Shown here piece after piece: positions 1-64,000 of a stretch of DNA of 64,000 bases. A program made the translations under genes and the position numbers. This DNA comes from Chloracidobacterium sp. N (GTDB taxonomy: Bacteria > Acidobacteriota > Blastocatellia > Chloracidobacteriales > Chloracidobacteriaceae). The stretch spans positions 2,137,819 to 2,201,818 of the forward strand of contig NZ_CP072642.1 in NCBI RefSeq assembly GCF_018304765.1, in the 5' to 3' direction. Position 1 is the stretch's first letter, and each line of letters opens with the position of its first letter. The notes under the pieces were generated by a model. The model made no database searches. It saw nothing but the letters and a program-made list of their open reading frames with translations, and was not told the DNA's origin.

Positions 1-2371
1 CGGTGGTTGGGCTTGGAGATCGGGAGAAATCATAGGCCACGGCGGCGCTGCCGAAAAGCCCCCGCGTCGGGTCGCCCAGCGCCAGATTCGTAAAGGACTG
101 GCTGCCAGTGAACGTGCCCGGCTCCGGTTGTCCGTCGGCCAGCCGGCGCGGCTGGCTGTAGTACCAGGTCTGGCTCAGTTGGAAGCGCCGCCGGTACAGC
201 CCGCCGGTAAACCCAAAGCTGCGCACGCCACCCAGCACCGGATCAAAATCCAGGCGCAGGTCGGCGGCAAAGGTGGACTGGGGCATCACGCGCAGCTTGA
301 CGTTGACGGGCGAAAAGCGCCGCCCGACGCCGCCGTAGGCAAAGCCGCTGAAGGTCAGCAGCGGCGCAATCTGGTTGCGCTGGCCCGGCACGAGCGCGCC
401 GCCAAAGGTCGGGTCGAAAAAGTATTTCTGGCTGATGGTCAGGCTCAGCACCTCCCGCGCCTGGCGCGTCTGCCCGGTCTCATCGCGGACCGGCGCCAGC
501 AGGCGGTTGACGACCGAATACTCCAGCTCGTTTGTGTTGGCAAAGACATCGAGGGCATCGAAACGCAGGATGCGTGGAAAGTCCTCGATACCGGCCACCC
601 GCCGGTAGATGACCGCCGATTCGATGACGTGCCTGAAACGGGCCCGGCCATCCCTGGCGTAGAAGGTCCGCCCAAGGGCCGGCGGACGGACTTCGAGCGC
701 AAAGTCCACAAACCGCCGGAACAGCGATTCGCCGGACGTTCCCAAGCGCGTCCCCGGCGGCACCACGGACGGCGGCGACGGCAGACCAAAGGCCAGCGGC
801 GGACGCGGCGTGAAGGTTGTTTCGGGATCGAACGTCGCGCCGTAGTAGGTGGCCCGGACGCCCAGCGTCGGCGTGATGCTCCAGCCGCCCAGATCGGGCA
901 GCAGCGCCGTCAGGCGCGGCGCGGCATCCAGGCGCTGCACGAACTCCGGCGTGGTGAAGGTGCGCTGGTTCGTATCAGTACGGGTTTCCGTCCGGCGCAG
1001 CCCGGCCAGACTTGCCTCGCCGCCGGCATACCAGGTCAGACCGGCAAAGCGGCCGAGATAGGTGGGCAGCCAGTCGAAGTTCAGCGCAGGGCTTTTGCGA
1101 ATGGAAAACTCGACCAGGGTGGAGCCACGTGCGCCTTGGGGAATGTTCACCCGTGTCGTCCGGTTTTCGTAAAGCGTGCGGAAGCCAAACGTCGGCGTCT
1201 GCCGGGTCAGGTGCAGAACGATTTTCGACTCCGGGTTGAAGGCATCCTCGAAGGTGTTGCCGAAAATGGCGCGGAAGTCGAAGCTTGACGTGTAGTTGAC
1301 ATCGGCGACGCCGACGAAGCCGTTGGCAAAGTGGTTGATGGCTTTGGCAAAGAACAGTGTCCCGCCCTGGTTGACGCCCGGCCGTCCAAACAGGCGGTCA
1401 GCCACGGTGTAGGTGCCCAGCCGGATGAAGGAATCTTCCGCGAGGGCGGCGCGCAGGGTGGCGCCAAAGCCGAGGCCCCGCGCGCTGTACAGATCGCCCT
1501 GCACGGTCAGGTCGGCGCTGTCGCCCAGGGTCTGGTAGTAGCCCAGCCCGATGGTTCGTCCCTGCAGGGTGTTGTTGCCGAGCGTCGGCAGAAGAAAGCC
1601 GGATTTCCGTTCCCGGCGGTCAATGGGCAGCGCCACGTATGGCAACGGCAGAATGGGCGTTCCCTTGATGCGAAAGGCGGCCCGGCGCGCCGAAGCGTAG
1701 TCGTTGACCCGGATGCGCGCCTCGCGGGCCGTCACCGTCCAGAGCGGAACGGTGTCTTCGCAGCAGGAAGTCAGCTTGGCTTCATAGAGGATGTAGGTAT
1801 CGCGTCCGGTGCGTTCCACCCGCGCGGCGGTGAAGGTCAGCAGCCCGCCGTCGGCGGTCTGGTCGGTGTAGCCGGTCACGTCGTAGAACGTTCCGGTTTT
1901 GCTGCGCACATTGACTTCGGCCCGCCGCGCGGTCAGGCGCTGGTTGGGTTGTGGGTCATAGATGACATTGCCTTCGGCGCGGGCGTCACCGCTGGTTTCG
2001 TCATACACCACGTGGTCGGCCTGCAGCCGCGCGCCGTCGTACGTGATGACGACATAGCCATCGGCATAGAGCGTCGCGCCTACGCGGCGCTGTTCATCGG
2101 CGTCAATCTGGACTGTGGCTCCGGGCGTTGTGCCGGGGCGGACTTGTCCGCCGGGTGTGCCTGGCGCGGCCGGCTGCGGTGTCGGGGGAAGTGGAAGCGC
2201 CTGGGGTGAAGCGGGTGTTCCCGGCGGCCCGACGACGATGACGGGCGCGGCGACTTCGGGTGGCGGGGGCGGCGGCAGGGCGGCCGGGGGTGGGATGTAT
2301 TGGGCGGCGGCGGGCAGGGTCAGGGCCAGCCAGAGCAGTCCGGTCCAGCCGGCAGTGCGAAACAGGGTCAT
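1..2371 (-). CDS. lptD: LPS-assembly outer-membrane protein LptD (OstA), C-terminus beyond the window
   Basis: LptD is the outer-membrane barrel that inserts lipopolysaccharide into the outer leaflet. I translated this strand directly: about 790 residues are visible and the frame is open to the window edge. The N-terminus (MTLFRTAGWTG...) is a signal peptide ending near AAA-Q (residues 21-24). A Pro-rich linker follows to about residue 85. An OstA_N-type segment (ADGYVVITYDGARLQADHV, about 103-121) comes next. The LptD core then shows a Cys pair at 203-204, LPLPYVALP at 241-249 and KSGFLLPTLG at 256-265, all typical family landmarks. Many barrel-like strands follow. The ATG at 2371 is the first Met after an upstream in-frame stop. 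The gene diverges from the protease at 2748. The family call is firm; only the extent is incomplete. Confidence 0.9.
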   Translation of the reverse strand, partial: MTLFRTAGWTGLLWLALTLPAAAQYIPPPAALPPPPPPEVAAPVIVVGPPGTPASPQALPLPPTPQPAAPGTPGGQVRPGTTPGATVQIDADEQRRVGATLYADGYVVITYDGARLQADHVVYDETSGDARAEGNVIYDPQPNQRLTARRAEVNVRSKTGTFYDVTGYTDQTADGGLLTFTAARVERTGRDTYILYEAKLTSCCEDTVPLWTVTAREARIRVNDYASARRAAFRIKGTPILPLPYVALPIDRRERKSGFLLPTLGNNTLQGRTIGLGYYQTLGDSADLTVQGDLYSARGLGFGATLRAALAEDSFIRLGTYTVADRLFGRPGVNQGGTLFFAKAINHFANGFVGVADVNYTSSFDFRAIFGNTFEDAFNPESKIVLHLTRQTPTFGFRTLYENRTTRVNIPQGARGSTLVEFSIRKSPALNFDWLPTYLGRFAGLTWYAGGEASLAGLRRTETRTDTNQRTFTTPEFVQRLDAAPRLTALLPDLGGWSITPTLGVRATYYGATFDPETTFTPRPPLAFGLPSPPSVVPPGTRLGTSGESLFRRFVDFALEVRPPALGRTFYARDGRARFRHVIESAVIYRRVAGIEDFPRILRFDALDVFANTNELEYSVVNRLLAPVRDETGQTRQAREVLSLTISQKYFFDPTFGGALVPGQRNQIAPLLTFSGFAYGGVGRRFSPVNVKLRVMPQSTFAADLRLDFDPVLGGVRSFGFTGGLYRRRFQLSQTWYYSQPRRLADGQPEPGTFTGSQSFTNLALGDPTRGLFGSAAVAYDFSRSPSPTT

Positions 2372-2747
2372 CGCGTCAGTAATAAAGGCGCGCAAGTATC
2401 AGGCATGTATCCGAGTCGCCGCGACTCTAGGCCAAAGCGGTCTGCCGTTTGAAGTGTAAAGTCATTCGGACCTGCCCGGCAGCGCCGGATATTCCCCGCA
2501 CCGATGGATGTTCAGCCCGATTGCACTGAACCCGATTGCGCTGAGCAGACTTTTCTGTTTCTATCATCAGTTAAAAAACGCACGGACTCCCTGAATACGG
2601 CGCTACCTCGTCTCTGGCAACTGTCCCGGCTCTGGTGAACCGCCGGTCACGCCTGTCGCCAGACAGGGTTGCACATTCACCTTCTTCCCAACCGGGAAGA
2701 GGATTCAACCCCGCTATCTCCACTCTGATTTGAAAGGAAATCTGCCA
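2372..2747. promoter_or_regulatory. Divergent lptD / protease intergenic region
   Basis: This 376-bp spacer holds no convincing gene. It contains a palindrome GAGTCGC-C-GCGACTC at 2413-2427, about 42 bp upstream of the lptD start. It also holds a 15-bp unit repeated head to tail at 2516-2530 and 2531-2545 (CCCGATTGCRCTGAR). A ribosome-binding site AAAGGA at 2733-2738 serves the protease ATG at 2748. I could not assign confident -35/-10 boxes in either direction. Confidence 0.45.
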
Positions 2748-5700
2748 ATGTCTTCGACCTCGCAACGTCGTCCACAGCGCGCCAAGTGGCTGGCAGGACT
2801 GGTGGCAACGGCGGCACTGGCCGGATTGACGGCACTGCCGCTCGTACGGGTCAGCAGCGCCCCGCCAACCGACACCGGCAAAGGGCGGCGCTTTCAACTG
2901 GCCGCTCCGTATGACTTCACGGCTGAAACGCACGGTCACAAATTCATCACCCGGACAGCCGATGCACGTGCCGAAGCGGAACGCTTGGGGGCGCAATTGG
3001 TGGCTGACTACGGGACATTTCAACTCTATAGCACTGACAGCGACAACACTTCCGCCTTTGGAAACACCAGCGGTATTGAGATGGCCGACGAATTCAACGT
3101 CGTCCACCTGAATGTACCCATCAACACCACGTCCCGGGGTGCGCAGGAGTTGGCAGAGGCAGGGAAAGCAGCCCAGGAACGGCTGTATCCCGGCGGCAAG
3201 CGCCTTCACGTCGTCCAGTTTGCCGGCCCAACGCGGCCCGAATGGTTTTCCGCGCTTCAGAAGACTGGTGCCCGCATCATCAACTACCTGCCGCACAATG
3301 CCTATCTTGTTTACGGCGACGCAGCCAGCCTTGAGCGCGTTTCGCGGTTGGGCGAAGACGCGCGCCAGACAGGCGACACCACCAAGGTGACAAAAAGCTT
3401 CAAGCAGTGGGACGGCCCCTATCTTGCCGCCTTCAAACTTGACCCCAGCACGGCGGAGGTTGCCCTGGAGGGCACACAGCGATATGCCGTACAGCTCGTT
3501 GCTGACCCAGACACCAATCAGGCAACCCTCCAACTGGCGGAAAGCTTCGTCGGCAAACCGGCCATCCAGAAGTATCAGATTGCCGATTTCGTGAACTTCA
3601 TCGTGGAGCTGCCTTCCAGCGCCCTGATGAGGCTGGCGGCGCAGGAAGACGTGATTTCCATCATGCCCTACACCGAGCCGACCCTGCTCGATGAACGGCA
3701 GAACCAGATTCTCATCAACAGCCTGACGGGTGGCATCCCGAACCTTTCAACGCCCTATGCCACGTTTCTGACGGCGGCCGGCTTTCCACCCCTCAACTCG
3801 ACCTTCACCTCGGCTTTCGTGGTGGATGTCGGTGACCAAATGGTGGACAGCGGAAACTCCATCGCCGGGGCGACCACACCCCCGCCGGGCGGGCCGCCCA
3901 ACCACACGACCGGCCTTCCTCCCACCTCTCACTTCGCTCTCTACCTCGCCGGTAACATCTCGCAACCAAGCCGGCTGGTGTATGCCAAGTGGGAAAGCAC
4001 AACCTCTCCAACGCCAGGAACTAACGACGTACGCGGCTGCGGTATCGGCCACGGAACCCTCTGCGCGCATATCATCGCCGGCAACGTACCGGCGTCACTG
4101 CCCCGCACCCTGCCCCACGCCGAAAGTGCCTCCCCGAACTTCTACTACGGTCTGGGCGTGGCTCCCTTCGTGCAGATTGGCAGTTCAGCCATTTTCAACT
4201 CCGGTGGCACGTTTGTTAACCCCAACTTCAACGACATGCTTGCGCGGTCATACCAGTATGGCGCGCGCATCAGCTCGAACAGTTGGGGTGCGCCGGTCTC
4301 CGGCGCGTACAACACGAGCTCACAAGCCTACGACTTTCTCGTGCGTGACGCCCAGCGCACCGGATCGGTCTTCCCGACACCGGGCAACCAGGAAATGGTC
4401 ATCGTGTTTGCTGCCGGCAACAACGGCCCCGGGGCCCAAACGGTTGGTTCACCGGGCACCGCGAAGAACGTCATTACGGCGGGTGGCAATCAAAACACCC
4501 GTAATGCTGGTGAGAACGCGGAAAACATGTACGGCTCTTCTAGCCGTGGCCCATGCGCTGACGGACGCCGGAAACCCGAAGTGCTGGCGCCAGCAACAGC
4601 AGTTTCCGGGGGGGTGCTCCAGGTTGGCACACCCGACCCAACCGGCCCCGGCAACCCTGATTCCTGTGTGACAAGTGCCCCCTTACCCGGAACAACCGGC
4701 TATTATCGTGCCTCGACCGGAACGAGCTTTGCCTGTCCGGCGGTTGCAGGTGGTGCGGCGCTCGTCCGGCAGTATTTCCTCAACAACCCCGGCCCGCCCT
4801 TCAACGGCACCGCGCCCAGCCCGGCAATGACCAAGGCGTATCTGATGAACTCCGCCCAGTACATGACGGGCACGGGCGCGGGAGACACGCTCTGGTCAAA
4901 CAACCAGGGCATGGGCCGTATGGCGCTCGACCGCGCGTTTGACAGCGCCCCACGGGTGCTGCGTGACCAGGTTCCGGCGGACAAATTCACAGCAAGCGGA
5001 CAGGTTCGGACTCTGGCCGTAACCTTTCCGGCCTCCGGGCCTCTGCGTATCACACTGGCGTGGACGGATGTCCCCGGCGCTACAACCGGTAGCGGACCGC
5101 GCCTTGTCAACGACCTTGACCTTCAGGTGAGTGTTGGTGGTGACACCTATCGCGGCAACAACTTCTCCGGGGCCAACTCCACCACCGGCATCACCTTTGA
5201 CCGTCTCAACAACGCCGAGAGTGTTTTCCTTCCGGCAGGCAGCTACCCGGCCGGGACACCTGTGATCATTCAGGTAAGTGCCTTCAACATTGCCGGTGAC
5301 GGCGTCCCAGGTGATACCCACCCACTCGACCAGGACTATGCACTGGTGGTGTACAACGCGCAGACGCTAACGGGTCCCCTCGTGGCCTTCGCCGGCCAGA
5401 CCACGGCCGAGTTGCCGGGACCGACCAACAGCGACGGCGACGGCTTCTTTGAACCCTGCGAGACCCTGCAATCGGCCATCACGGTAACGAATGTAGGCAC
5501 CTCGACGGCAACGGGCGTCAATGCCACCATTACCTCAACGACACCAGGGGTGACGATTGTCAATGGCAGCGCAAGCTTTGGCTCGCTGGGACCGGGCGGC
5601 AGCGCGACCGGCAACGTGACCTTCAAGCTCCTGCCGACCTTTGTGCCGGGGACGACCGTCACCATCAACGTGTCCATCACGTTTGGGCCGGGCAGCGGAT

Positions 5701-6932
5701 CGAGCACGGCGAGCTACACAGTGCCGACAAGTTGCCCGTTGACGCCGGGCGGCACGTTTACCTTCTCCAACCCGGCGCCGATCACCATTCCGCTTTCGGG
5801 TCCGGCGACGCCTTATCCATCTACCATCAACGTGAGTGGCATTCCTACGGGACATGTGGTCACAAAGGTGACAGTGACGATCAACAACTTCAACCACACC
5901 TGGCCCAGCGACGTGGGGGTGGCCCTGCGGGGTCCGGGCGGTCAGATTTGTGTGCTGTTCAACAACGCTATCGGCGGCTCCGGTGGCGTGACGGGCCGCA
6001 CTTACACGTTTGACCAAGCATTCCCGCCATTGCCAGCGACGGGCTTCCCGCCCAGTGGGACCTATGGCCCGAACAACAATAGTACGACACGGACCTTCGC
6101 GGCCCCGCTGCCATCGCCGCCCTACAACAGCAACCTGAACATCTTCAACGGGTTGTCCGGGGCAAGCGTGAACGGTACGTGGGAACTGTTTGTGCAGGAC
6201 TTCGTCGGTGGTGATGCCGGCAACATCAACGGTGGCTGGTCCATCGCCATCCAGACCGGCACGCTCAACTGCTCCACCACAGCACCCTGCCTGACAAACG
6301 TCAACCCGCAGGTGCAGATGCTGATTTACCCGTCGGCAACCACGGCGCTGTTTGGCTGCCCCGGCTATCCGTTGCAGGCGACGCTGGTTGGGCTGCTGAC
6401 CAACATTGGTGCAGCACCTCTCTCCAACATCGCCATTCAGGTGAAAGGGCTGGGCTTCCCGGACTTCACCAATCCGAACGCCGTCATTCTGGCGTCGCCC
6501 AATCCACACCGGTTGGCGTCGGCGGATGACTACTTCGGGCCGTGTGCCTTCACCGGCGGACAGGCTGGCTCGATTCAGACCACCCTCAATGGGCAGCCGC
6601 CGATTGGCTTTGGTGCGCCAATTGGCTCGCTGGCAGCGGGACAGTCCACCAACATCTTCTTCCGGGTGTACATGCCTTCGACCGGCCCGGTTCGCCTGCT
6701 GGTGGATGTGCTGGCGATTGTCGGCCCGGTTTCAACGACGGAAAGCGTTGAGAACCAGCGGCAGGTGATTCGGACGATGGTGGTTGAAGTGTCCCCTGAT
6801 GCCAACGGCAAAATGGTGGCGCGGGTCATCAGCGATGAGCCTGTGACGCCAAAGGCCACGTCTGGCGAGGATGCCACAGCGACGACGCCTGCCCGGACGC
6901 CGGTTGTGATGGCTCCCGGGCGGCGGCGCTAG
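2748..6932 (+). CDS. Secreted S8 family subtilisin-like serine protease with C-terminal P-domain
   Basis: A 1394-aa exported protease. The ATG at 2748 is preferred over an upstream in-frame TTG at 2730 because AAAGGA lies 9 bp before it. An N-terminal Arg/Lys-rich signal sequence ends near VSSA. The long prodomain-like region runs to about residue 340. The catalytic Asp is at about 360 (VVDVGD), His at 435 (GIGHGTLCAHIIAG) and Ser at 660 (GTSFACPAVAGG). The oxyanion Asn motif AAGNNGPG lies between them. Residues about 1003-1175 match a proprotein-convertase P-domain (HTWPSDVGVALRGPGG, GTWELFVQDFVGGDAG). The last 200 residues look like an Ig-like or CARDB-type module. No TM anchor is evident at the C-terminus, so it is probably secreted or surface-retained. 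The specific substrate is unknown. Confidence 0.9.
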   Translation: MSSTSQRRPQRAKWLAGLVATAALAGLTALPLVRVSSAPPTDTGKGRRFQLAAPYDFTAETHGHKFITRTADARAEAERLGAQLVADYGTFQLYSTDSDNTSAFGNTSGIEMADEFNVVHLNVPINTTSRGAQELAEAGKAAQERLYPGGKRLHVVQFAGPTRPEWFSALQKTGARIINYLPHNAYLVYGDAASLERVSRLGEDARQTGDTTKVTKSFKQWDGPYLAAFKLDPSTAEVALEGTQRYAVQLVADPDTNQATLQLAESFVGKPAIQKYQIADFVNFIVELPSSALMRLAAQEDVISIMPYTEPTLLDERQNQILINSLTGGIPNLSTPYATFLTAAGFPPLNSTFTSAFVVDVGDQMVDSGNSIAGATTPPPGGPPNHTTGLPPTSHFALYLAGNISQPSRLVYAKWESTTSPTPGTNDVRGCGIGHGTLCAHIIAGNVPASLPRTLPHAESASPNFYYGLGVAPFVQIGSSAIFNSGGTFVNPNFNDMLARSYQYGARISSNSWGAPVSGAYNTSSQAYDFLVRDAQRTGSVFPTPGNQEMVIVFAAGNNGPGAQTVGSPGTAKNVITAGGNQNTRNAGENAENMYGSSSRGPCADGRRKPEVLAPATAVSGGVLQVGTPDPTGPGNPDSCVTSAPLPGTTGYYRASTGTSFACPAVAGGAALVRQYFLNNPGPPFNGTAPSPAMTKAYLMNSAQYMTGTGAGDTLWSNNQGMGRMALDRAFDSAPRVLRDQVPADKFTASGQVRTLAVTFPASGPLRITLAWTDVPGATTGSGPRLVNDLDLQVSVGGDTYRGNNFSGANSTTGITFDRLNNAESVFLPAGSYPAGTPVIIQVSAFNIAGDGVPGDTHPLDQDYALVVYNAQTLTGPLVAFAGQTTAELPGPTNSDGDGFFEPCETLQSAITVTNVGTSTATGVNATITSTTPGVTIVNGSASFGSLGPGGSATGNVTFKLLPTFVPGTTVTINVSITFGPGSGSSTASYTVPTSCPLTPGGTFTFSNPAPITIPLSGPATPYPSTINVSGIPTGHVVTKVTVTINNFNHTWPSDVGVALRGPGGQICVLFNNAIGGSGGVTGRTYTFDQAFPPLPATGFPPSGTYGPNNNSTTRTFAAPLPSPPYNSNLNIFNGLSGASVNGTWELFVQDFVGGDAGNINGGWSIAIQTGTLNCSTTAPCLTNVNPQVQMLIYPSATTALFGCPGYPLQATLVGLLTNIGAAPLSNIAIQVKGLGFPDFTNPNAVILASPNPHRLASADDYFGPCAFTGGQAGSIQTTLNGQPPIGFGAPIGSLAAGQSTNIFFRVYMPSTGPVRLLVDVLAIVGPVSTTESVENQRQVIRTMVVEVSPDANGKMVARVISDEPVTPKATSGEDATATTPARTPVVMAPGRRR

Positions 6933-6969
6933 GCTTCAAACCTGGTCGGGGTAGCCTGACCTGATTTCC

Positions 6970-7006
6970 GGCGGTCACGCTCTGATGCGGGCGTGACCGC
7001 CTTTTT
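6970..7006 (+). terminator. Rho-independent terminator after the S8 protease
   Basis: A perfect 11-bp stem, GGCGGTCACGC at 6970-6980 with GCGTGACCGCC at 6991-7001, encloses a 10-nt loop and is followed by TTTTT. It lies 38 bp after the protease stop. Confidence 0.9.
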
Positions 7007-7137
7007 ACTTCCTGCCCGAACGGTTTCCAGGTTTTTCTGCATTTTCTCCAGGCTTGAAAAAATGATGACCTTGGCCGGATGCTTTCCCGCAACAATCAGA
7101 CTCGAAAAGCCAAACCACCGGAACAGGCAATGCAGGC

Positions 7138-7170
7138 AAAAAAAGTGGCGGCGTCACGCGACGCCGCCAC
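7138..7170 (-). terminator. Rho-independent terminator after groEL
   Basis: Read on the minus strand, an 11-bp stem GTGGCGGCGTC / GACGCCGCCAC with a 4-nt loop is followed by seven T residues. It lies just after the groEL stop at 7198. Confidence 0.92.
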
Positions 7171-7197
7171 GGAGGACAACCCCAACGGGACTGGGGA

Positions 7198-8880
<1,683 letters not shown>

Positions 8881-8919
8881 TCAGCTACCAGTGCCGCCGG
8901 CTGTCAGGTTCAGACACTC

Positions 8920-8954
8920 CAACGGGCAAGCCCAGGGTGTGGACTTGCCCGTTG
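8920..8954 (-). repeat. Perfect 11-bp hairpin between groES and groEL
   Basis: CAACGGGCAAG at 8920-8930 pairs perfectly with CTTGCCCGTTG at 8944-8954 around a 13-nt loop. There is no T-tract on either side, so it is not a standard terminator. Its place, 10 bp after the groES stop at 8965, fits an mRNA processing or stability element, or a partial attenuator that adjusts the GroES:GroEL ratio. The function is inferred. Confidence 0.7.
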
Positions 8955-8964
8955 CGTCGAACCA

Positions 8965-9282
8965 TCACTTGGCAGCCGCTTTGCCTTTCCCCTCGATGAT
9001 GCCCAGAATTTCGTCCTCACGCATGATGAGAAACTCTTCACCATCAATCTTGACTTCCGAACCGGAATACTTGCCAAACAGCACGCGGTCACCGACCTGG
9101 ACATCCAGCGGCGTCCGGCTGCCGTCTTCCCGCAGCTTCCCGCTTCCAACGGCAATGACTTCCCCTTCCTGGGGCTTTTCCTTGGCCGTGTCAGGGATGA
9201 TGATGCCGCCACGGACCTGCTCCGTCTCGGCGATGCGTTTGACGATCACGCGGTCGTACAGTGGACGAATCGTCGCAGCCAT
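8965..9282 (-). CDS. groES: Co-chaperonin GroES (10 kDa)
   Basis: The lid of the GroEL folding chamber. It is 105 aa with typical family features: the N-terminal [11 protein letters not shown], the mobile-loop region around [20 protein letters not shown] and the [18 protein letters not shown] segment near the C-terminus. An AAGGAG site precedes the ATG on the minus strand. It is the first gene of the operon and is controlled by the sigma-70-type promoter and CIRCE operator just upstream, so HrcA-mediated heat-shock repression is expected. Confidence 0.97.
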
Positions 9283-9333
9283 ATTGCTTACTCCTTGCCT
9301 AAATGTTGATTCGACGTATGATAGCGACGCAGA

Positions 9334-9360
9334 TTAGCACCTGCGTCCTGCGAGTGCTAA
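9334..9360 (-). promoter_or_regulatory. CIRCE operator (HrcA-binding inverted repeat) upstream of groES
   Basis: The 27-bp layout matches the CIRCE consensus TTAGCACTC-N9-GAGTGCTAA. One arm is perfect (GAGTGCTAA, 9352-9360). The other reads TTAGCACCT (9334-9342), 7 of 9 matches. It overlaps the -10 region of the groES promoter, as expected for a repressor site. Confidence 0.92.
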
Positions 9361-9386
9361 TATAGCGCAGCCTTCGGGACTGTCAA
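9359..9386 (-). promoter_or_regulatory. groESL promoter (housekeeping sigma type)
   Basis: On the minus strand a perfect TTGACA (-35, 9386-9381) is separated by 16 bp from TATATT (-10, 9364-9359). The -10 box abuts the CIRCE repeat, so HrcA bound there would block initiation. Confidence 0.85.
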
Positions 9387-9465
9387 GAGGGCACACACCA
9401 CCCGATGCTTTCGGGGCCGAGGCTTCCGGTGGCCCGGCCGGGATGCCAAACCGGAACCGACCACG

Positions 9466-10182
9466 CTACGGCGATGGAGGGACAGAAGATGCAGCCCACT
9501 GCCGCCCGGGGCTGTGCACCCACCAGATGAGATAGGCCACCACCAGCAATCCGCCGAAGCCAAGCGTTACCGCCCCAACCCGCACGGCGTCCTCGGGCGT
9601 GGTCAACTGCGCCACCACATCGGCCAGCAGGGCCACGGGGCGGTGCAGGACATCCCAACTGTTCCAGCGCCCAAACCGCCCCAGATACACACCAAAGCCG
9701 GCCAGCGGACACGACAGCAGCACCACGCCCCAGCCCGCCAGCGGTGAAAAGCGCCACTCAACCCACTCGTGAATGAGATGCAGCGAAACCAGCCCCAACC
9801 ACAGCGCCGCCAGCGCAAATGAAGTCAGCAGCAGCACATCGAACCACAGCGGCGCGCGTCCATAGGGCGACAGATGGATGAAATCCGTGAAGACGTAGGG
9901 CGCGTTCGGAAAAAAGAGCAGCCATCCGGCGAGCAGCCCCACCCCAACCATCCGCTGCCGGACGTGCGCCAGCCAGAAGGCAAAGCCAAGCGGTACGGCT
10001 GCCAGAAAGAGATTCCACACCAGAAAGGTGTAACCCAGATGGCTGGTCAGCCGCCACCGGACCAGCAGCAGTCCCAGACACCACAGCAGGGCCAACCCCA
10101 GCGCCGCCAGCAGTGGCCACCATTGTCGCCCATGCGGGGCCGCCGGGCTACCCACGGTCCGGCCGGCCGGCATCCGTCTCAC
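9466..10182 (-). CDS. DUF1361 family integral membrane protein
   Basis: A 238-aa multi-pass membrane protein of unknown function. It has about six to seven hydrophobic helices and the DUF1361 landmarks: FLVWNLFLAAVPLGFAF, LLFFPNAPYVFTDFIHL and YLGRFGRWNSWDVL. The GTG start at 10182 overlaps the fabF stop (GTGA), which suggests translational coupling. An alternative ATG lies at 10173. The co-transcription with fabF hints at an envelope or lipid connection, but nothing in the sequence shows a specific activity. Confidence 0.8.
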   Translation of the reverse strand: MRRMPAGRTVGSPAAPHGRQWWPLLAALGLALLWCLGLLLVRWRLTSHLGYTFLVWNLFLAAVPLGFAFWLAHVRQRMVGVGLLAGWLLFFPNAPYVFTDFIHLSPYGRAPLWFDVLLLTSFALAALWLGLVSLHLIHEWVEWRFSPLAGWGVVLLSCPLAGFGVYLGRFGRWNSWDVLHRPVALLADVVAQLTTPEDAVRVGAVTLGFGGLLVVAYLIWWVHSPGRQWAASSVPPSP

Positions 10183-11444
10183 ACCCGCTTGAACAGCAGG
10201 CCCCCGTTTGTGCCGCCGAAACCGGCCGCATTGGACAGCACGTAGTTGAGCGCCGCCGGCCGCGGCTCATTGGGTGCATAGTCGAGGTCACATTCCGGGT
10301 CCGGTGTCTCATAGTTGATGGTGGGTGGAATCACCTGGCGCGCGACGGCCAGGGCGCTGTAGCAGGCTTCAATGCCGCCGGCCGCCCCCAGCGTGTGACC
10401 GGTCATGGACTTCGTCGAACTGACGGCCAGCCGGTAGGCATGCGCACCGAAAGCCCGCTTGATGGCAAGCGTCTCGAATTTGTCGTTGTAGGGTGTCGAA
10501 GTCCCGTGGGCGTTGATGTAGTCCACCTGCTCCGGGGCGACGCCGGCATCGTGCAGGGTGGCCACCATCATCCGGTACATGCCTTCGCCTTCCGGGGCCG
10601 GGGCCGTGATGTGGTGGGCGTCCCCGCTCATGCCGTACCCTACCAGTTCGGCATACATGGACGCCCCCCGGGCCACGGCATGGTCATAGGCTTCGAGGAC
10701 GAGAATGCCCGCCCCCTCCCCCAGCAGAAACCCATCCCGCCGGGCATCGAACGGACGTGAGGCGCGCTGGGGATCGTCATTGCGCGTGGACATCGCCTTC
10801 GCTGCCGAAAAGCCACTCACCCCCATGGGCGTGATGGCCCCTTCCGTGCCGCCGCAGACCATCACTTCGGCTTCCCCACGTTGGATCAGACGGAAAGACT
10901 CGCCAATGGCGTGAACGCTGGCCGCGCAGGCCGTGGCCGTGGCTCCCAGCGGCCCCTGTAAACCATGCCGGATGGAAATATGTCCGGCAGCCATATTGAC
11001 GAGAAAGGCAATCATGAAGTACGGCGAAATGTGGCGCGGACCCTCGTCGAGCAGGCGGGCATGCTCGCGTTCGATGACGTTGAAGCCGCCAATCCCGCTG
11101 CTGACATAGACGCCACACCGCTGCCGGTCAAGGCGTGTCAGGTCGAGCCGGCTGTCGGCCAGCGCCTCATCGGCCGCCGCCACAGCGTACTGGATGTAAG
11201 GCGCCGTGCGCTTGACCTCACGGGCGTCAAAGAACTGCCGTGGGTCGAAGTTCTTGACCTCTGCGGCAAAGCGAACGTCATAACCACTGGCATCAAAGCG
11301 CGTAATGGGACCGGCGCCGGAGCGCCCGGACAGAAGCGCCTGCCAGTTTTCCTCGCGGGTGTTGCCGATGGGCGTGACCAGCCCGATGCCGGTCACCACC
11401 ACACGTCGTTTCTGGGGGGAAGTCGCCATGGTTTCGGAAGGCAT
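10179..11444 (-). CDS. fabF: 3-oxoacyl-ACP synthase II (FabF)
   Basis: The condensing enzyme that elongates acyl-ACP with malonyl-ACP in type II fatty-acid synthesis. It is 421 aa, with the thiolase fold opening RRVVVTGIGLVTPIGNT. The catalytic triad is visible: Cys173 (GATATACAASVH), His313 (YINAHGTSTPYND) and His350 (STKSMTGHTLGAAGG). The ATG at 11444 gives MPSETMA; a second ATG at 11429 is possible, and neither has a strong ribosome-binding site. It lies 51 bp after the double glutaredoxin-like gene and is translationally coupled to the DUF1361 gene. No acpP or fabD is adjacent. Confidence 0.95.
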   Translation of the reverse strand: MPSETMATSPQKRRVVVTGIGLVTPIGNTREENWQALLSGRSGAGPITRFDASGYDVRFAAEVKNFDPRQFFDAREVKRTAPYIQYAVAAADEALADSRLDLTRLDRQRCGVYVSSGIGGFNVIEREHARLLDEGPRHISPYFMIAFLVNMAAGHISIRHGLQGPLGATATACAASVHAIGESFRLIQRGEAEVMVCGGTEGAITPMGVSGFSAAKAMSTRNDDPQRASRPFDARRDGFLLGEGAGILVLEAYDHAVARGASMYAELVGYGMSGDAHHITAPAPEGEGMYRMMVATLHDAGVAPEQVDYINAHGTSTPYNDKFETLAIKRAFGAHAYRLAVSSTKSMTGHTLGAAGGIEACYSALAVARQVIPPTINYETPDPECDLDYAPNEPRPAALNYVLSNAAGFGGTNGGLLFKRV

Positions 11445-11495
11445 GTGCTATCAGGGAATCTTGCCCCCACAGCCAATGGGGGCAGGTCAAGGGCT

Positions 11496-12011
11496 TCAGA
11501 CGCCAAGCAGACGCCCCAGCGTCTGTGGCGGGGGATTGAACAGCAGCGCCGCCGTCCCCACCTTGACGGTCGGCACCACGCGCCGGCCGCCGCTCCACCG
11601 GATGATCTGCTCCGGTGCGCCGGCCGTCTGTTCAATGTCCGTTTTCGTGTAGGGCGCACCGGCCGCCGTCAGATAGCTCTCCAAGTGGCGGCAGTCGGGA
11701 CACCATCCGGCGCTGTACACGCTGACCGGCTCGCCGGTCAGCGGCACGCCCACGCCCGGCGCGTAGGCCGGCGCCAGCGTGTTGGGGTTGGCGTTGAAAA
11801 ACAAAGCGCGGATTTTTTCACCAATCCGCACAATGGGAAAACCGGCTTCGGCCACGTCCTGCCAGGCGGCCACGGTCTGGCGCGCCGCTTCGTCCTGTGT
11901 GATGTCCAGAACTTTGAAATTCACATCGAGACCCAGAAAAAAAGCCTGAAGCTGCCCCACTTCTGCTGCGTGGGTGCCGTCGTCGTAGATGTAAACCGTT
12001 TCATCGAGCAT
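11496..12011 (-). CDS. Tandem glutaredoxin/thioredoxin-fold protein with a single CPDC site
   Basis: A 171-aa cytosolic redox-like protein. The N-terminal half (1-90, MLDETVYIYDDGTHAAEVGQ) resembles a thioredoxin-fold domain but has no Cys. The C-terminal half (about 95-171) is glutaredoxin-like, with the redox motif CPDC (VYSAGWCPDCRHLESYL) and the cis-Pro segment RRVVPTVKVG, then a GRLLGV end. The protein is therefore probably a glutaredoxin with an inactive duplicated N-terminal domain. It is the first gene of the minus-strand set leading into fabF and diverges from the MerR regulator (147-bp gap). The substrate is unknown. Confidence 0.75.
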   Translation of the reverse strand: MLDETVYIYDDGTHAAEVGQLQAFFLGLDVNFKVLDITQDEAARQTVAAWQDVAEAGFPIVRIGEKIRALFFNANPNTLAPAYAPGVGVPLTGEPVSVYSAGWCPDCRHLESYLTAAGAPYTKTDIEQTAGAPEQIIRWSGGRRVVPTVKVGTAALLFNPPPQTLGRLLGV

Positions 12012-12158
12012 GGGTTCCTGCCTTTTTGCTTCCGGCGCGGCCGCCGGCCGTCAGGTATGGCAATCGAAATCGTTGACGCCCAAAGGGATCGAGCTTAACA
12101 TCCGGTTACTGCCGGACGATACTTTCATTTTCTTCGTTCTCACGTCGAGAGGTCAGGT

Positions 12159-12650
12159 ATGGCGTATTCCTCCGAAGGTCGAAGAACCGTGCATACCATC
12201 GAGACGCCGCGCGGGAAAGTTTCCATTCCCGACAAGTTGTACTTCAAAATCGGTGAAGTGTGCGAGATCGTCGGCGTTGAACCCCATGTCCTGCGCTACT
12301 GGGAACAGGAATTTCCACAACTCGCTCCTCAGAAGAGTACCGCCGGGCAGCGCCTCTATCGGCGCAAGGATGTCGAAACCGCCCTGCGGATCAAAATCCT
12401 CCGTGAGGACGAAGGCTTTACCATTGCCGGAGCCAAAAAGCGGCTTTCAGCCGAACGGGCCGCAGCCGGTCGGCTGAAAGTCGTTCCTATCGAACGCCCT
12501 GCCGATACGACGGCTGAAGCCGCCCCGGTCGCAGACACCGCGCCAGCCCCCAAAGAAACACCTTCGGCCAGTGAGATGCTGGCGACCCTCCGGCAGATTC
12601 GGACGGGGCTGGAGGACATCCTTGCACTGCTCCGCAACACCCCACGCTAG
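12159..12650 (+). CDS. MerR family transcriptional regulator
   Basis: A 163-aa DNA-binding regulator. The winged HTH spans about residues 25-95: LYFKIGEVCEIVGVEPHVLR, YWEQEFPQL and the wing with RLYRRKDVETALRIKILR. This is followed by EGFTIAGAKKRL, typical of the short MerR subfamily. The C-terminal part is Ala/Pro-rich with a terminal helical segment (SEMLATLRQIRTGLEDILAL). No Cys-based metal-binding loop is present, so it is not a MerR/CueR-type metal sensor. It is a single gene, divergent from the glutaredoxin-like gene, and a role in controlling that promoter is plausible but unproven. Confidence 0.85.
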   Translation: MAYSSEGRRTVHTIETPRGKVSIPDKLYFKIGEVCEIVGVEPHVLRYWEQEFPQLAPQKSTAGQRLYRRKDVETALRIKILREDEGFTIAGAKKRLSAERAAAGRLKVVPIERPADTTAEAAPVADTAPAPKETPSASEMLATLRQIRTGLEDILALLRNTPR

Positions 12651-12674
12651 AGCTCCCTCTCTCCCCGGAAAGAT

Positions 12675-14555
12675 TTACTCACCAGCGGTTGCCGTTGGTC
12701 GGAAGGCATAGTTTACCCGTTCCATCCGCACGCGCCCGGTTGCCGCCGACTCCATCGTGACGACATCGAATGCCTCCACGGCGGTCAACAGCGACGGGAT
12801 GTTCTGTCCCATGAAGGACACCGATGCATCGTCCGCTTCACCTTCCAGCGGCTCCAGCCCCGATGCGCCGGGAGCATCAATCAAACGCAAAGCCCGTTGG
12901 TAATCCGGCGCCAGCGCCCGCAGGCGGACCGTCGCCTGCCGGTACGTTCCGGTCAGGTTACTGGCCGGACGGACGGCCGCCCTGGCGGCCGTACCGTCCA
13001 GCCGCGATTTGAGCCGCCTGGCATAGTCCGCCGAGCTGGCCATCACCACCAGGTCGCCGCTGACGAAATAGGCCCCACAGCGTTCGAGCGGCACGGCCGC
13101 ACGCGGCACGACGACACCCGTGGACGTGACCTCCCAGGTCACTGGCGGCGTGGTGCCGGCGACGAAGTACCGCCGCGCGATGGCCCGTGCCAGCGCCGCC
13201 TCGTACGCCTTCGTATCGAACGGCCGCCCGCAGTGCAGTGCCAGCGCGCGCTCGAACGTCACAAACGGCGCACTGCCCTCCGTTGTGGTTTCCCCAAGCC
13301 TGGCCAGGCAGTCCGGCTGGGCCGACCGGAACAGGCTGGCGAGTTCGGACTCCAGCGGATCGACTGGGCGGGCGCTGGCCGCCTGGCCCGCCGGCGAACG
13401 TGAAGACACCGCATCCGGGTCATCCACATCCCGGTCAAAGCGTTCATCCAGACGCTGGTAACGCCCACGGCGGGCCGTACCGGAGGCGGTGTCTTCAATG
13501 ACCCGAATCCGTGGCGGTTCAGAAGCGGCCACCGGGCGCAGCGGTGGAAGCAGAAGATCAACCGCCACCCGGGCTGGCAGGTCTGCGGCGTCGGCCGGGA
13601 GGGTTTCAACGGCGGCAAAGGGGGCCGCGTTCAGCAGGCGCGCCACCGCCGGCTGCTGCTGGGGCGTAAAGGCCGCCGGAACCGCACGCCCGGAAGTCAA
13701 TGACCAGCGGCGCTCCACAAGCCCCTCGGAAGTCAATTCAAGGTCAGCCAGCGTGGCTTCAACCTCATCCAGCCTTGGAGCCTTCGCCCCATGTACCCAG
13801 TAGTAGCCAAAGTAGGGCTGCTGGCGCAGACGTGGCAGGTCGGTCCACAGCGTCACCTCGTGGGGTGTAAACCCCTGCGCCGCCGCCAGTGTCGGGCCCA
13901 TGGACGCTAACACGTGGTCATCGCCTTTGCCGTCCAGATTGTCCAGGGTTCGCTGCATGAGGGCTTCACTGGTGGTCACCACCAGCTTGCCGGGCGGCGT
14001 GGCCACGCATAGCCCCTGGCGCAGCCGGCCGCCATCCGTCACCAGTTCACGCACCAGGTAGGGCTGTCCAGCCGCCGTCGTACGTGCTTCAAAGGTGGCC
14101 CTGCGGGCCAGGAGGGGCGTTGCGGCCGCCTGCTGGGCGGACAACTCGGTGACGAACACGAGTTCGAGCTTGCCCATGTCGTACATGGCAATCGCCGTGG
14201 CTTTGCCGGCCATTTGCATCACGGTGTCTTCCGTGAGGGTGACACCCACGCCCTCTTCAAACTCCCGGATGCGCTCATTGAGTTTGGCCCAGAGGCGCGA
14301 CCGGCGAAAGGCGCGGAAGCTGTCGCTGGCGTAGTAGCGGTCATGTACGGATGATGCACGCCACTGCGCCAGCAGGTTACTGAGGTCACGCGCCTGAATG
14401 TAAGCCAGTGCGCCTTTCGGCAGAAGACGCGCCAGGGCCAGACCGTCCTGCCCGGACACCAGATGCCCCGTCACGCCCAGCAGCGCCCCCGTGACGACCA
14501 GCAGGAGAACAATTCCGCCCCAGGCCCGGCGGCTCAACCGGAATAAGCGATGCAT
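12675..14555 (-). CDS. Large membrane-anchored protein of unknown function (DUF3352-like)
   Basis: A 626-aa protein starting at the ATG at 14555, preceded by GAGGGGAG. A GTG at 14585 would overlap the upstream phosphatase stop and add ten residues. The N-terminus has a single hydrophobic segment (WGGIVLLLVVTGALLGVTG), so the bulk is expected in the periplasm. The start of the mature part (LARLLPKGALAYIQARDLSNLLAQW) resembles the DUF3352-type proteins of Acidobacteria-like genomes. I see no catalytic motif. It is the last gene of the partner-switching operon and is translationally close to the GAF-PP2C phosphatase, so it may be an effector or a neighbour only. Confidence 0.7.
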   Translation of the reverse strand: MHRLFRLSRRAWGGIVLLLVVTGALLGVTGHLVSGQDGLALARLLPKGALAYIQARDLSNLLAQWRASSVHDRYYASDSFRAFRRSRLWAKLNERIREFEEGVGVTLTEDTVMQMAGKATAIAMYDMGKLELVFVTELSAQQAAATPLLARRATFEARTTAAGQPYLVRELVTDGGRLRQGLCVATPPGKLVVTTSEALMQRTLDNLDGKGDDHVLASMGPTLAAAQGFTPHEVTLWTDLPRLRQQPYFGYYWVHGAKAPRLDEVEATLADLELTSEGLVERRWSLTSGRAVPAAFTPQQQPAVARLLNAAPFAAVETLPADAADLPARVAVDLLLPPLRPVAASEPPRIRVIEDTASGTARRGRYQRLDERFDRDVDDPDAVSSRSPAGQAASARPVDPLESELASLFRSAQPDCLARLGETTTEGSAPFVTFERALALHCGRPFDTKAYEAALARAIARRYFVAGTTPPVTWEVTSTGVVVPRAAVPLERCGAYFVSGDLVVMASSADYARRLKSRLDGTAARAAVRPASNLTGTYRQATVRLRALAPDYQRALRLIDAPGASGLEPLEGEADDASVSFMGQNIPSLLTAVEAFDVVTMESAATGRVRMERVNYAFRPTATAGE

Positions 14556-14581
14556 AGACAGGCTCCCCTCCGGGCCCGGTC

Positions 14582-16384
14582 TCACTTCACCCGCGCCAGG
14601 ACGTAGGTCAGGTCATCGTGCTGCGGGGCCGCCCCCACGAAGTCCCGAATGGCGGCTGACAGCCGGGCCGAAATCTCGGCAAGGGCCAGGTGCGCGGTTT
14701 CGGCGAGCAACGCCCGGACCCGCTCCTCACCAAATTCCTCGCCCTGCTCATTGGTGGATTCGGTCACACCATCCGTGTAGAGAAACAACAGGTCTCCCGG
14801 CTCAAGCTGGGTTTCCTGTACTTCGTAGGTCCCCCAGTCAAACATCCCCAGGCAGAAACCACCGCTGCCAAACCCCCGCCACTCGCCCGTTCGCGGGCGA
14901 TACAGAAACGGATCGTTATGTCCGGCATTGATCGAGCGGAAAAGCCGGGTTTCGAGGTCCAGGACACCGTAAAAGAAGGTGATGTAGTTGTACGACGGCG
15001 ACGCCTTGTAAATGACCTTGTTCAGGCGCGTCACCGTTTCCGCCAGATCATGGCTTTCCACCAGCGCGCGGAAACTGGCCTGCAAGGTGGAGACCAGCAG
15101 GGCGGCCGGCGTTCCCTTGCCCGACACATCGGCAATGACGAGGCCCAGTTTGGGTTCGTCAAAACAGATGTAGTCGTAGTAGTCGCCACCAACCTGGCGG
15201 CAGGAAATGTTCACCCCGATGGTTTCGACCGTATCGAGCACCGGCGATGAGTCCGGCAGGATACGCTGCTGGATGGCCGCCGCCACTTCCAGTTCCTTCT
15301 CGATGCGCTCTTTTTCGATGGCTTCCTGGTGCAGCCGCGCATTTTCGATGGCAATGGCTGCCTGGGCGGCCAACGCCAGCAAAAACTGTTCATCTTCCTC
15401 AGTAAAGGGGGCATAACCTTCGCGGGTCTGTTTGTCACAGACCAGGAGCGCCCCCACCACCTGTCCGCTGACGATGAGCGGCAGGATGGCATAGTTTCGC
15501 GCGCCGCCCTGTTCCCGCTCGTTGAGCCGGCAGCCCCGCTGTTCCGCGATGGCGATTTCGTGAATGGCCCGCGGCCGCACCTGGTCAAGTGGAAACAGCG
15601 CCTTGGGCGGATAGTCGGCGTCCATCCCAAACGAGGCCGCCACGCGCAACCCTTCCTTCTCCAGGGAAAACAGCACGCCCGCGCTGGCATCGAGCAGCAT
15701 CACCGCCCGCTGGATGATTTCATTGGCCATCGGGTCCAGCTCATGGAGCGCCCCAATGGCCAGCCCCACGTCATAGAGGGACTGCATTTCCAGCACTTTG
15801 CGCTTGAGCCGGAAGTTGGCCTCCCGAATCTCGCCGATGATCTGGAAGTTGTAGAGGGCCAGGGAGGCGTGCTGGGCCATCGTCGCCAGCAACTGCAAGT
15901 CATCCGACGTGTAATCGCCCCGCCCAAACTTGTTGCTCAGGCTGAGCACCCCGACCAGCCGGCCCCCAACGGCCAACGGCACCCAGAGCCGTGCCTGCAA
16001 GGCGGCAAAGGTGTCCTGCTCTTTCAGCACCAAATCCGTCAGTACATGGTCTTTGGAAAGCAGGTCGAGCGGCTTCATGGACAGGCGCAGCCGTTCCACC
16101 ACGCCTGATGGAAGGGGAATGGATGGCGGTGACTCGATGCCACGTACCACCAGAGGACGCAGCTCTTCCGAAGCCGTGTCGTAGAGCAGAATCGCCCCTT
16201 TCGAGGCCGCCAGGGTGCCCAGAATCAGATGGAGCAGCTCCCGGGCCGTCGTCTCGAAGCTCCCCCCGGCCGTGGTGGCTTCGCCAATATCGGCCAGGGC
16301 GGACAGGCTGTAGAGCAGGCGTTCGATGCGGTCTTCACTGATGGCAACCGACGGGTTGGGCGTGGCCGTGGAGGGTAACGACAT
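14582..16384 (-). CDS. GAF-GAF-PP2C phosphatase (RsbU/SpoIIE type)
   Basis: A 600-aa cytosolic serine phosphatase, expected to dephosphorylate a STAS anti-anti-sigma factor. Two GAF sensory domains lie at about 35-185 and 200-350 (ARLWVPLAVGGRLVGVLSLS; YAILPLIVSGQVVGALLVCD). A linker coiled coil (EKERIEKELEVAAAIQQRIL) leads into the SpoIIE/PP2C domain at about 375-598. The metal-binding acidic motifs are intact: VGGDYYDY, VIADVSGKG, LYTDGVTES and the terminal QHDDLTYVLARVK. It sits directly after the STAS gene (59-bp gap) and the HATPase gene, forming a partner-switching module. The GAF ligand is unknown. Confidence 0.92.
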   Translation of the reverse strand: MSLPSTATPNPSVAISEDRIERLLYSLSALADIGEATTAGGSFETTARELLHLILGTLAASKGAILLYDTASEELRPLVVRGIESPPSIPLPSGVVERLRLSMKPLDLLSKDHVLTDLVLKEQDTFAALQARLWVPLAVGGRLVGVLSLSNKFGRGDYTSDDLQLLATMAQHASLALYNFQIIGEIREANFRLKRKVLEMQSLYDVGLAIGALHELDPMANEIIQRAVMLLDASAGVLFSLEKEGLRVAASFGMDADYPPKALFPLDQVRPRAIHEIAIAEQRGCRLNEREQGGARNYAILPLIVSGQVVGALLVCDKQTREGYAPFTEEDEQFLLALAAQAAIAIENARLHQEAIEKERIEKELEVAAAIQQRILPDSSPVLDTVETIGVNISCRQVGGDYYDYICFDEPKLGLVIADVSGKGTPAALLVSTLQASFRALVESHDLAETVTRLNKVIYKASPSYNYITFFYGVLDLETRLFRSINAGHNDPFLYRPRTGEWRGFGSGGFCLGMFDWGTYEVQETQLEPGDLLFLYTDGVTESTNEQGEEFGEERVRALLAETAHLALAEISARLSAAIRDFVGAAPQHDDLTYVLARVK

Positions 16385-16443
16385 CGTGGCGTTCCTGGTG
16401 CGTGACAGTTGTGGTCAGAAAGGATGGCCCGGCCGCCACCCGG

Positions 16444-16785
16444 CTAACCGGCCAGGGCTTCGGCTTCGGTTTCATAGACTTGGGCGTACTGGGTCAGGCC
16501 CATGATTTTGAACGTCTTGGCAATGATGGGCAACAGGCAGCAGAAGGCGATGGAACCCTGAAGTTCCTGGGCTTTTTCGATCATTTCAATCAGGATCGAA
16601 ATCCCGATGCTGTTGACCAGTTGGGTCTTTTCAAGATTGAGCACGAAGTGGCGGTAGCCTTCGGCCGTCCAGCGGTTGAATTCATCCAGAATGCGCTCAC
16701 CGGCAAGGTTGTTGATGTAGCCTTCGACGGTAATGACGATGAATTTTCCAGCCTGGCGACTCGTAACTTTGAAAACTTCGCTCAT
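16444..16785 (-). CDS. STAS domain anti-anti-sigma factor
   Basis: A 113-aa single-domain protein of the SpoIIAA/RsbV type. It follows the STAS fold with IVITVEGYINNLAGE, then the helix-cap region NLEKTQLVNSIGISILIEMI. Ser59 in the VNSIG motif is the expected phosphorylation site, switched by the neighbouring kinase-type anti-sigma factor and by the GAF-PP2C phosphatase. The motif is NS rather than the common DSSG, but the position is right. It lies between the anti-sigma and phosphatase genes on one strand. Confidence 0.88.
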   Translation of the reverse strand: MSEVFKVTSRQAGKFIVITVEGYINNLAGERILDEFNRWTAEGYRHFVLNLEKTQLVNSIGISILIEMIEKAQELQGSIAFCCLLPIIAKTFKIMGLTQYAQVYETEAEALAG

Positions 16786-16863
16786 AAGGTTTGTGTCGAA
16801 TGTCAGGATGGGATGGGCAAGGCGTACTGCGCCAGGGCTGGCGAATTGCAGGGACGTTGCGGG

Positions 16864-17277
16864 TCAGGCGCACTTTGGAAGGCGTTTTTTCATCACCAGC
16901 CGCGTTCCTTGGGGACTCGTGAAATACTTCACGTCGTCCATCAGACTTTCCATCAGCATGCGTCCGTAGCCACGCCGTTGTAGTGGGCGCAGGTTGGGCC
17001 GCTCCGAAGGGTCAAAGCCCTGTCCGAAATCCTGTACCACCACTTCAAGCTCTTCGTCATGAACGGCAAACTCGATGCGCACTTTTGGGACGCTGCTGCC
17101 GCTGTGCTCAAACGCATTGAGAATGCCCTCGACCAGCGCCAGCTTGATTTCAGCCAGGCATTCCGGCCCAAGGTGCATTTCCCGCGCCAACTGCTCCGCC
17201 ACCCGGGTGGCCTCAAGCTCATTGTCATGCGCGATGGGGATTTCAAGCTCGATGCGCTTTGGGACGTTGGCACTCAT
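16864..17277 (-). CDS. HATPase anti-sigma regulatory factor (RsbW/SpoIIAB-like kinase)
   Basis: A 137-aa GHKL-fold protein that should bind a sigma factor or effector and phosphorylate the adjacent STAS protein. The N-box is LALVEGILNAFEHSG (Glu50, Asn54). The G1 box is QDFGQGFDP (Asp83), and the G2-type loop is RRGYGRMLMESLMDDV. The ATG at 17277, with GAGG 8 bp before it, is preferred over an in-frame GTG at 17289. It heads the operon HATPase-STAS-GAF/PP2C-anchored protein. No cognate sigma factor is encoded alongside, so the target is unlinked or not a sigma factor. Confidence 0.88.
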   Translation of the reverse strand: MSANVPKRIELEIPIAHDNELEATRVAEQLAREMHLGPECLAEIKLALVEGILNAFEHSGSSVPKVRIEFAVHDEELEVVVQDFGQGFDPSERPNLRPLQRRGYGRMLMESLMDDVKYFTSPQGTRLVMKKRLPKCA

Positions 17278-17400
17278 CGGGAGCCTCACCGGGGCGGCAA
17301 AGTGAAGGGGGAACAGCAGGATTCAGGACTTGACGACACCATCATGCACCATCCTCCGGTAGATGCGCAAAGCCACGTCAGGGTGTGACCAGCCAGCAGC

Positions 17401-18333
17401 TTATTTGACCGGCTCGAAGCCTTTGAACTCATACGTCACGCCAAAAGTCAGCCCCCGGCGAGGGCTGAACCTGGTCAATCCGGCCACCCCGGCCAGGTCC
17501 CACTGAAAACCGGCGGCCCGCCAGCGTGCCCCCAGACGCACCTGCGCCTGGCTTTCCAGCCCCGGCACCGGCGTCCGGGGGTTGTAGCGCCCGGCCACTT
17601 CCCCAAGCACATCCACCCGTTCCGTGACGCGGTAGATGGCCGCGGCACCGTAGGTCAATACGTCCTGCTGCGCGCCAGGTTCGACCGTGCTCGTCAGGAT
17701 GCCGACGCCAAGGTTGCCAAAGAGGTTGAGTCGCTCCCGGGCCACCTGCTTCCCGACGAGCACCATCCCAAACACATTTGTCGCATTGAGTCCGATGCCA
17801 CGCGCCTGGTCACTGTTCGGAAGCTGGACGCCAATCCGTACGCCAAGGCTCGGTGCGCGGCGGGTTTCCTTGCGCAGCTTGATTTTTGTCCACAGGGTGA
17901 AATCACTTGCCCCGGAAGTCGAGGTGGCACCGGGAGCGAGGGACAGCGGAATGGCGCCCGTCCCACGCTCACGAATGCTCAGATAGTCGCGCAGGCTTCC
18001 CTCGACGGAAAAACCGACATTGCTGTTCAGCCCGAAGTGCACGCCCAGCACCACCGGACGGAAGAGATCACCCCGCAGGCCCGACAGTCCAAACCGCTGG
18101 TTCTGGAAAAAATCAGCCCCAACCTGAAGGCGTATCCGCCCGGTCTCCACAATGTCCACGTCCTCGGTCAGGAGCGACCGCTGCTGCGCCGCCGCCGGCA
18201 TCCCCAGTGACAGCAGCGCCCACCCACCCACCAGCAGGACAGCCACCCACCGGCACCACCCGCAAGGTGCTGGCCGGGCCAAACACAGAGCATCAGGCAG
18301 GTCGTGGCTGGCAGGCATCTTCCCGGTTGACAT
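17401..18333 (-). CDS. Exported outer-membrane beta-barrel-like protein of unknown function
   Basis: About 310 aa from the ATG at 18333; the frame is open further upstream into the SPOR gene (18417), but that would overlap it by 56 bp. A second ATG at 18318 is possible. A hydrophobic signal segment (WVAVLLVGGWALLSLGMPAAAQ) ends at AAAQ. The mature part is made of alternating polar and hydrophobic stretches with Gly- and aromatic-rich turns (RLQVGADFFQNQRFGL, RVDVLGEVAGRYNP). It ends in FGVTYEFKGFEPVK, which suggests a small transporter-type barrel. No specific family is recognised. It lies 28 bp downstream of the SPOR-domain gene on the same strand. Confidence 0.65.
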   Translation of the reverse strand: MSTGKMPASHDLPDALCLARPAPCGWCRWVAVLLVGGWALLSLGMPAAAQQRSLLTEDVDIVETGRIRLQVGADFFQNQRFGLSGLRGDLFRPVVLGVHFGLNSNVGFSVEGSLRDYLSIRERGTGAIPLSLAPGATSTSGASDFTLWTKIKLRKETRRAPSLGVRIGVQLPNSDQARGIGLNATNVFGMVLVGKQVARERLNLFGNLGVGILTSTVEPGAQQDVLTYGAAAIYRVTERVDVLGEVAGRYNPRTPVPGLESQAQVRLGARWRAAGFQWDLAGVAGLTRFSPRRGLTFGVTYEFKGFEPVK

Positions 18334-18361
18334 CCCCCATAGCGCCGTCCGGCGACGGTCA

Positions 18362-18925
18362 TCAGTTTGGCACAACCCGCGCCGCGCGAAATCCGAAGTC
18401 GCGCCGCAGCTCTTCACTGACCTGGTTGGCCGTTGTCAAGTTATACAAGCCGACTTTGACCAGGTACAACTCATTTCCGGTCTCAGCGGCCGGGCGCGTT
18501 ACAAAGGCACTGGTAAATCCCTTGCGATTCAGCTCGGCCACCAGCCGGTTGGCCTCATCGGCCGTGGCCACGGCGGCCACCTGCACGGCGTAGCGCGCAT
18601 CGGACAAGTCAATGGCACGTTCCGGCGGGCGCTCCGGCGGGGTATCAGTGACGGGTGGCGGACGCCGTGTGGCCGGCGCAAAAGGGGACAGTTTGCCGAC
18701 ATTGACGCCCAGAGCAAAAAACACGGCACACGACAACACCCAGACCACATACCCGCCCACCAGCGCGCCCACCCGCCGGCGGGGCGTCGCCGGAAGCCAG
18801 TCCGGGGAGGGTTTCGGCGGCCGGGAGACAGATGGGGAAGCGGGCATGGCGGGAGCTGACGGCGACGTTGGCGCAGCCGCCCAACCGGACGGCCGGGACA
18901 CACCGGTTTCCGGGAAAACATTCAT
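18362..18925 (-). CDS. SPOR-domain protein with one transmembrane helix
   Basis: A 188-aa probable cell-envelope protein. The start at 18925 (MNVFPETG) is chosen; an in-frame start at 19000 adds 25 Arg-rich residues. A Pro-rich cytosolic part precedes one TM helix (VGALVGGYVVWVLSCAVFFA). A periplasmic Pro-rich linker leads to a C-terminal SPOR domain (about 115-188: YAVQVAAVATADEANRLVAE, FVTRPAAETG, YLVKVGLY). SPOR domains bind denuded septal peptidoglycan, so a role at division sites is likely. It is divergent from the gene at 19173. Confidence 0.8.
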   Translation of the reverse strand: MNVFPETGVSRPSGWAAAPTSPSAPAMPASPSVSRPPKPSPDWLPATPRRRVGALVGGYVVWVLSCAVFFALGVNVGKLSPFAPATRRPPPVTDTPPERPPERAIDLSDARYAVQVAAVATADEANRLVAELNRKGFTSAFVTRPAAETGNELYLVKVGLYNLTTANQVSEELRRDFGFRAARVVPN

Positions 18926-19172
18926 AGCCACCAACGATAGCAAATCACTGACGCCGCGTGATGTCCCAAAGCGGCGGCGCATTCGACGCCGGGGACTCAC
19001 CCACCGGGCGACGTTACGCCGCCGCCCAGACCTGGCAACGAAAAGTTTGAACTCGCGCCCGATTTCAGCGATAGTAGAACTACGCCGGCCTGCTTACCTG
19101 CAACCTGACATCATCGGCGACTGCTCGTGTCCCCGGAGCGTATATCCCTCGGTTCCTGCGAGGCACGATGCC

Positions 19173-19544
19173 ATGAGCGAATCGAATGTGCCGCTGCTTG
19201 AACGCGGTTTCTCCAATCTCCTCGTGACGGGTATTCTCTACCCGATGACCTGTCTGCCTTTCATGCCCCTGACGGGGATTTACAAAACCGGCAAACTTGT
19301 CTTTGAGCAGCTCAAAGACACCCCGCTTGGAAAAACGACCACAGCGCATATCACGGCCACGGCCGTCATCACACCGGTCATCATGATGCCGCTGATGGTG
19401 CCCCTCGGACTGGCCCAGGGACTCACCTTTGTCTCGGACAATGTGGCCAAACACGGCATTGACAAAGGGGTGGAAAACCTCATCGGCAAGATCACGGGCG
19501 TTGTCCGTACGACGGCGGACAGCGCACTCAATCGCGGGAACTGA
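19173..19544 (+). CDS. Small protein of unknown function with hydrophobic segments
   Basis: A 123-aa product from the ATG at 19173 (MSESNVPLLERGFSNLL), with GAGG about 10 bp upstream. Two hydrophobic stretches (LLVTGILYPMTCLPFMPLTG and ITATAVITPVIMMPLMVPLG) suggest a membrane-associated protein. The polar C-terminus (DKGVENLIGKITGVV) looks helical. I recognise no family. An in-frame longer opening from 18612 is antisense to the SPOR gene and is not credible. It is followed 44 bp later by the gene at 19589. Confidence 0.6.
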   Translation: MSESNVPLLERGFSNLLVTGILYPMTCLPFMPLTGIYKTGKLVFEQLKDTPLGKTTTAHITATAVITPVIMMPLMVPLGLAQGLTFVSDNVAKHGIDKGVENLIGKITGVVRTTADSALNRGN

Positions 19545-19588
19545 AGTTTCCAGCCAGACTTCAGTGACCGGGAAAGTCGGGTGACACG

Positions 19589-20038
19589 ATGCCAACGCTA
19601 CTTGCTGTCGAAGCCCCGGTCGAAGTGTGCACCTGTGGGGCAACCATGGAGGCCGTGGCGCAGCCGGGACCGCGCCGGTTTGACTACCAGTGCCCCACCT
19701 GTGACAACCGGAAGTCCAACTACGCCGCCATTACCCTTCGCAACTCGAAAACCAATCAGGTTCACCGTGGCTGGCTGGTTGGGCGAACCAAGCCCATCTA
19801 CATCGGCCACGTGCTCTATCACCAACTGACCATCGAAATCTCCCAACAGGACGGTGCGGAGATGTGCCATGACCTCAGCATGCGCCTGGCCTACGGACGG
19901 AAACCGCACGTCACGCTGGAGATTGCCGACGGACGCGCCCGGGGCGATCTCATCTTCCTGTTCAACCGGGGTTGGATGGAAGACGAACAGCACACCACGA
20001 TTGTGCTTGAGGAAGTCGGGCGTTCCCTGTTCGAGTAA
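19589..20038 (+). CDS. Unknown protein with a zinc-ribbon-like N-terminus
   Basis: A 149-aa cytosolic protein. The N-terminal 45 residues carry CTCG and CPTC motifs (Cys pairs about 20 residues apart, VEVCTCGATME...YQCPTCDNRKS), which suggests a small zinc ribbon. The rest (TIEISQQDGAEMCHDLSMRL, VLEEVGRSLFE) is mixed alpha/beta without a recognised family. It is downstream of the 19173 gene on the same strand, so the two may form one unit. The function is unknown. Confidence 0.6.
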   Translation: MPTLLAVEAPVEVCTCGATMEAVAQPGPRRFDYQCPTCDNRKSNYAAITLRNSKTNQVHRGWLVGRTKPIYIGHVLYHQLTIEISQQDGAEMCHDLSMRLAYGRKPHVTLEIADGRARGDLIFLFNRGWMEDEQHTTIVLEEVGRSLFE

Positions 20039-20230
20039 AACGCTGCCAACCGGTTGCCAGGCGCGTAACGGCCGGTGCCTACAGCCCCGTAGGAAGCCAC
20101 CGGACGCCACGCGCCGGCTTTGGATGGCGGGCCGGCGTGGCAGGCACGCTGCCCTGCCGGCACTTGGCGAGACAACCCGGCTTGTGTAGTCTCCAGCCTA
20201 TCCCAGACCAGCCGGCGCGGAGCGCACGCC

Positions 20231-20947
20231 ATGTCTCTCGCCTATATCCTGCAAGACCTCGACGATCCCGACTTCGAGGACATCCACGGCGACGATGAAA
20301 CCGGCGGTTTTGCCGCCGACAAAGCCCTACGCCTGCTCGTCTCTTCGCTCTACACGAGCTGGCGTCCCGGTGATGGTGTCCCATTTCTGGCGGCCGTGCG
20401 GGTGGCGCTGACCTCTGGCGAACCACAAGCGGCGGCTTCCCCCGTCATCCCCGACATCCTGCTGGCCCATGGCGTTACCCCGGCGGCCGAGTGGTGGAAA
20501 CCCGTGCATCGCATCTACCGGGTTTCGCGCTTCGGCAAGGCGCCGGACCTTGTTCTCGACCTTCTGGCGCACAACGCCCACAGGGCCGAGGCATCCGACG
20601 CCCGGCACCAGATGTATGAACAGCTTGGCGTCACCTACCGCGTGGTCTATGACCCCTGTGGCTTGCTAACTTCCCAACCGGTAACGGTTTTCGAGCGGCA
20701 GAATGGACGCCTGACCGCCCGCCAGGATACACAACTGCCGCATCTGGGGCTGGGGCTGACCCTCTGGCGCGGGACGTTTGAGGGGCGAACTGACACATGG
20801 CTGCGCTGGACTGATGCCCACGGCAACCTGCTTCTGACCGGCGATGAACTGGCCGCTTACTGGCACCGCCGGGCAACCGGGTTGGAAGCCGGGAGCCACG
20901 CCGCCCTTGCCACGAAGGACTCTGCCACAACCCAGCCTGAGACCTAA
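20231..20947 (+). CDS. Uma2-like (DUF820) putative endonuclease-fold protein
   Basis: A 238-aa protein from the ATG at 20231. The central region follows the Uma2 restriction-endonuclease-like pattern: PVIPDILLAHGV, then WKPVHRIYRVSRFGKAPDLV, LDLLAHNA and HQMYEQLGVTYRVVYDP. In Uma2 proteins the acidic residue after PDLV contributes to the PD-(D/E)XK site. Here it is PDLVLDLL, and the expected downstream Lys is not clear, so catalytic competence is uncertain. The C-terminal part describes a second beta region (GTFEGRTDTWLRWTDAHGN). The tail overlaps the convergent lysC end by 4 bp. Confidence 0.7.
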   Translation: MSLAYILQDLDDPDFEDIHGDDETGGFAADKALRLLVSSLYTSWRPGDGVPFLAAVRVALTSGEPQAAASPVIPDILLAHGVTPAAEWWKPVHRIYRVSRFGKAPDLVLDLLAHNAHRAEASDARHQMYEQLGVTYRVVYDPCGLLTSQPVTVFERQNGRLTARQDTQLPHLGLGLTLWRGTFEGRTDTWLRWTDAHGNLLLTGDELAAYWHRRATGLEAGSHAALATKDSATTQPET

Positions 20948-22359
20948 CCCAAGCCTTTGGCACCCAGCTCAAACCGTTCGTGGATGGCGCTGACCGCCGC
21001 TGCCGCCTCGGATTCGGCCACGACGAAAGAAATGTTGATTTCCGACGAGCCTTGCGCAATGGCGATGACATTGGCCGGCGCCGCGGCCACGGCGGAAAAA
21101 ATCCGCGCGGCAATTCCCGGACGCCCCCGCATCCCGGCTCCGACTGCGGAAACAATCGCCACCGGCGTGAGCACTTCCACCCGCTCAACACAGCCGTGGT
21201 GAAACTCCAGGCTGAGCGCCTTGACCAGCGCCGACCGGGTACGTTCCGCGTCCCGGCCTTCCACCATGAAGCAGAGATTGTTTTCGGATGACGACTGGGA
21301 AATCAGCAACACGTTGACCCCGGCAGCCGCGACCGCCGCAAAGGTCCGGGCAGCAATTCCCGGCACGCCGAGCATGCCCCGTCCGGCAACAGTCAGCAGC
21401 GCCAGCCCGGTGATGGAGGTCACGGATTTGACATCCGCATGCCAGTCGCCGGTGGTGGCGGAAACTTTCGTTCCCGTGCCTTCCGGGCGGAAGCTGTTTT
21501 TGATGTAGAGCGGAATCCCCTTCGGGATGAGGGGAAGTAACGTCTTGGGATGCAGAACTTTGGCCCCGTAGTAGGCCAGTTCCCCGGCCTCGGCATAGCT
21601 GATGTGGGACAACACCTGGGCATCGGCGACCAGGCGTGGATCGGCCGTCATGAAGCCGTCGGCGTCCGTCCAGATGACTACGGCTTCGGCTTCGAGTGCC
21701 GCGCCGAGAATACCGGCTGAGTAATCCGAGCCGCCGCGCCCCAGCGTCGTTGGGACGCCATCGGGTGTAGCACCAATGAAGCCTGTTACCACTGGAATCT
21801 GCCCGGCGTCCAGCAGCGGCAGGAGCCGTTCGCGGGTCGCCAGCGCCGTCGCCGCCAGGTCGGGCACCGCTGCACCAAAGGTATCATCGGTGATGATCAG
21901 CCGGTCGGCGTCGCACGCAACGGACGCCAGACCACGGCTGTTCAGCGCGGCGGCGACGAGCCGTGCCGAAAGCCGTTCACCGAGACCGGCAATGAAATCC
22001 TGCGCCCGTGGCGGCAGTTCCCCCACGAGCGCAATCCCTTCCCCGATGCGCGCAAAGCGGTCAAAGAAGGCTTCGAGTTCAGCGGCCACGGCATAGCGGG
22101 CAGCACCGTCGGACACCAACTGTTCGAGCGCTTCCAGGTGCCGCGCCCGCAAGGTCGCGCCGGCGGCAGTAATGGCCGCCACTTCTCCCTGCGCGGCCTG
22201 CTGGGTGGCTTCGAGCAGCAGGTTCGTGATGCCGCTCATGGCCGACACCACCACCACCAGCCGCGTCTTCCGTTTCCGTTCAGCTTCCACAATGGCAACG
22301 AGCTGCTGAATGCGCTCGGCGTTGCCTACCGACGTGCCCCCGAACTTATGAATCTGCAC
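20944..22359 (-). CDS. lysC: Aspartate kinase
   Basis: Phosphorylates aspartate, the first step to lysine, threonine and methionine. It is 471 aa, monofunctional. It opens with the signature IHKFGGTSVGNAERI. The catalytic region includes TLGRGGSDYSAGILGAALEA and WTDADGFMTADPRLV. Two C-terminal ACT domains (about 315-470: SITGLALLTVAGRGMLGVPG and TPVAIVSAVGAGMRGRPGIA) suggest feedback regulation by end-product amino acids. The GTG start at 22359 shares one base with the stop of the upstream gene (TAGTG), so translation is probably coupled. It is the third gene of bioB-exported protein-lysC. Confidence 0.95.
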   Translation of the reverse strand: MQIHKFGGTSVGNAERIQQLVAIVEAERKRKTRLVVVVSAMSGITNLLLEATQQAAQGEVAAITAAGATLRARHLEALEQLVSDGAARYAVAAELEAFFDRFARIGEGIALVGELPPRAQDFIAGLGERLSARLVAAALNSRGLASVACDADRLIITDDTFGAAVPDLAATALATRERLLPLLDAGQIPVVTGFIGATPDGVPTTLGRGGSDYSAGILGAALEAEAVVIWTDADGFMTADPRLVADAQVLSHISYAEAGELAYYGAKVLHPKTLLPLIPKGIPLYIKNSFRPEGTGTKVSATTGDWHADVKSVTSITGLALLTVAGRGMLGVPGIAARTFAAVAAAGVNVLLISQSSSENNLCFMVEGRDAERTRSALVKALSLEFHHGCVERVEVLTPVAIVSAVGAGMRGRPGIAARIFSAVAAAPANVIAIAQGSSEINISFVVAESEAAAAVSAIHERFELGAKGLG

Positions 22360-22808
22360 TAGCGAATCTCAACCGTGAGTGAGTATTTGATGGGAGTGGT
22401 GAGCTTCACGGGCTTGATCGGCCAAACATACAGAAAGTAATCCCCCGTCACTGGAAGTGTCACTTCTCCAGTGCGGGTCGGTGGCGCGACACCGGTGAGC
22501 GGTTCGCCGCTCGGCTCTTCCTTTCCGTCTATCTCATCATAGACCGAAACGCCCAATTGGGGATTTGTCCGACTCACGGCAAAGGTCAGGGTTTGCCCGG
22601 CGTTAGCCCGAAGAACATATTTGCGCCACGTTGTCCGGGGCGGCAGCACCCCCATCACCGTGGAGGATGAAGCGCCGGGCGTGAAGCGGATGCGCGTCGC
22701 CCGCCTGGTTTGCCCCAAAACAGGCGACACCGCCGTTGCCAGTGACGCCACCACACCTGCTATCAACTGTCGTCTGGAAAACCTGCACAGCATACTTCTA
22801 AATCTCAT
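22359..22808 (-). CDS. Small exported protein with a Tat-like signal and PPC-like beta domain
   Basis: A 149-aa product from the ATG at 22808, directly after AGGAGA and overlapping the bioB stop by 11 bp. The N-terminus ([20 protein letters not shown]) has a twin-Arg followed by a hydrophobic stretch and a VLGQ cleavage-like site, so Tat or Sec export is likely. The mature part follows the pattern of bacterial pre-peptidase C-terminal or PliI-like beta domains: [46 protein letters not shown] and YSLTVEIR. It has no catalytic motif. Its position between bioB and lysC is not explained by function. Confidence 0.65.
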
Positions 22809-23844
22809 TTCTCCTGAAGGGTTGCGGTAGCTGCCGAGCACAACCTGCCGTCTTCGCGTTCGGCGCATCCTTGAACGGCACACGCGGATGCAGCCCCAGC
22901 TTGTTCAGAAGCTGCGCGTCTTCGTCATAGTCGTTTGTCGGCGACACCCTGGTGAGCATCATTCTGGCATCGCTGGAAAAAATCGAGTTCGCCCCGGCCA
23001 GAAAGCACAGCGCCTGGGCTTCTTCGGAAAGTTGTGTGCGGCCGGCCGAGAGGCGAATGACCGAACGCGGCATGGCAATGCGCGCCGTGGCAATCACCCG
23101 CAGCGTTTCCCACACGGAAACCTCAGCCTCGTTTTCCATTGGCGTCCCCGGCACGCGCGTCAGCAGGTTGACCGGCACGGATTCCGGGTGCGGGTTCATT
23201 GTCGCCAGCGTGTGCAGCAACCCGATGCGGTCGTCAGTGCTTTCGCCCAGACCAAGGATGCCCCCGGTGCAGAGGGTCACGCCGGTTTTGCGTACGTTGG
23301 CAAGCGTCTCCAGGCGGTCGTCGTACGTGCGGGTCGTGACTACCCGCCCGTAATACTCACGCGACGTATCGAGGTTGTGGTTGTAGGCGTACAGCCCGGC
23401 TTCTTCGAGCCGCCGGGCCTGGGCCTCGGTCAGCATGCCCAGGGTGCAGCAAACTTCGATGCCCAGCGCATTGACGCTGCGCACGATGTCCAGCACGGCC
23501 TCGAACTGGGCATCGTCGCGGACGTTGCGCCACGCCGCGCCGAGACAGACCCGACTGACACCATGGGCTTTGGCCCGTTCGGCAATGGCCACCACGCTTG
23601 CCTTGTCGAGCAACGGCTGTGCTGCCACGCCCGTTTCATAGTGCGCGGACTGCGAACAGTAGCCACAGTCTTCCGGGCAGCCGCCGGTCTTGATGGAAAC
23701 CAGGCGGCAGACCTGGACTTCCTGCGGATCATGGCAGGTGCGGTGTACCGTGGCTGCCCGGTGGATGAGTTCCAGCAGGGGCAGGTCGTGAAGGGCGCGC
23801 AGTTCGTCGCGCGTCCAGTCGAAGCGAGCCAGAGGTTGTGACAT
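22798..23844 (-). CDS. bioB: Biotin synthase
   Basis: A radical-SAM enzyme that inserts sulfur into dethiobiotin, the last step of biotin synthesis. It is 348 aa. The radical-SAM cluster motif is CPEDCGYC (Cys56, Cys60, Cys63). Other family landmarks are [41 protein letters not shown] and the C-terminal [15 protein letters not shown]. The second [2Fe-2S] cluster ligand region ([26 protein letters not shown], in part) includes the usual RLSAGR Arg. It is the first gene of the operon. No other bio genes are present in the window. Confidence 0.96.
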
Positions 23845-23904
23845 GTGAAGTCGGTCGCGATGCCTTTTCAGAAATCACCCCGGCGAACACCGCCCGGAGG
23901 CCCT

Positions 23905-24789
23905 TCAGAACACGACGACAGTCGGGTAGAGCGGGACGGTCCACACCGGGCTGACGTAGTACGGACTGAGGTACGGCGTATAGTACACATACGGGTTCGT
24001 GATGACAAAATCGTAGTCATACACAGTTTCCGTCGTGGTGGTGGTCGTGGTGGCGGGAGACGCCGAAGCCGCTTCCAGCGCCCGCTGTTCGGCTTCGATT
24101 TCCTGCCCGCGCCGTACCAACTCCAGCATGATCTGCCCGCCGCGCGTCAGCAGGTCCTGCATTACGTCATCGGAAGTGACTTCGAGCGTGCGGCTGGGGT
24201 CATTGGGATCGGTCGTCGTGTAGCCCAGTTCACAGGGATGCAGATTCGAGTTCACGATGGCCAGGATTTCATCCCACAGTTCGCCTGACAGAATCCCCAG
24301 TTCCCACTTTCCATCGGCATAGTCGTCAAAGCGCCCTTCCATCACGAAGGACATAAAGACGATTTCGACCGGATCGAGCTTTTTGTAGATGGCCACAGCC
24401 ACGCGCAGGTCTTCCCAGCGTTCCTGCTGGAGGTAGAGCCGCCAGCCGGCGTCGTCGAAGTCGTAGTAGCGTTCAAAGGCAAACTCGCCGGTCGCCAGGT
24501 CCACCGCGCAGTAGATGTCATAGACCGTGAGGTATTCCTCATACCGCTGGCGAAAGGTACGCACCCGCGCCTTGCCGGCTTCGGTCGGGACGTAGTCAGC
24601 GCCCTGGATTTCGATGAGGTGCTCGTTGAACAGCGTCTGGAGTACGTCCCGCAGCACCATTTCGTCCGGGTCGGTCGGGGCCACGGCAAAGCGCCGGCCT
24701 TTGCGTACCATCTTGTCGAGCACGAAGATGCTGGCAAAGCTGCGGCGCTGGGCTTCGGTCAGGGTGTAGGTGTGTTTCGTCATAGGCAT
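23905..24789 (-). CDS. Conserved-looking protein of unknown function
   Basis: A 294-aa protein (MPMTKHTYTLTEAQRRSF); the Met at 24783 is an alternative start. It has no signal peptide. The first part is helical and Arg-rich with a winged-helix-like passage (RDVLQTLFNEHLIEIQG, DYVPTEAGKARVRTF). The middle is rich in Tyr, Phe and acidic residues. A Thr run (seven or eight T) precedes a Tyr/Pro-rich tail (VYYTPYLSPYYVSP). No known family. It lies just downstream of bioB's start region and upstream on the same strand is the lipoprotein at 24943; a shared operon is possible. Confidence 0.6.
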   Translation of the reverse strand: MPMTKHTYTLTEAQRRSFASIFVLDKMVRKGRRFAVAPTDPDEMVLRDVLQTLFNEHLIEIQGADYVPTEAGKARVRTFRQRYEEYLTVYDIYCAVDLATGEFAFERYYDFDDAGWRLYLQQERWEDLRVAVAIYKKLDPVEIVFMSFVMEGRFDDYADGKWELGILSGELWDEILAIVNSNLHPCELGYTTTDPNDPSRTLEVTSDDVMQDLLTRGGQIMLELVRRGQEIEAEQRALEAASASPATTTTTTTETVYDYDFVITNPYVYYTPYLSPYYVSPVWTVPLYPTVVVF

Positions 24790-24942
24790 CCGTCCTTGCT
24801 GCAGGGGTCAGTCCGGTAGTGGTGCACAGCCCACGCCGGCCGCGGCCGCCCCGGCGGATGGATGACATCCACCGGAGTTACACCAGCCAGACAGGGCTGA
24901 TGACAAATCAACATAAGACGCAGGACGCGAGACAACCGTCCA

Positions 24943-25920
24943 TCAGTTCCGCCGACCGCGGGTGTTGAAGTTCCGACTGGGCGGTGGGGATGCCGGGCGT
25001 GCTGCGGAGGGCGGCGGTGCCGCCGGACGAACACTGCCCGGCGGCGTCATCGGACGTGCCGCCGGTGCGGAAGGAGGCGGTGTGGCGCGCTGCGAGGCCG
25101 GCCCCTGCCCAAAACCGCCAGAGGCCACCGGACGGTTGCCATCCCGCTGCTGAAACTGCCGCTGGGTCTGGCCTGGCTGGGTGAGCGGCTGGCGGAAGCT
25201 GGGGGCCACCTTGGCGGCATTGGGCGACGGCGTGGCTGCCGGAATGGCCGGCTGGGTCCGCCGTTGCACGGGGATATTCCGGGTGTAGTTGGTGACGGTC
25301 GTCCGATAGGTGGCCACCGGCACCGGCGCATACGGACGATAATAGGGCGGGAACGCGCCGAAGCCGTAGGGCGAAACGTAAAGGGCCGGCCGGGGTGCCA
25401 GCGCCCACGCCAGAAACAGCGCTGTGGCGATGGGAAGCGCCGCCGAGTAATAGACATTCGGGCCATAGACGGCCGGATGCCCCTGTACCTGTACCGTCGC
25501 CTCCGGCTGCCCCGGCGTCTGCTCGATGACGAGATTGGCGACTTCCTGCTCCTGACCGCCCTTGAGCAGGGCGACAAAGGAAAAGTTCTTCGTGTTGCCG
25601 CCGCCGTACTCCTGGACGCGGATGTAATCCACCTGACCGTCTTCATCGAGGTCGAGGTTGTTGATGGAGCCGGGCTGATTGAGCAGCCGTTCAAGGCTTT
25701 CGGCGTCTTTGGCCTGCTTGGTCAAACCAATCAGCGCCTGCAAGTCAAGCCCCTGCCCGGGCACATTGCTGGTTGCCGTCACTGTCGAGGGTTTGGCCGG
25801 CGGGGCCACAACCGGCTGCGGAGCCGGGCGGGAAGACGAACAGGCAAAGCAGCCACCGGTCAGCAGAACGGCAAGTCCCAAAGCCAGGCTGCGGGTCCAG
25901 AACCCAACGTGTGAAGCCAT
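24943..25920 (-). CDS. Lipoprotein with Pro/Arg/Gln-rich C-terminus
   Basis: A 325-aa predicted lipoprotein. The ATG at 25920 follows AAAGGAG; an in-frame start at 25974 lacks one. The signal peptide ends in a clear lipobox (LLTGGC, Cys24). Residues about 50-170 form a folded unit (LQALIGLTKQAKDAESLERL, DLDEDGQVDYIRVQEYGGG), including an EF-hand-like DLDEDGQVD segment that could bind calcium. A hydrophobic helix follows (ALPIATALFLAWALAP). The last 150 residues are low-complexity Pro/Gln/Arg. The function is unknown; surface or periplasmic exposure is likely. Confidence 0.65.
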   Translation of the reverse strand: MASHVGFWTRSLALGLAVLLTGGCFACSSSRPAPQPVVAPPAKPSTVTATSNVPGQGLDLQALIGLTKQAKDAESLERLLNQPGSINNLDLDEDGQVDYIRVQEYGGGNTKNFSFVALLKGGQEQEVANLVIEQTPGQPEATVQVQGHPAVYGPNVYYSAALPIATALFLAWALAPRPALYVSPYGFGAFPPYYRPYAPVPVATYRTTVTNYTRNIPVQRRTQPAIPAATPSPNAAKVAPSFRQPLTQPGQTQRQFQQRDGNRPVASGGFGQGPASQRATPPPSAPAARPMTPPGSVRPAAPPPSAARPASPPPSRNFNTRGRRN

Positions 25921-26232
25921 CCCAAACTCCTTTCCGTGGTGAGGTCCGTGGTGAGGTTCACCGTTTTGCGGCAAACAGGATCAAACGTTGCGCGCCCGTT
26001 GCGCACCGGACGGGCGGCACGTTGCCAGCCCGTTCAACGTCCGGCCGGCTGGTCTGGTTCCCCAACCCATCCGGGTTCATCGGTCACCTCCGGGTTTATC
26101 GGGGCAGGCGGCGTAGGATACAGGCGCCAAACGGCCCACTCCCAGTGCGGCATCAAAAAATGAGCGGGGGAGGCACGGATGCACTCCCCCGCCACAGTTC
26201 AGCCGATGCCGGCGTGCTGCCGTACGGGCGTC
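25921..26232. other. Intergenic region between lipoprotein and Oar-like gene
   Basis: This 312-bp stretch has no credible gene. It contains the lipoprotein ribosome-binding site and a small direct repeat CCGTGGTGAGGT (two copies near 25934-25960). Near the other end is the terminator for the Oar-like gene (26155-26192). Confidence 0.5.
26155..26192 (-). terminator. Rho-independent terminator after the first Oar-like gene
   Basis: On the minus strand a 9-bp stem GCGGGGGAG / CTCCCCCGC with an 11-nt loop is followed by TCA and then TTTTTT. It lies 40 bp after the gene's stop at 26233. Confidence 0.85.
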
Positions 26233-29200
26233 TCAGAAACGGAAGCGACCACTGAGGGTAAGCGTCCGGCGGCCCCAGCCGTTGAGGTTACGTCCAAAGT
26301 CGGGGCTGTTCATGTTGTTGACCGGGATACCGTAGAAATCCTGGTTGAAGACGTTGAAGTAGTCGGCGCGCAGCTCGAACGTGTACCGCTCCAGCAGTTT
26401 GATCCGCTTGAGCAGGCTCAGGTTGGTGTTGTTGAACGGTTCGGCCCGCAGTGCGTTACGTGGCGCCGTGCCGTTCCCGACCGTGTTGATGAGCGGGAAG
26501 CCAGTCGGGCCAACGACCGGCAGGAAGAACTGCCCGGTCGTGCGGGGATTGCTGAACGTCCGCAGGTTGCGGGTGACGGGGTCAAGCGTGAACGTCCCGT
26601 TCGGGTTGAAGTTCGGGCGGTCGCCGCCAGCACCATTCCCGTTGGTATCCACGCCGGTCACGATGGTGAAGGGTTGGCCGGACTGGCGCTCGACCACCCC
26701 GGAGAGCTGCCACCCCCCGAAGAAGTATTCCGTCCACTTCGGCGCGCTCCTGAGTCACGGAATCTCATACACGAAGTTGAAGACGACCCGGTGCGGCCGG
26801 TCAAAGGCCGATACCGAACGCTCGCCCCGGCGGATGTTCGTGAAATCCTGGGGCACCTGTGGGCTTGGGCCGGCAATCGCCGCTACGCCCAGCGATTCAT
26901 CGTTGTCACTGATGAGCTTGCTGAAGGTGTAGGCCAGACCAAACTGAAGCCCGTAGCTGAACCGCTTGCGCAGATCAATGTACCCGGCGTTGTAGTTGGC
27001 CCGGGCCGTGGTGGCAATGAGCACCCGCGAGCCCCAGTTCGGATTGAGACGCCGCGCCTGCACGCCCGGTACGGACCGGCCGGCCTGGGCATCCGCAATC
27101 TGCGCCGGCGTCAGCACGGCAAAGTTGGCCTGAAGCTGATTGATGCCGTTGAAGGACCGGCTGCCGGTGTAGCCGACTTCCAGAACGAAGTCACGGAAGA
27201 ACTGCCGCTGGAAGTTGAAGCTGTAGTATTCCGTACGTGGGTTCTGGGCGTCTTCAGGTGTGTTGACATAGGTCGCCAGCGGGTTGAACACCGGCTGCCC
27301 CGTGACCGGAAGCAGGCGGGGATACTGGTCCAGAATGTTGTTCTGCTGCCCGACGACCACGCGCGGGAAGTTACTCGCGTTGACCGTCAGGATGTTGTAA
27401 AACAGCACGTCATACGACATCCCATATCCGCCGCGAAACACCGTCCGGTCGTTGCCCAGCATCGTGGCGATGAAGCCGTCCCCTTCGACCCGTGGATTCC
27501 AGGCAAAACCGATCCGGGGCGCCACGTTGTTGTTGTCGCGCCGGGTTGGGCCCGGCACGCCGACGGACAGGCTCTGCTGGTCGCGCGCTCCGAAAAAGCC
27601 AAACGGCACATCGTTGGTCTCGTAACGGATGCCCAGATTGAGCGTCAGGCTGGGCGTCACGCGCCAGTCATCCTGGAAGAAGTAGAACTGTGACACCTGG
27701 CGCGCATCGAAGCTGGCCGTCTGAAGCGCCTGCTGGAACTGAAACACGTTGTTGTTCAGAAAGTCGGCCAGGTTGTTGAAGGTAAACGTGCCTTTCGAGT
27801 CAAAGGCCGCCGTGTTGTCAAGCTGGATGTAGCGGATGTCGAAACCCGCTTTCAGCGTGTGGTTGCCCAGTTGCTTAGTCAGCAGGTTCTGAAACTGAAA
27901 GCTGTTCTGGATGCGCCCCTGGGGAAAGTTCGACGCGCCACCAATGGTGAACGCCCCGCCGATGGTCGTCGTCGGGGTCTGGGGGTCATTTTCCGGGAAA
28001 CCCAGATTGCGCCGGATGTAGCTGAAGCGAAACTCGTTGAGCAGCGTCGGGGAAAACGTGTGCGTGTCACTGACCGCCAGGTTCTGGTCGCGGATGTTCT
28101 GCGCCCCGGCGAAACGCGGACCGAACTGCAGGTTGCTCACCACGTTCGGCTGCTTGCTGTCGGTGAAGATGTAGCGGCCGGTCAGCCGATTGGACGCGCT
28201 GAACTGGTGATCGCCGCGCACGACGAAGTTGTATTCATCGGCCGGCTGCGTGATGGGTAACTGGACGATCCCGGTCTGAATCGGCACGCCGTTGATGTTG
28301 ATGGTCGAGAGGTTGGTGAAGCGCGGGTTGAGCGCGTACACATCCTGCAGGAAGCGGATGGAGTCCAGCATTGCCTGCCGGCTGGCCGCCGTCTGCGCCG
28401 GATTGGCGCCGCTCGCCGGGCGCAGCGGCACGGTGCTGAGGGCGGCAAAGCCTGTCTGGGTGGGAATGCGGGTCTGCGGGCCAAGCAACTGCCCGGTACG
28501 GGTCAGGTTGGCCTGGAAAAAGCCATAGAAGAACGTCTTGTCGCGGATGACCCGCCCCCCAAAGTCGCCTCCGACCTGGTTGGTGTTGAAACGCGGCTGA
28601 CTCCTCAGACCACGCTGTTTTTCCAGATTGTTCAGTGTGTTGAGGCCGCTGCCGAGGTAATAAATGAACGCCTGCCCGTGAAACTCATTCGTTCCCGACT
28701 TGGTGGTGACGTTGATTTGCCCACCGCTGTTGCGCCCAAACTCCGCATTGTACGGATTGGTTTGAATCTGGAACTCCTGAACGGCTTCCGGGGCCAGCCC
28801 GATGGTGGGAATCGTCACCGAGACATCGTTGTTGTCCGAGCCGTCAATCGTGAAGTTGTTGTTGCGGGCGCGCTGACCGTTGACGCTGATCCCGCTCGAA
28901 CCTGGCGCCCGGAACGCATTGGGCGACAGCACCGCCAGGTTGTTGATGTTACGTCCGGCGGAGAGGGGCAGTTCCACGACCCGGCGTGCCTCGAAAGTGG
29001 CGCCGACGGTTGGGGAGTTGCGGTTCAGCGCCACGATGCTGTCGGCGCTGATGGTGACGGTATCGGCCTGTTCGCCAACCTCCAGCGTGATATTGAAGCC
29101 GGTGTCATTGGCCGAAACGACGCGAATATCCGTATATTCGCTCCGCTTGAAGCCTTCCTTTTCGACGACGACCCGATAGATGCCGGGGTCAAGGGCCGCG

Positions 29201-29442
29201 ACGCGGTAGCTGCCGGAGTCATTCGTCGTGGTTTCCCGCGCCTGATTAGTGGCCTGATTCGTGACGACGACGCGCGCCCCAACCACGGCGGCGCCGGTCT
29301 GGTCCGTGACGGTGCCGGTCATGGCGCTCCGGGTAAGCTGTCCCCAGCCCACCGCCGTCAGTCCGACCATCCACAACAGAGAAAAGCTCAGGATGAGCCG
29401 GTGGCGATACCGTCCGCTCATCCATCCCAGGCAATGCAACAT
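26233..29442 (-). pseudogene. Oar-like TonB-dependent receptor interrupted by an in-frame TGA
   Basis: One outer-membrane receptor gene of about 1069 codons, split by TGA at 26755-26757. The part before the stop has 895 residues. It has a signal peptide and a carboxypeptidase-regulatory domain (about 38-115: TGTVTDQTGAAVVGARVVVT). A plug region follows (NGQRARNNNFTIDGSDNNDV, NAEFGRNSGGQINVTTKSGT), then most of the barrel, ending RVVFNFVYEIP. The same frame continues LRSAPKWTEYFFGGWQLSG and runs to a typical barrel end GRFRF. The total length matches the neighbouring 1084-aa paralogue. GAGGAAA precedes the ATG. It is a pseudogene, a readthrough product or a sequencing error; reading frame is otherwise intact. 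Confidence 0.85.
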
Positions 29443-29961
29443 ACAAATTTCCTCAACTTACATAGGCTGGCGTCCCCGCGCCGGTGATGGCCTGGAACGC
29501 CTGTTGGTTCCTGAAGTTAGGCAAATGCTGCGCCAGCCCGGCTGAACCCCGCGCCCGCCAGACCCGCCAGCAGATAAAAAGTGCTTTTCCGGGTTTGGTT
29601 TACCCATACCAGCCCAAATTCCCGCCCCTCGCCTACGGGTCCGGTTTTCCTGCCTGGCGTCTTCGGGCGGCAGCCCTGCTATCCAAAAAGTGCAATGTCA
29701 TTCAAAAAAATGAAGCATGGTTGAAAAAAATACGGATTGACACCCGTGAAAACCGGACGTACGCCCCGTGCGATGTGCCGGTACACCGTCTGCTATGGTG
29801 TTATCTGGCAACTGGATCAGTGGTGACAAGTGACTGGCTGGCGGCGTTTGTCAGATTTCTGGCACAGATTTTGCTACCTATAACCAGAACAGCTTCTCAT
29901 AAGCTTGAGGGCGCACCTCAGCGCCCTCTGCGATCTTTTCTGAATAAGAGAGGTAATCCCC
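29443..29961. promoter_or_regulatory. Divergent promoter region between two Oar-like genes
   Basis: This 519-bp spacer has no credible gene. It serves two divergent receptor genes. It contains a hairpin GAGGGCGC-acctca-GCGCCCTC at 29907-29928 and a ribosome-binding site GAGAGG before the ATG at 29962. A TTGACA at 29737-29742 lies in an A-rich stretch, but I could not pair it with a convincing -10 box. Confidence 0.45.
29907..29928 (+). repeat. 8-bp hairpin in the leader of the second Oar-like gene
   Basis: GAGGGCGC pairs with GCGCCCTC around a 6-nt loop and is followed by a moderately T-rich stretch (ATCTTTTC). It lies 33 bp upstream of the start codon, so it could be a leader structure or weak attenuator. 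No T-tract of terminator quality follows. Confidence 0.5.
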
Positions 29962-32900
29962 ATGCACGTACAGAAGGCAAACTCTGTGCGGTCCACGCGG
30001 CACGGGTGGTACGCCGGTATCCGGTGCCTGCTGGTCGGTCTGGTCCTTGTGGGACTGACCAACGTGGCAGCCATCGCGCAAACCATCTACGGCAACATCT
30101 CCGGGCGGGTGACCGACCAGACGGGCGCGGCCATTGTCGGCGCGCGCATCGAGGTCAAGAACATGGACACCGGAGAAACCCGTGAAGTCGTCAGCGGCAG
30201 CGACGGCACCTACACCGTGCGCTCCCTGCCCGGCGGGCGGTATGCTGTCCGCATCTCGGCCGACTCCTTCGAGACCCTTGTCCGTGAGCAAATCAACGTC
30301 ACGGCGGCGCGGGACGCCATCGTGGATGCCGAACTCAAGGCTGGCAGCAGCCAGGAAGTCATCACGGTGACAGGTGAGGCCACCCTCATCGAGACGACCC
30401 GCAGCCAGGTGAGCAAGGAAGTGGATTCACGCCGGATTCTGCAACTGCCCGGGCGCAACACGCTCAATGGGCTGGCGCTGCTGCAACCCGGTGTCGTCAA
30501 CAACCAGAACGGGCGGCCCGGTTCCGGTTTTGCTGTCAATGGTGCCCGGACCCGCTCCAACAACTTCCTCATTGACGGCACGCAGAACAATGACCCGTCG
30601 CTTTCGATTCCGGTGCAGAATCTTCCCCCGGAAGCCTTGGCGGAGTTTCAGATCATCACCAACAACTTTTCGGCTGAGTTCGGGCGCAACGGCGGTGCCA
30701 TCGTGCAGCAGATCACCCGTTCGGGAACCAACGAATTCAGCGGTATCGCGCACTACACCTGGGAAGGCAACGGGCTGAATGCCCTCACCACAGCCCAGCA
30801 GCGTACGTTCAGCGCCGCCCGGGCCCAGGGCTTCAGTGAAAAGGAGTCCCTGCGCCGGGCGCGCGCCGTCAACGTGACGAACATCTGGGGCGGCACATTC
30901 GGCGGGCCCATCAAGAAAGACAAGATTTTCTTCTTCACCAGCTTTGACCGGAATACGTTCCGCACCACAGCCGTGCCGATTACCGTGGCGCTGGCGCCGT
31001 CGGGCATTGCGGCCCTTCAGGCCTATGCCGCAGCCAATCCGACCGGTCCCAATGCCCTGGCGCCCGGCGCGCTGACCTTCCTGACCAACACGTTCCCTGT
31101 TGCCAACGACCCGACGCCACGTGGCACCATCACCGTCCGGCGGCCGTCAGACAACGCCATCGTGGCGACCATACCGGTGCAGCAGTTCAACCGGGCGCTG
31201 ACCGGCAGTCTGCCCTTCGGAACGAGTTTCTGGCGGATTCTCGTCAAAGGCGACATCAACCTGACCACCAATGACCGCTTCTCGCTGCGGTATCTGCAGG
31301 ACCGCAGCCGCAACCCCGGCGCCCCCACAGCCATTGCCGGCAACGAAACCGGCACGAACGTGGACAACTACAACGGCGCGGTGAACTACATCCGTACGTT
31401 CAGCCCGCGGGTTGTCAACGAGTTCCGTTTCAGCTTCGTGGACCGGGCACTCAACTTTCCTGAGAACTTACCGCCAGCCATCACGATTGGCGGCTTCAAC
31501 TCGGTTGGCAACGCCAACTTCCCGCAGTTCCGCAACAGCCGCGTCATCGAGTTCACCGACGCCCTGACCTGGACCTTCTCCAAGCACACGCTGAAGTTCG
31601 GCGGCAGCTACAACCGCATCAACCTCGATTCGTTCTTTGCCCCCAACTTCCGCGGGACGGTCTCCTATGGCTCGCTTTCGGACCTGCTCTTTGACCGGAA
31701 TGCCAGCTTCTCCCAGTATGCCGGCACGGGTCTCGTCCCGGCGCGCGTCAATGAAATGGGCGTCTTCGTCCAGGATGATTACCGCATCCTGCCGTCGCTG
31801 ACGCTCAATCTGGGCCTGCGTTACGAGTATGTCTCCGCGCCCTTCGGCTTCTTCTCGAACGCCGAGCCGGACATCAACAACTTTGCTCCGCGCGTCGGTT
31901 TTGCCTGGAACCCACGGGTGGAAGGCGATGGGTTCATCGCCACGATGCTGGGGAAAGACAAGACCGTGATTCGCGGCGGCTATGGCATCTCCTACGACCA
32001 GATTTTCCTCAACATTCTGCTCAACAACTCCCGCAACTTCCCACGCGGCGTCAACGTGGCCATCGGGCCCATCAGCGGGCAGCGGTTGTACGTTGCGGGC
32101 AACCGTCCGGCTCCGCCGACGCCCTCGCAATTCACGGGCGATCCCAACCTGCTGCCGGTGCGGCTGTATTCGCCCAACAAGCGCGTGGCACTGCCCTACC
32201 AGCAGTCGTTCAACTTTGGCTTTGAGCGGCAACTGTGGAATGACTACGTGTTCAAGATGTTCTACATCGGCTCACGTGGGTTGAAGCTGGTGCGGGAAGT
32301 CGAAAGCAACCTTGGCTTCAACATCACCGCCATCAACAACAACCCGTCCTTCTACGCCAACATCCTGCCGCAGTTGCAGCCGGTACGGAATGCGGCCGGA
32401 CAAATCACGGCGTTTCGGCGCGACCCGGCGCGGGGCTCCATCCTGATTGGGGACGGGCTGGCCAGTTCGTGGTATCACTCCCTGCAGCTCACGCTGGGCA
32501 AGCGGTTCCGCAACGGCATCCAGTATGAACTCAACTACACGTGGAGTGCGTTCATCAACGACAGTGACGACATCCTGGGCGGTCAGACCAACTCCACGCT
32601 GCCGGCCAACCCGCTCAACTTCCGTCAGGATCGCGCGCGCTCCGGTCTCGACCAGCCCCACCGGTTCGTGGCGAACTACACGTTTGAGATTCCCCGGATC
32701 AGCATCTCCAATCCGTTCTTCGACCGTCTCATCAACGGCTGGGCGATGTCCGGTGTCTCCACCTTTTCCTCGGGCACGCCGTTCAGCGTCCTGAACGCCT
32801 TCAATGCCCTGGGCATTCTGCCGGGTCAGATTTCGACGGTGGAACTGTCGCAGCGCGTCAGCATCAATCCGGCCGGACAGCCCGGCACAGCCACTGGCTT

Positions 32901-33216
32901 CCCCGGTGTCACCAATCCGTTCTACGTGGCCAACCCGGTCAACTCCGGCATCAACGGCAACGCCGGCCGCAACATTCTCCGCACCGGCGGTGTGGCGAGC
33001 ACCGACTTTGCTTTCGTCAAACGGTTCCGCACCTTTGGCGAACGGCAGGCCCTCGAAGTGCGCTGGGAAGTCTTCAACGTCTTCAACCGGCGGAACTTCA
33101 CGGTCATTCCGTCCAACACGGTGAACAATGCCACCAACCCGGCGCTGTTCCTCAACCTTGGGCAGACCAACGTTGGCGGCCGGAGCATGACCTTCACCGC
33201 GCGGTACATCTTCTGA
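29962..33216 (+). CDS. Oar-like TonB-dependent outer-membrane receptor
   Basis: A 1084-aa outer-membrane protein. It has a signal peptide ending near AAIAQ (about 39). A carboxypeptidase-regulatory-like domain spans about 45-125 (ISGRVTDQTGAAIVGARIEV). A plug domain follows at about 140-255 (LPGRNTLNGLALLQPGV, RSNNFLIDGTQNNDPSL, FSAEFGRNGGAIVQQ). The long barrel ends in ARYIF with terminal Phe, the usual BAM signal. The C-terminal half contains family motifs such as LRYEYVSAPFGFF, PRVGFAWNPRVEGDGFI and RGGYGISYDQIF. These proteins are thought to import peptides or polysaccharides or to mediate adhesion; the substrate is unknown. It is closely related in layout to the interrupted gene upstream, and is followed by a terminator. 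Confidence 0.9.
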   Translation: MHVQKANSVRSTRHGWYAGIRCLLVGLVLVGLTNVAAIAQTIYGNISGRVTDQTGAAIVGARIEVKNMDTGETREVVSGSDGTYTVRSLPGGRYAVRISADSFETLVREQINVTAARDAIVDAELKAGSSQEVITVTGEATLIETTRSQVSKEVDSRRILQLPGRNTLNGLALLQPGVVNNQNGRPGSGFAVNGARTRSNNFLIDGTQNNDPSLSIPVQNLPPEALAEFQIITNNFSAEFGRNGGAIVQQITRSGTNEFSGIAHYTWEGNGLNALTTAQQRTFSAARAQGFSEKESLRRARAVNVTNIWGGTFGGPIKKDKIFFFTSFDRNTFRTTAVPITVALAPSGIAALQAYAAANPTGPNALAPGALTFLTNTFPVANDPTPRGTITVRRPSDNAIVATIPVQQFNRALTGSLPFGTSFWRILVKGDINLTTNDRFSLRYLQDRSRNPGAPTAIAGNETGTNVDNYNGAVNYIRTFSPRVVNEFRFSFVDRALNFPENLPPAITIGGFNSVGNANFPQFRNSRVIEFTDALTWTFSKHTLKFGGSYNRINLDSFFAPNFRGTVSYGSLSDLLFDRNASFSQYAGTGLVPARVNEMGVFVQDDYRILPSLTLNLGLRYEYVSAPFGFFSNAEPDINNFAPRVGFAWNPRVEGDGFIATMLGKDKTVIRGGYGISYDQIFLNILLNNSRNFPRGVNVAIGPISGQRLYVAGNRPAPPTPSQFTGDPNLLPVRLYSPNKRVALPYQQSFNFGFERQLWNDYVFKMFYIGSRGLKLVREVESNLGFNITAINNNPSFYANILPQLQPVRNAAGQITAFRRDPARGSILIGDGLASSWYHSLQLTLGKRFRNGIQYELNYTWSAFINDSDDILGGQTNSTLPANPLNFRQDRARSGLDQPHRFVANYTFEIPRISISNPFFDRLINGWAMSGVSTFSSGTPFSVLNAFNALGILPGQISTVELSQRVSINPAGQPGTATGFPGVTNPFYVANPVNSGINGNAGRNILRTGGVASTDFAFVKRFRTFGERQALEVRWEVFNVFNRRNFTVIPSNTVNNATNPALFLNLGQTNVGGRSMTFTARYIF

Positions 33217-33604
33217 ACAAAAGCAAAAACCTGTCACCTCTTGCCCGTCAGCGCCCGCGCCGACGGGCTTTTTTCTCTGGGGCCGGGTTTTCCAGCTTGG
33301 GGGGGCAGCCCCTCGCCCGCGTTCCCCGGAGCGTCAAAAACGCAAATTATTGAACCTTTGTCCGAAAATCTGGACATACGGCACTCACAGCCGGGGGTGT
33401 GGGACGACGCCTCTCCGGCGGCGGCTGTCCTGAAAAAGCCGCAATTCTTTGGGAAACCACGGCACGCCACATCCGCCAGCGCCCTTCCCGACTCTCTGGC
33501 CAACTCTCTGGCATCGAATTTGCCTGTCAATCCAGCACTGGAAAAAATCTGGATACCGTCTGCCGTCACACTCTCCGGCAGTCATCTTTGGAAAGGATGT
33601 TCCT
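33217..33604. other. Intergenic region between second and third Oar-like genes
   Basis: This 388-bp stretch carries the terminator at 33243-33274. The rest has no credible gene: an open frame from 33449 runs into the next gene, but its real start is the ATG at 33605 with AAAGGA upstream. No clear promoter boxes were found. Confidence 0.5.
33243..33274 (+). terminator. Rho-independent terminator after second Oar-like gene
   Basis: A 7-bp stem GCCCGTC (33243-33249) with GACGGGC (33262-33268) is followed by TTTTTT. It lies 26 bp after the stop. Confidence 0.88.
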
Positions 33605-36600
33605 ATGCGCATACCTTGGGGAATTCGCCCACGGTTTGGGGCGATGTGTTGGATAACGGGCCTGGTGGTCCTGCTGGGCTGGCTGGGCGCGGCACCGCCG
33701 GCCTTTGGACAGACCACCAACGGCCGCTTCGTCATTACGGTCAGAGACCCCAGCGGGGCCGTTGTGGCCGGAGCCAGCGTCTCGGTCACGAATGAAGGCA
33801 CCAAACAAACCATCACCGGCACGACCGCCGATAGCGGCACCTTCACGACACCGCTGCTCCCGGTCGGGAGCTACAGCGTCACCGTCGAAGCCGACGGGTT
33901 TACCAAGAGTGTCATCGAAAATCTCAGCCTCAACGTCGGGCAGGAGTACGGCGTAACTGCCACACTCCAGGTGGGCGGCGCCAGCGATGTCATCACGGTT
34001 TCAGGCGGGGAGGCCCTGCTCCAGACCACGAACGCCGAAGTGCGGAACACCGTCAACGCCCGGCAAACTCAGGAACTGCCGCTCATTACGCGCAGCCCAC
34101 TGGCGCTGGTGCAGCTTCAGGCAGGCGTCAACGGCCGGCTGGCCAACACGAACACCGTCATCAACGGGCAACGCTCCTCGACGACCGTCGTCACCCAGGA
34201 CGGCATCAACATCCAGGACAACTTCATCCGGGCCAATGCCATTGACTTTTCCCCCAACAACCCGACGGTTGCCGGCGTCGGTGAGGCCACCATCATCACC
34301 TCCAACGCCTCGGCGGACGTGGCGGGGTCTTCGGCGGTGCGCTTCGTGACGCCGGCCGGAACGGAAGAATTCCACGGCGAAGTGTTCTGGTTCCACCGCA
34401 ACAAGGTGCTCAACGCCAACAGCTTTTTCAACAACGCGGCCGGCATCCAGCGTCCCAACTTCATCCGCAACCAGTTCGGCTTCCAACTGGGCGGTCCGGT
34501 AGGCATTCCCGGCGGGCCGCGCATCAAGAACCTGTTCTTCTTTGCCACCTTCGAGGGCATCCGGCAGCGGTCCCAGTCCGGGCTGACGACTACGGTGCTG
34601 ACGCCCGACGCCCGGCGGGGTGTGTTCACCTACATTGACAATGCCGGCGTCCGCCGCACGATTGACCTGCTGGCGCTGCGTGGCATCTCCATTGACCCGA
34701 CGATTGCTTCCTTCATTGCGCGGGTGCCAAATCAGTCGAACCTCACCACGGTGGGCGACGGCCTGAACACAACCGGTCTTCAAATCGTCCGTTCAACACC
34801 GTTTGACCGGGACACCTCTGCCTACCGCGTGGACTACAACCCCAGCCCCCGGCACCACCTGGAGTTCATCTACCGCCGGGCCGGTGAAACCATTGGGCGC
34901 ACCGACATTGACACCACGTTCAACAACCCGGTCATTGTCAACAACGTCGGGCCGACCAACTTCGGCGCTGCCGCCTGGGTGTGGAGCATCTCACCCCGGT
35001 TCAACAATGAAATCCGGTTTGGCGCCAACTTCACCGCGCCGTTTTTCAACGTGAACCGGTCGCAGAACCCGCCCTTTTTCCTCAGCGGGCTGCCCTTCAC
35101 CAATCCTGACGTGACCTTTCTGCCGCAGGGACGTGACACCCAGATTGTCACCATCATTGACAACGCCTCGCTTCAGCTTGGCGCCCACAGCCTCCGCTTT
35201 GGGGTGCAGTTCGACTGGCTGAAAGTGCGCCCCTACAACGAAGCTGGCACTGTCCCGACCCTCGGACTGAGCCAGCAGGTGCTGGGTGTGGGGGGCAACC
35301 CGGCGGCGCTGACCGCCGCCCTGTTCCCGGGTGGTATCAATGTGACCCAACTCCAGACAGCCAATAGCTTTCTGACGCTGTACAGCGGAGCGATTGGCTC
35401 GCTGTCGCGCACCTTCAACGTCAATGCGGCGCGTCCGACAGCCGGCTTTGACCCAACCGCAGCCCAAACCCGCGACCTGCGCCTCAACCAGTTGGGAACC
35501 TACATCGCCGACCAGTGGCGGATTCGTCCGAACGTCACGATCAATGCCGGCCTGCGGTACGATTACGTTACGCCACTGTCGGAAGCCAATGCCTTCGCGC
35601 TCCTGCCGGTCAATCCGGCCGGCGCGACCACGGCCCAGACGCTGCTCAATCCGGGTGGCATCGTCAACTTTGCCGGCCGGTTCTGGCGTCCTGACCGCAA
35701 CAACTTTGCCCCGAACGTCAGCGTGGCGTGGGACATCAAAGGACTGGGCCAGCCAACCGTGCTGCGTGGCGGCTACTCGCTGGCCTATGTCAACGATGAA
35801 GCTATCCGTGCCGCGGACAACTCCATCCTGACCAATCCCGGCCTCAGCACAACGCTGGCCCCCACTTTGGCGCAAGTTCAGGCCGCCGGGCCGCGGCTCA
35901 GCAATGCCACGAACCTGATCAACACCCTGCTTGTACCGCCACCCTTCAATGTGCCCTACAGCTACGCCAGCCAGTTTGCCATCACCACCAACACGGCCTT
36001 CGGCAGCCCTGACCGGAACCTGCAAACGCCGTTCTACCAGCAGTGGAACGTCTCGCTTGAGCGTGAGATTTTCCGGGATACGGTTCTGACCGTGCGGTAC
36101 GTGGGCAACCGGAGCACCAACCTCATCCGGGCCGTGGACCTGAACCAGTTGGATGTCATCAACAACGGCTTTGCCGCCGATGTGGCCCGGGCGCGGCAGA
36201 ACGGCTTCCTGGCGCTCGCCGCAACCGGGGTGTTCAACCCCGCCTTCAACCCGGCCATTCCCGGCAGCCAGCCCTTGACCGTGTTCCCCAACCTGGCCGG
36301 TGGGGGACTCCTCACCAACTCGACCATCCGCAACCTCATCCAGACCGGGGAAGCGGGTAGTCTGGCCGGTATCTACATCACGAACCGCCTGACGGGCAGC
36401 GTGGTCTTCCAGCCCAACCCCAACGCCCTCGCCACGAATATCCTCAACAACTCCGGCTTTTCCAACTACCACGGGTTGCAGGTGGAATTCCGGCGGCGGT
36501 TTTCCAGAAGCATTGCGGGTGACTTCCTCATTCAGGCCAACTACACCTACAGCAAAACCCTGACCAACACCGCCGGTACGGGGCAGACCCGCTTCGAGGC

Positions 36601-37285
36601 GCTCCTCGACAACCGGCAGCCCACGCTTGAAAACTCGCGGGCGCCCTTTGACATCCCGCACATTTTCAAGGCCAACGGCATCTATGAGTTGCCGTTCGGA
36701 CAGGGCAAGACGCTCGACCCCGGCAACGGCTTCCTGCGGCGGCTGGTGGGCGGCTTCCAGGTTGGGTTCTTTCTCGAAATCGGGAGCGGACCGCCCTTTG
36801 GCATTTACTCCCGCCGGGGCACCATCAACCGGGTGACGGGCGGAACGCGCGGTGATCTCAACACCGTGGACACGACGCTGACACGGGGACAACTTCAGCG
36901 CCTCGTGGGGATTTTCCGTACCCCACGGGGGCTGTTCTTCATCAACCCGAATGTCATCAACTTCGACGGCCGCGCCGTACAGCCCGACGGACAGGCCCCC
37001 TTCAACGGACAGGTGTTTTTCAACCCGGCGCCCGGACGGGCCGGTTCGTTGCAGCGGTTCATCCTCAACGGACCCCGGCGCTACAACCTCGACATGAACA
37101 TCGTCAAACGCACGCCCATCAACGAGCGGGTCAACACCGAGTTGCGGTTTGAGTTTTTCAACACGTTCAACTCGCCCATCTTCAATGTCGGCGACCAGAA
37201 TGTGAACGCCACCAACTTCGGGCGTGTCACCTCGACCTTCAACGGCCCACGCAACATCCAGGTGGCGTTCAAGATCATCTTCTGA
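33605..37285 (+). CDS. Oar-like TonB-dependent outer-membrane receptor (third copy)
   Basis: A 1226-aa receptor from the ATG at 33605, with AAAGGA about 10 bp upstream. The signal segment (WITGLVVLLGWLGAAPPAFG) ends at FGQ. A carboxypeptidase-regulatory domain follows (VTVRDPSGAVVAGASVSVTN-like, about 40-115). The plug-like region includes LPLITRSPLALVQLQAGVNG and VTQDGINIQDNFIRANAIDF. The barrel is long and ends in QVAFKIIF with terminal Phe. It is more divergent than the two preceding receptors: the plug motif lacks the FSAEFGRN segment and instead reads ITSNASADVAGSSAVRFVTP. The substrate is unknown. A strong terminator follows. Confidence 0.88.
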   Translation: MRIPWGIRPRFGAMCWITGLVVLLGWLGAAPPAFGQTTNGRFVITVRDPSGAVVAGASVSVTNEGTKQTITGTTADSGTFTTPLLPVGSYSVTVEADGFTKSVIENLSLNVGQEYGVTATLQVGGASDVITVSGGEALLQTTNAEVRNTVNARQTQELPLITRSPLALVQLQAGVNGRLANTNTVINGQRSSTTVVTQDGINIQDNFIRANAIDFSPNNPTVAGVGEATIITSNASADVAGSSAVRFVTPAGTEEFHGEVFWFHRNKVLNANSFFNNAAGIQRPNFIRNQFGFQLGGPVGIPGGPRIKNLFFFATFEGIRQRSQSGLTTTVLTPDARRGVFTYIDNAGVRRTIDLLALRGISIDPTIASFIARVPNQSNLTTVGDGLNTTGLQIVRSTPFDRDTSAYRVDYNPSPRHHLEFIYRRAGETIGRTDIDTTFNNPVIVNNVGPTNFGAAAWVWSISPRFNNEIRFGANFTAPFFNVNRSQNPPFFLSGLPFTNPDVTFLPQGRDTQIVTIIDNASLQLGAHSLRFGVQFDWLKVRPYNEAGTVPTLGLSQQVLGVGGNPAALTAALFPGGINVTQLQTANSFLTLYSGAIGSLSRTFNVNAARPTAGFDPTAAQTRDLRLNQLGTYIADQWRIRPNVTINAGLRYDYVTPLSEANAFALLPVNPAGATTAQTLLNPGGIVNFAGRFWRPDRNNFAPNVSVAWDIKGLGQPTVLRGGYSLAYVNDEAIRAADNSILTNPGLSTTLAPTLAQVQAAGPRLSNATNLINTLLVPPPFNVPYSYASQFAITTNTAFGSPDRNLQTPFYQQWNVSLEREIFRDTVLTVRYVGNRSTNLIRAVDLNQLDVINNGFAADVARARQNGFLALAATGVFNPAFNPAIPGSQPLTVFPNLAGGGLLTNSTIRNLIQTGEAGSLAGIYITNRLTGSVVFQPNPNALATNILNNSGFSNYHGLQVEFRRRFSRSIAGDFLIQANYTYSKTLTNTAGTGQTRFEALLDNRQPTLENSRAPFDIPHIFKANGIYELPFGQGKTLDPGNGFLRRLVGGFQVGFFLEIGSGPPFGIYSRRGTINRVTGGTRGDLNTVDTTLTRGQLQRLVGIFRTPRGLFFINPNVINFDGRAVQPDGQAPFNGQVFFNPAPGRAGSLQRFILNGPRRYNLDMNIVKRTPINERVNTELRFEFFNTFNSPIFNVGDQNVNATNFGRVTSTFNGPRNIQVAFKIIF

Positions 37286-37309
37286 TCTGCCCGCATGCCG
37301 GGAACCTGC

Positions 37310-37341
37310 CCGCCGGCCACAGTGTGGCCGGCGGTTTTTTT
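37310..37341 (+). terminator. Rho-independent terminator after third Oar-like gene
   Basis: CCGCCGGCCA (37310-37319) pairs with TGGCCGGCGG (37325-37334) around CAGTG, followed by seven T residues. It also separates this gene from the convergent STAS gene at 37411. Confidence 0.92.
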
Positions 37342-37410
37342 GTGTCTGTGTTTATGTCGGGGCCGCCTGCCCTTCAGGATGAAGCCGCCCTGCGAAAGTG
37401 GGAAAAACCA

Positions 37411-37758
37411 TCAGGAAGCCGCCTGAAAGCTGGCGACGGCTGCCTCTTCGGTGTCGTAGGTTTCAAGAATGGAAGACAGCTTGGTGATGTTGAGAATATC
37501 CACGAGCCGCCGGCTGGGACTGGCCAGCTTGAGTCTTCCACCGGCGCGCTTGATGGAGGTCATGGCCCGGACGATTTCGCCCAGACCGCTGCTGTCCACA
37601 TAGGGTACGCCCGCCAGGTTGAACACGACACCACGCGACCCCTGCGCCAGCAGACGGGAGACATGTTCCCGCAACAACGTGTCCCCATTGCCCAAAAGAA
37701 TGCTTCCCTGGAGTTCCAGGATGGCAATCCCGTCCTTTGTCCGCTCAGTTATCGTCAT
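37411..37758 (-). CDS. STAS domain anti-anti-sigma factor (second copy)
   Basis: A 115-aa SpoIIAA/RsbV-type protein. The canonical phosphorylation motif is intact (GVPYVDSSGLGEIVRA, Ser56-Ser57). The beginning TITERTKDGIAILELQGSI and the end KLSSILETYDTEEAAVASF match the fold. It is on the opposite strand from the Oar genes, 69 bp downstream of tlyA. No kinase or phosphatase is adjacent, so it may plug into the partner-switching module at 12675-17277 or into another one. That is inference. Confidence 0.9.
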   Translation of the reverse strand: MTITERTKDGIAILELQGSILLGNGDTLLREHVSRLLAQGSRGVVFNLAGVPYVDSSGLGEIVRAMTSIKRAGGRLKLASPSRRLVDILNITKLSSILETYDTEEAAVASFQAAS

Positions 37759-37827
37759 CGTGTGTCAGAAGTCGTCTTGGATGTTCACTTCCAAAGGCTT
37801 GTTCACTTTGGAAAGGCATCCAAAACT

Positions 37828-38658
37828 CTAACGAGTCGGTAACAGATTTTCAAACCCGGCCTCAATCTCCACCTCCGGGAACAACGTCTGCCAATCCGTC
37901 TGCCAGGAGTCAACCTGGGCTAAGGGCTGGCCATATCGCGCCAGCAGGAGATATTCCTGGTTGCCTTCCGCGCCAAGCACCGGCGAAGCCAGCATCCGTT
38001 CCGGCGCAAAGCCGGCCTGCCGGGCAGCCGTCAGAACGCCGGCCATGGCTGTCGCGTGCAGCCGCCGGTCACGGACGATCCCGCCCTTGCCGACCTGCTC
38101 ACGCCCCACCTCGAACTGTGGCTTGACGAGCGCCACCAGCGCCGCTTCGGGCGCGGCAAGCGGACCCAGCGCCGGCAGGATCAGGCGCAGGGAAATGAAG
38201 GACACATCCGCAACGATAACGGCAAACCGTTCAGGAAAGTCAGCCGGCGTCAGGTAGCGCGCATTGACGCCCTCGCGCACAACCACGCGGGGGTCAGACC
38301 GCAGCTTCCAGTCCAACTGGTTGTGGCCGACATCGAGGGCATAGACCTGCCGCGCCCCGTGCTGCAGCAGGCAGTCCGTGAAACCGCCGGTGGAAGCGCC
38401 GATGTCGAGACACAGCGCACCGCGCACATCCAGCGCAAACCCGTGCAGGGCCGCTTCCAGCTTCAGCCCGCCGCGCCCGACGTACCGCAGCGGTTCCCCA
38501 CGCAGCCGTACCGTGGCATCCGGTGCAATGAGCAACCCCGGTTTTTCCGCCGGCCGGTCGTTGACCAGAACCTGCCCGGCCAGAATCAGCGCCTGCGCCT
38601 TCTGCCGGGAATCCGCCAGACCGGTTTCCACAAGGTAGTGATCCAACCGGCGTTTCAT
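37828..38658 (-). CDS. tlyA: TlyA family rRNA 2'-O-methyltransferase / hemolysin-like protein
   Basis: A 276-aa protein with an N-terminal S4 RNA-binding domain (about 1-60: RLDHYLVETGLADSRQKAQA, LVNDRPAEKPG) and a C-terminal FtsJ-type SAM methyltransferase domain. The SAM motif is LCLDIGASTGGFTDCLLQ, followed by VYALDVGHNQLDWKL, VADVSFISLRLILP and VKPQFEVGREQVGKGG. In known members it methylates 16S and 23S rRNA ribose at cytidines near the subunit interface; the target here is inferred. AGAGAGG precedes the ATG. It lies 38 bp after uvrA. Confidence 0.92.
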   Translation of the reverse strand: MKRRLDHYLVETGLADSRQKAQALILAGQVLVNDRPAEKPGLLIAPDATVRLRGEPLRYVGRGGLKLEAALHGFALDVRGALCLDIGASTGGFTDCLLQHGARQVYALDVGHNQLDWKLRSDPRVVVREGVNARYLTPADFPERFAVIVADVSFISLRLILPALGPLAAPEAALVALVKPQFEVGREQVGKGGIVRDRRLHATAMAGVLTAARQAGFAPERMLASPVLGAEGNQEYLLLARYGQPLAQVDSWQTDWQTLFPEVEIEAGFENLLPTR

Positions 38659-38696
38659 CCTCTCTCACCTGACTGTCTCCGGCTATGCCGGAAAAG

Positions 38697-41603
38697 CTAC
38701 GCACCGGACAAAACCTGACGCAGGAAGCGCCCCGTGTGCGAAGCCGGCACGGCGGCAATGTCCTCCGGTGTACCCGTGGCAACCACTTCCCCGCCGCCTT
38801 CGCCCCCTTCGGGCCCCAAATCAATGATCCAGTCGGCCGTTTTGATGACTTCCAGATTATGCTCGATGACCACCAGCGACGCGCCGCTGGCCAGCAGTCG
38901 TTCAAAGACCTGAAGCAGGACGGCCACATCGGCCACGTGCAGGCCCGTCGTTGGCTCATCGAAGACAAACAGGGTGCCCTGACCGGCCCCTTCACTGAGG
39001 TGCGCCGCCAGCTTGAGCCGCTGGGCTTCGCCGCCCGAAAGGGTTGTCGCCGGCTGCCCCAGCCGCAGGTAGCCCAAACCCACTTCCGCAAGCCACCGCA
39101 GCCGGTCGGTCACTTTCCGCAGTCCGGCAAAGTGGGTGAGTGCCTCTGAAACAGTCAGGTGCAGCACGTCGTCAATGTTTTTTCCACGGAAGCGGATGTC
39201 CAGGATTTCCGGCTTGAAACGCTTCCCTCCACAGGTTTCGCAGGGCAGTTCGACATCGGCCAGAAACTGCATCTCCACTGTCACTGTGCCGGCGCCCTGG
39301 CAGGCTTCACAGCGCCCGCCGGCGATGTTGAACGAAAAATGTCCGGGGCCGAATCCGGCCTGCTGCGCTTCACGGGTCTGGGCAAAGGCTTCCCGAATGG
39401 CATCGTAGGCCTTGATGTACGTCGCCGGATTCGACCGTGACGAGCGCCCAATCGGCGACTGGTCAACGACAATCGTCCGGGTGATGTGTTCCTGCCCTTC
39501 AACAGACGTGCACACAGACGCGGCAGCTTCCGGCGACGCCAAAGCCGGACACAGCACCTCGTGGACGAGCGTGGATTTCCCCGACCCCGAAACGCCGGTC
39601 ACACAGGTCAGCACGCCCAGCGGAATGGTCACGCCAATGTGCTTGAGATTGTGAACGGCCGCCCCCTGCAGATGAATGGCCTGCCGCCATGGACGACGTG
39701 TTTTCGGCACAGGAATGCGCCGGTCGCCGCGCAGATAGGCTGCCGTCAGGGAACGTTCATCGCGCAGCAATGCCTCCTGCGGCCCCTGAAACACCACCTC
39801 GCCGCCGCGTTCTCCGGCGCCGGGGCCGATGTCCACGACATAATCCGCCGCGCGGATGGTGGCTTCATCGTGCTCGACAACCACAACCGTGTTGCCGCCA
39901 TCGCGCAGCCGTTCCAGCGCCCCGATGAGCCGGGCGGTGTCCCGTGGATGCAAGCCGATGCTGGGTTCGTCCAGCACGTAGAGCGCGCCGGTCATGGCCG
40001 CGCCCAGATGCGTGGCCAACTGCATGCGCTGCGCCTCGCCTCCCGACAGGGTCGAAGCCATCCGGTCGAGCGTCAGGTAGTCCAGCCCGACTTCACACAG
40101 AAAACGCAGGCGGCTGGTGATTTCTTCGAGCAGGCGGCGGGCGATGACGCGGGCTTCCGGGCCAAGCTGCTCTGGCAGCGCGGAAAACCAGTCCAGGGCG
40201 GCACGGATGGAGAGACCCACCACCGCCGGCAAATTCCGTCCGCCGACCTGCACCGCACAGGCTTCGCGGCGCAGCCGTCCGCCGTGACAGTCCGGGCAGA
40301 CGGTGTACCCCCGGTATCTGGCCAGCAGAACCCGGACGTAGAGCTTGTATTTTTTGGTTTCAAGCCAGGCGAAAACACCATTCACTCCCGGCCAGTCGCC
40401 CTGTGGTTCACCTTCGATGACCAACCGCTGCTGTTCAGCCGTCAGGCGCCGGAAGGGTGTTTGCCACGGGATGCCCTGCCGCCGGCACATGGCGCGCAGT
40501 TCGCGTTTGGCCCAGTCGAGCTGTGGCTTTTCAAAGGGATCAATCGCGCCTTCAGCCAGCGACCGCCCCGGATCGGGAATGACCTTCGCCATATCCACGC
40601 CAATCGTGCTGCCGAAGCCCTGGCAGGTCGGGCAGGCTCCGTAGGGGCTGTTGAAGCTGAACAGGCTGGGTTCGGGCGCCGGATAGTCCAACCGGCACGC
40701 CTTGCAGGCAAAACGTTCGCCAAAGCGGAGCGTTGCCGGTTGCGGCATCACCACGTGGACGGCCATTTCGCCGTTGCCCTCCCGGAAAGCCATTTCGACC
40801 GATTCCGTCAGCCGCGAAACGTCAGCGGCGCGCACGACCAGCCGATCCGCAATGACTTCCACGCCGTCGAGCGTCGGATGGGGAAAGTCATCCGGCGTGT
40901 TGAGTTCCAGCGGCTGCCCGCCGACGAGCAGCCGCCGGAAGCCACGTTGCAGGCAGCGCATCAGGTGGGCAACGGTCTGTTCGCGGGCGACCGCCCCGGA
41001 GCCACGGGCCGGACTCTTCCGGCCTCTGGCTCCGGGCTTTGCCCCGGACTTCGCGGCCGTCCCGGCCGGGGGCGTTGTCAGCAGGGGAAAGGTCACATAC
41101 AACCGGGCGCCTTCCGGCAGTTCCCGCATGACATCCCCGACGACGGACTGGGGTGTGTCCCGCCGTACCCGTGCGCCGCACTGGTGGCAAAACACCTCGC
41201 CAATCCGGGCGTAGAGCAGTCGCAGGTAGTCGTAAATCTCCGTCTGGGTGGCGACGGTCGAGCGCGGCTGGCGGGTCTGGTTCCGCTGCTGGACGGCAAT
41301 CGCCGGACAGATACCCGTAATTTCATCCACATCGGGCTTGGGCAGGCGTTCGAGAAACTGGCGGGCGTAAGCCGAAAGCGACTCGACATAGCGCCGGTAG
41401 CCTTCGGCATACAGCGTATCGAACGCCAGCGACGACTTCCCCGAACCGCTCACGCCGGTGATGACGGTGAGCTTTTCGTAGGGAATCGCAACGGTGATGT
41501 TCCTGAGATTGTGAACCCGCGCGCCGCGAATGACGATTGGCTCAGCAGCCGCAGGCGGGGACACCGCACAGGCAGCAGCAGGTGAAGTGGCAGCGTCTGG
41601 CAT
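38697..41603 (-). CDS. uvrA: Excinuclease ABC subunit A (UvrA)
   Basis: The damage-recognition ATPase of nucleotide-excision repair, working with UvrB and UvrC. It is 968 aa with two ABC modules. Walker A motifs are GVSGSGKSSLAFDTL and GVSGSGKSTLVHEVL. ABC signatures are TLSGGEAQRMQLATHLG and TLSGGEAQRLKLAAHLS. Cys pairs for zinc sites are visible (CHQCGARV; CKACRLDYP with CPTCQGFG; CEACQGAGTV with CETCGGKRF). A basic Gly/Arg/Lys stretch near residue 175 (GAKPGARGRKSPARG) is an unusual insertion within the first module. It follows msrA by 12 bp. uvrC is in the same window at 56294, but uvrB is not seen. Confidence 0.97.
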   Translation of the reverse strand: MPDAATSPAAACAVSPPAAAEPIVIRGARVHNLRNITVAIPYEKLTVITGVSGSGKSSLAFDTLYAEGYRRYVESLSAYARQFLERLPKPDVDEITGICPAIAVQQRNQTRQPRSTVATQTEIYDYLRLLYARIGEVFCHQCGARVRRDTPQSVVGDVMRELPEGARLYVTFPLLTTPPAGTAAKSGAKPGARGRKSPARGSGAVAREQTVAHLMRCLQRGFRRLLVGGQPLELNTPDDFPHPTLDGVEVIADRLVVRAADVSRLTESVEMAFREGNGEMAVHVVMPQPATLRFGERFACKACRLDYPAPEPSLFSFNSPYGACPTCQGFGSTIGVDMAKVIPDPGRSLAEGAIDPFEKPQLDWAKRELRAMCRRQGIPWQTPFRRLTAEQQRLVIEGEPQGDWPGVNGVFAWLETKKYKLYVRVLLARYRGYTVCPDCHGGRLRREACAVQVGGRNLPAVVGLSIRAALDWFSALPEQLGPEARVIARRLLEEITSRLRFLCEVGLDYLTLDRMASTLSGGEAQRMQLATHLGAAMTGALYVLDEPSIGLHPRDTARLIGALERLRDGGNTVVVVEHDEATIRAADYVVDIGPGAGERGGEVVFQGPQEALLRDERSLTAAYLRGDRRIPVPKTRRPWRQAIHLQGAAVHNLKHIGVTIPLGVLTCVTGVSGSGKSTLVHEVLCPALASPEAAASVCTSVEGQEHITRTIVVDQSPIGRSSRSNPATYIKAYDAIREAFAQTREAQQAGFGPGHFSFNIAGGRCEACQGAGTVTVEMQFLADVELPCETCGGKRFKPEILDIRFRGKNIDDVLHLTVSEALTHFAGLRKVTDRLRWLAEVGLGYLRLGQPATTLSGGEAQRLKLAAHLSEGAGQGTLFVFDEPTTGLHVADVAVLLQVFERLLASGASLVVIEHNLEVIKTADWIIDLGPEGGEGGGEVVATGTPEDIAAVPASHTGRFLRQVLSGA

Positions 41604-41615
41604 CGGAACGCAGGG

Positions 41616-42158
41616 TCAGGCTTTGACTTTCTCAAGGAATTGCTTGCGGAACTTGGCTACCTTGGGGGCAACGACCGCCACGCAATACGGCTGGTATGGA
41701 TGGCGGGCAAAGTAGTTCTGGTGATAATCCTCAGCCGGGTAAAAGTTCCGCAGCGGCTCGATTTCGGTCACGATGGGTGCATCGAAGACTTGTTCCGCCG
41801 TCAAGGCATCGACGACCTGCCGCGCCGTCTCATGCTGGGCCGGCGTCAGGTAGTAAATCCCCGAACGGTACTGGGTGCCCACATCCGCGCCCTGCCGGTT
41901 CAGCGTCGTCGGGTCGTGGATGACGAAAAAGACGTTGAGCAGGTCCCGGTATGACACCTCGTTCGGATCGAAGGTGATTTCAACGGCTTCGGCATAGCCT
42001 GTCGTCCCGGAACAGACCTGCTGGTAGGTGGGGTTGGGCGTGTGTCCGTTGGCATAGCCGGAAACGACCTTTTCCACGCCGCGCATGCCGAGATACACGG
42101 CTTCCAGACACCAAAAGCAGCCGCCGGCAAGCACGGCGACTTCACGGGATGCAGTCAT
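41616..42158 (-). CDS. msrA: Peptide-methionine (S)-S-oxide reductase MsrA
   Basis: Reduces oxidised methionine in proteins. It is 180 aa with the catalytic motif [11 protein letters not shown] (Cys14, Cys17). Family segments [30 protein letters not shown] and [17 protein letters not shown] are intact. The C-terminus ([18 protein letters not shown]) carries another Cys that could act as resolving residue. GAGGAG precedes the ATG. It overlaps the upstream CDF gene by 4 bp (ATGA), indicating an operon. Confidence 0.96.
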
Positions 42159-43078
42159 GCGGATAGCTCCTCTGCCTTGACATCGCCCGGCGTACGGACT
42201 TCGGCCGGTTCAAGGTGAATTGTGATGTGGGCCAGACCGTACATCTGCCGAATCTGGGTTTCCAGAAGGTCACTGGTGGCGTGGGCGCGGCGCAAGTCGT
42301 CATGCCGGAAAACCAGGGTGAGTTCCGCAAAGCCATAGGCGCCGCGTCCGCGGGACCGGACGTGGCGGACCTCCACGACATCCGGGTGCTGACGCGCCAG
42401 GGCGATGAGCTGTTCATCCTCCACGGCCGCCGTATCCATCAGCTCGTTGATGGCCGTCACCAGGACGTGATACGCGCCCCAACCGACCGCCGCGACAACC
42501 GCCAGCGACACCACCGGATCGAGCCACGTCCAACCCAACCACATCCCCACCAACCCCACGAGCACGCCCACCGTGACATACACATCGCTCAGCGTGTGCT
42601 GGGCATCGGCCAGCAGAAAAGGACTGCCGAGTTGCTGCCCGGCGCGCCGTTCGTACCAGACGACCAGCAGGTTGACGACCAGCGTACCGAGCATGACGGT
42701 AAAGGTCAGCGGCGTCAGCGCCAGCGATACGGTCGCCCCGGCCCAGAGCCGCAGCACGGCTTCGCGTCCGATTTCGTAGGCCACCACACCCATCACGGCC
42801 GACACGACGAAAGCGCCGATGGGTTCGAGCTTGGCGTGGCCGTAAGGGTGTTCGCGGTCCGGCGGTTTGGCAGCCGCCCGGATGAGCCAGATGCCGACGA
42901 GATTGTTGGCCGCGTCAGTCAGCGAGTGAACGGCATCGCTCAGCACGGCCAGCGAGCCGGCCCACCATCCAGCCAGCGCCTTGGCCACGACGACGGCCAG
43001 ATTGGCGACGAGCAATCGCCAAAGCACACGCCGGACAGCAGCCGAAGTGATGGGCGCTGGAGCATCCGTGGCGGACAT
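42155..43078 (-). CDS. Cation diffusion facilitator (CDF) family metal transporter
   Basis: A 307-aa inner-membrane metal/proton antiporter, probably for divalent cations such as zinc, cobalt or iron. It has six predicted helices. The metal-site motifs are intact: [13 protein letters not shown] in helix 2 and [13 protein letters not shown] in helix 5, both of the HxxxD type. The C-terminal cytoplasmic domain (about 210-300) includes [20 protein letters not shown] and ITIHLEPAE. Metal specificity cannot be read from the sequence. It precedes and overlaps msrA. Confidence 0.92.
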
Positions 43079-43172
43079 AACCAGCCCATGAAATCACGTC
43101 CCGGCCGGTGCCGTCCATGTTCCCGCAGCCCCCGGCGCGGTTGTGGTTGCGTGTGCTGTTTCCAGGCCGGAT

Positions 43173-43571
43173 TCAGGCGGTACGTTCGGCCGGCGTCCAC
43201 GCTCTGGCGGCAGCCGGACGCACCGGAAACATCACGACCCGCGTCATGTCGGGAACCAGCGCCGTCTTTGGCGGGCCAAACCGGGCCAGAACCAAATCCG
43301 CCAGCGCCCGGAGCCGGGGCTGCGTGTTCGGCGTCCCGGAGACTTTCCAGACCACGATCCGCCGCGCCGTATCAAAGGCGGTCAGCACGGTTGGCATCCC
43401 TTCACGTCCACCGGTGAGCGTATAGCGCACGCCTTCATCATCGGCGACGAAGCGCATCACCGGCGCCGCCGCCACCGCCTGCCAGCACAACACACCCTGC
43501 CGGGTGTGCGCTTCGAGTCGGGCGATGCCTTCAGCTACCTGCCGCGAAAGGGACGTGTGCTCATCAACCAT
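43173..43571 (-). CDS. Unknown 132-aa protein
   Basis: From the ATG at 43571, preceded by GGAG; an earlier in-frame start at 43610 is possible. No signal peptide or domain is recognised. The middle ([36 protein letters not shown]) looks alpha/beta. It is 94 bp upstream of the CDF gene on the same strand and diverges from the thiolase gene. The function is unknown. Confidence 0.5.
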
Positions 43572-43664
43572 GCTTTGCTCCACCAGAACAACCGTAGTCT
43601 GTCCAACCAAAAGTGGCTTATAGTAGGGCTACGTCATGATTCCTTCTGCGAGAAAGCATCCACA

Positions 43665-44846
43665 ATGCCAACTTCCGTCATTCTTTCCGCCGTCCGTCTC
43701 CCGATTGGGAAGTTTCAGGGTTCGCTCAAATCCTTCACGGCTCCGATGCTTGGCGCGCACGCCGTGCGGGCCGCCGTCGAACGCGCCGGGATTGATGCCG
43801 TCCAGGTGGACGAAGTCATCATGGGCTGCGTCCTCCAGGCCGGACTCGGCCAGAATCCGGCGCGGCAGGCCGCCCTGCGTGCCGGACTTCCGCCCGCTGT
43901 GGCGGCACTCACGGTCAATCAGGTGTGCGGTTCAGGACTCCGTGCGGTCATGCTGGCCGCGCAGGCCATTCAGGCCGGAGATGCCGAGTATGTCGTCGCC
44001 GGCGGGATGGAATCCATGACCAATGCGCCTTACGTCCTGCCCAAGGCGCGGGAGGGCTACCGGATGGGCCACGGCGAAATGCTCGATGTCATGATTCACG
44101 ACGGCCTGTGGTGCACCTTTGAAAACTGGCACATGGGCTGCACGGCGGAAGTCGTTGCCGAACGCTATGGCATTTCACGGGAAGCGCAGGACGCTTTTGC
44201 CGCCGGCTCCCAGGCCAAAGCCGTTGCCGCCCAGCAGGTGGGAGCCTTTCGGGCCGAAATCGAGCCGGTGACGATTCCGCAGCGCAAAGGCGATCCGCTT
44301 GTTTTTGCCGAAGATGAGGGACCGCGCGCCGATACGACGGCCGCCGCCCTGGCCAAGCTCAAGCCGGTTTTTCAGCCGGACGGGACGGTGACGGCCGGCA
44401 ATGCCTCCACCATCAATGATGGCGCGGCGGCTGTGGTCGTCACCTCGGAATCCCAGGCCGCACGTCTGGGACGCCAGCCCATGGCACGCATCGTGGCCCA
44501 GGCAATGAGCGGCATCGAACCGAAGCTCATCATGATGGCTCCGGTGGAAGCCACCCGGCGCGTCCTGGCCAAGGCCGGCTGGAAGGTCGAAGATGTGGAT
44601 TTGTTCGAGTTCAACGAAGCCTTTGCTGCGCAGGCCATTGCTGTCACGCAGGAAGTCGGCGCTGATCCGGCGCGGGTCAACGTCAACGGCGGGGCCATTG
44701 CGCTGGGGCATCCCATCGGCGCCAGTGGAGCGCGCGTCCTGGTGACGCTTCTGCACGCGCTCCAGGCCCGCCAGGCCAAGCGGGGCGTCGCGGCCCTGTG
44801 TCTGGGCGGCGGCAATGCTGTCGCTCTGGCCGTTGAGCGCGACTGA
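43665..44846 (+). CDS. Acetyl-CoA C-acetyltransferase (thiolase)
   Basis: A 393-aa biosynthetic or degradative thiolase that joins or cleaves acetyl-CoA units. The frame is open upstream, but the ATG at 43665 matches the family start ([19 protein letters not shown]). Catalytic residues are present: Cys88 ([11 protein letters not shown]), His349 ([13 protein letters not shown]) and Cys379 (CLGGGNA). The motif [20 protein letters not shown] and [11 protein letters not shown] are standard. It is followed 29 bp later by an AtuA-C-like small gene. Direction (ketone body, butanoate or fatty-acid metabolism) is not decided by sequence. Confidence 0.95.
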
Positions 44847-44875
44847 AAACCAAAACCGGAATGGGGAGATGCCGT

Positions 44876-45220
44876 ATGCGAGTCAGGCTTTTCGACATTG
44901 CCCATGCCCGTTCGGGCGACAAGGGCGACACGTCCAACATCGGTCTCATTGCCCGCCGCCCGGAGTTTTATCCGGTGCTGTGTGAGCAGGTCACAGCCGA
45001 GCGCGTCAAAGCACATTTTGCCGAGCTGTGTCACGGCCCGGTCGAGCGGTATGAACTGCCCAACCTCGAAGCCCTTAACTTTCTGCTTCACAAGGCGTTG
45101 GGTGGCGGCGGCACGGTCTCGCTGCGCAGCGATGCCCAGGGGAAAACGTACAGCACGGCTCTGCTGCGTATGGAAGTTGAGCTTCCCGAACACCTGGCGC
45201 ACTTGGTCAACCCGGCGTAA
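44876..45220 (+). CDS. AtuA C-terminal-domain-like small protein
   Basis: A 114-aa protein from the ATG at 44876, with GGGGAG upstream. It matches the small C-terminal domain found in AtuA-type proteins of acyclic terpene utilisation: [20 protein letters not shown] at the start, then [20 protein letters not shown]. Here it is a stand-alone protein next to a thiolase. Its exact role is unknown; a subunit or helper in acyl-CoA metabolism is inferred from the context only. Confidence 0.75.
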
Positions 45221-45352
45221 GACAGGCATTCCGCGGCCGGGCTGGCAACCGGGCCGCGACTTTCTTTTTTGCCTAATGTGTTTTCTCATGCGTCTTCGTC
45301 CCGCACGACCTGTGTTATGTTTCCTGCACATCACACGCGATGACATTCCACT

Positions 45353-46831
45353 ATGGATCGTTTCACTTCGCTTGAGGCCTTCGTCGTCGGCGTCGAAGAC
45401 CACACGACGTTGCTCAGGCTTTATCTGGAACGGCTGCGCCGCGCGCCGCACAATCCGGCCTACCACCTGGCGGTCTGTGAGCACACGGACGAACTGCTGA
45501 CGGCCGTCCGCGAGCTGCACCGCGACCAGAACAACCTGTCGCCACACACCCGCGAGGGCGTCGAGGCGCTGCTGTCTCTGGCGGAAGCCGGTGCAGCCTT
45601 GGCGTTGCGTCTGGCCAGCTTTGCCCCGGAACAGCAAACGTCGGCACTCGATGGGCTGACCCAGGCCACGACCTGCTTTGTGGATATGGTGCGCACAATG
45701 AGCGACACAGGCCGGGTGATAGAAGTTTCCCTGACGCATCAGATTACCCAGCGGCTTCAGGGCTTCCTTGCCGCGCCGCTGTCAGCCACGCCCGACACCA
45801 ACCAACAGACGCGACGGATTACCACCGAAGTCACCTTCGACGGCAATGAAGACCCCTTCGATGACCTTGCCGTGGACCTTGACGACGACTTTCTCGATGA
45901 CGTGATCGGCAGTCTCGAAGGAGCTTTTGATGCGGCCACGCATCCAACGTCGGAGTTCGCCCTGCCGGAAGGCGTCTGGCAGTCCGAAACCGAACCCGGC
46001 GTTCCCGCTGAAGTGCGGCAACTGTTCGCGGACATTGCCACGGGCTACGTCCAGCCCATCAAGGATTTCATCACTGAACTGCGCAAAGGGGCCTTCGCCC
46101 GCGACTGGCTGGAAGCCTGCCGTCCGGCCGTGGTGAACCTGCGGCGTGCCTCACAGTCCATTGCCTTCACCGATCTGAGCATCCGGCTGGAACGCCTGGA
46201 AGCCGTGCTGCTTCAGGACCACAGCGAAGGCGACCGGCGGCGCTACGGCCGGCACTGGAAGCTGCGCGTCCTGAGCGCTTATGCCGATCTGGAGGATTAC
46301 CTGCCCGCGACCTTCTTCATTCCGCCGGCCCCAACGTCATCAGAGAGCATCGTGCTGACAACACTGCTCAAGCAGGTTGAAGGTGTCGGGCAAAAAACCA
46401 TCCAGAAACTGTTTGCAGCCGGGATGTCGCGCCTCGAAAGCTACACCACCGGGCTGCCAAGCGATATTGCCCTTGCCGCCGGAATCAAACGCACCCTGGC
46501 TGAGCGCATCTGTCAGCGCATTGACGCCTATCTGCGGGCCCGTGAAACCACCGACACCGCCGGGCCACAACGCCTGCTGGGATTGGTCGAAGAACTCAAG
46601 CAGCGTCAGTTTGAGTTCAAGCGGGCAACCCTTGAAGAATGGTATCGCCGGACGGACTCAGCCGAGAAAAAACGCTGCCGCAAGGCCCGCCAGGAAACCA
46701 TGTGGCGCATCAACATTGCCCTGGTGGAGCTGGAACAACTCGATGTCCTGCACGAAATCCGCAACGCCGTTTTTGACAAACGCATCCGGCGGCTGGAAGA
46801 ACTGGTCGCTACGCTGTTGAGAACGCCATGA
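45353..46831 (+). CDS. Unknown 492-aa protein with a helix-hairpin-helix-like region
   Basis: A mostly helical cytosolic protein with no recognised family. An acidic middle ([20 protein letters not shown]) separates a helical N-terminus from a C-terminal half. Residues about 340-390 resemble helix-hairpin-helix DNA-binding segments ([38 protein letters not shown]). The last 80 residues look like a charged coiled coil. It overlaps the next gene by 4 bp (ATGA), so it is the first gene of an operon with the receiver-like protein. Confidence 0.65.
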
Positions 46832-47562
46832 GCCTTGTTCGTCACCAGACCATTTTGTTTGTGGGAAGCGACCCGGAAACGGCGCAGCTCATCAACAAAA
46901 CCCTGACGCTGGCCGGCTACCACGTTCTGGTGGCAGATGACCCAAACACGGCGCATACGCTGTCTGACCAGCCCCCAACGCTCATCATTGCGGATACCAC
47001 GCCGGGCGTCGGGGAACTGGCCCCGGCCCGCATCATGCGGGAGCGGTTCGTCACCACGCCGATCATTGCCCTGACGCGCCTGCCGGATGAGATTCTCTCC
47101 CGCGCCATGGAGCGGCTGCGGCTTTCTTCACTGGTCAAACCCGTGACGCCGGCACTGCTGCTGGCCACGGTGGCCGACGAAATCGAGTGGTCGCAAAACC
47201 AGGGTTCACACACCCGCATCACCTCGCCACTCGAAACCATTGACATCAGCGAAGACCTCGTTTTCCTGCTGGGCGATCCCCGGTTCGCACCGCCACTCGA
47301 TGTTGCCTACCGCCGCACACCGGCTATGGAATCGGCCATGGCCGCGGCCAAACTCTCTCCCTCGAATGTGACGCTGCTCGACCTGTTCGACGGTCAGAAC
47401 TCCCTGGCCGACATCATTGCCAACCTGCCGCACCTCGAACCCAAGATTCTGTTCCTGGCGACCTACCTCGTGCGGGTTGGGTGGCTTGTGCCGTGGTCGG
47501 CTGAGCTTACGGACGAACCCTCGCAAGAGGATGCCCAGAAAGATAGAATGGCTGGGCTATGA
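46828..47562 (+). CDS. Response-regulator receiver-like protein with unknown C-terminal domain
   Basis: A 244-aa protein. The N-terminal 120 residues follow a CheY-type fold: TILFVGSDPETAQLINKTL, LIIADTTPG (phosphoacceptor Asp), TTPIIALTRLPDE and SSLVKPVTP (conserved Lys). The acidic pair near the N-terminus is weak (one Asp in GSDPE), so phosphorylation is plausible but not certain. The C-terminal half (LLDLFDGQNSLADIIANLPH) has no known output domain. It overlaps both neighbours by 4 bp, so it is translationally coupled in the operon. Confidence 0.75.
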   Translation: MSLVRHQTILFVGSDPETAQLINKTLTLAGYHVLVADDPNTAHTLSDQPPTLIIADTTPGVGELAPARIMRERFVTTPIIALTRLPDEILSRAMERLRLSSLVKPVTPALLLATVADEIEWSQNQGSHTRITSPLETIDISEDLVFLLGDPRFAPPLDVAYRRTPAMESAMAAAKLSPSNVTLLDLFDGQNSLADIIANLPHLEPKILFLATYLVRVGWLVPWSAELTDEPSQEDAQKDRMAGL

Positions 47563-47816
47563 ACATAGATGTCATTCTGTGGGCCAAGGAAGTCGAAGTG
47601 CGCGGGCTGCCGCGCGAACTGGAAACCGAATACGAAGGTCGGGGCGCTTTCTGGGTGACACGCGGGCTGCGGATGACGCGCAGCCTGTTTGAACTTCTTG
47701 AAATCGAACACCCGGAGCTGACCTTTCGGAAGTATGAAGTTCCCCGGCCGCCCGCGGCCGGACAGCCGGAGGCACCACGTCAGGGAGAAGCTGTGATGTC
47801 AACTACCCCGCCCTAA
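47559..47816 (+). CDS. Small protein of unknown function; last five codons come from the IscB element
   Basis: An 85-aa product (MNIDVILWAKEVEVRGLPRE). The last residues STTPP and the stop are encoded by the first left-end unit of the element at 47798; codon 80 straddles the junction. On the reconstructed empty site the gene would end two codons after Val79, with TGA overlapping the next gene's ATG. No domain is recognised. It is coupled to the receiver-like gene by ATGA. Confidence 0.65.
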   Translation: MNIDVILWAKEVEVRGLPRELETEYEGRGAFWVTRGLRMTRSLFELLEIEHPELTFRKYEVPRPPAAGQPEAPRQGEAVMSTTPP

Positions 47817-47859
47817 AGGGCGGAGCTTGTCAACTACCCCGGCCCCAAGGCCGGAGCTT
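47798..47859 (+). repeat. Tandem 31-bp left-end units with covarying hairpins
   Basis: Two adjacent 31-bp units, 47798-47828 and 47829-47859. Both begin GTCAACTACCCC and end GGAGCTT. The central 12 bp differ but stay palindromic: CCGCCC-TAAA-GGGCGG in the first, CCGGCC-CCAA-GGCCGG in the second. The stem is thus conserved by compensating changes. Confidence 0.85.
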
Positions 47860-48101
47860 TGGGAGCAGGCTGGGTTGACCAGGGAAAGCGGTAGCCAATC
47901 CGCTACGTTTGCAACAGGTCGTTGAGACCCACTCCGGGATGCTTCCTCAGTCCCGGACACTGGAAGGTGGGGATCATGCTGGTGAAAGGTAAAGCGCCGA
48001 AGGTTCTCATCGCTTCCGCAAGGAAGGAGCCGGTTGCAGACATTCCCGAGGGGAGATGGGCAGAAATGCCCACAAGGCCCGTAAGGGCGGTTTGAAAGGA
48101 G
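47798..48101 (+). ncRNA. omegaRNA (HEARO-type) scaffold upstream of iscB
   Basis: The roughly 300 nt between the left end and iscB has no gene but many potential stems. Examples are TCCGGGA / TCCCGGA (47933-47957), inside a longer CCCAC / GTGGG helix, and three hairpins with GNRA-type tetraloops. These are CTTCC-GCAA-GGAAG (48013-48026), TGGGCA-GAAA-TGCCCA (48057-48072) and GCCC-GTAA-GGGC (48077-48088). The layout and position match HEARO RNAs, later recognised as IscB guide RNAs. The 5' guide would come from 47782-47797, outside the element. Exact ends are inferred. Confidence 0.8.
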
Positions 48102-48107
48102 TTGAAC

Positions 48108-49439
48108 TTGGCAGTTTTCGTGTTGGATCGCAGGAAAAAACCGCTGATGCCGTGCTCGGAGAAGCGGGCGCGGCTGCTGTCGGAACGTGGGCGGGCGCGG
48201 GTGCATCGGCTGGTGCCATTCACCATCCGGCTGCTCGATCGTGAGCAGGAAGATTGCGCCCTGCAACCCGTGCGGCTCAAGCTCGATCCCGGCAGCAGGG
48301 CAACGGGTGTGGCCCTGGTTCGAGAGTCGCAAGAGGTCGGTGCCGACACGGGCGAAGTGCAGCGCAGCGCCCACGTGCTGTTCCTGGCTGAGCTCGTTCA
48401 CCGCGGGCACGCGATCCGCGCTGCACTCAGACAGCGCGCGGCGTTTCGTCGGCGTCGGCGCTGCGCGAACCTGCGCCACCGCCAGTCCCGCTTCGATAAC
48501 CGAACCCGGCGGAATGGTTGGCTGCCGCCCAGCCTGCAACACCGCGTGGACACGATCACGTCCTGGGTGCGGCGGCTGTGCCGCTGGGCGCCGGTTTCGT
48601 CACTGTCGCAGGAACTGGTGCGGTTCGACACCCAGGCGCTGCAAAACCCGGAAATCTCCGGCATCGAGTACCAGCAAGGAACATTGGCTGGCTGCGAAGT
48701 GCGGGAGTATCTGTTGGAGAAGTGGGGTCGCAAGTGCGCCTACTGCGATGCAGAAAACGTGCCGCTGGAGATCGATCACATTCATCCGCGCTCAAAGGGC
48801 GGAAGTGACCGCGTGAGCAATCTGACGCTGGCCTGTCATCCTTGCAACCGGCGCAAGGGCGCGCAAGACATTAAGGATGTTCTGGCGAAAGACCCGAAGC
48901 GACTGGCCCGCATCGAGGCCCAGCGAAAAGCGCCGTTGCGCGATGCGGCTGCCGTCAACAGCACGCGATGGGAACTGTGGCGCCGCCTGACGGCCACAGC
49001 CCTGCCGGTCGAGGCTGGAACGGGCGGGCGGACGAAGTGGAACCGACATCGGCTCAACCTTCCAAAGGCGCATGCGCTGGATGCAGCCTGTGTGGGCGAA
49101 GTCCACGCTGTTACCAACTGGCGGGTTCCGACGCTGAAAATCCAGTGCACAGGACGCGGGAGCTATCAACGCACGCGCCTGACGAAGCATGGGTTTCCAC
49201 GCGGATACCTGACCCGCAGCAAGAGTGCATTCGGGTTTCAGACCGGGGACCTGGTGCGTGTGGTCGTGACGACCGGCAAAAAGGCAGGCAACTACCTGGG
49301 TCGTGTCGCCATTCGAGCCAGCGGCAGTTTCAACATCCAGTCCGCAACCGGGCTGGTACAAGGCATCCATCACCGATTTTGCACACTGCTCCAGCGTGCA
49401 GACGGGTATGGATATTCGTGGACAAGGATAGCCATCTGA
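48108..49439 (+). CDS. iscB: RNA-guided nuclease IscB
   Basis: The 443-aa ancestor-like relative of Cas9 that uses omegaRNA to cut DNA. The TTG at 48108 is chosen because AAAGGAG ends 6 bp before it and the protein then starts MAVFVLDRRKKPLMP as in the family; a TTG at 48102 has no spacing. Visible modules: PLMP (residues 11-15), RuvC-I (Asp60 in KLDPGSRATG), Arg-rich bridge helix (about 108-135), RuvC-II (Glu169 in SQELVRFD), HNH (208-250: zinc pairs Cys210/213 and Cys243/246, catalytic His224 in EIDHIHP) and RuvC-III (His322, Asp325 in KAHALDAACVG). The C-terminal 90 residues form the TAM-interaction region. All catalytic residues are intact, so it is probably active. Confidence 0.95.
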   Translation: MAVFVLDRRKKPLMPCSEKRARLLSERGRARVHRLVPFTIRLLDREQEDCALQPVRLKLDPGSRATGVALVRESQEVGADTGEVQRSAHVLFLAELVHRGHAIRAALRQRAAFRRRRRCANLRHRQSRFDNRTRRNGWLPPSLQHRVDTITSWVRRLCRWAPVSSLSQELVRFDTQALQNPEISGIEYQQGTLAGCEVREYLLEKWGRKCAYCDAENVPLEIDHIHPRSKGGSDRVSNLTLACHPCNRRKGAQDIKDVLAKDPKRLARIEAQRKAPLRDAAAVNSTRWELWRRLTATALPVEAGTGGRTKWNRHRLNLPKAHALDAACVGEVHAVTNWRVPTLKIQCTGRGSYQRTRLTKHGFPRGYLTRSKSAFGFQTGDLVRVVVTTGKKAGNYLGRVAIRASGSFNIQSATGLVQGIHHRFCTLLQRADGYGYSWTRIAI

Positions 49440-49460
49440 AGAAAGGAGATGCGGGAACAG

Positions 49461-49507
49461 GGCGGCTTGCGCCGCCGCGCTATCCCTCCCCGGCCTGAAG
49501 GCCGGGG
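49461..49507 (+). repeat. Right-end hairpins of the IscB element
   Basis: Two imperfectly spaced hairpins: GGCGGC-TTGC-GCCGCC at 49461-49476 and CCCCGGCC-TGAA-GGCCGGGG at 49488-49507. The second is typical of IS200/IS605-type right ends and mirrors the left-end stem core. The element probably ends about 10 bp later. Confidence 0.8.
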
Positions 49508-49517
49508 TCTCCCGCGC

Positions 49518-49841
49518 ATGAGGATGACGACGGCACGGCTGGAAGCCCTGCAGAAAATGCTGGCGGCGAATCCCAACAACCCGATGGCGCACTACGGCCT
49601 GGCCAATGAGTACTGGAAACTGGCCGACTACCAGGCCGTCGTCAGACACCTGACGGCTTACCTGGAAACCGGCGATGACCAGGGGGCCGGCTACCGGCTG
49701 CTGGGACAGGCGTACCAGCGTCTTGGCGACATTGCCGCCGCCCGCGCCGCCTGGGAACAGGGCCAGCGTGCCGCGGAACGCCACGGACATCCCACCATGG
49801 CCGCCGAAATTGGCGAGCTGCTGGCCGATCTGGAGACATAA
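49518..49841 (+). CDS. Small TPR-repeat protein, separated from its operon by the IscB element
   Basis: A 107-aa protein with TPR-like helices (ALQKMLAANPNNPMAHYGLA, VVRHLTAYLETGDDQGAGYR, LGQAYQRLGDIAAARAAWEQ). The ATG at 49518 is the first after the element's right end; an ATG at 49524 is an alternative. No ribosome-binding site lies before it now; on the empty site GGGAGA from 47783 would lie about 9 bp upstream. The frame is open back to an ATG at 49449 inside the element. It is followed 3 bp later by another TPR gene. Confidence 0.75.
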   Translation: MRMTTARLEALQKMLAANPNNPMAHYGLANEYWKLADYQAVVRHLTAYLETGDDQGAGYRLLGQAYQRLGDIAAARAAWEQGQRAAERHGHPTMAAEIGELLADLET

Positions 49842-49844
49842 GCC

Positions 49845-50564
49845 ATGCCGTTCTCACCCCAGCCTCCAGCGCCTTCCCGGCGGCCGACGTGGCTCCAACG
49901 GCGTTGGTTTGTCCTGGGCAGTCTGACCGTTGGCCTCATCGGGGGGGGCTGTTTCATCGCCTGGCAGGGCCAGACCGTTGGCGCGCAAGCCGAAGCCACG
50001 CTGCACCAGGTGTCAGCCAGCGCCGGCCTGACGCTCAACGGACGCCTCACCCACCTGCCGGTGGCCAAAATGGCCCCTGTCCACCGGGGCAGCCATGACA
50101 ACGACCAGCCTCAACTCCAGCTCAAGGCGACCCGGCAGGCGCTCGAACGGGAACTCATCCGCCGCCCAACCCCGGACGGCCACCGTACGCTGGGCCGCTG
50201 TTACCTTGCCGAAGGCAAACCACTCGCAGCTTTTGCCCACCTGCAAATGGCGGTTCAGCAGTTTCCCCGTGATGCCGCCCTGCACAGCGACTTGGGGCTG
50301 GCTCTGCTCGAAGTCGCCCGCACCTCACCGGCAGCAGCCGAAGAAGCCTTGGATGCCCTGGATATGGCGCTGCGTCTGGAGCCGAATCTGCTCGAAGCCC
50401 GGTACAACCGCGCCCGCGCGCTCGAAATGCTTGGTCGGTGGGACGAAGCACGGCTGGCCTGGCAGGACTACATCCGGCGCGATCCTGACTCGACTTGGGG
50501 CACAGCCGCCCGTGAACGGCTTGCCTTTCTCGACCGCTACGACCGCACCCCTTCGCAACCCTGA
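49845..50564 (+). CDS. Membrane-anchored TPR protein
   Basis: A 239-aa protein with an N-terminal TM helix (FVLGSLTVGLIGGGCFIAW) and TPR-like repeats in the C-terminal half (LGRCYLAEGKPLAAFAHLQM, YNRARALEMLGRWDEARLAW). It probably scaffolds protein interactions in the periplasm. It is the last gene of the operon that begins at 45353. Confidence 0.75.
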   Translation: MPFSPQPPAPSRRPTWLQRRWFVLGSLTVGLIGGGCFIAWQGQTVGAQAEATLHQVSASAGLTLNGRLTHLPVAKMAPVHRGSHDNDQPQLQLKATRQALERELIRRPTPDGHRTLGRCYLAEGKPLAAFAHLQMAVQQFPRDAALHSDLGLALLEVARTSPAAAEEALDALDMALRLEPNLLEARYNRARALEMLGRWDEARLAWQDYIRRDPDSTWGTAARERLAFLDRYDRTPSQP

Positions 50565-50624
50565 CCGCACAGCTTCCTGACCTGAACGGTTCCGGCAGAG
50601 ACCGTCCAGGCACTCACCAGGCAC

Positions 50625-52004
50625 TCACACCGATGGTTGCCGGATCAGCACCGGCGGCGGCAGTGTGGGCGCTTCCGCCCGCCGGGTGACACGCACGCGC
50701 GCCACGCGCCGCCGCTCGACCTGCTCGACGCGAAATTCGTGGTCTTGGTAGGAAACGACATCGCCGGAAGCCAGCAGCCGCCCGGCCTGGGTCATGAGAA
50801 AACCGGCCAGTGTGGCGTAGTCATCCGATTCGGGAAGGTTGAGGCCGAATTTGCGATTGACTTCACGCACGGCGATAGCGCCGTCGAAGATGAGCGTGCC
50901 ATCCGGTTCCGTCCACACCCTGGTTTCCTCGTCAGTGACATCGTGCTCGTCCCGGATGTCGCCGACAAGCTGTTCGAGGATGTCTTCCAGCGTCACGATC
51001 CCTTCGACCGTACCGTGCTCATCCACAACAACCCCCAGCGGCGACTGCGCCGTACGCAACTGGCGGAGGGCTTCCTCCAGGTGCGCGGTGTCCGGCACGA
51101 AGACGGGCCGGCGCAGCAGCGTACCAACGGACAACGGCTCCTTGCGGGCCAGGCAGCGCAGGATGTCTTTGGCGTGGATGAACCCCACGATGTTGTCCGG
51201 GTGGGCATCGTGAACCGGCAGGCGTGAGTAGCCCGATTCACACAGCGTCTGAAGAATGTCATCTGCCGTCGCCGTCAGCGGCAGGCTGATGACCTCCGGG
51301 CGCGGCACCATGATTTCCCGTACCACGGTGTCGCTGAAATGAAAGACGTTGTGGATGAGTTCCTGCTCGTCAGCCTTGAGGTGTCCGCTCTGGTGTGACA
51401 GGGCGACAAGCTGCTGGATTTCTTCCTGGGTATAGGCTGCCGTGTGATGTCCGCCGGGCAGTGGCGTCACACCGAAAAGGCGCACGGCGCGGGCCCCCGC
51501 CCGGTCCAGAAGCCAGATGAACGGACGAAAGATGCGGCAGAAGATGTCCAACGGGACAGCCACCGCCAGGGCCACCTGCTCCGCCCGCGCCAGTGCCAGC
51601 GACTTGGGCGCCAGCTCACCAAAAACAATGTGCAGCGCGGTGATGAGCGAAAAGGCGACGGCGACGGCAATGGCGTGGGCGGAAACATAGAGCCACAGCC
51701 CGGCGGGCATCCATGCCGACAGCCAGTGCTCGAAAATCCGGGCAAAGGTCAGTTCACCAATCCACCCCAGGGCCAGACTGGCCAGCGTGATACCGAACTG
51801 GGTGGCCGAGATCGTGCCATCGAGGTCGTCTATCAGCCGCAGGGCCGTCACGGCCCGCCGGCGCCCACTTACCGAAAGCGACGACAACCGTGGACGCCGC
51901 GCCGCCACGAGGGCAAACTCAGCCGCCACGAAGAAGGCATTGGCAGCCACGAGAAACCCAACGGCGACAACCTTGAAGACGACTAGGGGAACGGGATCAC
52001 CCAT
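50625..52004 (-). CDS. CorC/HlyC-type membrane protein (DUF21-CBS-CorC)
   Basis: A 459-aa inner-membrane protein. The N-terminal DUF21 domain has about four helices (FKVVAVGFLVAANAFFVAAE). Two CBS domains span about 215-340 (EIMVPRPEVISLPLTATADD, VGTLLRRPVFVPDTAHLEE). A C-terminal CorC_HlyC domain follows (FDGAIAVREVNRKFGLNLPE). Members influence magnesium or cobalt efflux; the substrate is not decided here. The older name hemolysin-like does not imply lysis. Confidence 0.92.
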   Translation of the reverse strand: MGDPVPLVVFKVVAVGFLVAANAFFVAAEFALVAARRPRLSSLSVSGRRRAVTALRLIDDLDGTISATQFGITLASLALGWIGELTFARIFEHWLSAWMPAGLWLYVSAHAIAVAVAFSLITALHIVFGELAPKSLALARAEQVALAVAVPLDIFCRIFRPFIWLLDRAGARAVRLFGVTPLPGGHHTAAYTQEEIQQLVALSHQSGHLKADEQELIHNVFHFSDTVVREIMVPRPEVISLPLTATADDILQTLCESGYSRLPVHDAHPDNIVGFIHAKDILRCLARKEPLSVGTLLRRPVFVPDTAHLEEALRQLRTAQSPLGVVVDEHGTVEGIVTLEDILEQLVGDIRDEHDVTDEETRVWTEPDGTLIFDGAIAVREVNRKFGLNLPESDDYATLAGFLMTQAGRLLASGDVVSYQDHEFRVEQVERRRVARVRVTRRAEAPTLPPPVLIRQPSV

Positions 52005-52070
52005 TCTGAACCAACCTGGAAGGACGGCGACGCCCGGCAGGCATCGCCGTGGGGGGCAGAATGACGCCGC

Positions 52071-52610
52071 TTAGACCGCCGCGGAAGCAGCGGAAGCTTT
52101 GCCATTTTTCTTCTCGAACTTGATGAAGGCTTTTTGCAGCGCCTGTTCGACGGCTTCTTCGACTTTTTCCTGGGGTTTTCCCGAAGCCATGGTCAGTTCA
52201 CTGATGACCAGATACCGCGCCCGTTCGAGCAGGCGCTTCTCACGAAACGAGAGCGGCTTGAGGCTTCCCAGATAGGTCAGGTGCTTGAGAATTTCAGCCA
52301 CACTGAAAATGTCACCGCTGCGCATCTTTTCTGAAAATTCCTTGAAGCGGTCCTTCCAGTCCGACGGCGGCGCAACGAAGTTGGTCGCCAGCAGTTTCAG
52401 CAGCTTCTCACCATCCACAGTCTTGATGGGCGTTCGGATGCCGATGGATTGAACCTTGTCAACCGGGACGTTGACCGTCGTGTTATTTCCACTGAGGCGC
52501 AACTGGTAAAATTCCATTTCGACGCCATCGAATTCCATGCGCTTGATAACTTCGATGACGCCGATGCCGTGATTGGGATAGATCACTTTGTCGCCTACTT
52601 TAAATCCCAC
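52071..52610 (-). CDS. carD: CarD family transcriptional regulator
   Basis: A 179-aa RNA-polymerase-binding regulator. The GTG start at 52610 is preferred because AGGAGG lies 8 bp before it; the longer frame from 52649 adds 13 residues. The N-terminal CarD/CdnL RNAP-interaction domain (about 1-65) reads FKVGDKVIYPNHGIGVIEVI. A helical C-terminal DNA-binding domain follows (KFEKKNGKASAASAAV at the end). In other bacteria it stabilises open promoter complexes, often at rRNA promoters. Confidence 0.92.
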   Translation of the reverse strand: MGFKVGDKVIYPNHGIGVIEVIKRMEFDGVEMEFYQLRLSGNNTTVNVPVDKVQSIGIRTPIKTVDGEKLLKLLATNFVAPPSDWKDRFKEFSEKMRSGDIFSVAEILKHLTYLGSLKPLSFREKRLLERARYLVISELTMASGKPQEKVEEAVEQALQKAFIKFEKKNGKASAASAAV

Positions 52611-52857
52611 AGTGATGACCTCCTGAGTGATGAAGAAGGGGCCGTGCAAGTGTTTGGCACAGTTTGGATAGCAATGGCAGACCGACCATTTCGAGAAAAA
52701 CTACCCAAAAACGAAGACGTGACCACGGCGCATTTTACGCCGGAGAGGGTGGACGGTCAAACGGATTGCGATAGCATGCCTGTCTCCCGGTTCCGGGAAG
52801 ACAGTATGCCCCCAGACGGTGGCGCTCCACACTTTCCCTGTCCAGAGGATGTTACCG

Positions 52858-53751
52858 ATGCCCAGCCCGGATGACCGCACGCGCGCCTTTCTGCACGATC
52901 TCACCATCAGCCCGCTGTGGTGCGAATGCTTCCATCAACTGCTCACCGAGACCATTCCCCTGCCGGAAAGCGGACACATCCTGCTCGTGGAGTGTGGCAC
53001 CGGCGGACTGGCCATCGAACTTGCCCACCGGCTGCGCGACACCGGCACGGTCACGGCCAGCGACAGCGACCCGGCCCGGTTGCAGCTCATACGGGACAAG
53101 TGCCAGGTGGCCAAGCTCGACAACCTGCGCATTCTCGACCGTGACCAACTGGCGGATGATCCCGTTGCCGAAGGCTATGATCTGGTCGTGGGGGATGCCT
53201 CACTCCTTCCGACCGAGGCCCTGCCGCCCATGCTGACGCTCCTGCGGGAGCGCGTGGGCGACGGTGGACAGATTGCCGCCTATGCGCTCCTGCGCGGCAG
53301 CTTCGACGAGTTTTTCTCCATTTTCTGGGAAGCCCTCTATGAGTGCGACCTGGCGGAAGACCTGTCTGTGCCGCTCGAAACCCTGCTGCGCACCCATCCA
53401 ACGCCGGCTGACATCCGGGCGCAGGCGACTGGCGCCGGGCTGCACAACGTTGCCCTCACCAGCAGCAAAGAGACCTTTTCCTTCGACAGCGGACACGCTT
53501 TCCTCGAATCACCGCTCATTGCCGGCTACTGGCTCGACCGCTGGCTGTCCATCGTACCACGGGACTATCTCAGGACCGTCCGGGATTCACTGTGCGACAT
53601 CATTGACCGCGACCGTGGCACCTACCCCTTTGAGGTCAGCATCAAAGCGGCGCTGCTGACCGCCCACGCCGAGCCATTCCCCGGCGCGGACGACGAAGAC
53701 CCGGAAGACAAAGACCTGGAATTGGAAGAAGACCCGGAAAACGATGCTTAG
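52858..53751 (+). CDS. SAM-dependent methyltransferase-like protein
   Basis: A 297-aa protein from the ATG at 52858, with AGAGG upstream. Residues about 40-150 follow the class I methyltransferase pattern: ILLVECGTGGLAIELAHRL (SAM motif I), VTASDSDPARLQLIRDKC and YDLVVGDASLLPTEALPP. The motif I Glu-Cys-Gly-Thr-Gly is intact. The rest includes an acidic tail (EDPEDKDLELEEDPENDA). The substrate is unknown. It overlaps the next gene by 8 bp. Confidence 0.75.
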   Translation: MPSPDDRTRAFLHDLTISPLWCECFHQLLTETIPLPESGHILLVECGTGGLAIELAHRLRDTGTVTASDSDPARLQLIRDKCQVAKLDNLRILDRDQLADDPVAEGYDLVVGDASLLPTEALPPMLTLLRERVGDGGQIAAYALLRGSFDEFFSIFWEALYECDLAEDLSVPLETLLRTHPTPADIRAQATGAGLHNVALTSSKETFSFDSGHAFLESPLIAGYWLDRWLSIVPRDYLRTVRDSLCDIIDRDRGTYPFEVSIKAALLTAHAEPFPGADDEDPEDKDLELEEDPENDA

Positions 53752-55081
53752 ACGCCCCGGACACACGGACGCAACCGGAACCGGGTACAACGCCTGCCCC
53801 CTGGCGGCGGCCCATCACGTGGCTCCAGCCCGCTGGTGGACAGGCTGGCGCTGGCTCCTTCTGGCGCTCGGCCTATGGCTTCAGAGCGTGGCCCTGCCCG
53901 TTCCGGCCCAGACACCTTCCGCCCCGGCGGCCCCGGATACCGCGGCCGCCATTGCGCGGTTCGAGGCCGGCCAGGATGCCCATCAGGCTGGCCAACTCAC
54001 TGTGGCGCTCCAGCTCTACGACGAGGCTCTGGCGCTGGATGACACCCTCGCGCCCATCCACTTCCAGCGCGGCATGGCCCTCCTGGCGCTCCGGCGCACC
54101 GCCGAGGCCGTCACGGCCTTTGAACGCTGCGTGGCGCTTCAGCCCGATTTCCTGCGCGGCTGGTTGCAGTTGGGCGCGGCGGCGCTGGCGGCTGACAACA
54201 CCGTGCAGGCGGAACGGGCCTATGCCACGGTGCTGCAACTCGCGCCGGACCATCTGGAGGCACGGCTCCACCTGGCGCGCCTGGCGCTTGGCCGCCAGAA
54301 ACCGGAAGCGGCTCTGGAAGTCCTGGCACCGCTCGGCACGTCCGCAGTCCTGCCCGAAGTGGATGTCCTGCGCGGACAGGCGCTTCTGCTCGCCGGACAG
54401 ACCGAGGCCGCCATCAAAGCCTTTTCCCACGCACTCGCCGGGCAGTCCAACCACCCCGAAGCGCGCCGTGGACGCGGCGACGCCTACGCCGTCCAGGGAC
54501 AGATGGAAGCGGCCGTAGCTGACTGGCAAGTGGCTTATGCCTCCACGCCACATGCCGAACTGGCCGCCAACATCGTCAGCGCCCTCTACCGGCTCGACCG
54601 GCCGGAAGCCGCCCGCGCCTTTCTCGCAGCCGCCCGGAAGCAGTTTCCCCAGGATGCACAACTGGCCACGCTGGCCTCGTCGCTGGGCAGGGAAGCGGCG
54701 GTTGCATCCGCTGCCGCCCTGCTCCGGGCCGGGCGCTTTGCCGAAGCCGCTGCCGCCTACGCCCCCCTTGTAGCCCAAAACCCCGAGGCCATTGCGCCGC
54801 GTGCCGGACTGGCCACGGCCCTGTTCAAACTCGACCGCTTTGCCGAAGCCGCCCGGCACTTCGCCCTTCTTTCGCAACAACAGCCGGAAGTGGCGGCAAC
54901 CTACTTTTTTCTCGGCGTCTGTTATGACAAAATGGGCGACTACAGACAGGCGCTGGCGGCTTACGAAGCCTTTCTTGCCCGCGCCGATGGCGTTCACCAC
55001 CAGCTCGAAATCGAAAAAGTTCACCTTCGGTTGCCCAGTCTGAGACGGCAGGCCGAACAGTCGAAACCCCGAAAGCCCTGA
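53744..55081 (+). CDS. Exported TPR-repeat protein
   Basis: A 445-aa protein. A hydrophobic segment (RWLLLALGLWLQSVALPVPA) is followed by AQ, so it is probably secreted or anchored. The mature part is a series of about eight TPR-like units (AGQLTVALQLYDEALALDDT, LGRQKPEAALEVLAPLGTSA, LGVCYDKMGDYRQALAAYEA). It probably scaffolds envelope proteins. It overlaps the methyltransferase-like gene by 8 bp. Confidence 0.8.
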   Translation: MLRRPGHTDATGTGYNACPLAAAHHVAPARWWTGWRWLLLALGLWLQSVALPVPAQTPSAPAAPDTAAAIARFEAGQDAHQAGQLTVALQLYDEALALDDTLAPIHFQRGMALLALRRTAEAVTAFERCVALQPDFLRGWLQLGAAALAADNTVQAERAYATVLQLAPDHLEARLHLARLALGRQKPEAALEVLAPLGTSAVLPEVDVLRGQALLLAGQTEAAIKAFSHALAGQSNHPEARRGRGDAYAVQGQMEAAVADWQVAYASTPHAELAANIVSALYRLDRPEAARAFLAAARKQFPQDAQLATLASSLGREAAVASAAALLRAGRFAEAAAAYAPLVAQNPEAIAPRAGLATALFKLDRFAEAARHFALLSQQQPEVAATYFFLGVCYDKMGDYRQALAAYEAFLARADGVHHQLEIEKVHLRLPSLRRQAEQSKPRKP

Positions 55082-55163
55082 AACTGGGCCATGGCTTCAA
55101 TGGCATCCCCAGTCGGGCCGTCTTTACCAGCCGGGCTACCCCGGCGCACAGGAGGGCAGGACG

Positions 55164-55715
55164 ATGCGGCATTCGACCCTATTGCAGCGCGATTGTCGTC
55201 AGGCACGTCGAATCCTTGGCCTCTGGCTCTGGATTGCCGTGTTTGGTGTTGGTGTCTGGGCGGATGACCTGGCCGGGTCAGCGTCCGCGTTGCCGGCGGG
55301 ACTGTCCGAAACCGAGCGGCAGACGCTTCAGAAAGAGACCAATCCCAAGGACCACCTCGATGCCTGCCTGAAAATCGGCACCAGCCGACTGGCCACGGCC
55401 GTTGAAGCCGTCAAGCAGGAACGCTACGAAACGGCGGCCCAGGCGCTGCGGGTTTACACCGGGTTGCTTGATTACACCCACGGTTACACCCGGCAAACGG
55501 CCAAGGAAAAGGTACGCCAGCACATGCTGCGCAAGCTGGAAACGACGCTCCGCCAGCAACTGCCGGTGCTGGAGTGGATGGTCAACGGCATGCCCGAATG
55601 TCACGAAGGCTGCGCCCGGCAGGCGCTCAACCGCGCCCGGAGTATTCGCCGGGAATCCCTCAATGCCTACTTCGGCGGTGAATTTCTCAGAGCCGGCGAC
55701 CCACCGACCGAATAA
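55164..55715 (+). CDS. Secreted helical protein of unknown function (paralogue A)
   Basis: A 183-aa protein with GGAGGG upstream and an N-terminal hydrophobic segment (LGLWLWIAVFGVGVWA). The mature part is helical (HLDACLKIGTSRLATAVEAV, HMLRKLETTLRQQLPVLEWM). A Cys pair lies at PECHEGC. It resembles the next gene in pattern (an LK(I/L)xxxRL segment followed by similar helices), so the two are probably old duplicates. No known family. Confidence 0.6.
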   Translation: MRHSTLLQRDCRQARRILGLWLWIAVFGVGVWADDLAGSASALPAGLSETERQTLQKETNPKDHLDACLKIGTSRLATAVEAVKQERYETAAQALRVYTGLLDYTHGYTRQTAKEKVRQHMLRKLETTLRQQLPVLEWMVNGMPECHEGCARQALNRARSIRRESLNAYFGGEFLRAGDPPTE

Positions 55716-55729
55716 GCTCACGACGTACC

Positions 55730-56251
55730 ATGACGGCACGATGGTTCGGACTTTGCGGCGGCTGGCGGCGAAGGCTGGTGTTTTTGTTCAGTCTGTTGCT
55801 GCTCAGTCCGGGGCTGGCGCAGCAGCGGGGCGACGTACTCAACGAACAGGAAATCGAGCGCGTCCGCGAAGCCCAGGAAATTGACCAGCGCACCGAGGTG
55901 TTCCTCAAGCTGGCCGGACGTCGCCTCACCGCCCTTGAAGGCCGTCCTGACCCGCTTACCAAGCGTGAGCAGTGGGGCGAGCCGCCCAACGGTTCACCCC
56001 AGCAACTCCTTGCGGCTTACACGCGCATTCTCGAAGAACTCGCCGACAAGCTCGATGCCGTTGCCGAAACCAAAGGCGAAAAAGACCCCCGGCTGCGGAA
56101 GGCGCTGGCGCGTGTCCGCCACGATATGGAATCCCACCTCACCCGCCTGGAACGCCTTTCCCCCGGCGATGATGAACGACCCGCACACCGGGCTGCCCTG
56201 CAGATGGCGCGCCTGCTGCTTGACGGAGCCAGCGACGCCTTGGCGAAATAG
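55730..56251 (+). CDS. Secreted helical protein of unknown function (paralogue B)
   Basis: A 173-aa protein with a signal segment (LVFLFSLLLLSPGLAQQ). The mature part is helical (RTEVFLKLAGRRLTALEG, LLAAYTRILEELADKLDAVA, RVRHDMESHLTRLERL). It aligns by pattern with the preceding gene, 14 bp upstream. No known family. Confidence 0.6.
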   Translation: MTARWFGLCGGWRRRLVFLFSLLLLSPGLAQQRGDVLNEQEIERVREAQEIDQRTEVFLKLAGRRLTALEGRPDPLTKREQWGEPPNGSPQQLLAAYTRILEELADKLDAVAETKGEKDPRLRKALARVRHDMESHLTRLERLSPGDDERPAHRAALQMARLLLDGASDALAK

Positions 56252-56293
56252 CCCCCTCCCCGGCACGTTTATCCACGTCGTTTTACCTATCCA

Positions 56294-58120
56294 ATGTCTC
56301 TGGCTGAAAAACTGTCCAGTCTGCCCACCGGTCCGGGCTGCTACCTGCACAAGGACGCCCACGGGACGGTCATTTACGTCGGCAAGGCCAAAAACCTGCG
56401 CCACCGCGTGCGCAGCTACTTTCAATCCAGCCGCCACCACGATCCCAAAACCCAGGCCCTTGTGGCGCACATTGCCGATGTCGAGTTCATCGTCACCGAT
56501 ACGGAAGTCGAGGCGCTGGTGCTCGAAAGCAACCTCATCAAGCAGTACAAGCCGCGCTACAACGTCCTGCTCAAGGATGACAAGCAGTATCCGCACCTCA
56601 AGCTGACGCTCAACGAACCGTTCCCACGGGTCATCAAGACGCGGCGCGTACTCAACGACGGCGCGCTGTACCACGGGCCCTACCTGCCGGCTTCACTGGC
56701 GCACCAGACGCTCCGGCTCGTCAACCAGATGTTTCAGCTCCGCACCTGCGACATCGAGATTGACGGCAAGCGCGACCGCCCCTGCCTCGAATACCACATC
56801 AAACGCTGCCTCGGCCCCTGCGTCCGGGAGTTGTGCGGCCCGGCGGAATATGCGGAAGCCGTCCGGGACGTGAAGCTGTTTTTCGAGGGCAAAAACAAGC
56901 AACTCGTCGCTGAGTTGCAGGCCCGGATGGAACGGGCGGCCGAAGAACTGCGCTTCGAGCAGGCCGCCCGCTACCGCGATCAGCTTCGCCTCATCGAGCG
57001 GCTCGGTGAAACCCAGAAAATGATGCTCAAGGACGCTGCCGACGTGGACATTTTCGGCTACCACCGCGACGGCGCGCGGCTGGCTCTCCAGCTTTTCACC
57101 ATGCGCGAGGGCCGCATCATCGGACGGCGCGAGTTTTTCTGGGAAGACCTCCCGCCCGGCGACGACTTCGACCCGGCCGCCTTTCTGGGCGAGGCGCTGA
57201 CCCAATACTACGCCCTGGGCAACTACGTGCCCCACGAAGTCCATGCCCCGCACGACTTTGCTGACCGGGACGTACTGGAAGCCTTCCTGTCGGCGCGGCG
57301 CAGCGCCAAAGTGCGCATCCTGACGCCCCAGCGCGGGCAGAAGCGCGAACTCATCGAACTCGTCGAGCGCAATGCGCGCGTGGCTTTCGACCAGCGTTTT
57401 CGGACGCTCAAACCCGACATGGCCGATGTCCTCGACGAACTGACCGACCTGCTGGCGCTGCCCCACTTCCCGGCGCGCATCGAGTGTTTCGACATTTCCC
57501 ACATCCAGGGCGCGGAGGCCGTCGCCTCCCTGGTCGTGTTTGAAAACGGGCAGCCGGCCAAGGATGAGTACCGGAAGTTTCGGATCAAAACGGCCACCGG
57601 CGGCGACGATTTTGCCGCCATGCGCGAGGTCGTCGGACGGCGCTACGCCCGGCTGCTGCGGGAAGAAAAACACCTGCCCGATCTGGTCATTGTGGATGGC
57701 GGCAAGGGACAGCTCAGCGCGGCAGCGCAGGCGCTGCGGGAACTCGACCTGGAGGCCCTGCCGCTGGCCTCGATTGCCAAACGCGAGGAACTCATCTTCG
57801 TCAAAGGTCGGGAATCCGACCCGCTCCGGCTGGAGCGCCATTCCCCCCTGCTGCATCTCATCCAGGCCATCCGGGATGAAGCCCACCGCTTCGCCGTCAC
57901 CTTCCACCGCCAGCGCCGCACACTGCGGGATTTCGATTCCGAACTGCTGGCCATTCCCGGCATCGGGCCGAAGCTCAAGAACCGCCTGCTGCGCAACCTT
58001 GGCAGTCTGGAAAACATCCGGCGCGCCAGCATCGCCGAACTGACCCCGTTCGTTGGTGTGCAGCGCGCCCGCGCCATCTGGCAGCACTTTCACCCGGAGA
58101 CCCCGGCCGCCGACGCCTGA
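56294..58120 (+). CDS. uvrC: Excinuclease ABC subunit C (UvrC)
   Basis: The dual-incision nuclease of nucleotide-excision repair. It is 608 aa. The GIY-YIG domain is at the start (TGPGCYLHKDAHGTVIYVGK, NLRHRVRSYF). The UVR helical motif is at about 200-240 (ERAAEELRFEQAARYRDQL). The RNase H-like C-terminal nuclease domain includes FDISHIQGAEAVASLVVF and DLVIVDGGKGQLSAA. Two HhH motifs end the protein (IPGIGPKLKNRLLRNLG, ELTPFVGVQRARAIWQHF). It forms the last gene of the rightward run and is convergent with the TamB-like gene. uvrA is 15 kb upstream on the other strand. Confidence 0.97.
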   Translation: MSLAEKLSSLPTGPGCYLHKDAHGTVIYVGKAKNLRHRVRSYFQSSRHHDPKTQALVAHIADVEFIVTDTEVEALVLESNLIKQYKPRYNVLLKDDKQYPHLKLTLNEPFPRVIKTRRVLNDGALYHGPYLPASLAHQTLRLVNQMFQLRTCDIEIDGKRDRPCLEYHIKRCLGPCVRELCGPAEYAEAVRDVKLFFEGKNKQLVAELQARMERAAEELRFEQAARYRDQLRLIERLGETQKMMLKDAADVDIFGYHRDGARLALQLFTMREGRIIGRREFFWEDLPPGDDFDPAAFLGEALTQYYALGNYVPHEVHAPHDFADRDVLEAFLSARRSAKVRILTPQRGQKRELIELVERNARVAFDQRFRTLKPDMADVLDELTDLLALPHFPARIECFDISHIQGAEAVASLVVFENGQPAKDEYRKFRIKTATGGDDFAAMREVVGRRYARLLREEKHLPDLVIVDGGKGQLSAAAQALRELDLEALPLASIAKREELIFVKGRESDPLRLERHSPLLHLIQAIRDEAHRFAVTFHRQRRTLRDFDSELLAIPGIGPKLKNRLLRNLGSLENIRRASIAELTPFVGVQRARAIWQHFHPETPAADA

Positions 58121-58136
58121 TACCCTCCAAAGCAGG

Positions 58137-61100
58137 TCAGAACCGCTTGGTCACGCGCACGTCGAAGCCGAAGTTGCCGCGCTGGTCGCGGATGCCGATG
58201 ATGGACACGTTGTTGCGCAGACGGTACTCGATGAGGATGATCTGCTCTTCGGCCGTGGCCAGGTTCGTCGAAAAGGTCACGCTCAGGTCCTTCGTAATGC
58301 GGCGTCCGACGGTCAGCCGCGCCGTGGGGTCGCCGCCGCGCCCCACCAGCAACGGGTCAATCTGAAACCGGTTGATGCCAAACAGCCGTCCGGTCTGCTC
58401 CTCGATGCGTTCCGTCAGGAGTTCGGAAAGCAGGGTCGTGGCGGCGCTCACGTTGGCCTGCTGGGCCGCCGTGGTCGTGTTGGCAATTTCCGGCGGCGGC
58501 AGGGTTCCGGTGGCCAGCAGGGACAGAATGCTCGACTGCGGCAGGTTTGGCTCCGAGCGCAGAATCGGATTGAAGTTGTCGGCCGTTCCCGTCAGACCGA
58601 CAATGATCCGGTAGCCCTGAATCGTCGCCTCGGCCTGGATGTCATAGAACGTCGTGCCGGCCGGCCCTTCGGGAATCACGACCACGCCGCGCGTCACCTC
58701 GAAGCGGTCGTTGCGAAATTCAAGCTGCCCGCGCGTGATCAGGACGCGGCCGGAAACATCCGGGTCATCTATCGAACCGCTCAGCCGCAACGACGCCGCG
58801 CCCACCACATCGGCAATGTTGTTCCGAATGAACAGTGTGTCCGGCGCTTCCACCCGGACATCGAGCGTCGTGAACGTCGCGCGCCGGGCGCGGGTCTGAA
58901 GGGAGCTGCCCACGCCGCCCAGGCCGATGAACTGCGTCCGTACGAGCGTGGCCAGATCGGTATTCGTCGTGTACTCGGCGCGTTTGATGCGCACCACGCC
59001 GCTCAGCACCTGAAGCGACCGGTTGCCCTGCAGCACCAGATCGCCATCGGCCAGCGAACGGATGTCACGCGGATACTTCACGCGCACGTTCTCGGCGCGC
59101 AGTCCGAACCGCCACCGGACATCGCTGAGGCGCTCGAAGATGGCCCCGCCGGTCACTTCGACCTTTCCGCCGCCGGCGTCGGCCGTCAGCGTCTCGATCT
59201 GCGCCCGGTTGGCATTGAACAGAATGCGTCCGCCGCCGTTTTCGAGTGCCAGCGGCACATCGGTAATCCGCAGCCCAAAGTCATCAATGTCGGTGTAGCC
59301 GGTCAGGCGCGGATTGAGGAGGCTGCCACCCAGGGTGGCCTTAATGGTCAGCTCGCCCCGCGAGGTGATGCGTTTCGAGAAGCCGCGCAGTAGCTTCAGG
59401 TCAACTTTTCCTTCGGCCGTGACGGTATCGCGGCCGCCGGTCAGCCCCAGTTTCCCGGCCAGCGCCAGTGAAGTCGTTTCGCCGCGCTCATCCCGGAGAC
59501 GAAAGTTCCGAAACTCCAGCGCCCGGTCGCTGACGGAAAACTGAAGAGGGCCGTCGTTGACAATGACGTAGTTATCCTGCACCGCGCCAAGTTCGCCCAG
59601 CGGCACGACGAGCCGCAGCGCCGAAAAATCTCCGGTCAGGGCCAGCTTGCCGGTGGTGAAACCGCCTTCGTCGGTGACCGGGTCCACGGCATAGAGCGGT
59701 CCCGCAAGGCGCAGGCGGCCGGTGATCTCGCCGTTCAGATTCTGCGGCCCGACATCGAAAATGGACAGCACCGGAGCCAGCGGCGTCTGGTTGAAATCAA
59801 ATTGGCTTTCGACCAGCAGGGCCAGTTCGCCGTCCGGGTCGAGGTACGTCACGGTCGCGTCCGCACGATAGGCAAAATCGCGGTACTGCGCCGTCAACGT
59901 CAGCCGGGCTTTTTCCCCATCAGGATCACTGGCTGCGCTGAGCCGGACATCCCGGAACGTATCATTGCCAATGGTCAGCGTCTCACTCGTCGCCTTGAAG
60001 GCGAAATCCAGATGATTCGACAGCACCTGGCTCACGGTGGAACGCGAGCTGACATCGAACCGGATGACACCCGCCAGCGGCAGATCGGTTCGCCCGAAGG
60101 TCTGTGCCACGGCGGCGGCATCAAGGCCGTTGGATTGCAGCGCCACGTCGTAAGCGCCGGCCGACGGCTGGTAACGTCCCTGACCGCTGATGACACCGGC
60201 CGGGAAGCGGGCCACGAGGCCCTCCAGCACCCACTCGTCATCCCGAAAGGAAACCCGTGCTTCTCCACGGCGCAGTTCACCCAGCGGCGTTTTGGTCGTC
60301 GTCAGCGCCAGTGTTCCGTCGCCCCGTATCTGCTCGGCCGCTTTGAGCCAGTCACGTGACCCAAGACCGCCCGTGAGCGCTGCCAGGTTGGGCAGTCCGG
60401 TCAGGTTGAATTCACCGTCGGCGCGTCCGCCCAGGTCGGTCAGGCGGTCACCAAGGGCGTTCGTCGCCGGAATGGTTTGCAGGATAGCGCCGAGGGAAGC
60501 CAGTTTGAGTTCGTATGCCTTAAGGTTGACCTGAGTTGGCTGGCTTTCCGTCCAACTGCCATTGAAACCGGCGACGATACAGCCGCCGTCCGGCTGGACG
60601 AGCGAAGCCTCGGTCAGGGTCACGGTCGTCGGCGACGCCTCGAACTTTACAGCCGCCCGGCCGATGCGTTGGTCGTTGACGTAAATTCCGCCCACGCTCG
60701 CTGTTCCGGTCAACGTCGGGGCTTTCAGGGAACCGGCGATGGTTCCGGTGACATCCCCGGCCCCGCGCAGCTCCAGCCGGGCGTCTTCGGTTTGGGTCGT
60801 CAGTGCAGGAATGTTGAAGCCAAGCCACTTGGCCAGCGTTTGTGCCTGGGCCAGTTCCGGGGTGTGGTAGTCGAGCGTGGCATTCACCTCCCGCGCCCGC
60901 CAGCCATAACGGCCGGAGACCGTCAGGACGCCTTCCCCGACACGGGCCACCAGGGATTCCACCTCGACGACGCCCGGCGTCAGGCCGGCGCGGACTTCGG
61001 CGGTCAGCGGCAGCGGGGCCGTTTCCGGGCTGCCTTCGGGCGGCACGGCCTCGCCAGTCAGTGTGGCCTGGACGCGCCCGCTGGCCCGCAGTGCCTCCAA

Positions 61101-62417
61101 GCCGGGCCAGGCGGCTTCCAGTTGCACGTTGCCGCGTCCGGTCAGGACGCGCGCCGGCAGGGGGGTCAAGCGGGCCACCTGCCCGACATCGAAGCCCGTG
61201 AGGTTGAACCTGGCCTGTGACCGCTCGCGGGTTTCGGCCGGATAGGCCAGGCGCATCTGTCCCTGCAACCGGCCGCCCATGACCCGTGCCGTGGCCCCGG
61301 TGATGTCCACGGCCGTTGGAGAGACGGCGACGTGCGCAGACAGGCTATCCAGCGCATAGCCGGCGAAAGTGACCCGCCCGGCTTTGACATCGCCTTCGGC
61401 GCGGTTTGGAAAACGTCCGAAGGGTGTGTCGAGCACGTACTGGGCTGTCAGCCCGGAGACCGTCACCCCGGCCAGGCGTCCGGTCAGCGGTTCGAGGTTG
61501 CCTTCCAGGGCAATTTGTTCAGCGTCGCCGGCCACGCGGACGGGCATCTGCACCCGTCCCGTCAGAGGCAGTCCAGCGAGCAATGTCTGGCTGGTGGCGG
61601 CAAGATCGAGCGTCACATAGGCATTGCCTTCGTAGCGCGGTACGTTATCGGGCCAGCGCACGCGGCCGGCTGCCGTCACTTCGCCGAGCGGCGTTGTGAG
61701 CAACAGTGTGTCAATCTCGGCGGCCTCTTTTGTGACCGTTCCCGTCAGGCGCAGCCGCGCTTCGTTGAGCGTCCGCCGGCGGCCGTCGCCGGCTGTCACT
61801 GTGACCGTTGCTGCATCGAAGCCGGTTTCCACGCGCAGGGTGCGTTTGTCGAGTGTGCGCCCAAACAGCGCAAAGTGGTCAATCTGCCCATCCACGCCAT
61901 AGGTCGCAGCGGCAACCTGCACCGTACCGTCCCGGATGACGATGCGGCTCCCCTCAAGCACCTCATCCACCAGCGGCTCATCGGCTTCGGCCGGCAGCGT
62001 CCGGCGGCGTTCCGGCAGGCGGATGCGCGCCAGGTTGATGCCCCGGTCATCGAAGGTCAGGTTGAGCGCCGGGCGGTCAAGGGTCAGGTGACGCAGGGAA
62101 AACGCCTGCCGCCAGAGGCTTTCGACGTTGATTTCCGCCGTCAGGCGGTCAGCAGTGAAAAATGGCTGGGCGTCGCCCGGCAGGAAGCAGGCAATCCGTC
62201 CGGCTTCCGCCGAGGTCGAAAACAGATGCACCCGCAGATCGTCGATCTCTGCCCGCACGTCCGTCTGGCGTTCGAGTTCGGCAATGAGTTTGCGCCGTAC
62301 GAAGTCGTCCAGCCCGCCCTGAACCACCCAGACGACACCGGCGCTGAGCAGTCCCGTGACGACGAGCGCCAGCGCCAGGAAGGCCATCCGCCAGCGTTGT
62401 CCACGTGTCACAGCCAT
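58137..62417 (-). CDS. tamB: TamB/DUF490-type translocation and assembly protein
   Basis: A 1426-aa inner-membrane-anchored protein. The ATG at 62417 gives MAVTRGQRWRMAFLALALVV with one TM helix; a start at 62492 adds 25 residues. The long periplasmic part is built of repeated beta segments of the AsmA-like type. The C-terminal DUF490 domain (about 1100-1426) includes LSGSIDDPDVSGRVLITRGQ, YRIIVGLTGTADNFNPIL, QSSILSLLATG and LFGINRFQIDPLLVG, and ends in DVRVTKRF with terminal Phe. Such proteins bridge both membranes and are linked to outer-membrane protein or phospholipid transport. No tamA is adjacent. Confidence 0.88.
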   Translation of the reverse strand: MAVTRGQRWRMAFLALALVVTGLLSAGVVWVVQGGLDDFVRRKLIAELERQTDVRAEIDDLRVHLFSTSAEAGRIACFLPGDAQPFFTADRLTAEINVESLWRQAFSLRHLTLDRPALNLTFDDRGINLARIRLPERRRTLPAEADEPLVDEVLEGSRIVIRDGTVQVAAATYGVDGQIDHFALFGRTLDKRTLRVETGFDAATVTVTAGDGRRRTLNEARLRLTGTVTKEAAEIDTLLLTTPLGEVTAAGRVRWPDNVPRYEGNAYVTLDLAATSQTLLAGLPLTGRVQMPVRVAGDAEQIALEGNLEPLTGRLAGVTVSGLTAQYVLDTPFGRFPNRAEGDVKAGRVTFAGYALDSLSAHVAVSPTAVDITGATARVMGGRLQGQMRLAYPAETRERSQARFNLTGFDVGQVARLTPLPARVLTGRGNVQLEAAWPGLEALRASGRVQATLTGEAVPPEGSPETAPLPLTAEVRAGLTPGVVEVESLVARVGEGVLTVSGRYGWRAREVNATLDYHTPELAQAQTLAKWLGFNIPALTTQTEDARLELRGAGDVTGTIAGSLKAPTLTGTASVGGIYVNDQRIGRAAVKFEASPTTVTLTEASLVQPDGGCIVAGFNGSWTESQPTQVNLKAYELKLASLGAILQTIPATNALGDRLTDLGGRADGEFNLTGLPNLAALTGGLGSRDWLKAAEQIRGDGTLALTTTKTPLGELRRGEARVSFRDDEWVLEGLVARFPAGVISGQGRYQPSAGAYDVALQSNGLDAAAVAQTFGRTDLPLAGVIRFDVSSRSTVSQVLSNHLDFAFKATSETLTIGNDTFRDVRLSAASDPDGEKARLTLTAQYRDFAYRADATVTYLDPDGELALLVESQFDFNQTPLAPVLSIFDVGPQNLNGEITGRLRLAGPLYAVDPVTDEGGFTTGKLALTGDFSALRLVVPLGELGAVQDNYVIVNDGPLQFSVSDRALEFRNFRLRDERGETTSLALAGKLGLTGGRDTVTAEGKVDLKLLRGFSKRITSRGELTIKATLGGSLLNPRLTGYTDIDDFGLRITDVPLALENGGGRILFNANRAQIETLTADAGGGKVEVTGGAIFERLSDVRWRFGLRAENVRVKYPRDIRSLADGDLVLQGNRSLQVLSGVVRIKRAEYTTNTDLATLVRTQFIGLGGVGSSLQTRARRATFTTLDVRVEAPDTLFIRNNIADVVGAASLRLSGSIDDPDVSGRVLITRGQLEFRNDRFEVTRGVVVIPEGPAGTTFYDIQAEATIQGYRIIVGLTGTADNFNPILRSEPNLPQSSILSLLATGTLPPPEIANTTTAAQQANVSAATTLLSELLTERIEEQTGRLFGINRFQIDPLLVGRGGDPTARLTVGRRITKDLSVTFSTNLATAEEQIILIEYRLRNNVSIIGIRDQRGNFGFDVRVTKRF

Positions 62418-62738
62418 GTTGCAGTGCTCACACAGGGGAATTTTGGGGGACCCGCACGAACCCGCCGCAGGCAGCTTAGCACGCCGGTTCATCCGCCCGG
62501 TTTCCGAAAGATAACGCCAGGGACGGTAAGATAACGCCAGGGACGGTCCTGTTGCCCCTGCCGGACGTATCCCCGGTATTTCCGGTCAGCTACTTTACGC
62601 GCGAATCTTATGCGCCAATCTTACGGATGACGTGCGGCGGAGCAGCGGATATAGTCGTGGGCACTTTATCTGTATTCAGTTCACGATCTTTGTCTGACCC
62701 TTTTCTCTGGTTATGCCGTATATCGAGGAGAACATCCT
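62418..62738. promoter_or_regulatory. Divergent tamB-like / sigma factor region
   Basis: This 321-bp spacer has no credible gene. It holds a perfect tandem 20-bp repeat (AAGATAACGCCAGGGACGGT) at 62508-62527 and 62528-62547. A spaced repeat AATCTTA occurs at 62604-62610 and 62618-62624. A GAGGAG ribosome-binding site lies before the sigma GTG start. No clear ECF-type promoter was identified. Confidence 0.5.
62508..62547. repeat. Tandem 20-bp direct repeat upstream of the sigma factor
   Basis: Two head-to-tail copies of a 20-bp unit with no mismatches, about 190 bp upstream of the sigma factor start. It could be an operator or a recent slippage duplication. Confidence 0.8.
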
Positions 62739-63341
62739 GTGTTACCGCCGGATTCCCCACATCGTCATCTGCTTGAGTTGATTCGTCGGATCGCCGCGGG
62801 AGACCAGGCTGCCCTGGGAGAGTTTTATGACCTTACATCCCGACAGGTCTTTGGCGTGGCCAGACAGGTTTTACACAACGACAGTGATGCCGAGGAAGTG
62901 ACCATGGCCGTCTATCTGGAAGTCTGGCGCCGCGCCAAAGATTATGACATCCAGCGTGGACGCCCCATGACCTGGCTCCTGATGATGGCCCGCAGCCGGG
63001 CCATTGACGCCCTACGAATGCAGCGGCCGGGCCGGCAGCTTCCGATGGAGTCCGTCACCAACGAGAATTATCCTGCCTCCCTGGAATCCCCAGAGAAGGT
63101 GCAGGACGTGGAACAATCCCTCCTTGCAATACAGCGGGGAGACCTGGTGCACAAGGCACTCCAGAACCTCTCGCCTGACCAACGACAAGTCATTGAGCTG
63201 ACATTTTTCCTGGGCCTGACCAATCAGGAAATTGCCGACCGCCTGGCAATTCCACTGGGAACGGTCAAAGGGCGCCTGCGCCTGGCGCTTCAACATCTGC
63301 GGCGCTGGTTGGGTCCGGCGATGAAGAAAGGTTGGTTATGA
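62739..63341 (+). CDS. ECF-type RNA polymerase sigma factor
   Basis: A 200-aa sigma-70 family protein of the extracytoplasmic-function group. The GTG at 62739 follows GAGGAG by 8 bp. Region 2 (about 15-95) includes FGVARQVLHNDSDAEEVTMA and WRRAKDYDIQRGRPMTWLLM. Region 4 (about 140-195) is LSPDQRQVIELTFFLGLTNQ with EIADRLAIPLGTVKGRLRLA. There is no region 3. The next gene overlaps it by 4 bp and is its likely cupin anti-sigma factor, so the pair resembles the SigK/ChrR-type stress systems. Confidence 0.93.
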   Translation: MLPPDSPHRHLLELIRRIAAGDQAALGEFYDLTSRQVFGVARQVLHNDSDAEEVTMAVYLEVWRRAKDYDIQRGRPMTWLLMMARSRAIDALRMQRPGRQLPMESVTNENYPASLESPEKVQDVEQSLLAIQRGDLVHKALQNLSPDQRQVIELTFFLGLTNQEIADRLAIPLGTVKGRLRLALQHLRRWLGPAMKKGWL

Positions 63342-63958
63342 CAAACAATAGCTGGTCCGAGGAAGAGCAACCGTGGGAAACGCTTCTGGGTTATCTCCTC
63401 GAAACACTCGACGCAGATGAACGTCGGGCGATTGAAAACCACTTGGTGGACGACCATTGGCTGCGCACCGAAGGGTTGGAAACGATGCGCCAACTGGCCA
63501 CGCAGATTCTTGAAAGCTGTGCCGCCGAGCCGCCGGTGGCGCTCCGTGAGCGGCTGATGTCCGCCATTGGTCAGCCTTCCACCGTACCACCCTCTCCACC
63601 CGAAGCCATTCCCTATTCGACGCTTTCGCGGGCGCGCGATGGCGCGTGGATCCCCTGGCAGCCGGGGTGGATGACCCGGCTGCTTTATCACAACCCGGCC
63701 GAAGACCTCATTGTGGCCTTGGTTCGCGCCGAGCCGGGCGCGTCACTTCCACCACATCGCCACCAAATCGCTGAGGAAGTCTTCGTTCTGGAAGGCGATT
63801 TGACCGTGGGTGAAGAACGCCTTGGACCCGGAGATTACATTCGGTCGGAAGCCGGCACGACCCATACCCGCAACTTCACGACCACCGGCTGCACGATTCT
63901 GGTTCGCCGTTCCCTGAGCGAATGCCAAGCTGAATATCCAGGCAAAGGCGCAGAATAA
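63338..63958 (+). CDS. ChrR-like cupin anti-sigma factor without zinc-binding Cys motif
   Basis: A 206-aa protein coupled to the sigma gene (ATGA at 63338-63341). The N-terminal about 80 residues are helical and resemble an anti-sigma domain, but the HxxxCxxC zinc motif of ChrR-type ZAS domains is absent (ENHLVDDHWLRTEG). The C-terminal cupin (about 100-200) includes PHRHQIAEEVFVLEGDL and IRSEAGTTHTRN, with HxH, Glu and a later His as likely metal ligands. The cupin probably senses a signal, for example singlet oxygen or peroxide, but this is inferred from the family. Confidence 0.85.
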   Translation: MTNNSWSEEEQPWETLLGYLLETLDADERRAIENHLVDDHWLRTEGLETMRQLATQILESCAAEPPVALRERLMSAIGQPSTVPPSPPEAIPYSTLSRARDGAWIPWQPGWMTRLLYHNPAEDLIVALVRAEPGASLPPHRHQIAEEVFVLEGDLTVGEERLGPGDYIRSEAGTTHTRNFTTTGCTILVRRSLSECQAEYPGKGAE

Positions 63959-63991
63959 AGCGCATCCGACCGGCATCGGTCGGATGCGCTT
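63958..63991. terminator. Terminator-like 14-bp hairpin after the anti-sigma gene
   Basis: A perfect 14-bp stem AAGCGCATCCGACC (63958-63971) with GGTCGGATGCGCTT (63978-63991) around a 6-nt loop. The T-run is only TT, so termination strength is uncertain. It starts within the stop codon. Confidence 0.6.
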
Positions 63992-64000
63992 CAGGGGAAT

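Follow-up and report, generated by a model that had tools for sequence, protein, structure and literature searches.

The Oar subclass of TonB-dependent transporters, with Oar of Myxococcus xanthus, is described as having an N-terminal PF13620 domain ahead of a TonB-receptor-like barrel, which is 22-stranded and lies in the outer membrane, and a Plug domain (PF07715) with a TonB box (PMC6434023). The Oar-like receptor gene oar1 of the hot-spring phototroph Chloracidobacterium sp. N shares the N-terminal PF13620 domain and has a TonB-receptor-like barrel behind it. Its Plug region aligns with the family but gives no PF07715 match at E 0.01, whereas the neighboring oar2 matches above threshold (3.9e-08). 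It differs from the subclass in that its barrel is cut short of the last strands. The gene lies in the window, the 64,000-nucleotide stretch of contig NZ_CP072642.1 that was analyzed, and its parts and relatives there are listed below. Strain N is G000, G001 to G006 are the six other genomes of the genus that were searched, and L001 is an orthologue from a metagenome-assembled genome (MAG).

26233..29442, minus strand: oar1, Oar-like receptor gene; 1069 codons plus a terminal TGA if read through, with one in-frame TGA
29080..29322, minus strand: PF13620 CarboxypepD_reg domain, residues 41-121, E 1.4e-21
26758..29442, minus strand: oar1 upstream part, 895 codons; CarboxypepD_reg and PF25183 positions 1-678 of 838
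26755..26757, minus strand: premature TGA, codon 896, followed by C; G005 and G004 have TGG, L001 has Trp
26236..26754, minus strand: oar1 downstream part, 173 codons in the same frame; barrel end (PF25183 688-827), closing with a strand whose last residue is F
29962..33216, plus strand: oar2, divergent neighbor, open frame of 1084 aa
33449..37285, plus strand: oar3, third family member, open frame of 1278 aa

An earlier note on this DNA had described a point nonsense change, not a frameshift, in an otherwise intact receptor gene, and this description holds. The minus-strand TGA occupies 26757..26755, exactly where it had been placed, and is followed by C; the combined length of about 1069 codons and the 1084 aa of the neighbor are both confirmed by frame reading. 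The gene runs through 895 codons, the TGA, 173 codons and the terminal TGA in a single frame with no other stop, and the two halves match PF25183 consecutively, as expected for contiguous receptor sequence on either side. A frameshift at the site is ruled out by the continuous frame, and orthologues carry TGG or Trp at the same position, so that the case the note had named against itself, homologues all ending at this stop, is false. That the gene is otherwise intact is borne out by the G005 orthologue, which is free of stops and 90% identical over residues 10-1069. A search of the strain N genome (two contigs, 3,715,176 bases) found one TGA inside oar1 and 48 other matches to what is a large Oar-like family, some of them pieces of one gene; none of these 48 has an in-frame stop. 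A promoter scan of 26000-30000 returned no sigma-70-like promoter (0.7 expected). By eye, no strong ribosome-binding site precedes the GTG at 26697, and for that reason we do not argue for a restart there.

In Pfam, the CarboxypepD_reg domain (residues 41-121) stands ahead of the barrel, and the PF25183 barrel model matches oar1 at E 5.7e-114. A sequence search of solved structures gave no match at E 0.01. The structure predicted for the read-through protein from 17 sequences is of low confidence (mean pLDDT 52.1). In this low-confidence model, the stop falls just past a strand at residues 882-893, and four longer strands remain beyond it, at 911-920, 1003-1015, 1021-1029 and 1060-1068. The 50 PDB matches listed for the model, of 859 at E up to 10, have TM scores by query of only 0.31-0.36; we take all 50 to be TonB-dependent receptors or transporters. 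The C-terminal strand of a barrel is normally recognized by the barrel assembly machinery. Termination at codon 896 removes the last 173 residues with the barrel end, and, if the predicted strands are followed, the loss of strands including the C-terminal one should abolish the barrel and make the truncated product non-functional.

Among the six other genomes of the genus, an uninterrupted oar1 was found in G005 only. Codon 896 is TGG in G005 and G004, and Trp in L001, which comes from a MAG labeled Gammaproteobacteria and is ~60% identical; the stop is found in strain N alone among the four orthologous copies read (G000, G005, G004 and L001). Since G005 and G004 have TGG and L001 has Trp, the ancestral codon was Trp, and a single TGG-to-TGA transition made the stop. 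L001 (JAJVHZ010000116.1) is the closest relative of oar1 seen outside the genus, and its Gammaproteobacteria label appears doubtful. Another family member with one in-frame TGA was seen at G022:C11:13554-15944, in a genome of the same class.

In the rest of the genus, the gene is broken, reduced or not found. The G004 gene carries five frameshifting indels (near codons 189, 255, 305, 344 and 410) and three stops (codons 16, 24 and 67). In G001, oar1 is replaced by ~250 bp between collinear flanks that are 92.8% and 96.8% identical, and this short stretch holds, in order, two scraps matching window positions 27697-27741 and 28463-28549. Because these two collinear scraps sit between matching flanks, G001 evidently once had oar1 and has since erased it. 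G003 keeps 360 bp of the oar1 3' end near its oar2, at 78% identity and split over two frames, whereas G002 (85% complete) and G006 showed neither an orthologue nor a scrap. Orthologues of oar2 were seen in the compared stretches of five of the six genomes, but not in the G002 stretch. Taken as they stand in these genomes, the copies indicate that oar1 is being lost across the genus, having been broken or deleted in other lineages. Such losses show that the receptor is dispensable in those lineages but do not show it for strain N, which may be doing without it as well.

Two side observations concern these copies. First, all eight lesions of the G004 orthologue (L002 ~5987-9113) lie within the first 410 of its 1069 codons, and the remainder is one open frame; the probability of such clustering under an even spread is ~0.0005, and candidate explanations are decay that proceeded unevenly, recombination, or poor MAG sequence in this part. 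Second, oar1 lies ~200 kb away from oar2 in G005, and oar1, oar2 and the bioB-side genes are ordered differently between species (G005 L068 and L070; G004 L069 and L076), the receptor genes having moved relative to their neighbors.

We consider it likely that a recent nonsense mutation, Trp to TGA at codon 896, has knocked out or is in the course of knocking out one Oar-like TonB-dependent receptor that is dispensable in the genus. A single-base mutation would have turned the Trp codon into TGA; termination would leave 895 residues that lack the last four longer predicted strands and the C-terminal strand; the truncated product would fail to assemble and then be degraded; and the loss would be tolerated, because other lineages broke or deleted oar1 and the receptor is probably dispensable in the genus. 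A recent pseudogene was one of several alternatives in the earlier note, and it is the best supported of them by the ancestral Trp, the losses in relatives and the limited time that the tail can have spent without selection.

Alternatively, the cell may have an intact gene, and the TGA may have entered the strain N record through faulty sequencing or assembly. The species is sampled by one genome, strain N, and the TGA is read in that genome alone; Canu 1.8 and Circlator were used to assemble its PacBio Sequel reads, and the methods section of the genome paper names no polishing (PMC8245765). Strain N falls into one cluster with strains 2, A, E and S, within which ANI is ~99.6-99.9% (PMC8245765), and strain E is the proposed type of C. 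aggregatum (PMC12816986), a grouping by which strain N would itself be C. aggregatum. The lesion, however, is a substitution. Errors left by PacBio-type reads are mostly small insertions or deletions, and a real lesion is plausible given the losses in relatives. As a control, open reading frames (ORFs) of G001 were read in ~400 kb of G000, with filters for third-position bias, coverage of at least 70% and identity of at least 75%, which may drop badly broken genes. Five of 235 coding-like ORF pairs were flagged; on inspection by eye, four of them are interrupted upstream of where the true start probably lies and the fifth is an antisense ORF, which leaves no lesion inside a true gene among the five. 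An unfiltered version of the control (28 of 266 broken) was dropped, many of its ORFs being antisense or extended upstream. In the reverse reading, of G000 ORFs in G001, six of 229 coding-like pairs were flagged, one with three stops, and some of these may be true G001 lesions. The control speaks for a sound consensus in strain N, short of proof for the single TGA base, and we regard a sequencing error as unlikely.

If the nonsense mutation is real, the codons behind it carry information on its age. Pairwise dN/dS, which is rough at a dS of ~0.8-1.2, is 0.060 for codons 897-1069 between strain N and G005 and 0.066 between strain N and G004; the corresponding values for codons 40-895 are 0.044 and 0.065. 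By these ratios, the 173 codons past the stop bear the imprint of purifying selection. Strain N has 12 nonsynonymous and 26 synonymous changes of its own past the stop, and 23 nonsynonymous and 73 synonymous ones in codons 411-895. The point estimates lean slightly toward relaxation in the strain N tail, and the relaxation is not significant against codons 411-895 (Fisher p 0.39) or when the tails on the other two branches serve as the reference (p 0.25). As a rough bound, the tail has been without selection for 5-12% of the branch (medians) and for at most ~19-32% (95% limits). The lack of long relaxation in the tail is expected of a recent pseudogene; what can be held against one is that the tail is not measurably decayed, a state that fits youth and continued translation alike. 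The tail data are thus consistent with a stop that is young or a tail that is still translated.

Continued translation would come about if the sole tRNA-Trp misread UGA at a low rate and inserted the ancestral Trp, giving a little full-length receptor, with the stop as an attenuator. The lost residue is the one expected from near-cognate misreading of UGA by tRNA-Trp, the tail past the stop is still constrained, and genes that combine an in-frame stop with a dN/dS below 1 are described as widespread in bacteria (PMC7918605). In addition, the only tRNA-Trp found in strain N (anticodon CCA) has A24, the state made in E. coli by the G24A change, which is shown to facilitate UGA readthrough (PMC13092985). 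The tRNA-Trp loci (L084:1503-1578 and L168-L175) have A at position 24, which was assigned manually from the cloverleaf in E. coli tRNA numbering. Nine genomes were searched, and all eight with a full-length match have A24 (G002 has none; the count leaves out a second, partial G007 match). This very distribution weakens the case, since A24 is present in seven genomes besides strain N. Because G005 and G004 have A24 and yet keep TGG at codon 896, A24 is no adaptation to the oar1 stop. The anticodon stem of the strain N tRNA-Trp is normal, with five pairs, and a four-pair stem was rejected; the G007 tRNA-Trp (L175) does have a four-pair stem, its top pair being T-T. Constraint on the tail is expected regardless if the stop is young, and the TGA is not conserved among relatives, being present in one of the four orthologous copies.

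The context of the stop bears on the same question. The earlier note had taken the C after TGA to favor readthrough; this stands for yeast, where +4C is tied to readthrough, and fails for E. coli, where UGA misreading by tRNA-Trp is tied to +4A and not +4C, according to the introduction of PMC5289835. Of 186 sampled strain N genes, 35 end in TGA-C, more than in any other stop tetranucleotide, and 32 in TGA-A, the next in rank, so the context is not special in this genome. TGA ends 108 of the 186 sampled genes, and from these counts TGA-C should terminate well enough. The genetic code is normal in strain N. Genome-wide reassignment of UGA to Trp was rejected, with RF2 present over its cut-off, TGA ending most sampled genes and the 48 other family matches free of stops. 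Readthrough of the oar1 stop by tRNA-Trp is accordingly improbable, and we put very little weight on the fuller version, in which oar1 tolerates the TGA as a leaky Trp codon, the genus-wide A24 tRNA-Trp reads it at a low rate, and the stop attenuates expression and so maintains selection on the tail.

A UGA codon may also specify selenocysteine, and Chloracidobacterium has a selenocysteine system, with tRNA-Sec in G000 and G001 and with SelB and SelD in G000:

G000:C1:1571976-1572069 (L077, L125) and G001 L126:7326-7420: tRNA-Sec genes
G000 C1:981414-983285: SelB
G000 C2:42097-43020: SelD, a frame without internal stop

The tRNA-Sec of strain N was found by both Rfam and ARAGORN, and SelB and SelD are over their cut-offs, so UGA can be read as selenocysteine in this cell. 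The residue at codon 896 is, however, Trp and not Cys or Sec in all three other orthologues. Around and past the UGA, the predicted fold has no clear gain in stability over its shuffles (z -1.60; 12 of 200 at least as stable), and fold prediction does not agree between orthologues, as seen with the G005 and G004 sequences. The ancestral Trp and the unremarkable fold disfavor selenocysteine at codon 896, and we give this explanation practically no credence.

Reversible switching of the receptor, whether driven by a repeat or by recombination with a paralogue, has the large family of paralogues in its favor and was raised in the earlier note as phase-like silencing. That suggestion finds no footing here. 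A single base is changed, inspection by eye showed no simple repeat at the site, and around codons 850-940 oar1 shares no word of at least 16 bases with any of 19 tested paralogue loci, which are the top-ranking own-genome family matches, so that none of the 19 qualifies as a recombination donor. We regard switching as exceedingly improbable.

The recent nonsense mutation has little significance alone, being a textbook early-stage pseudogene. What it adds is a view of stepwise loss in one genus, where copies of the same receptor gene range from intact through a single stop and multiple breaks to scraps. The combination of a Trp-to-UGA lesion and an A24 tRNA-Trp in the same cell also makes oar1 a fair place to test natural UGA readthrough.

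Set beside the in-frame stops of Belinky et al. 2021 (PMC7918605), oar1 shares one nonsense codon in an otherwise open gene and a low dN/dS after it; the focus described there is on stops common to orthologues of at least two species, whereas the oar1 stop is in one genome. We found no feature that distinguishes oar1 from an ordinary nonsense pseudogene of a dispensable paralogue, with which it shares a single stop, one intact orthologue, and broken, remnant or deleted copies elsewhere.
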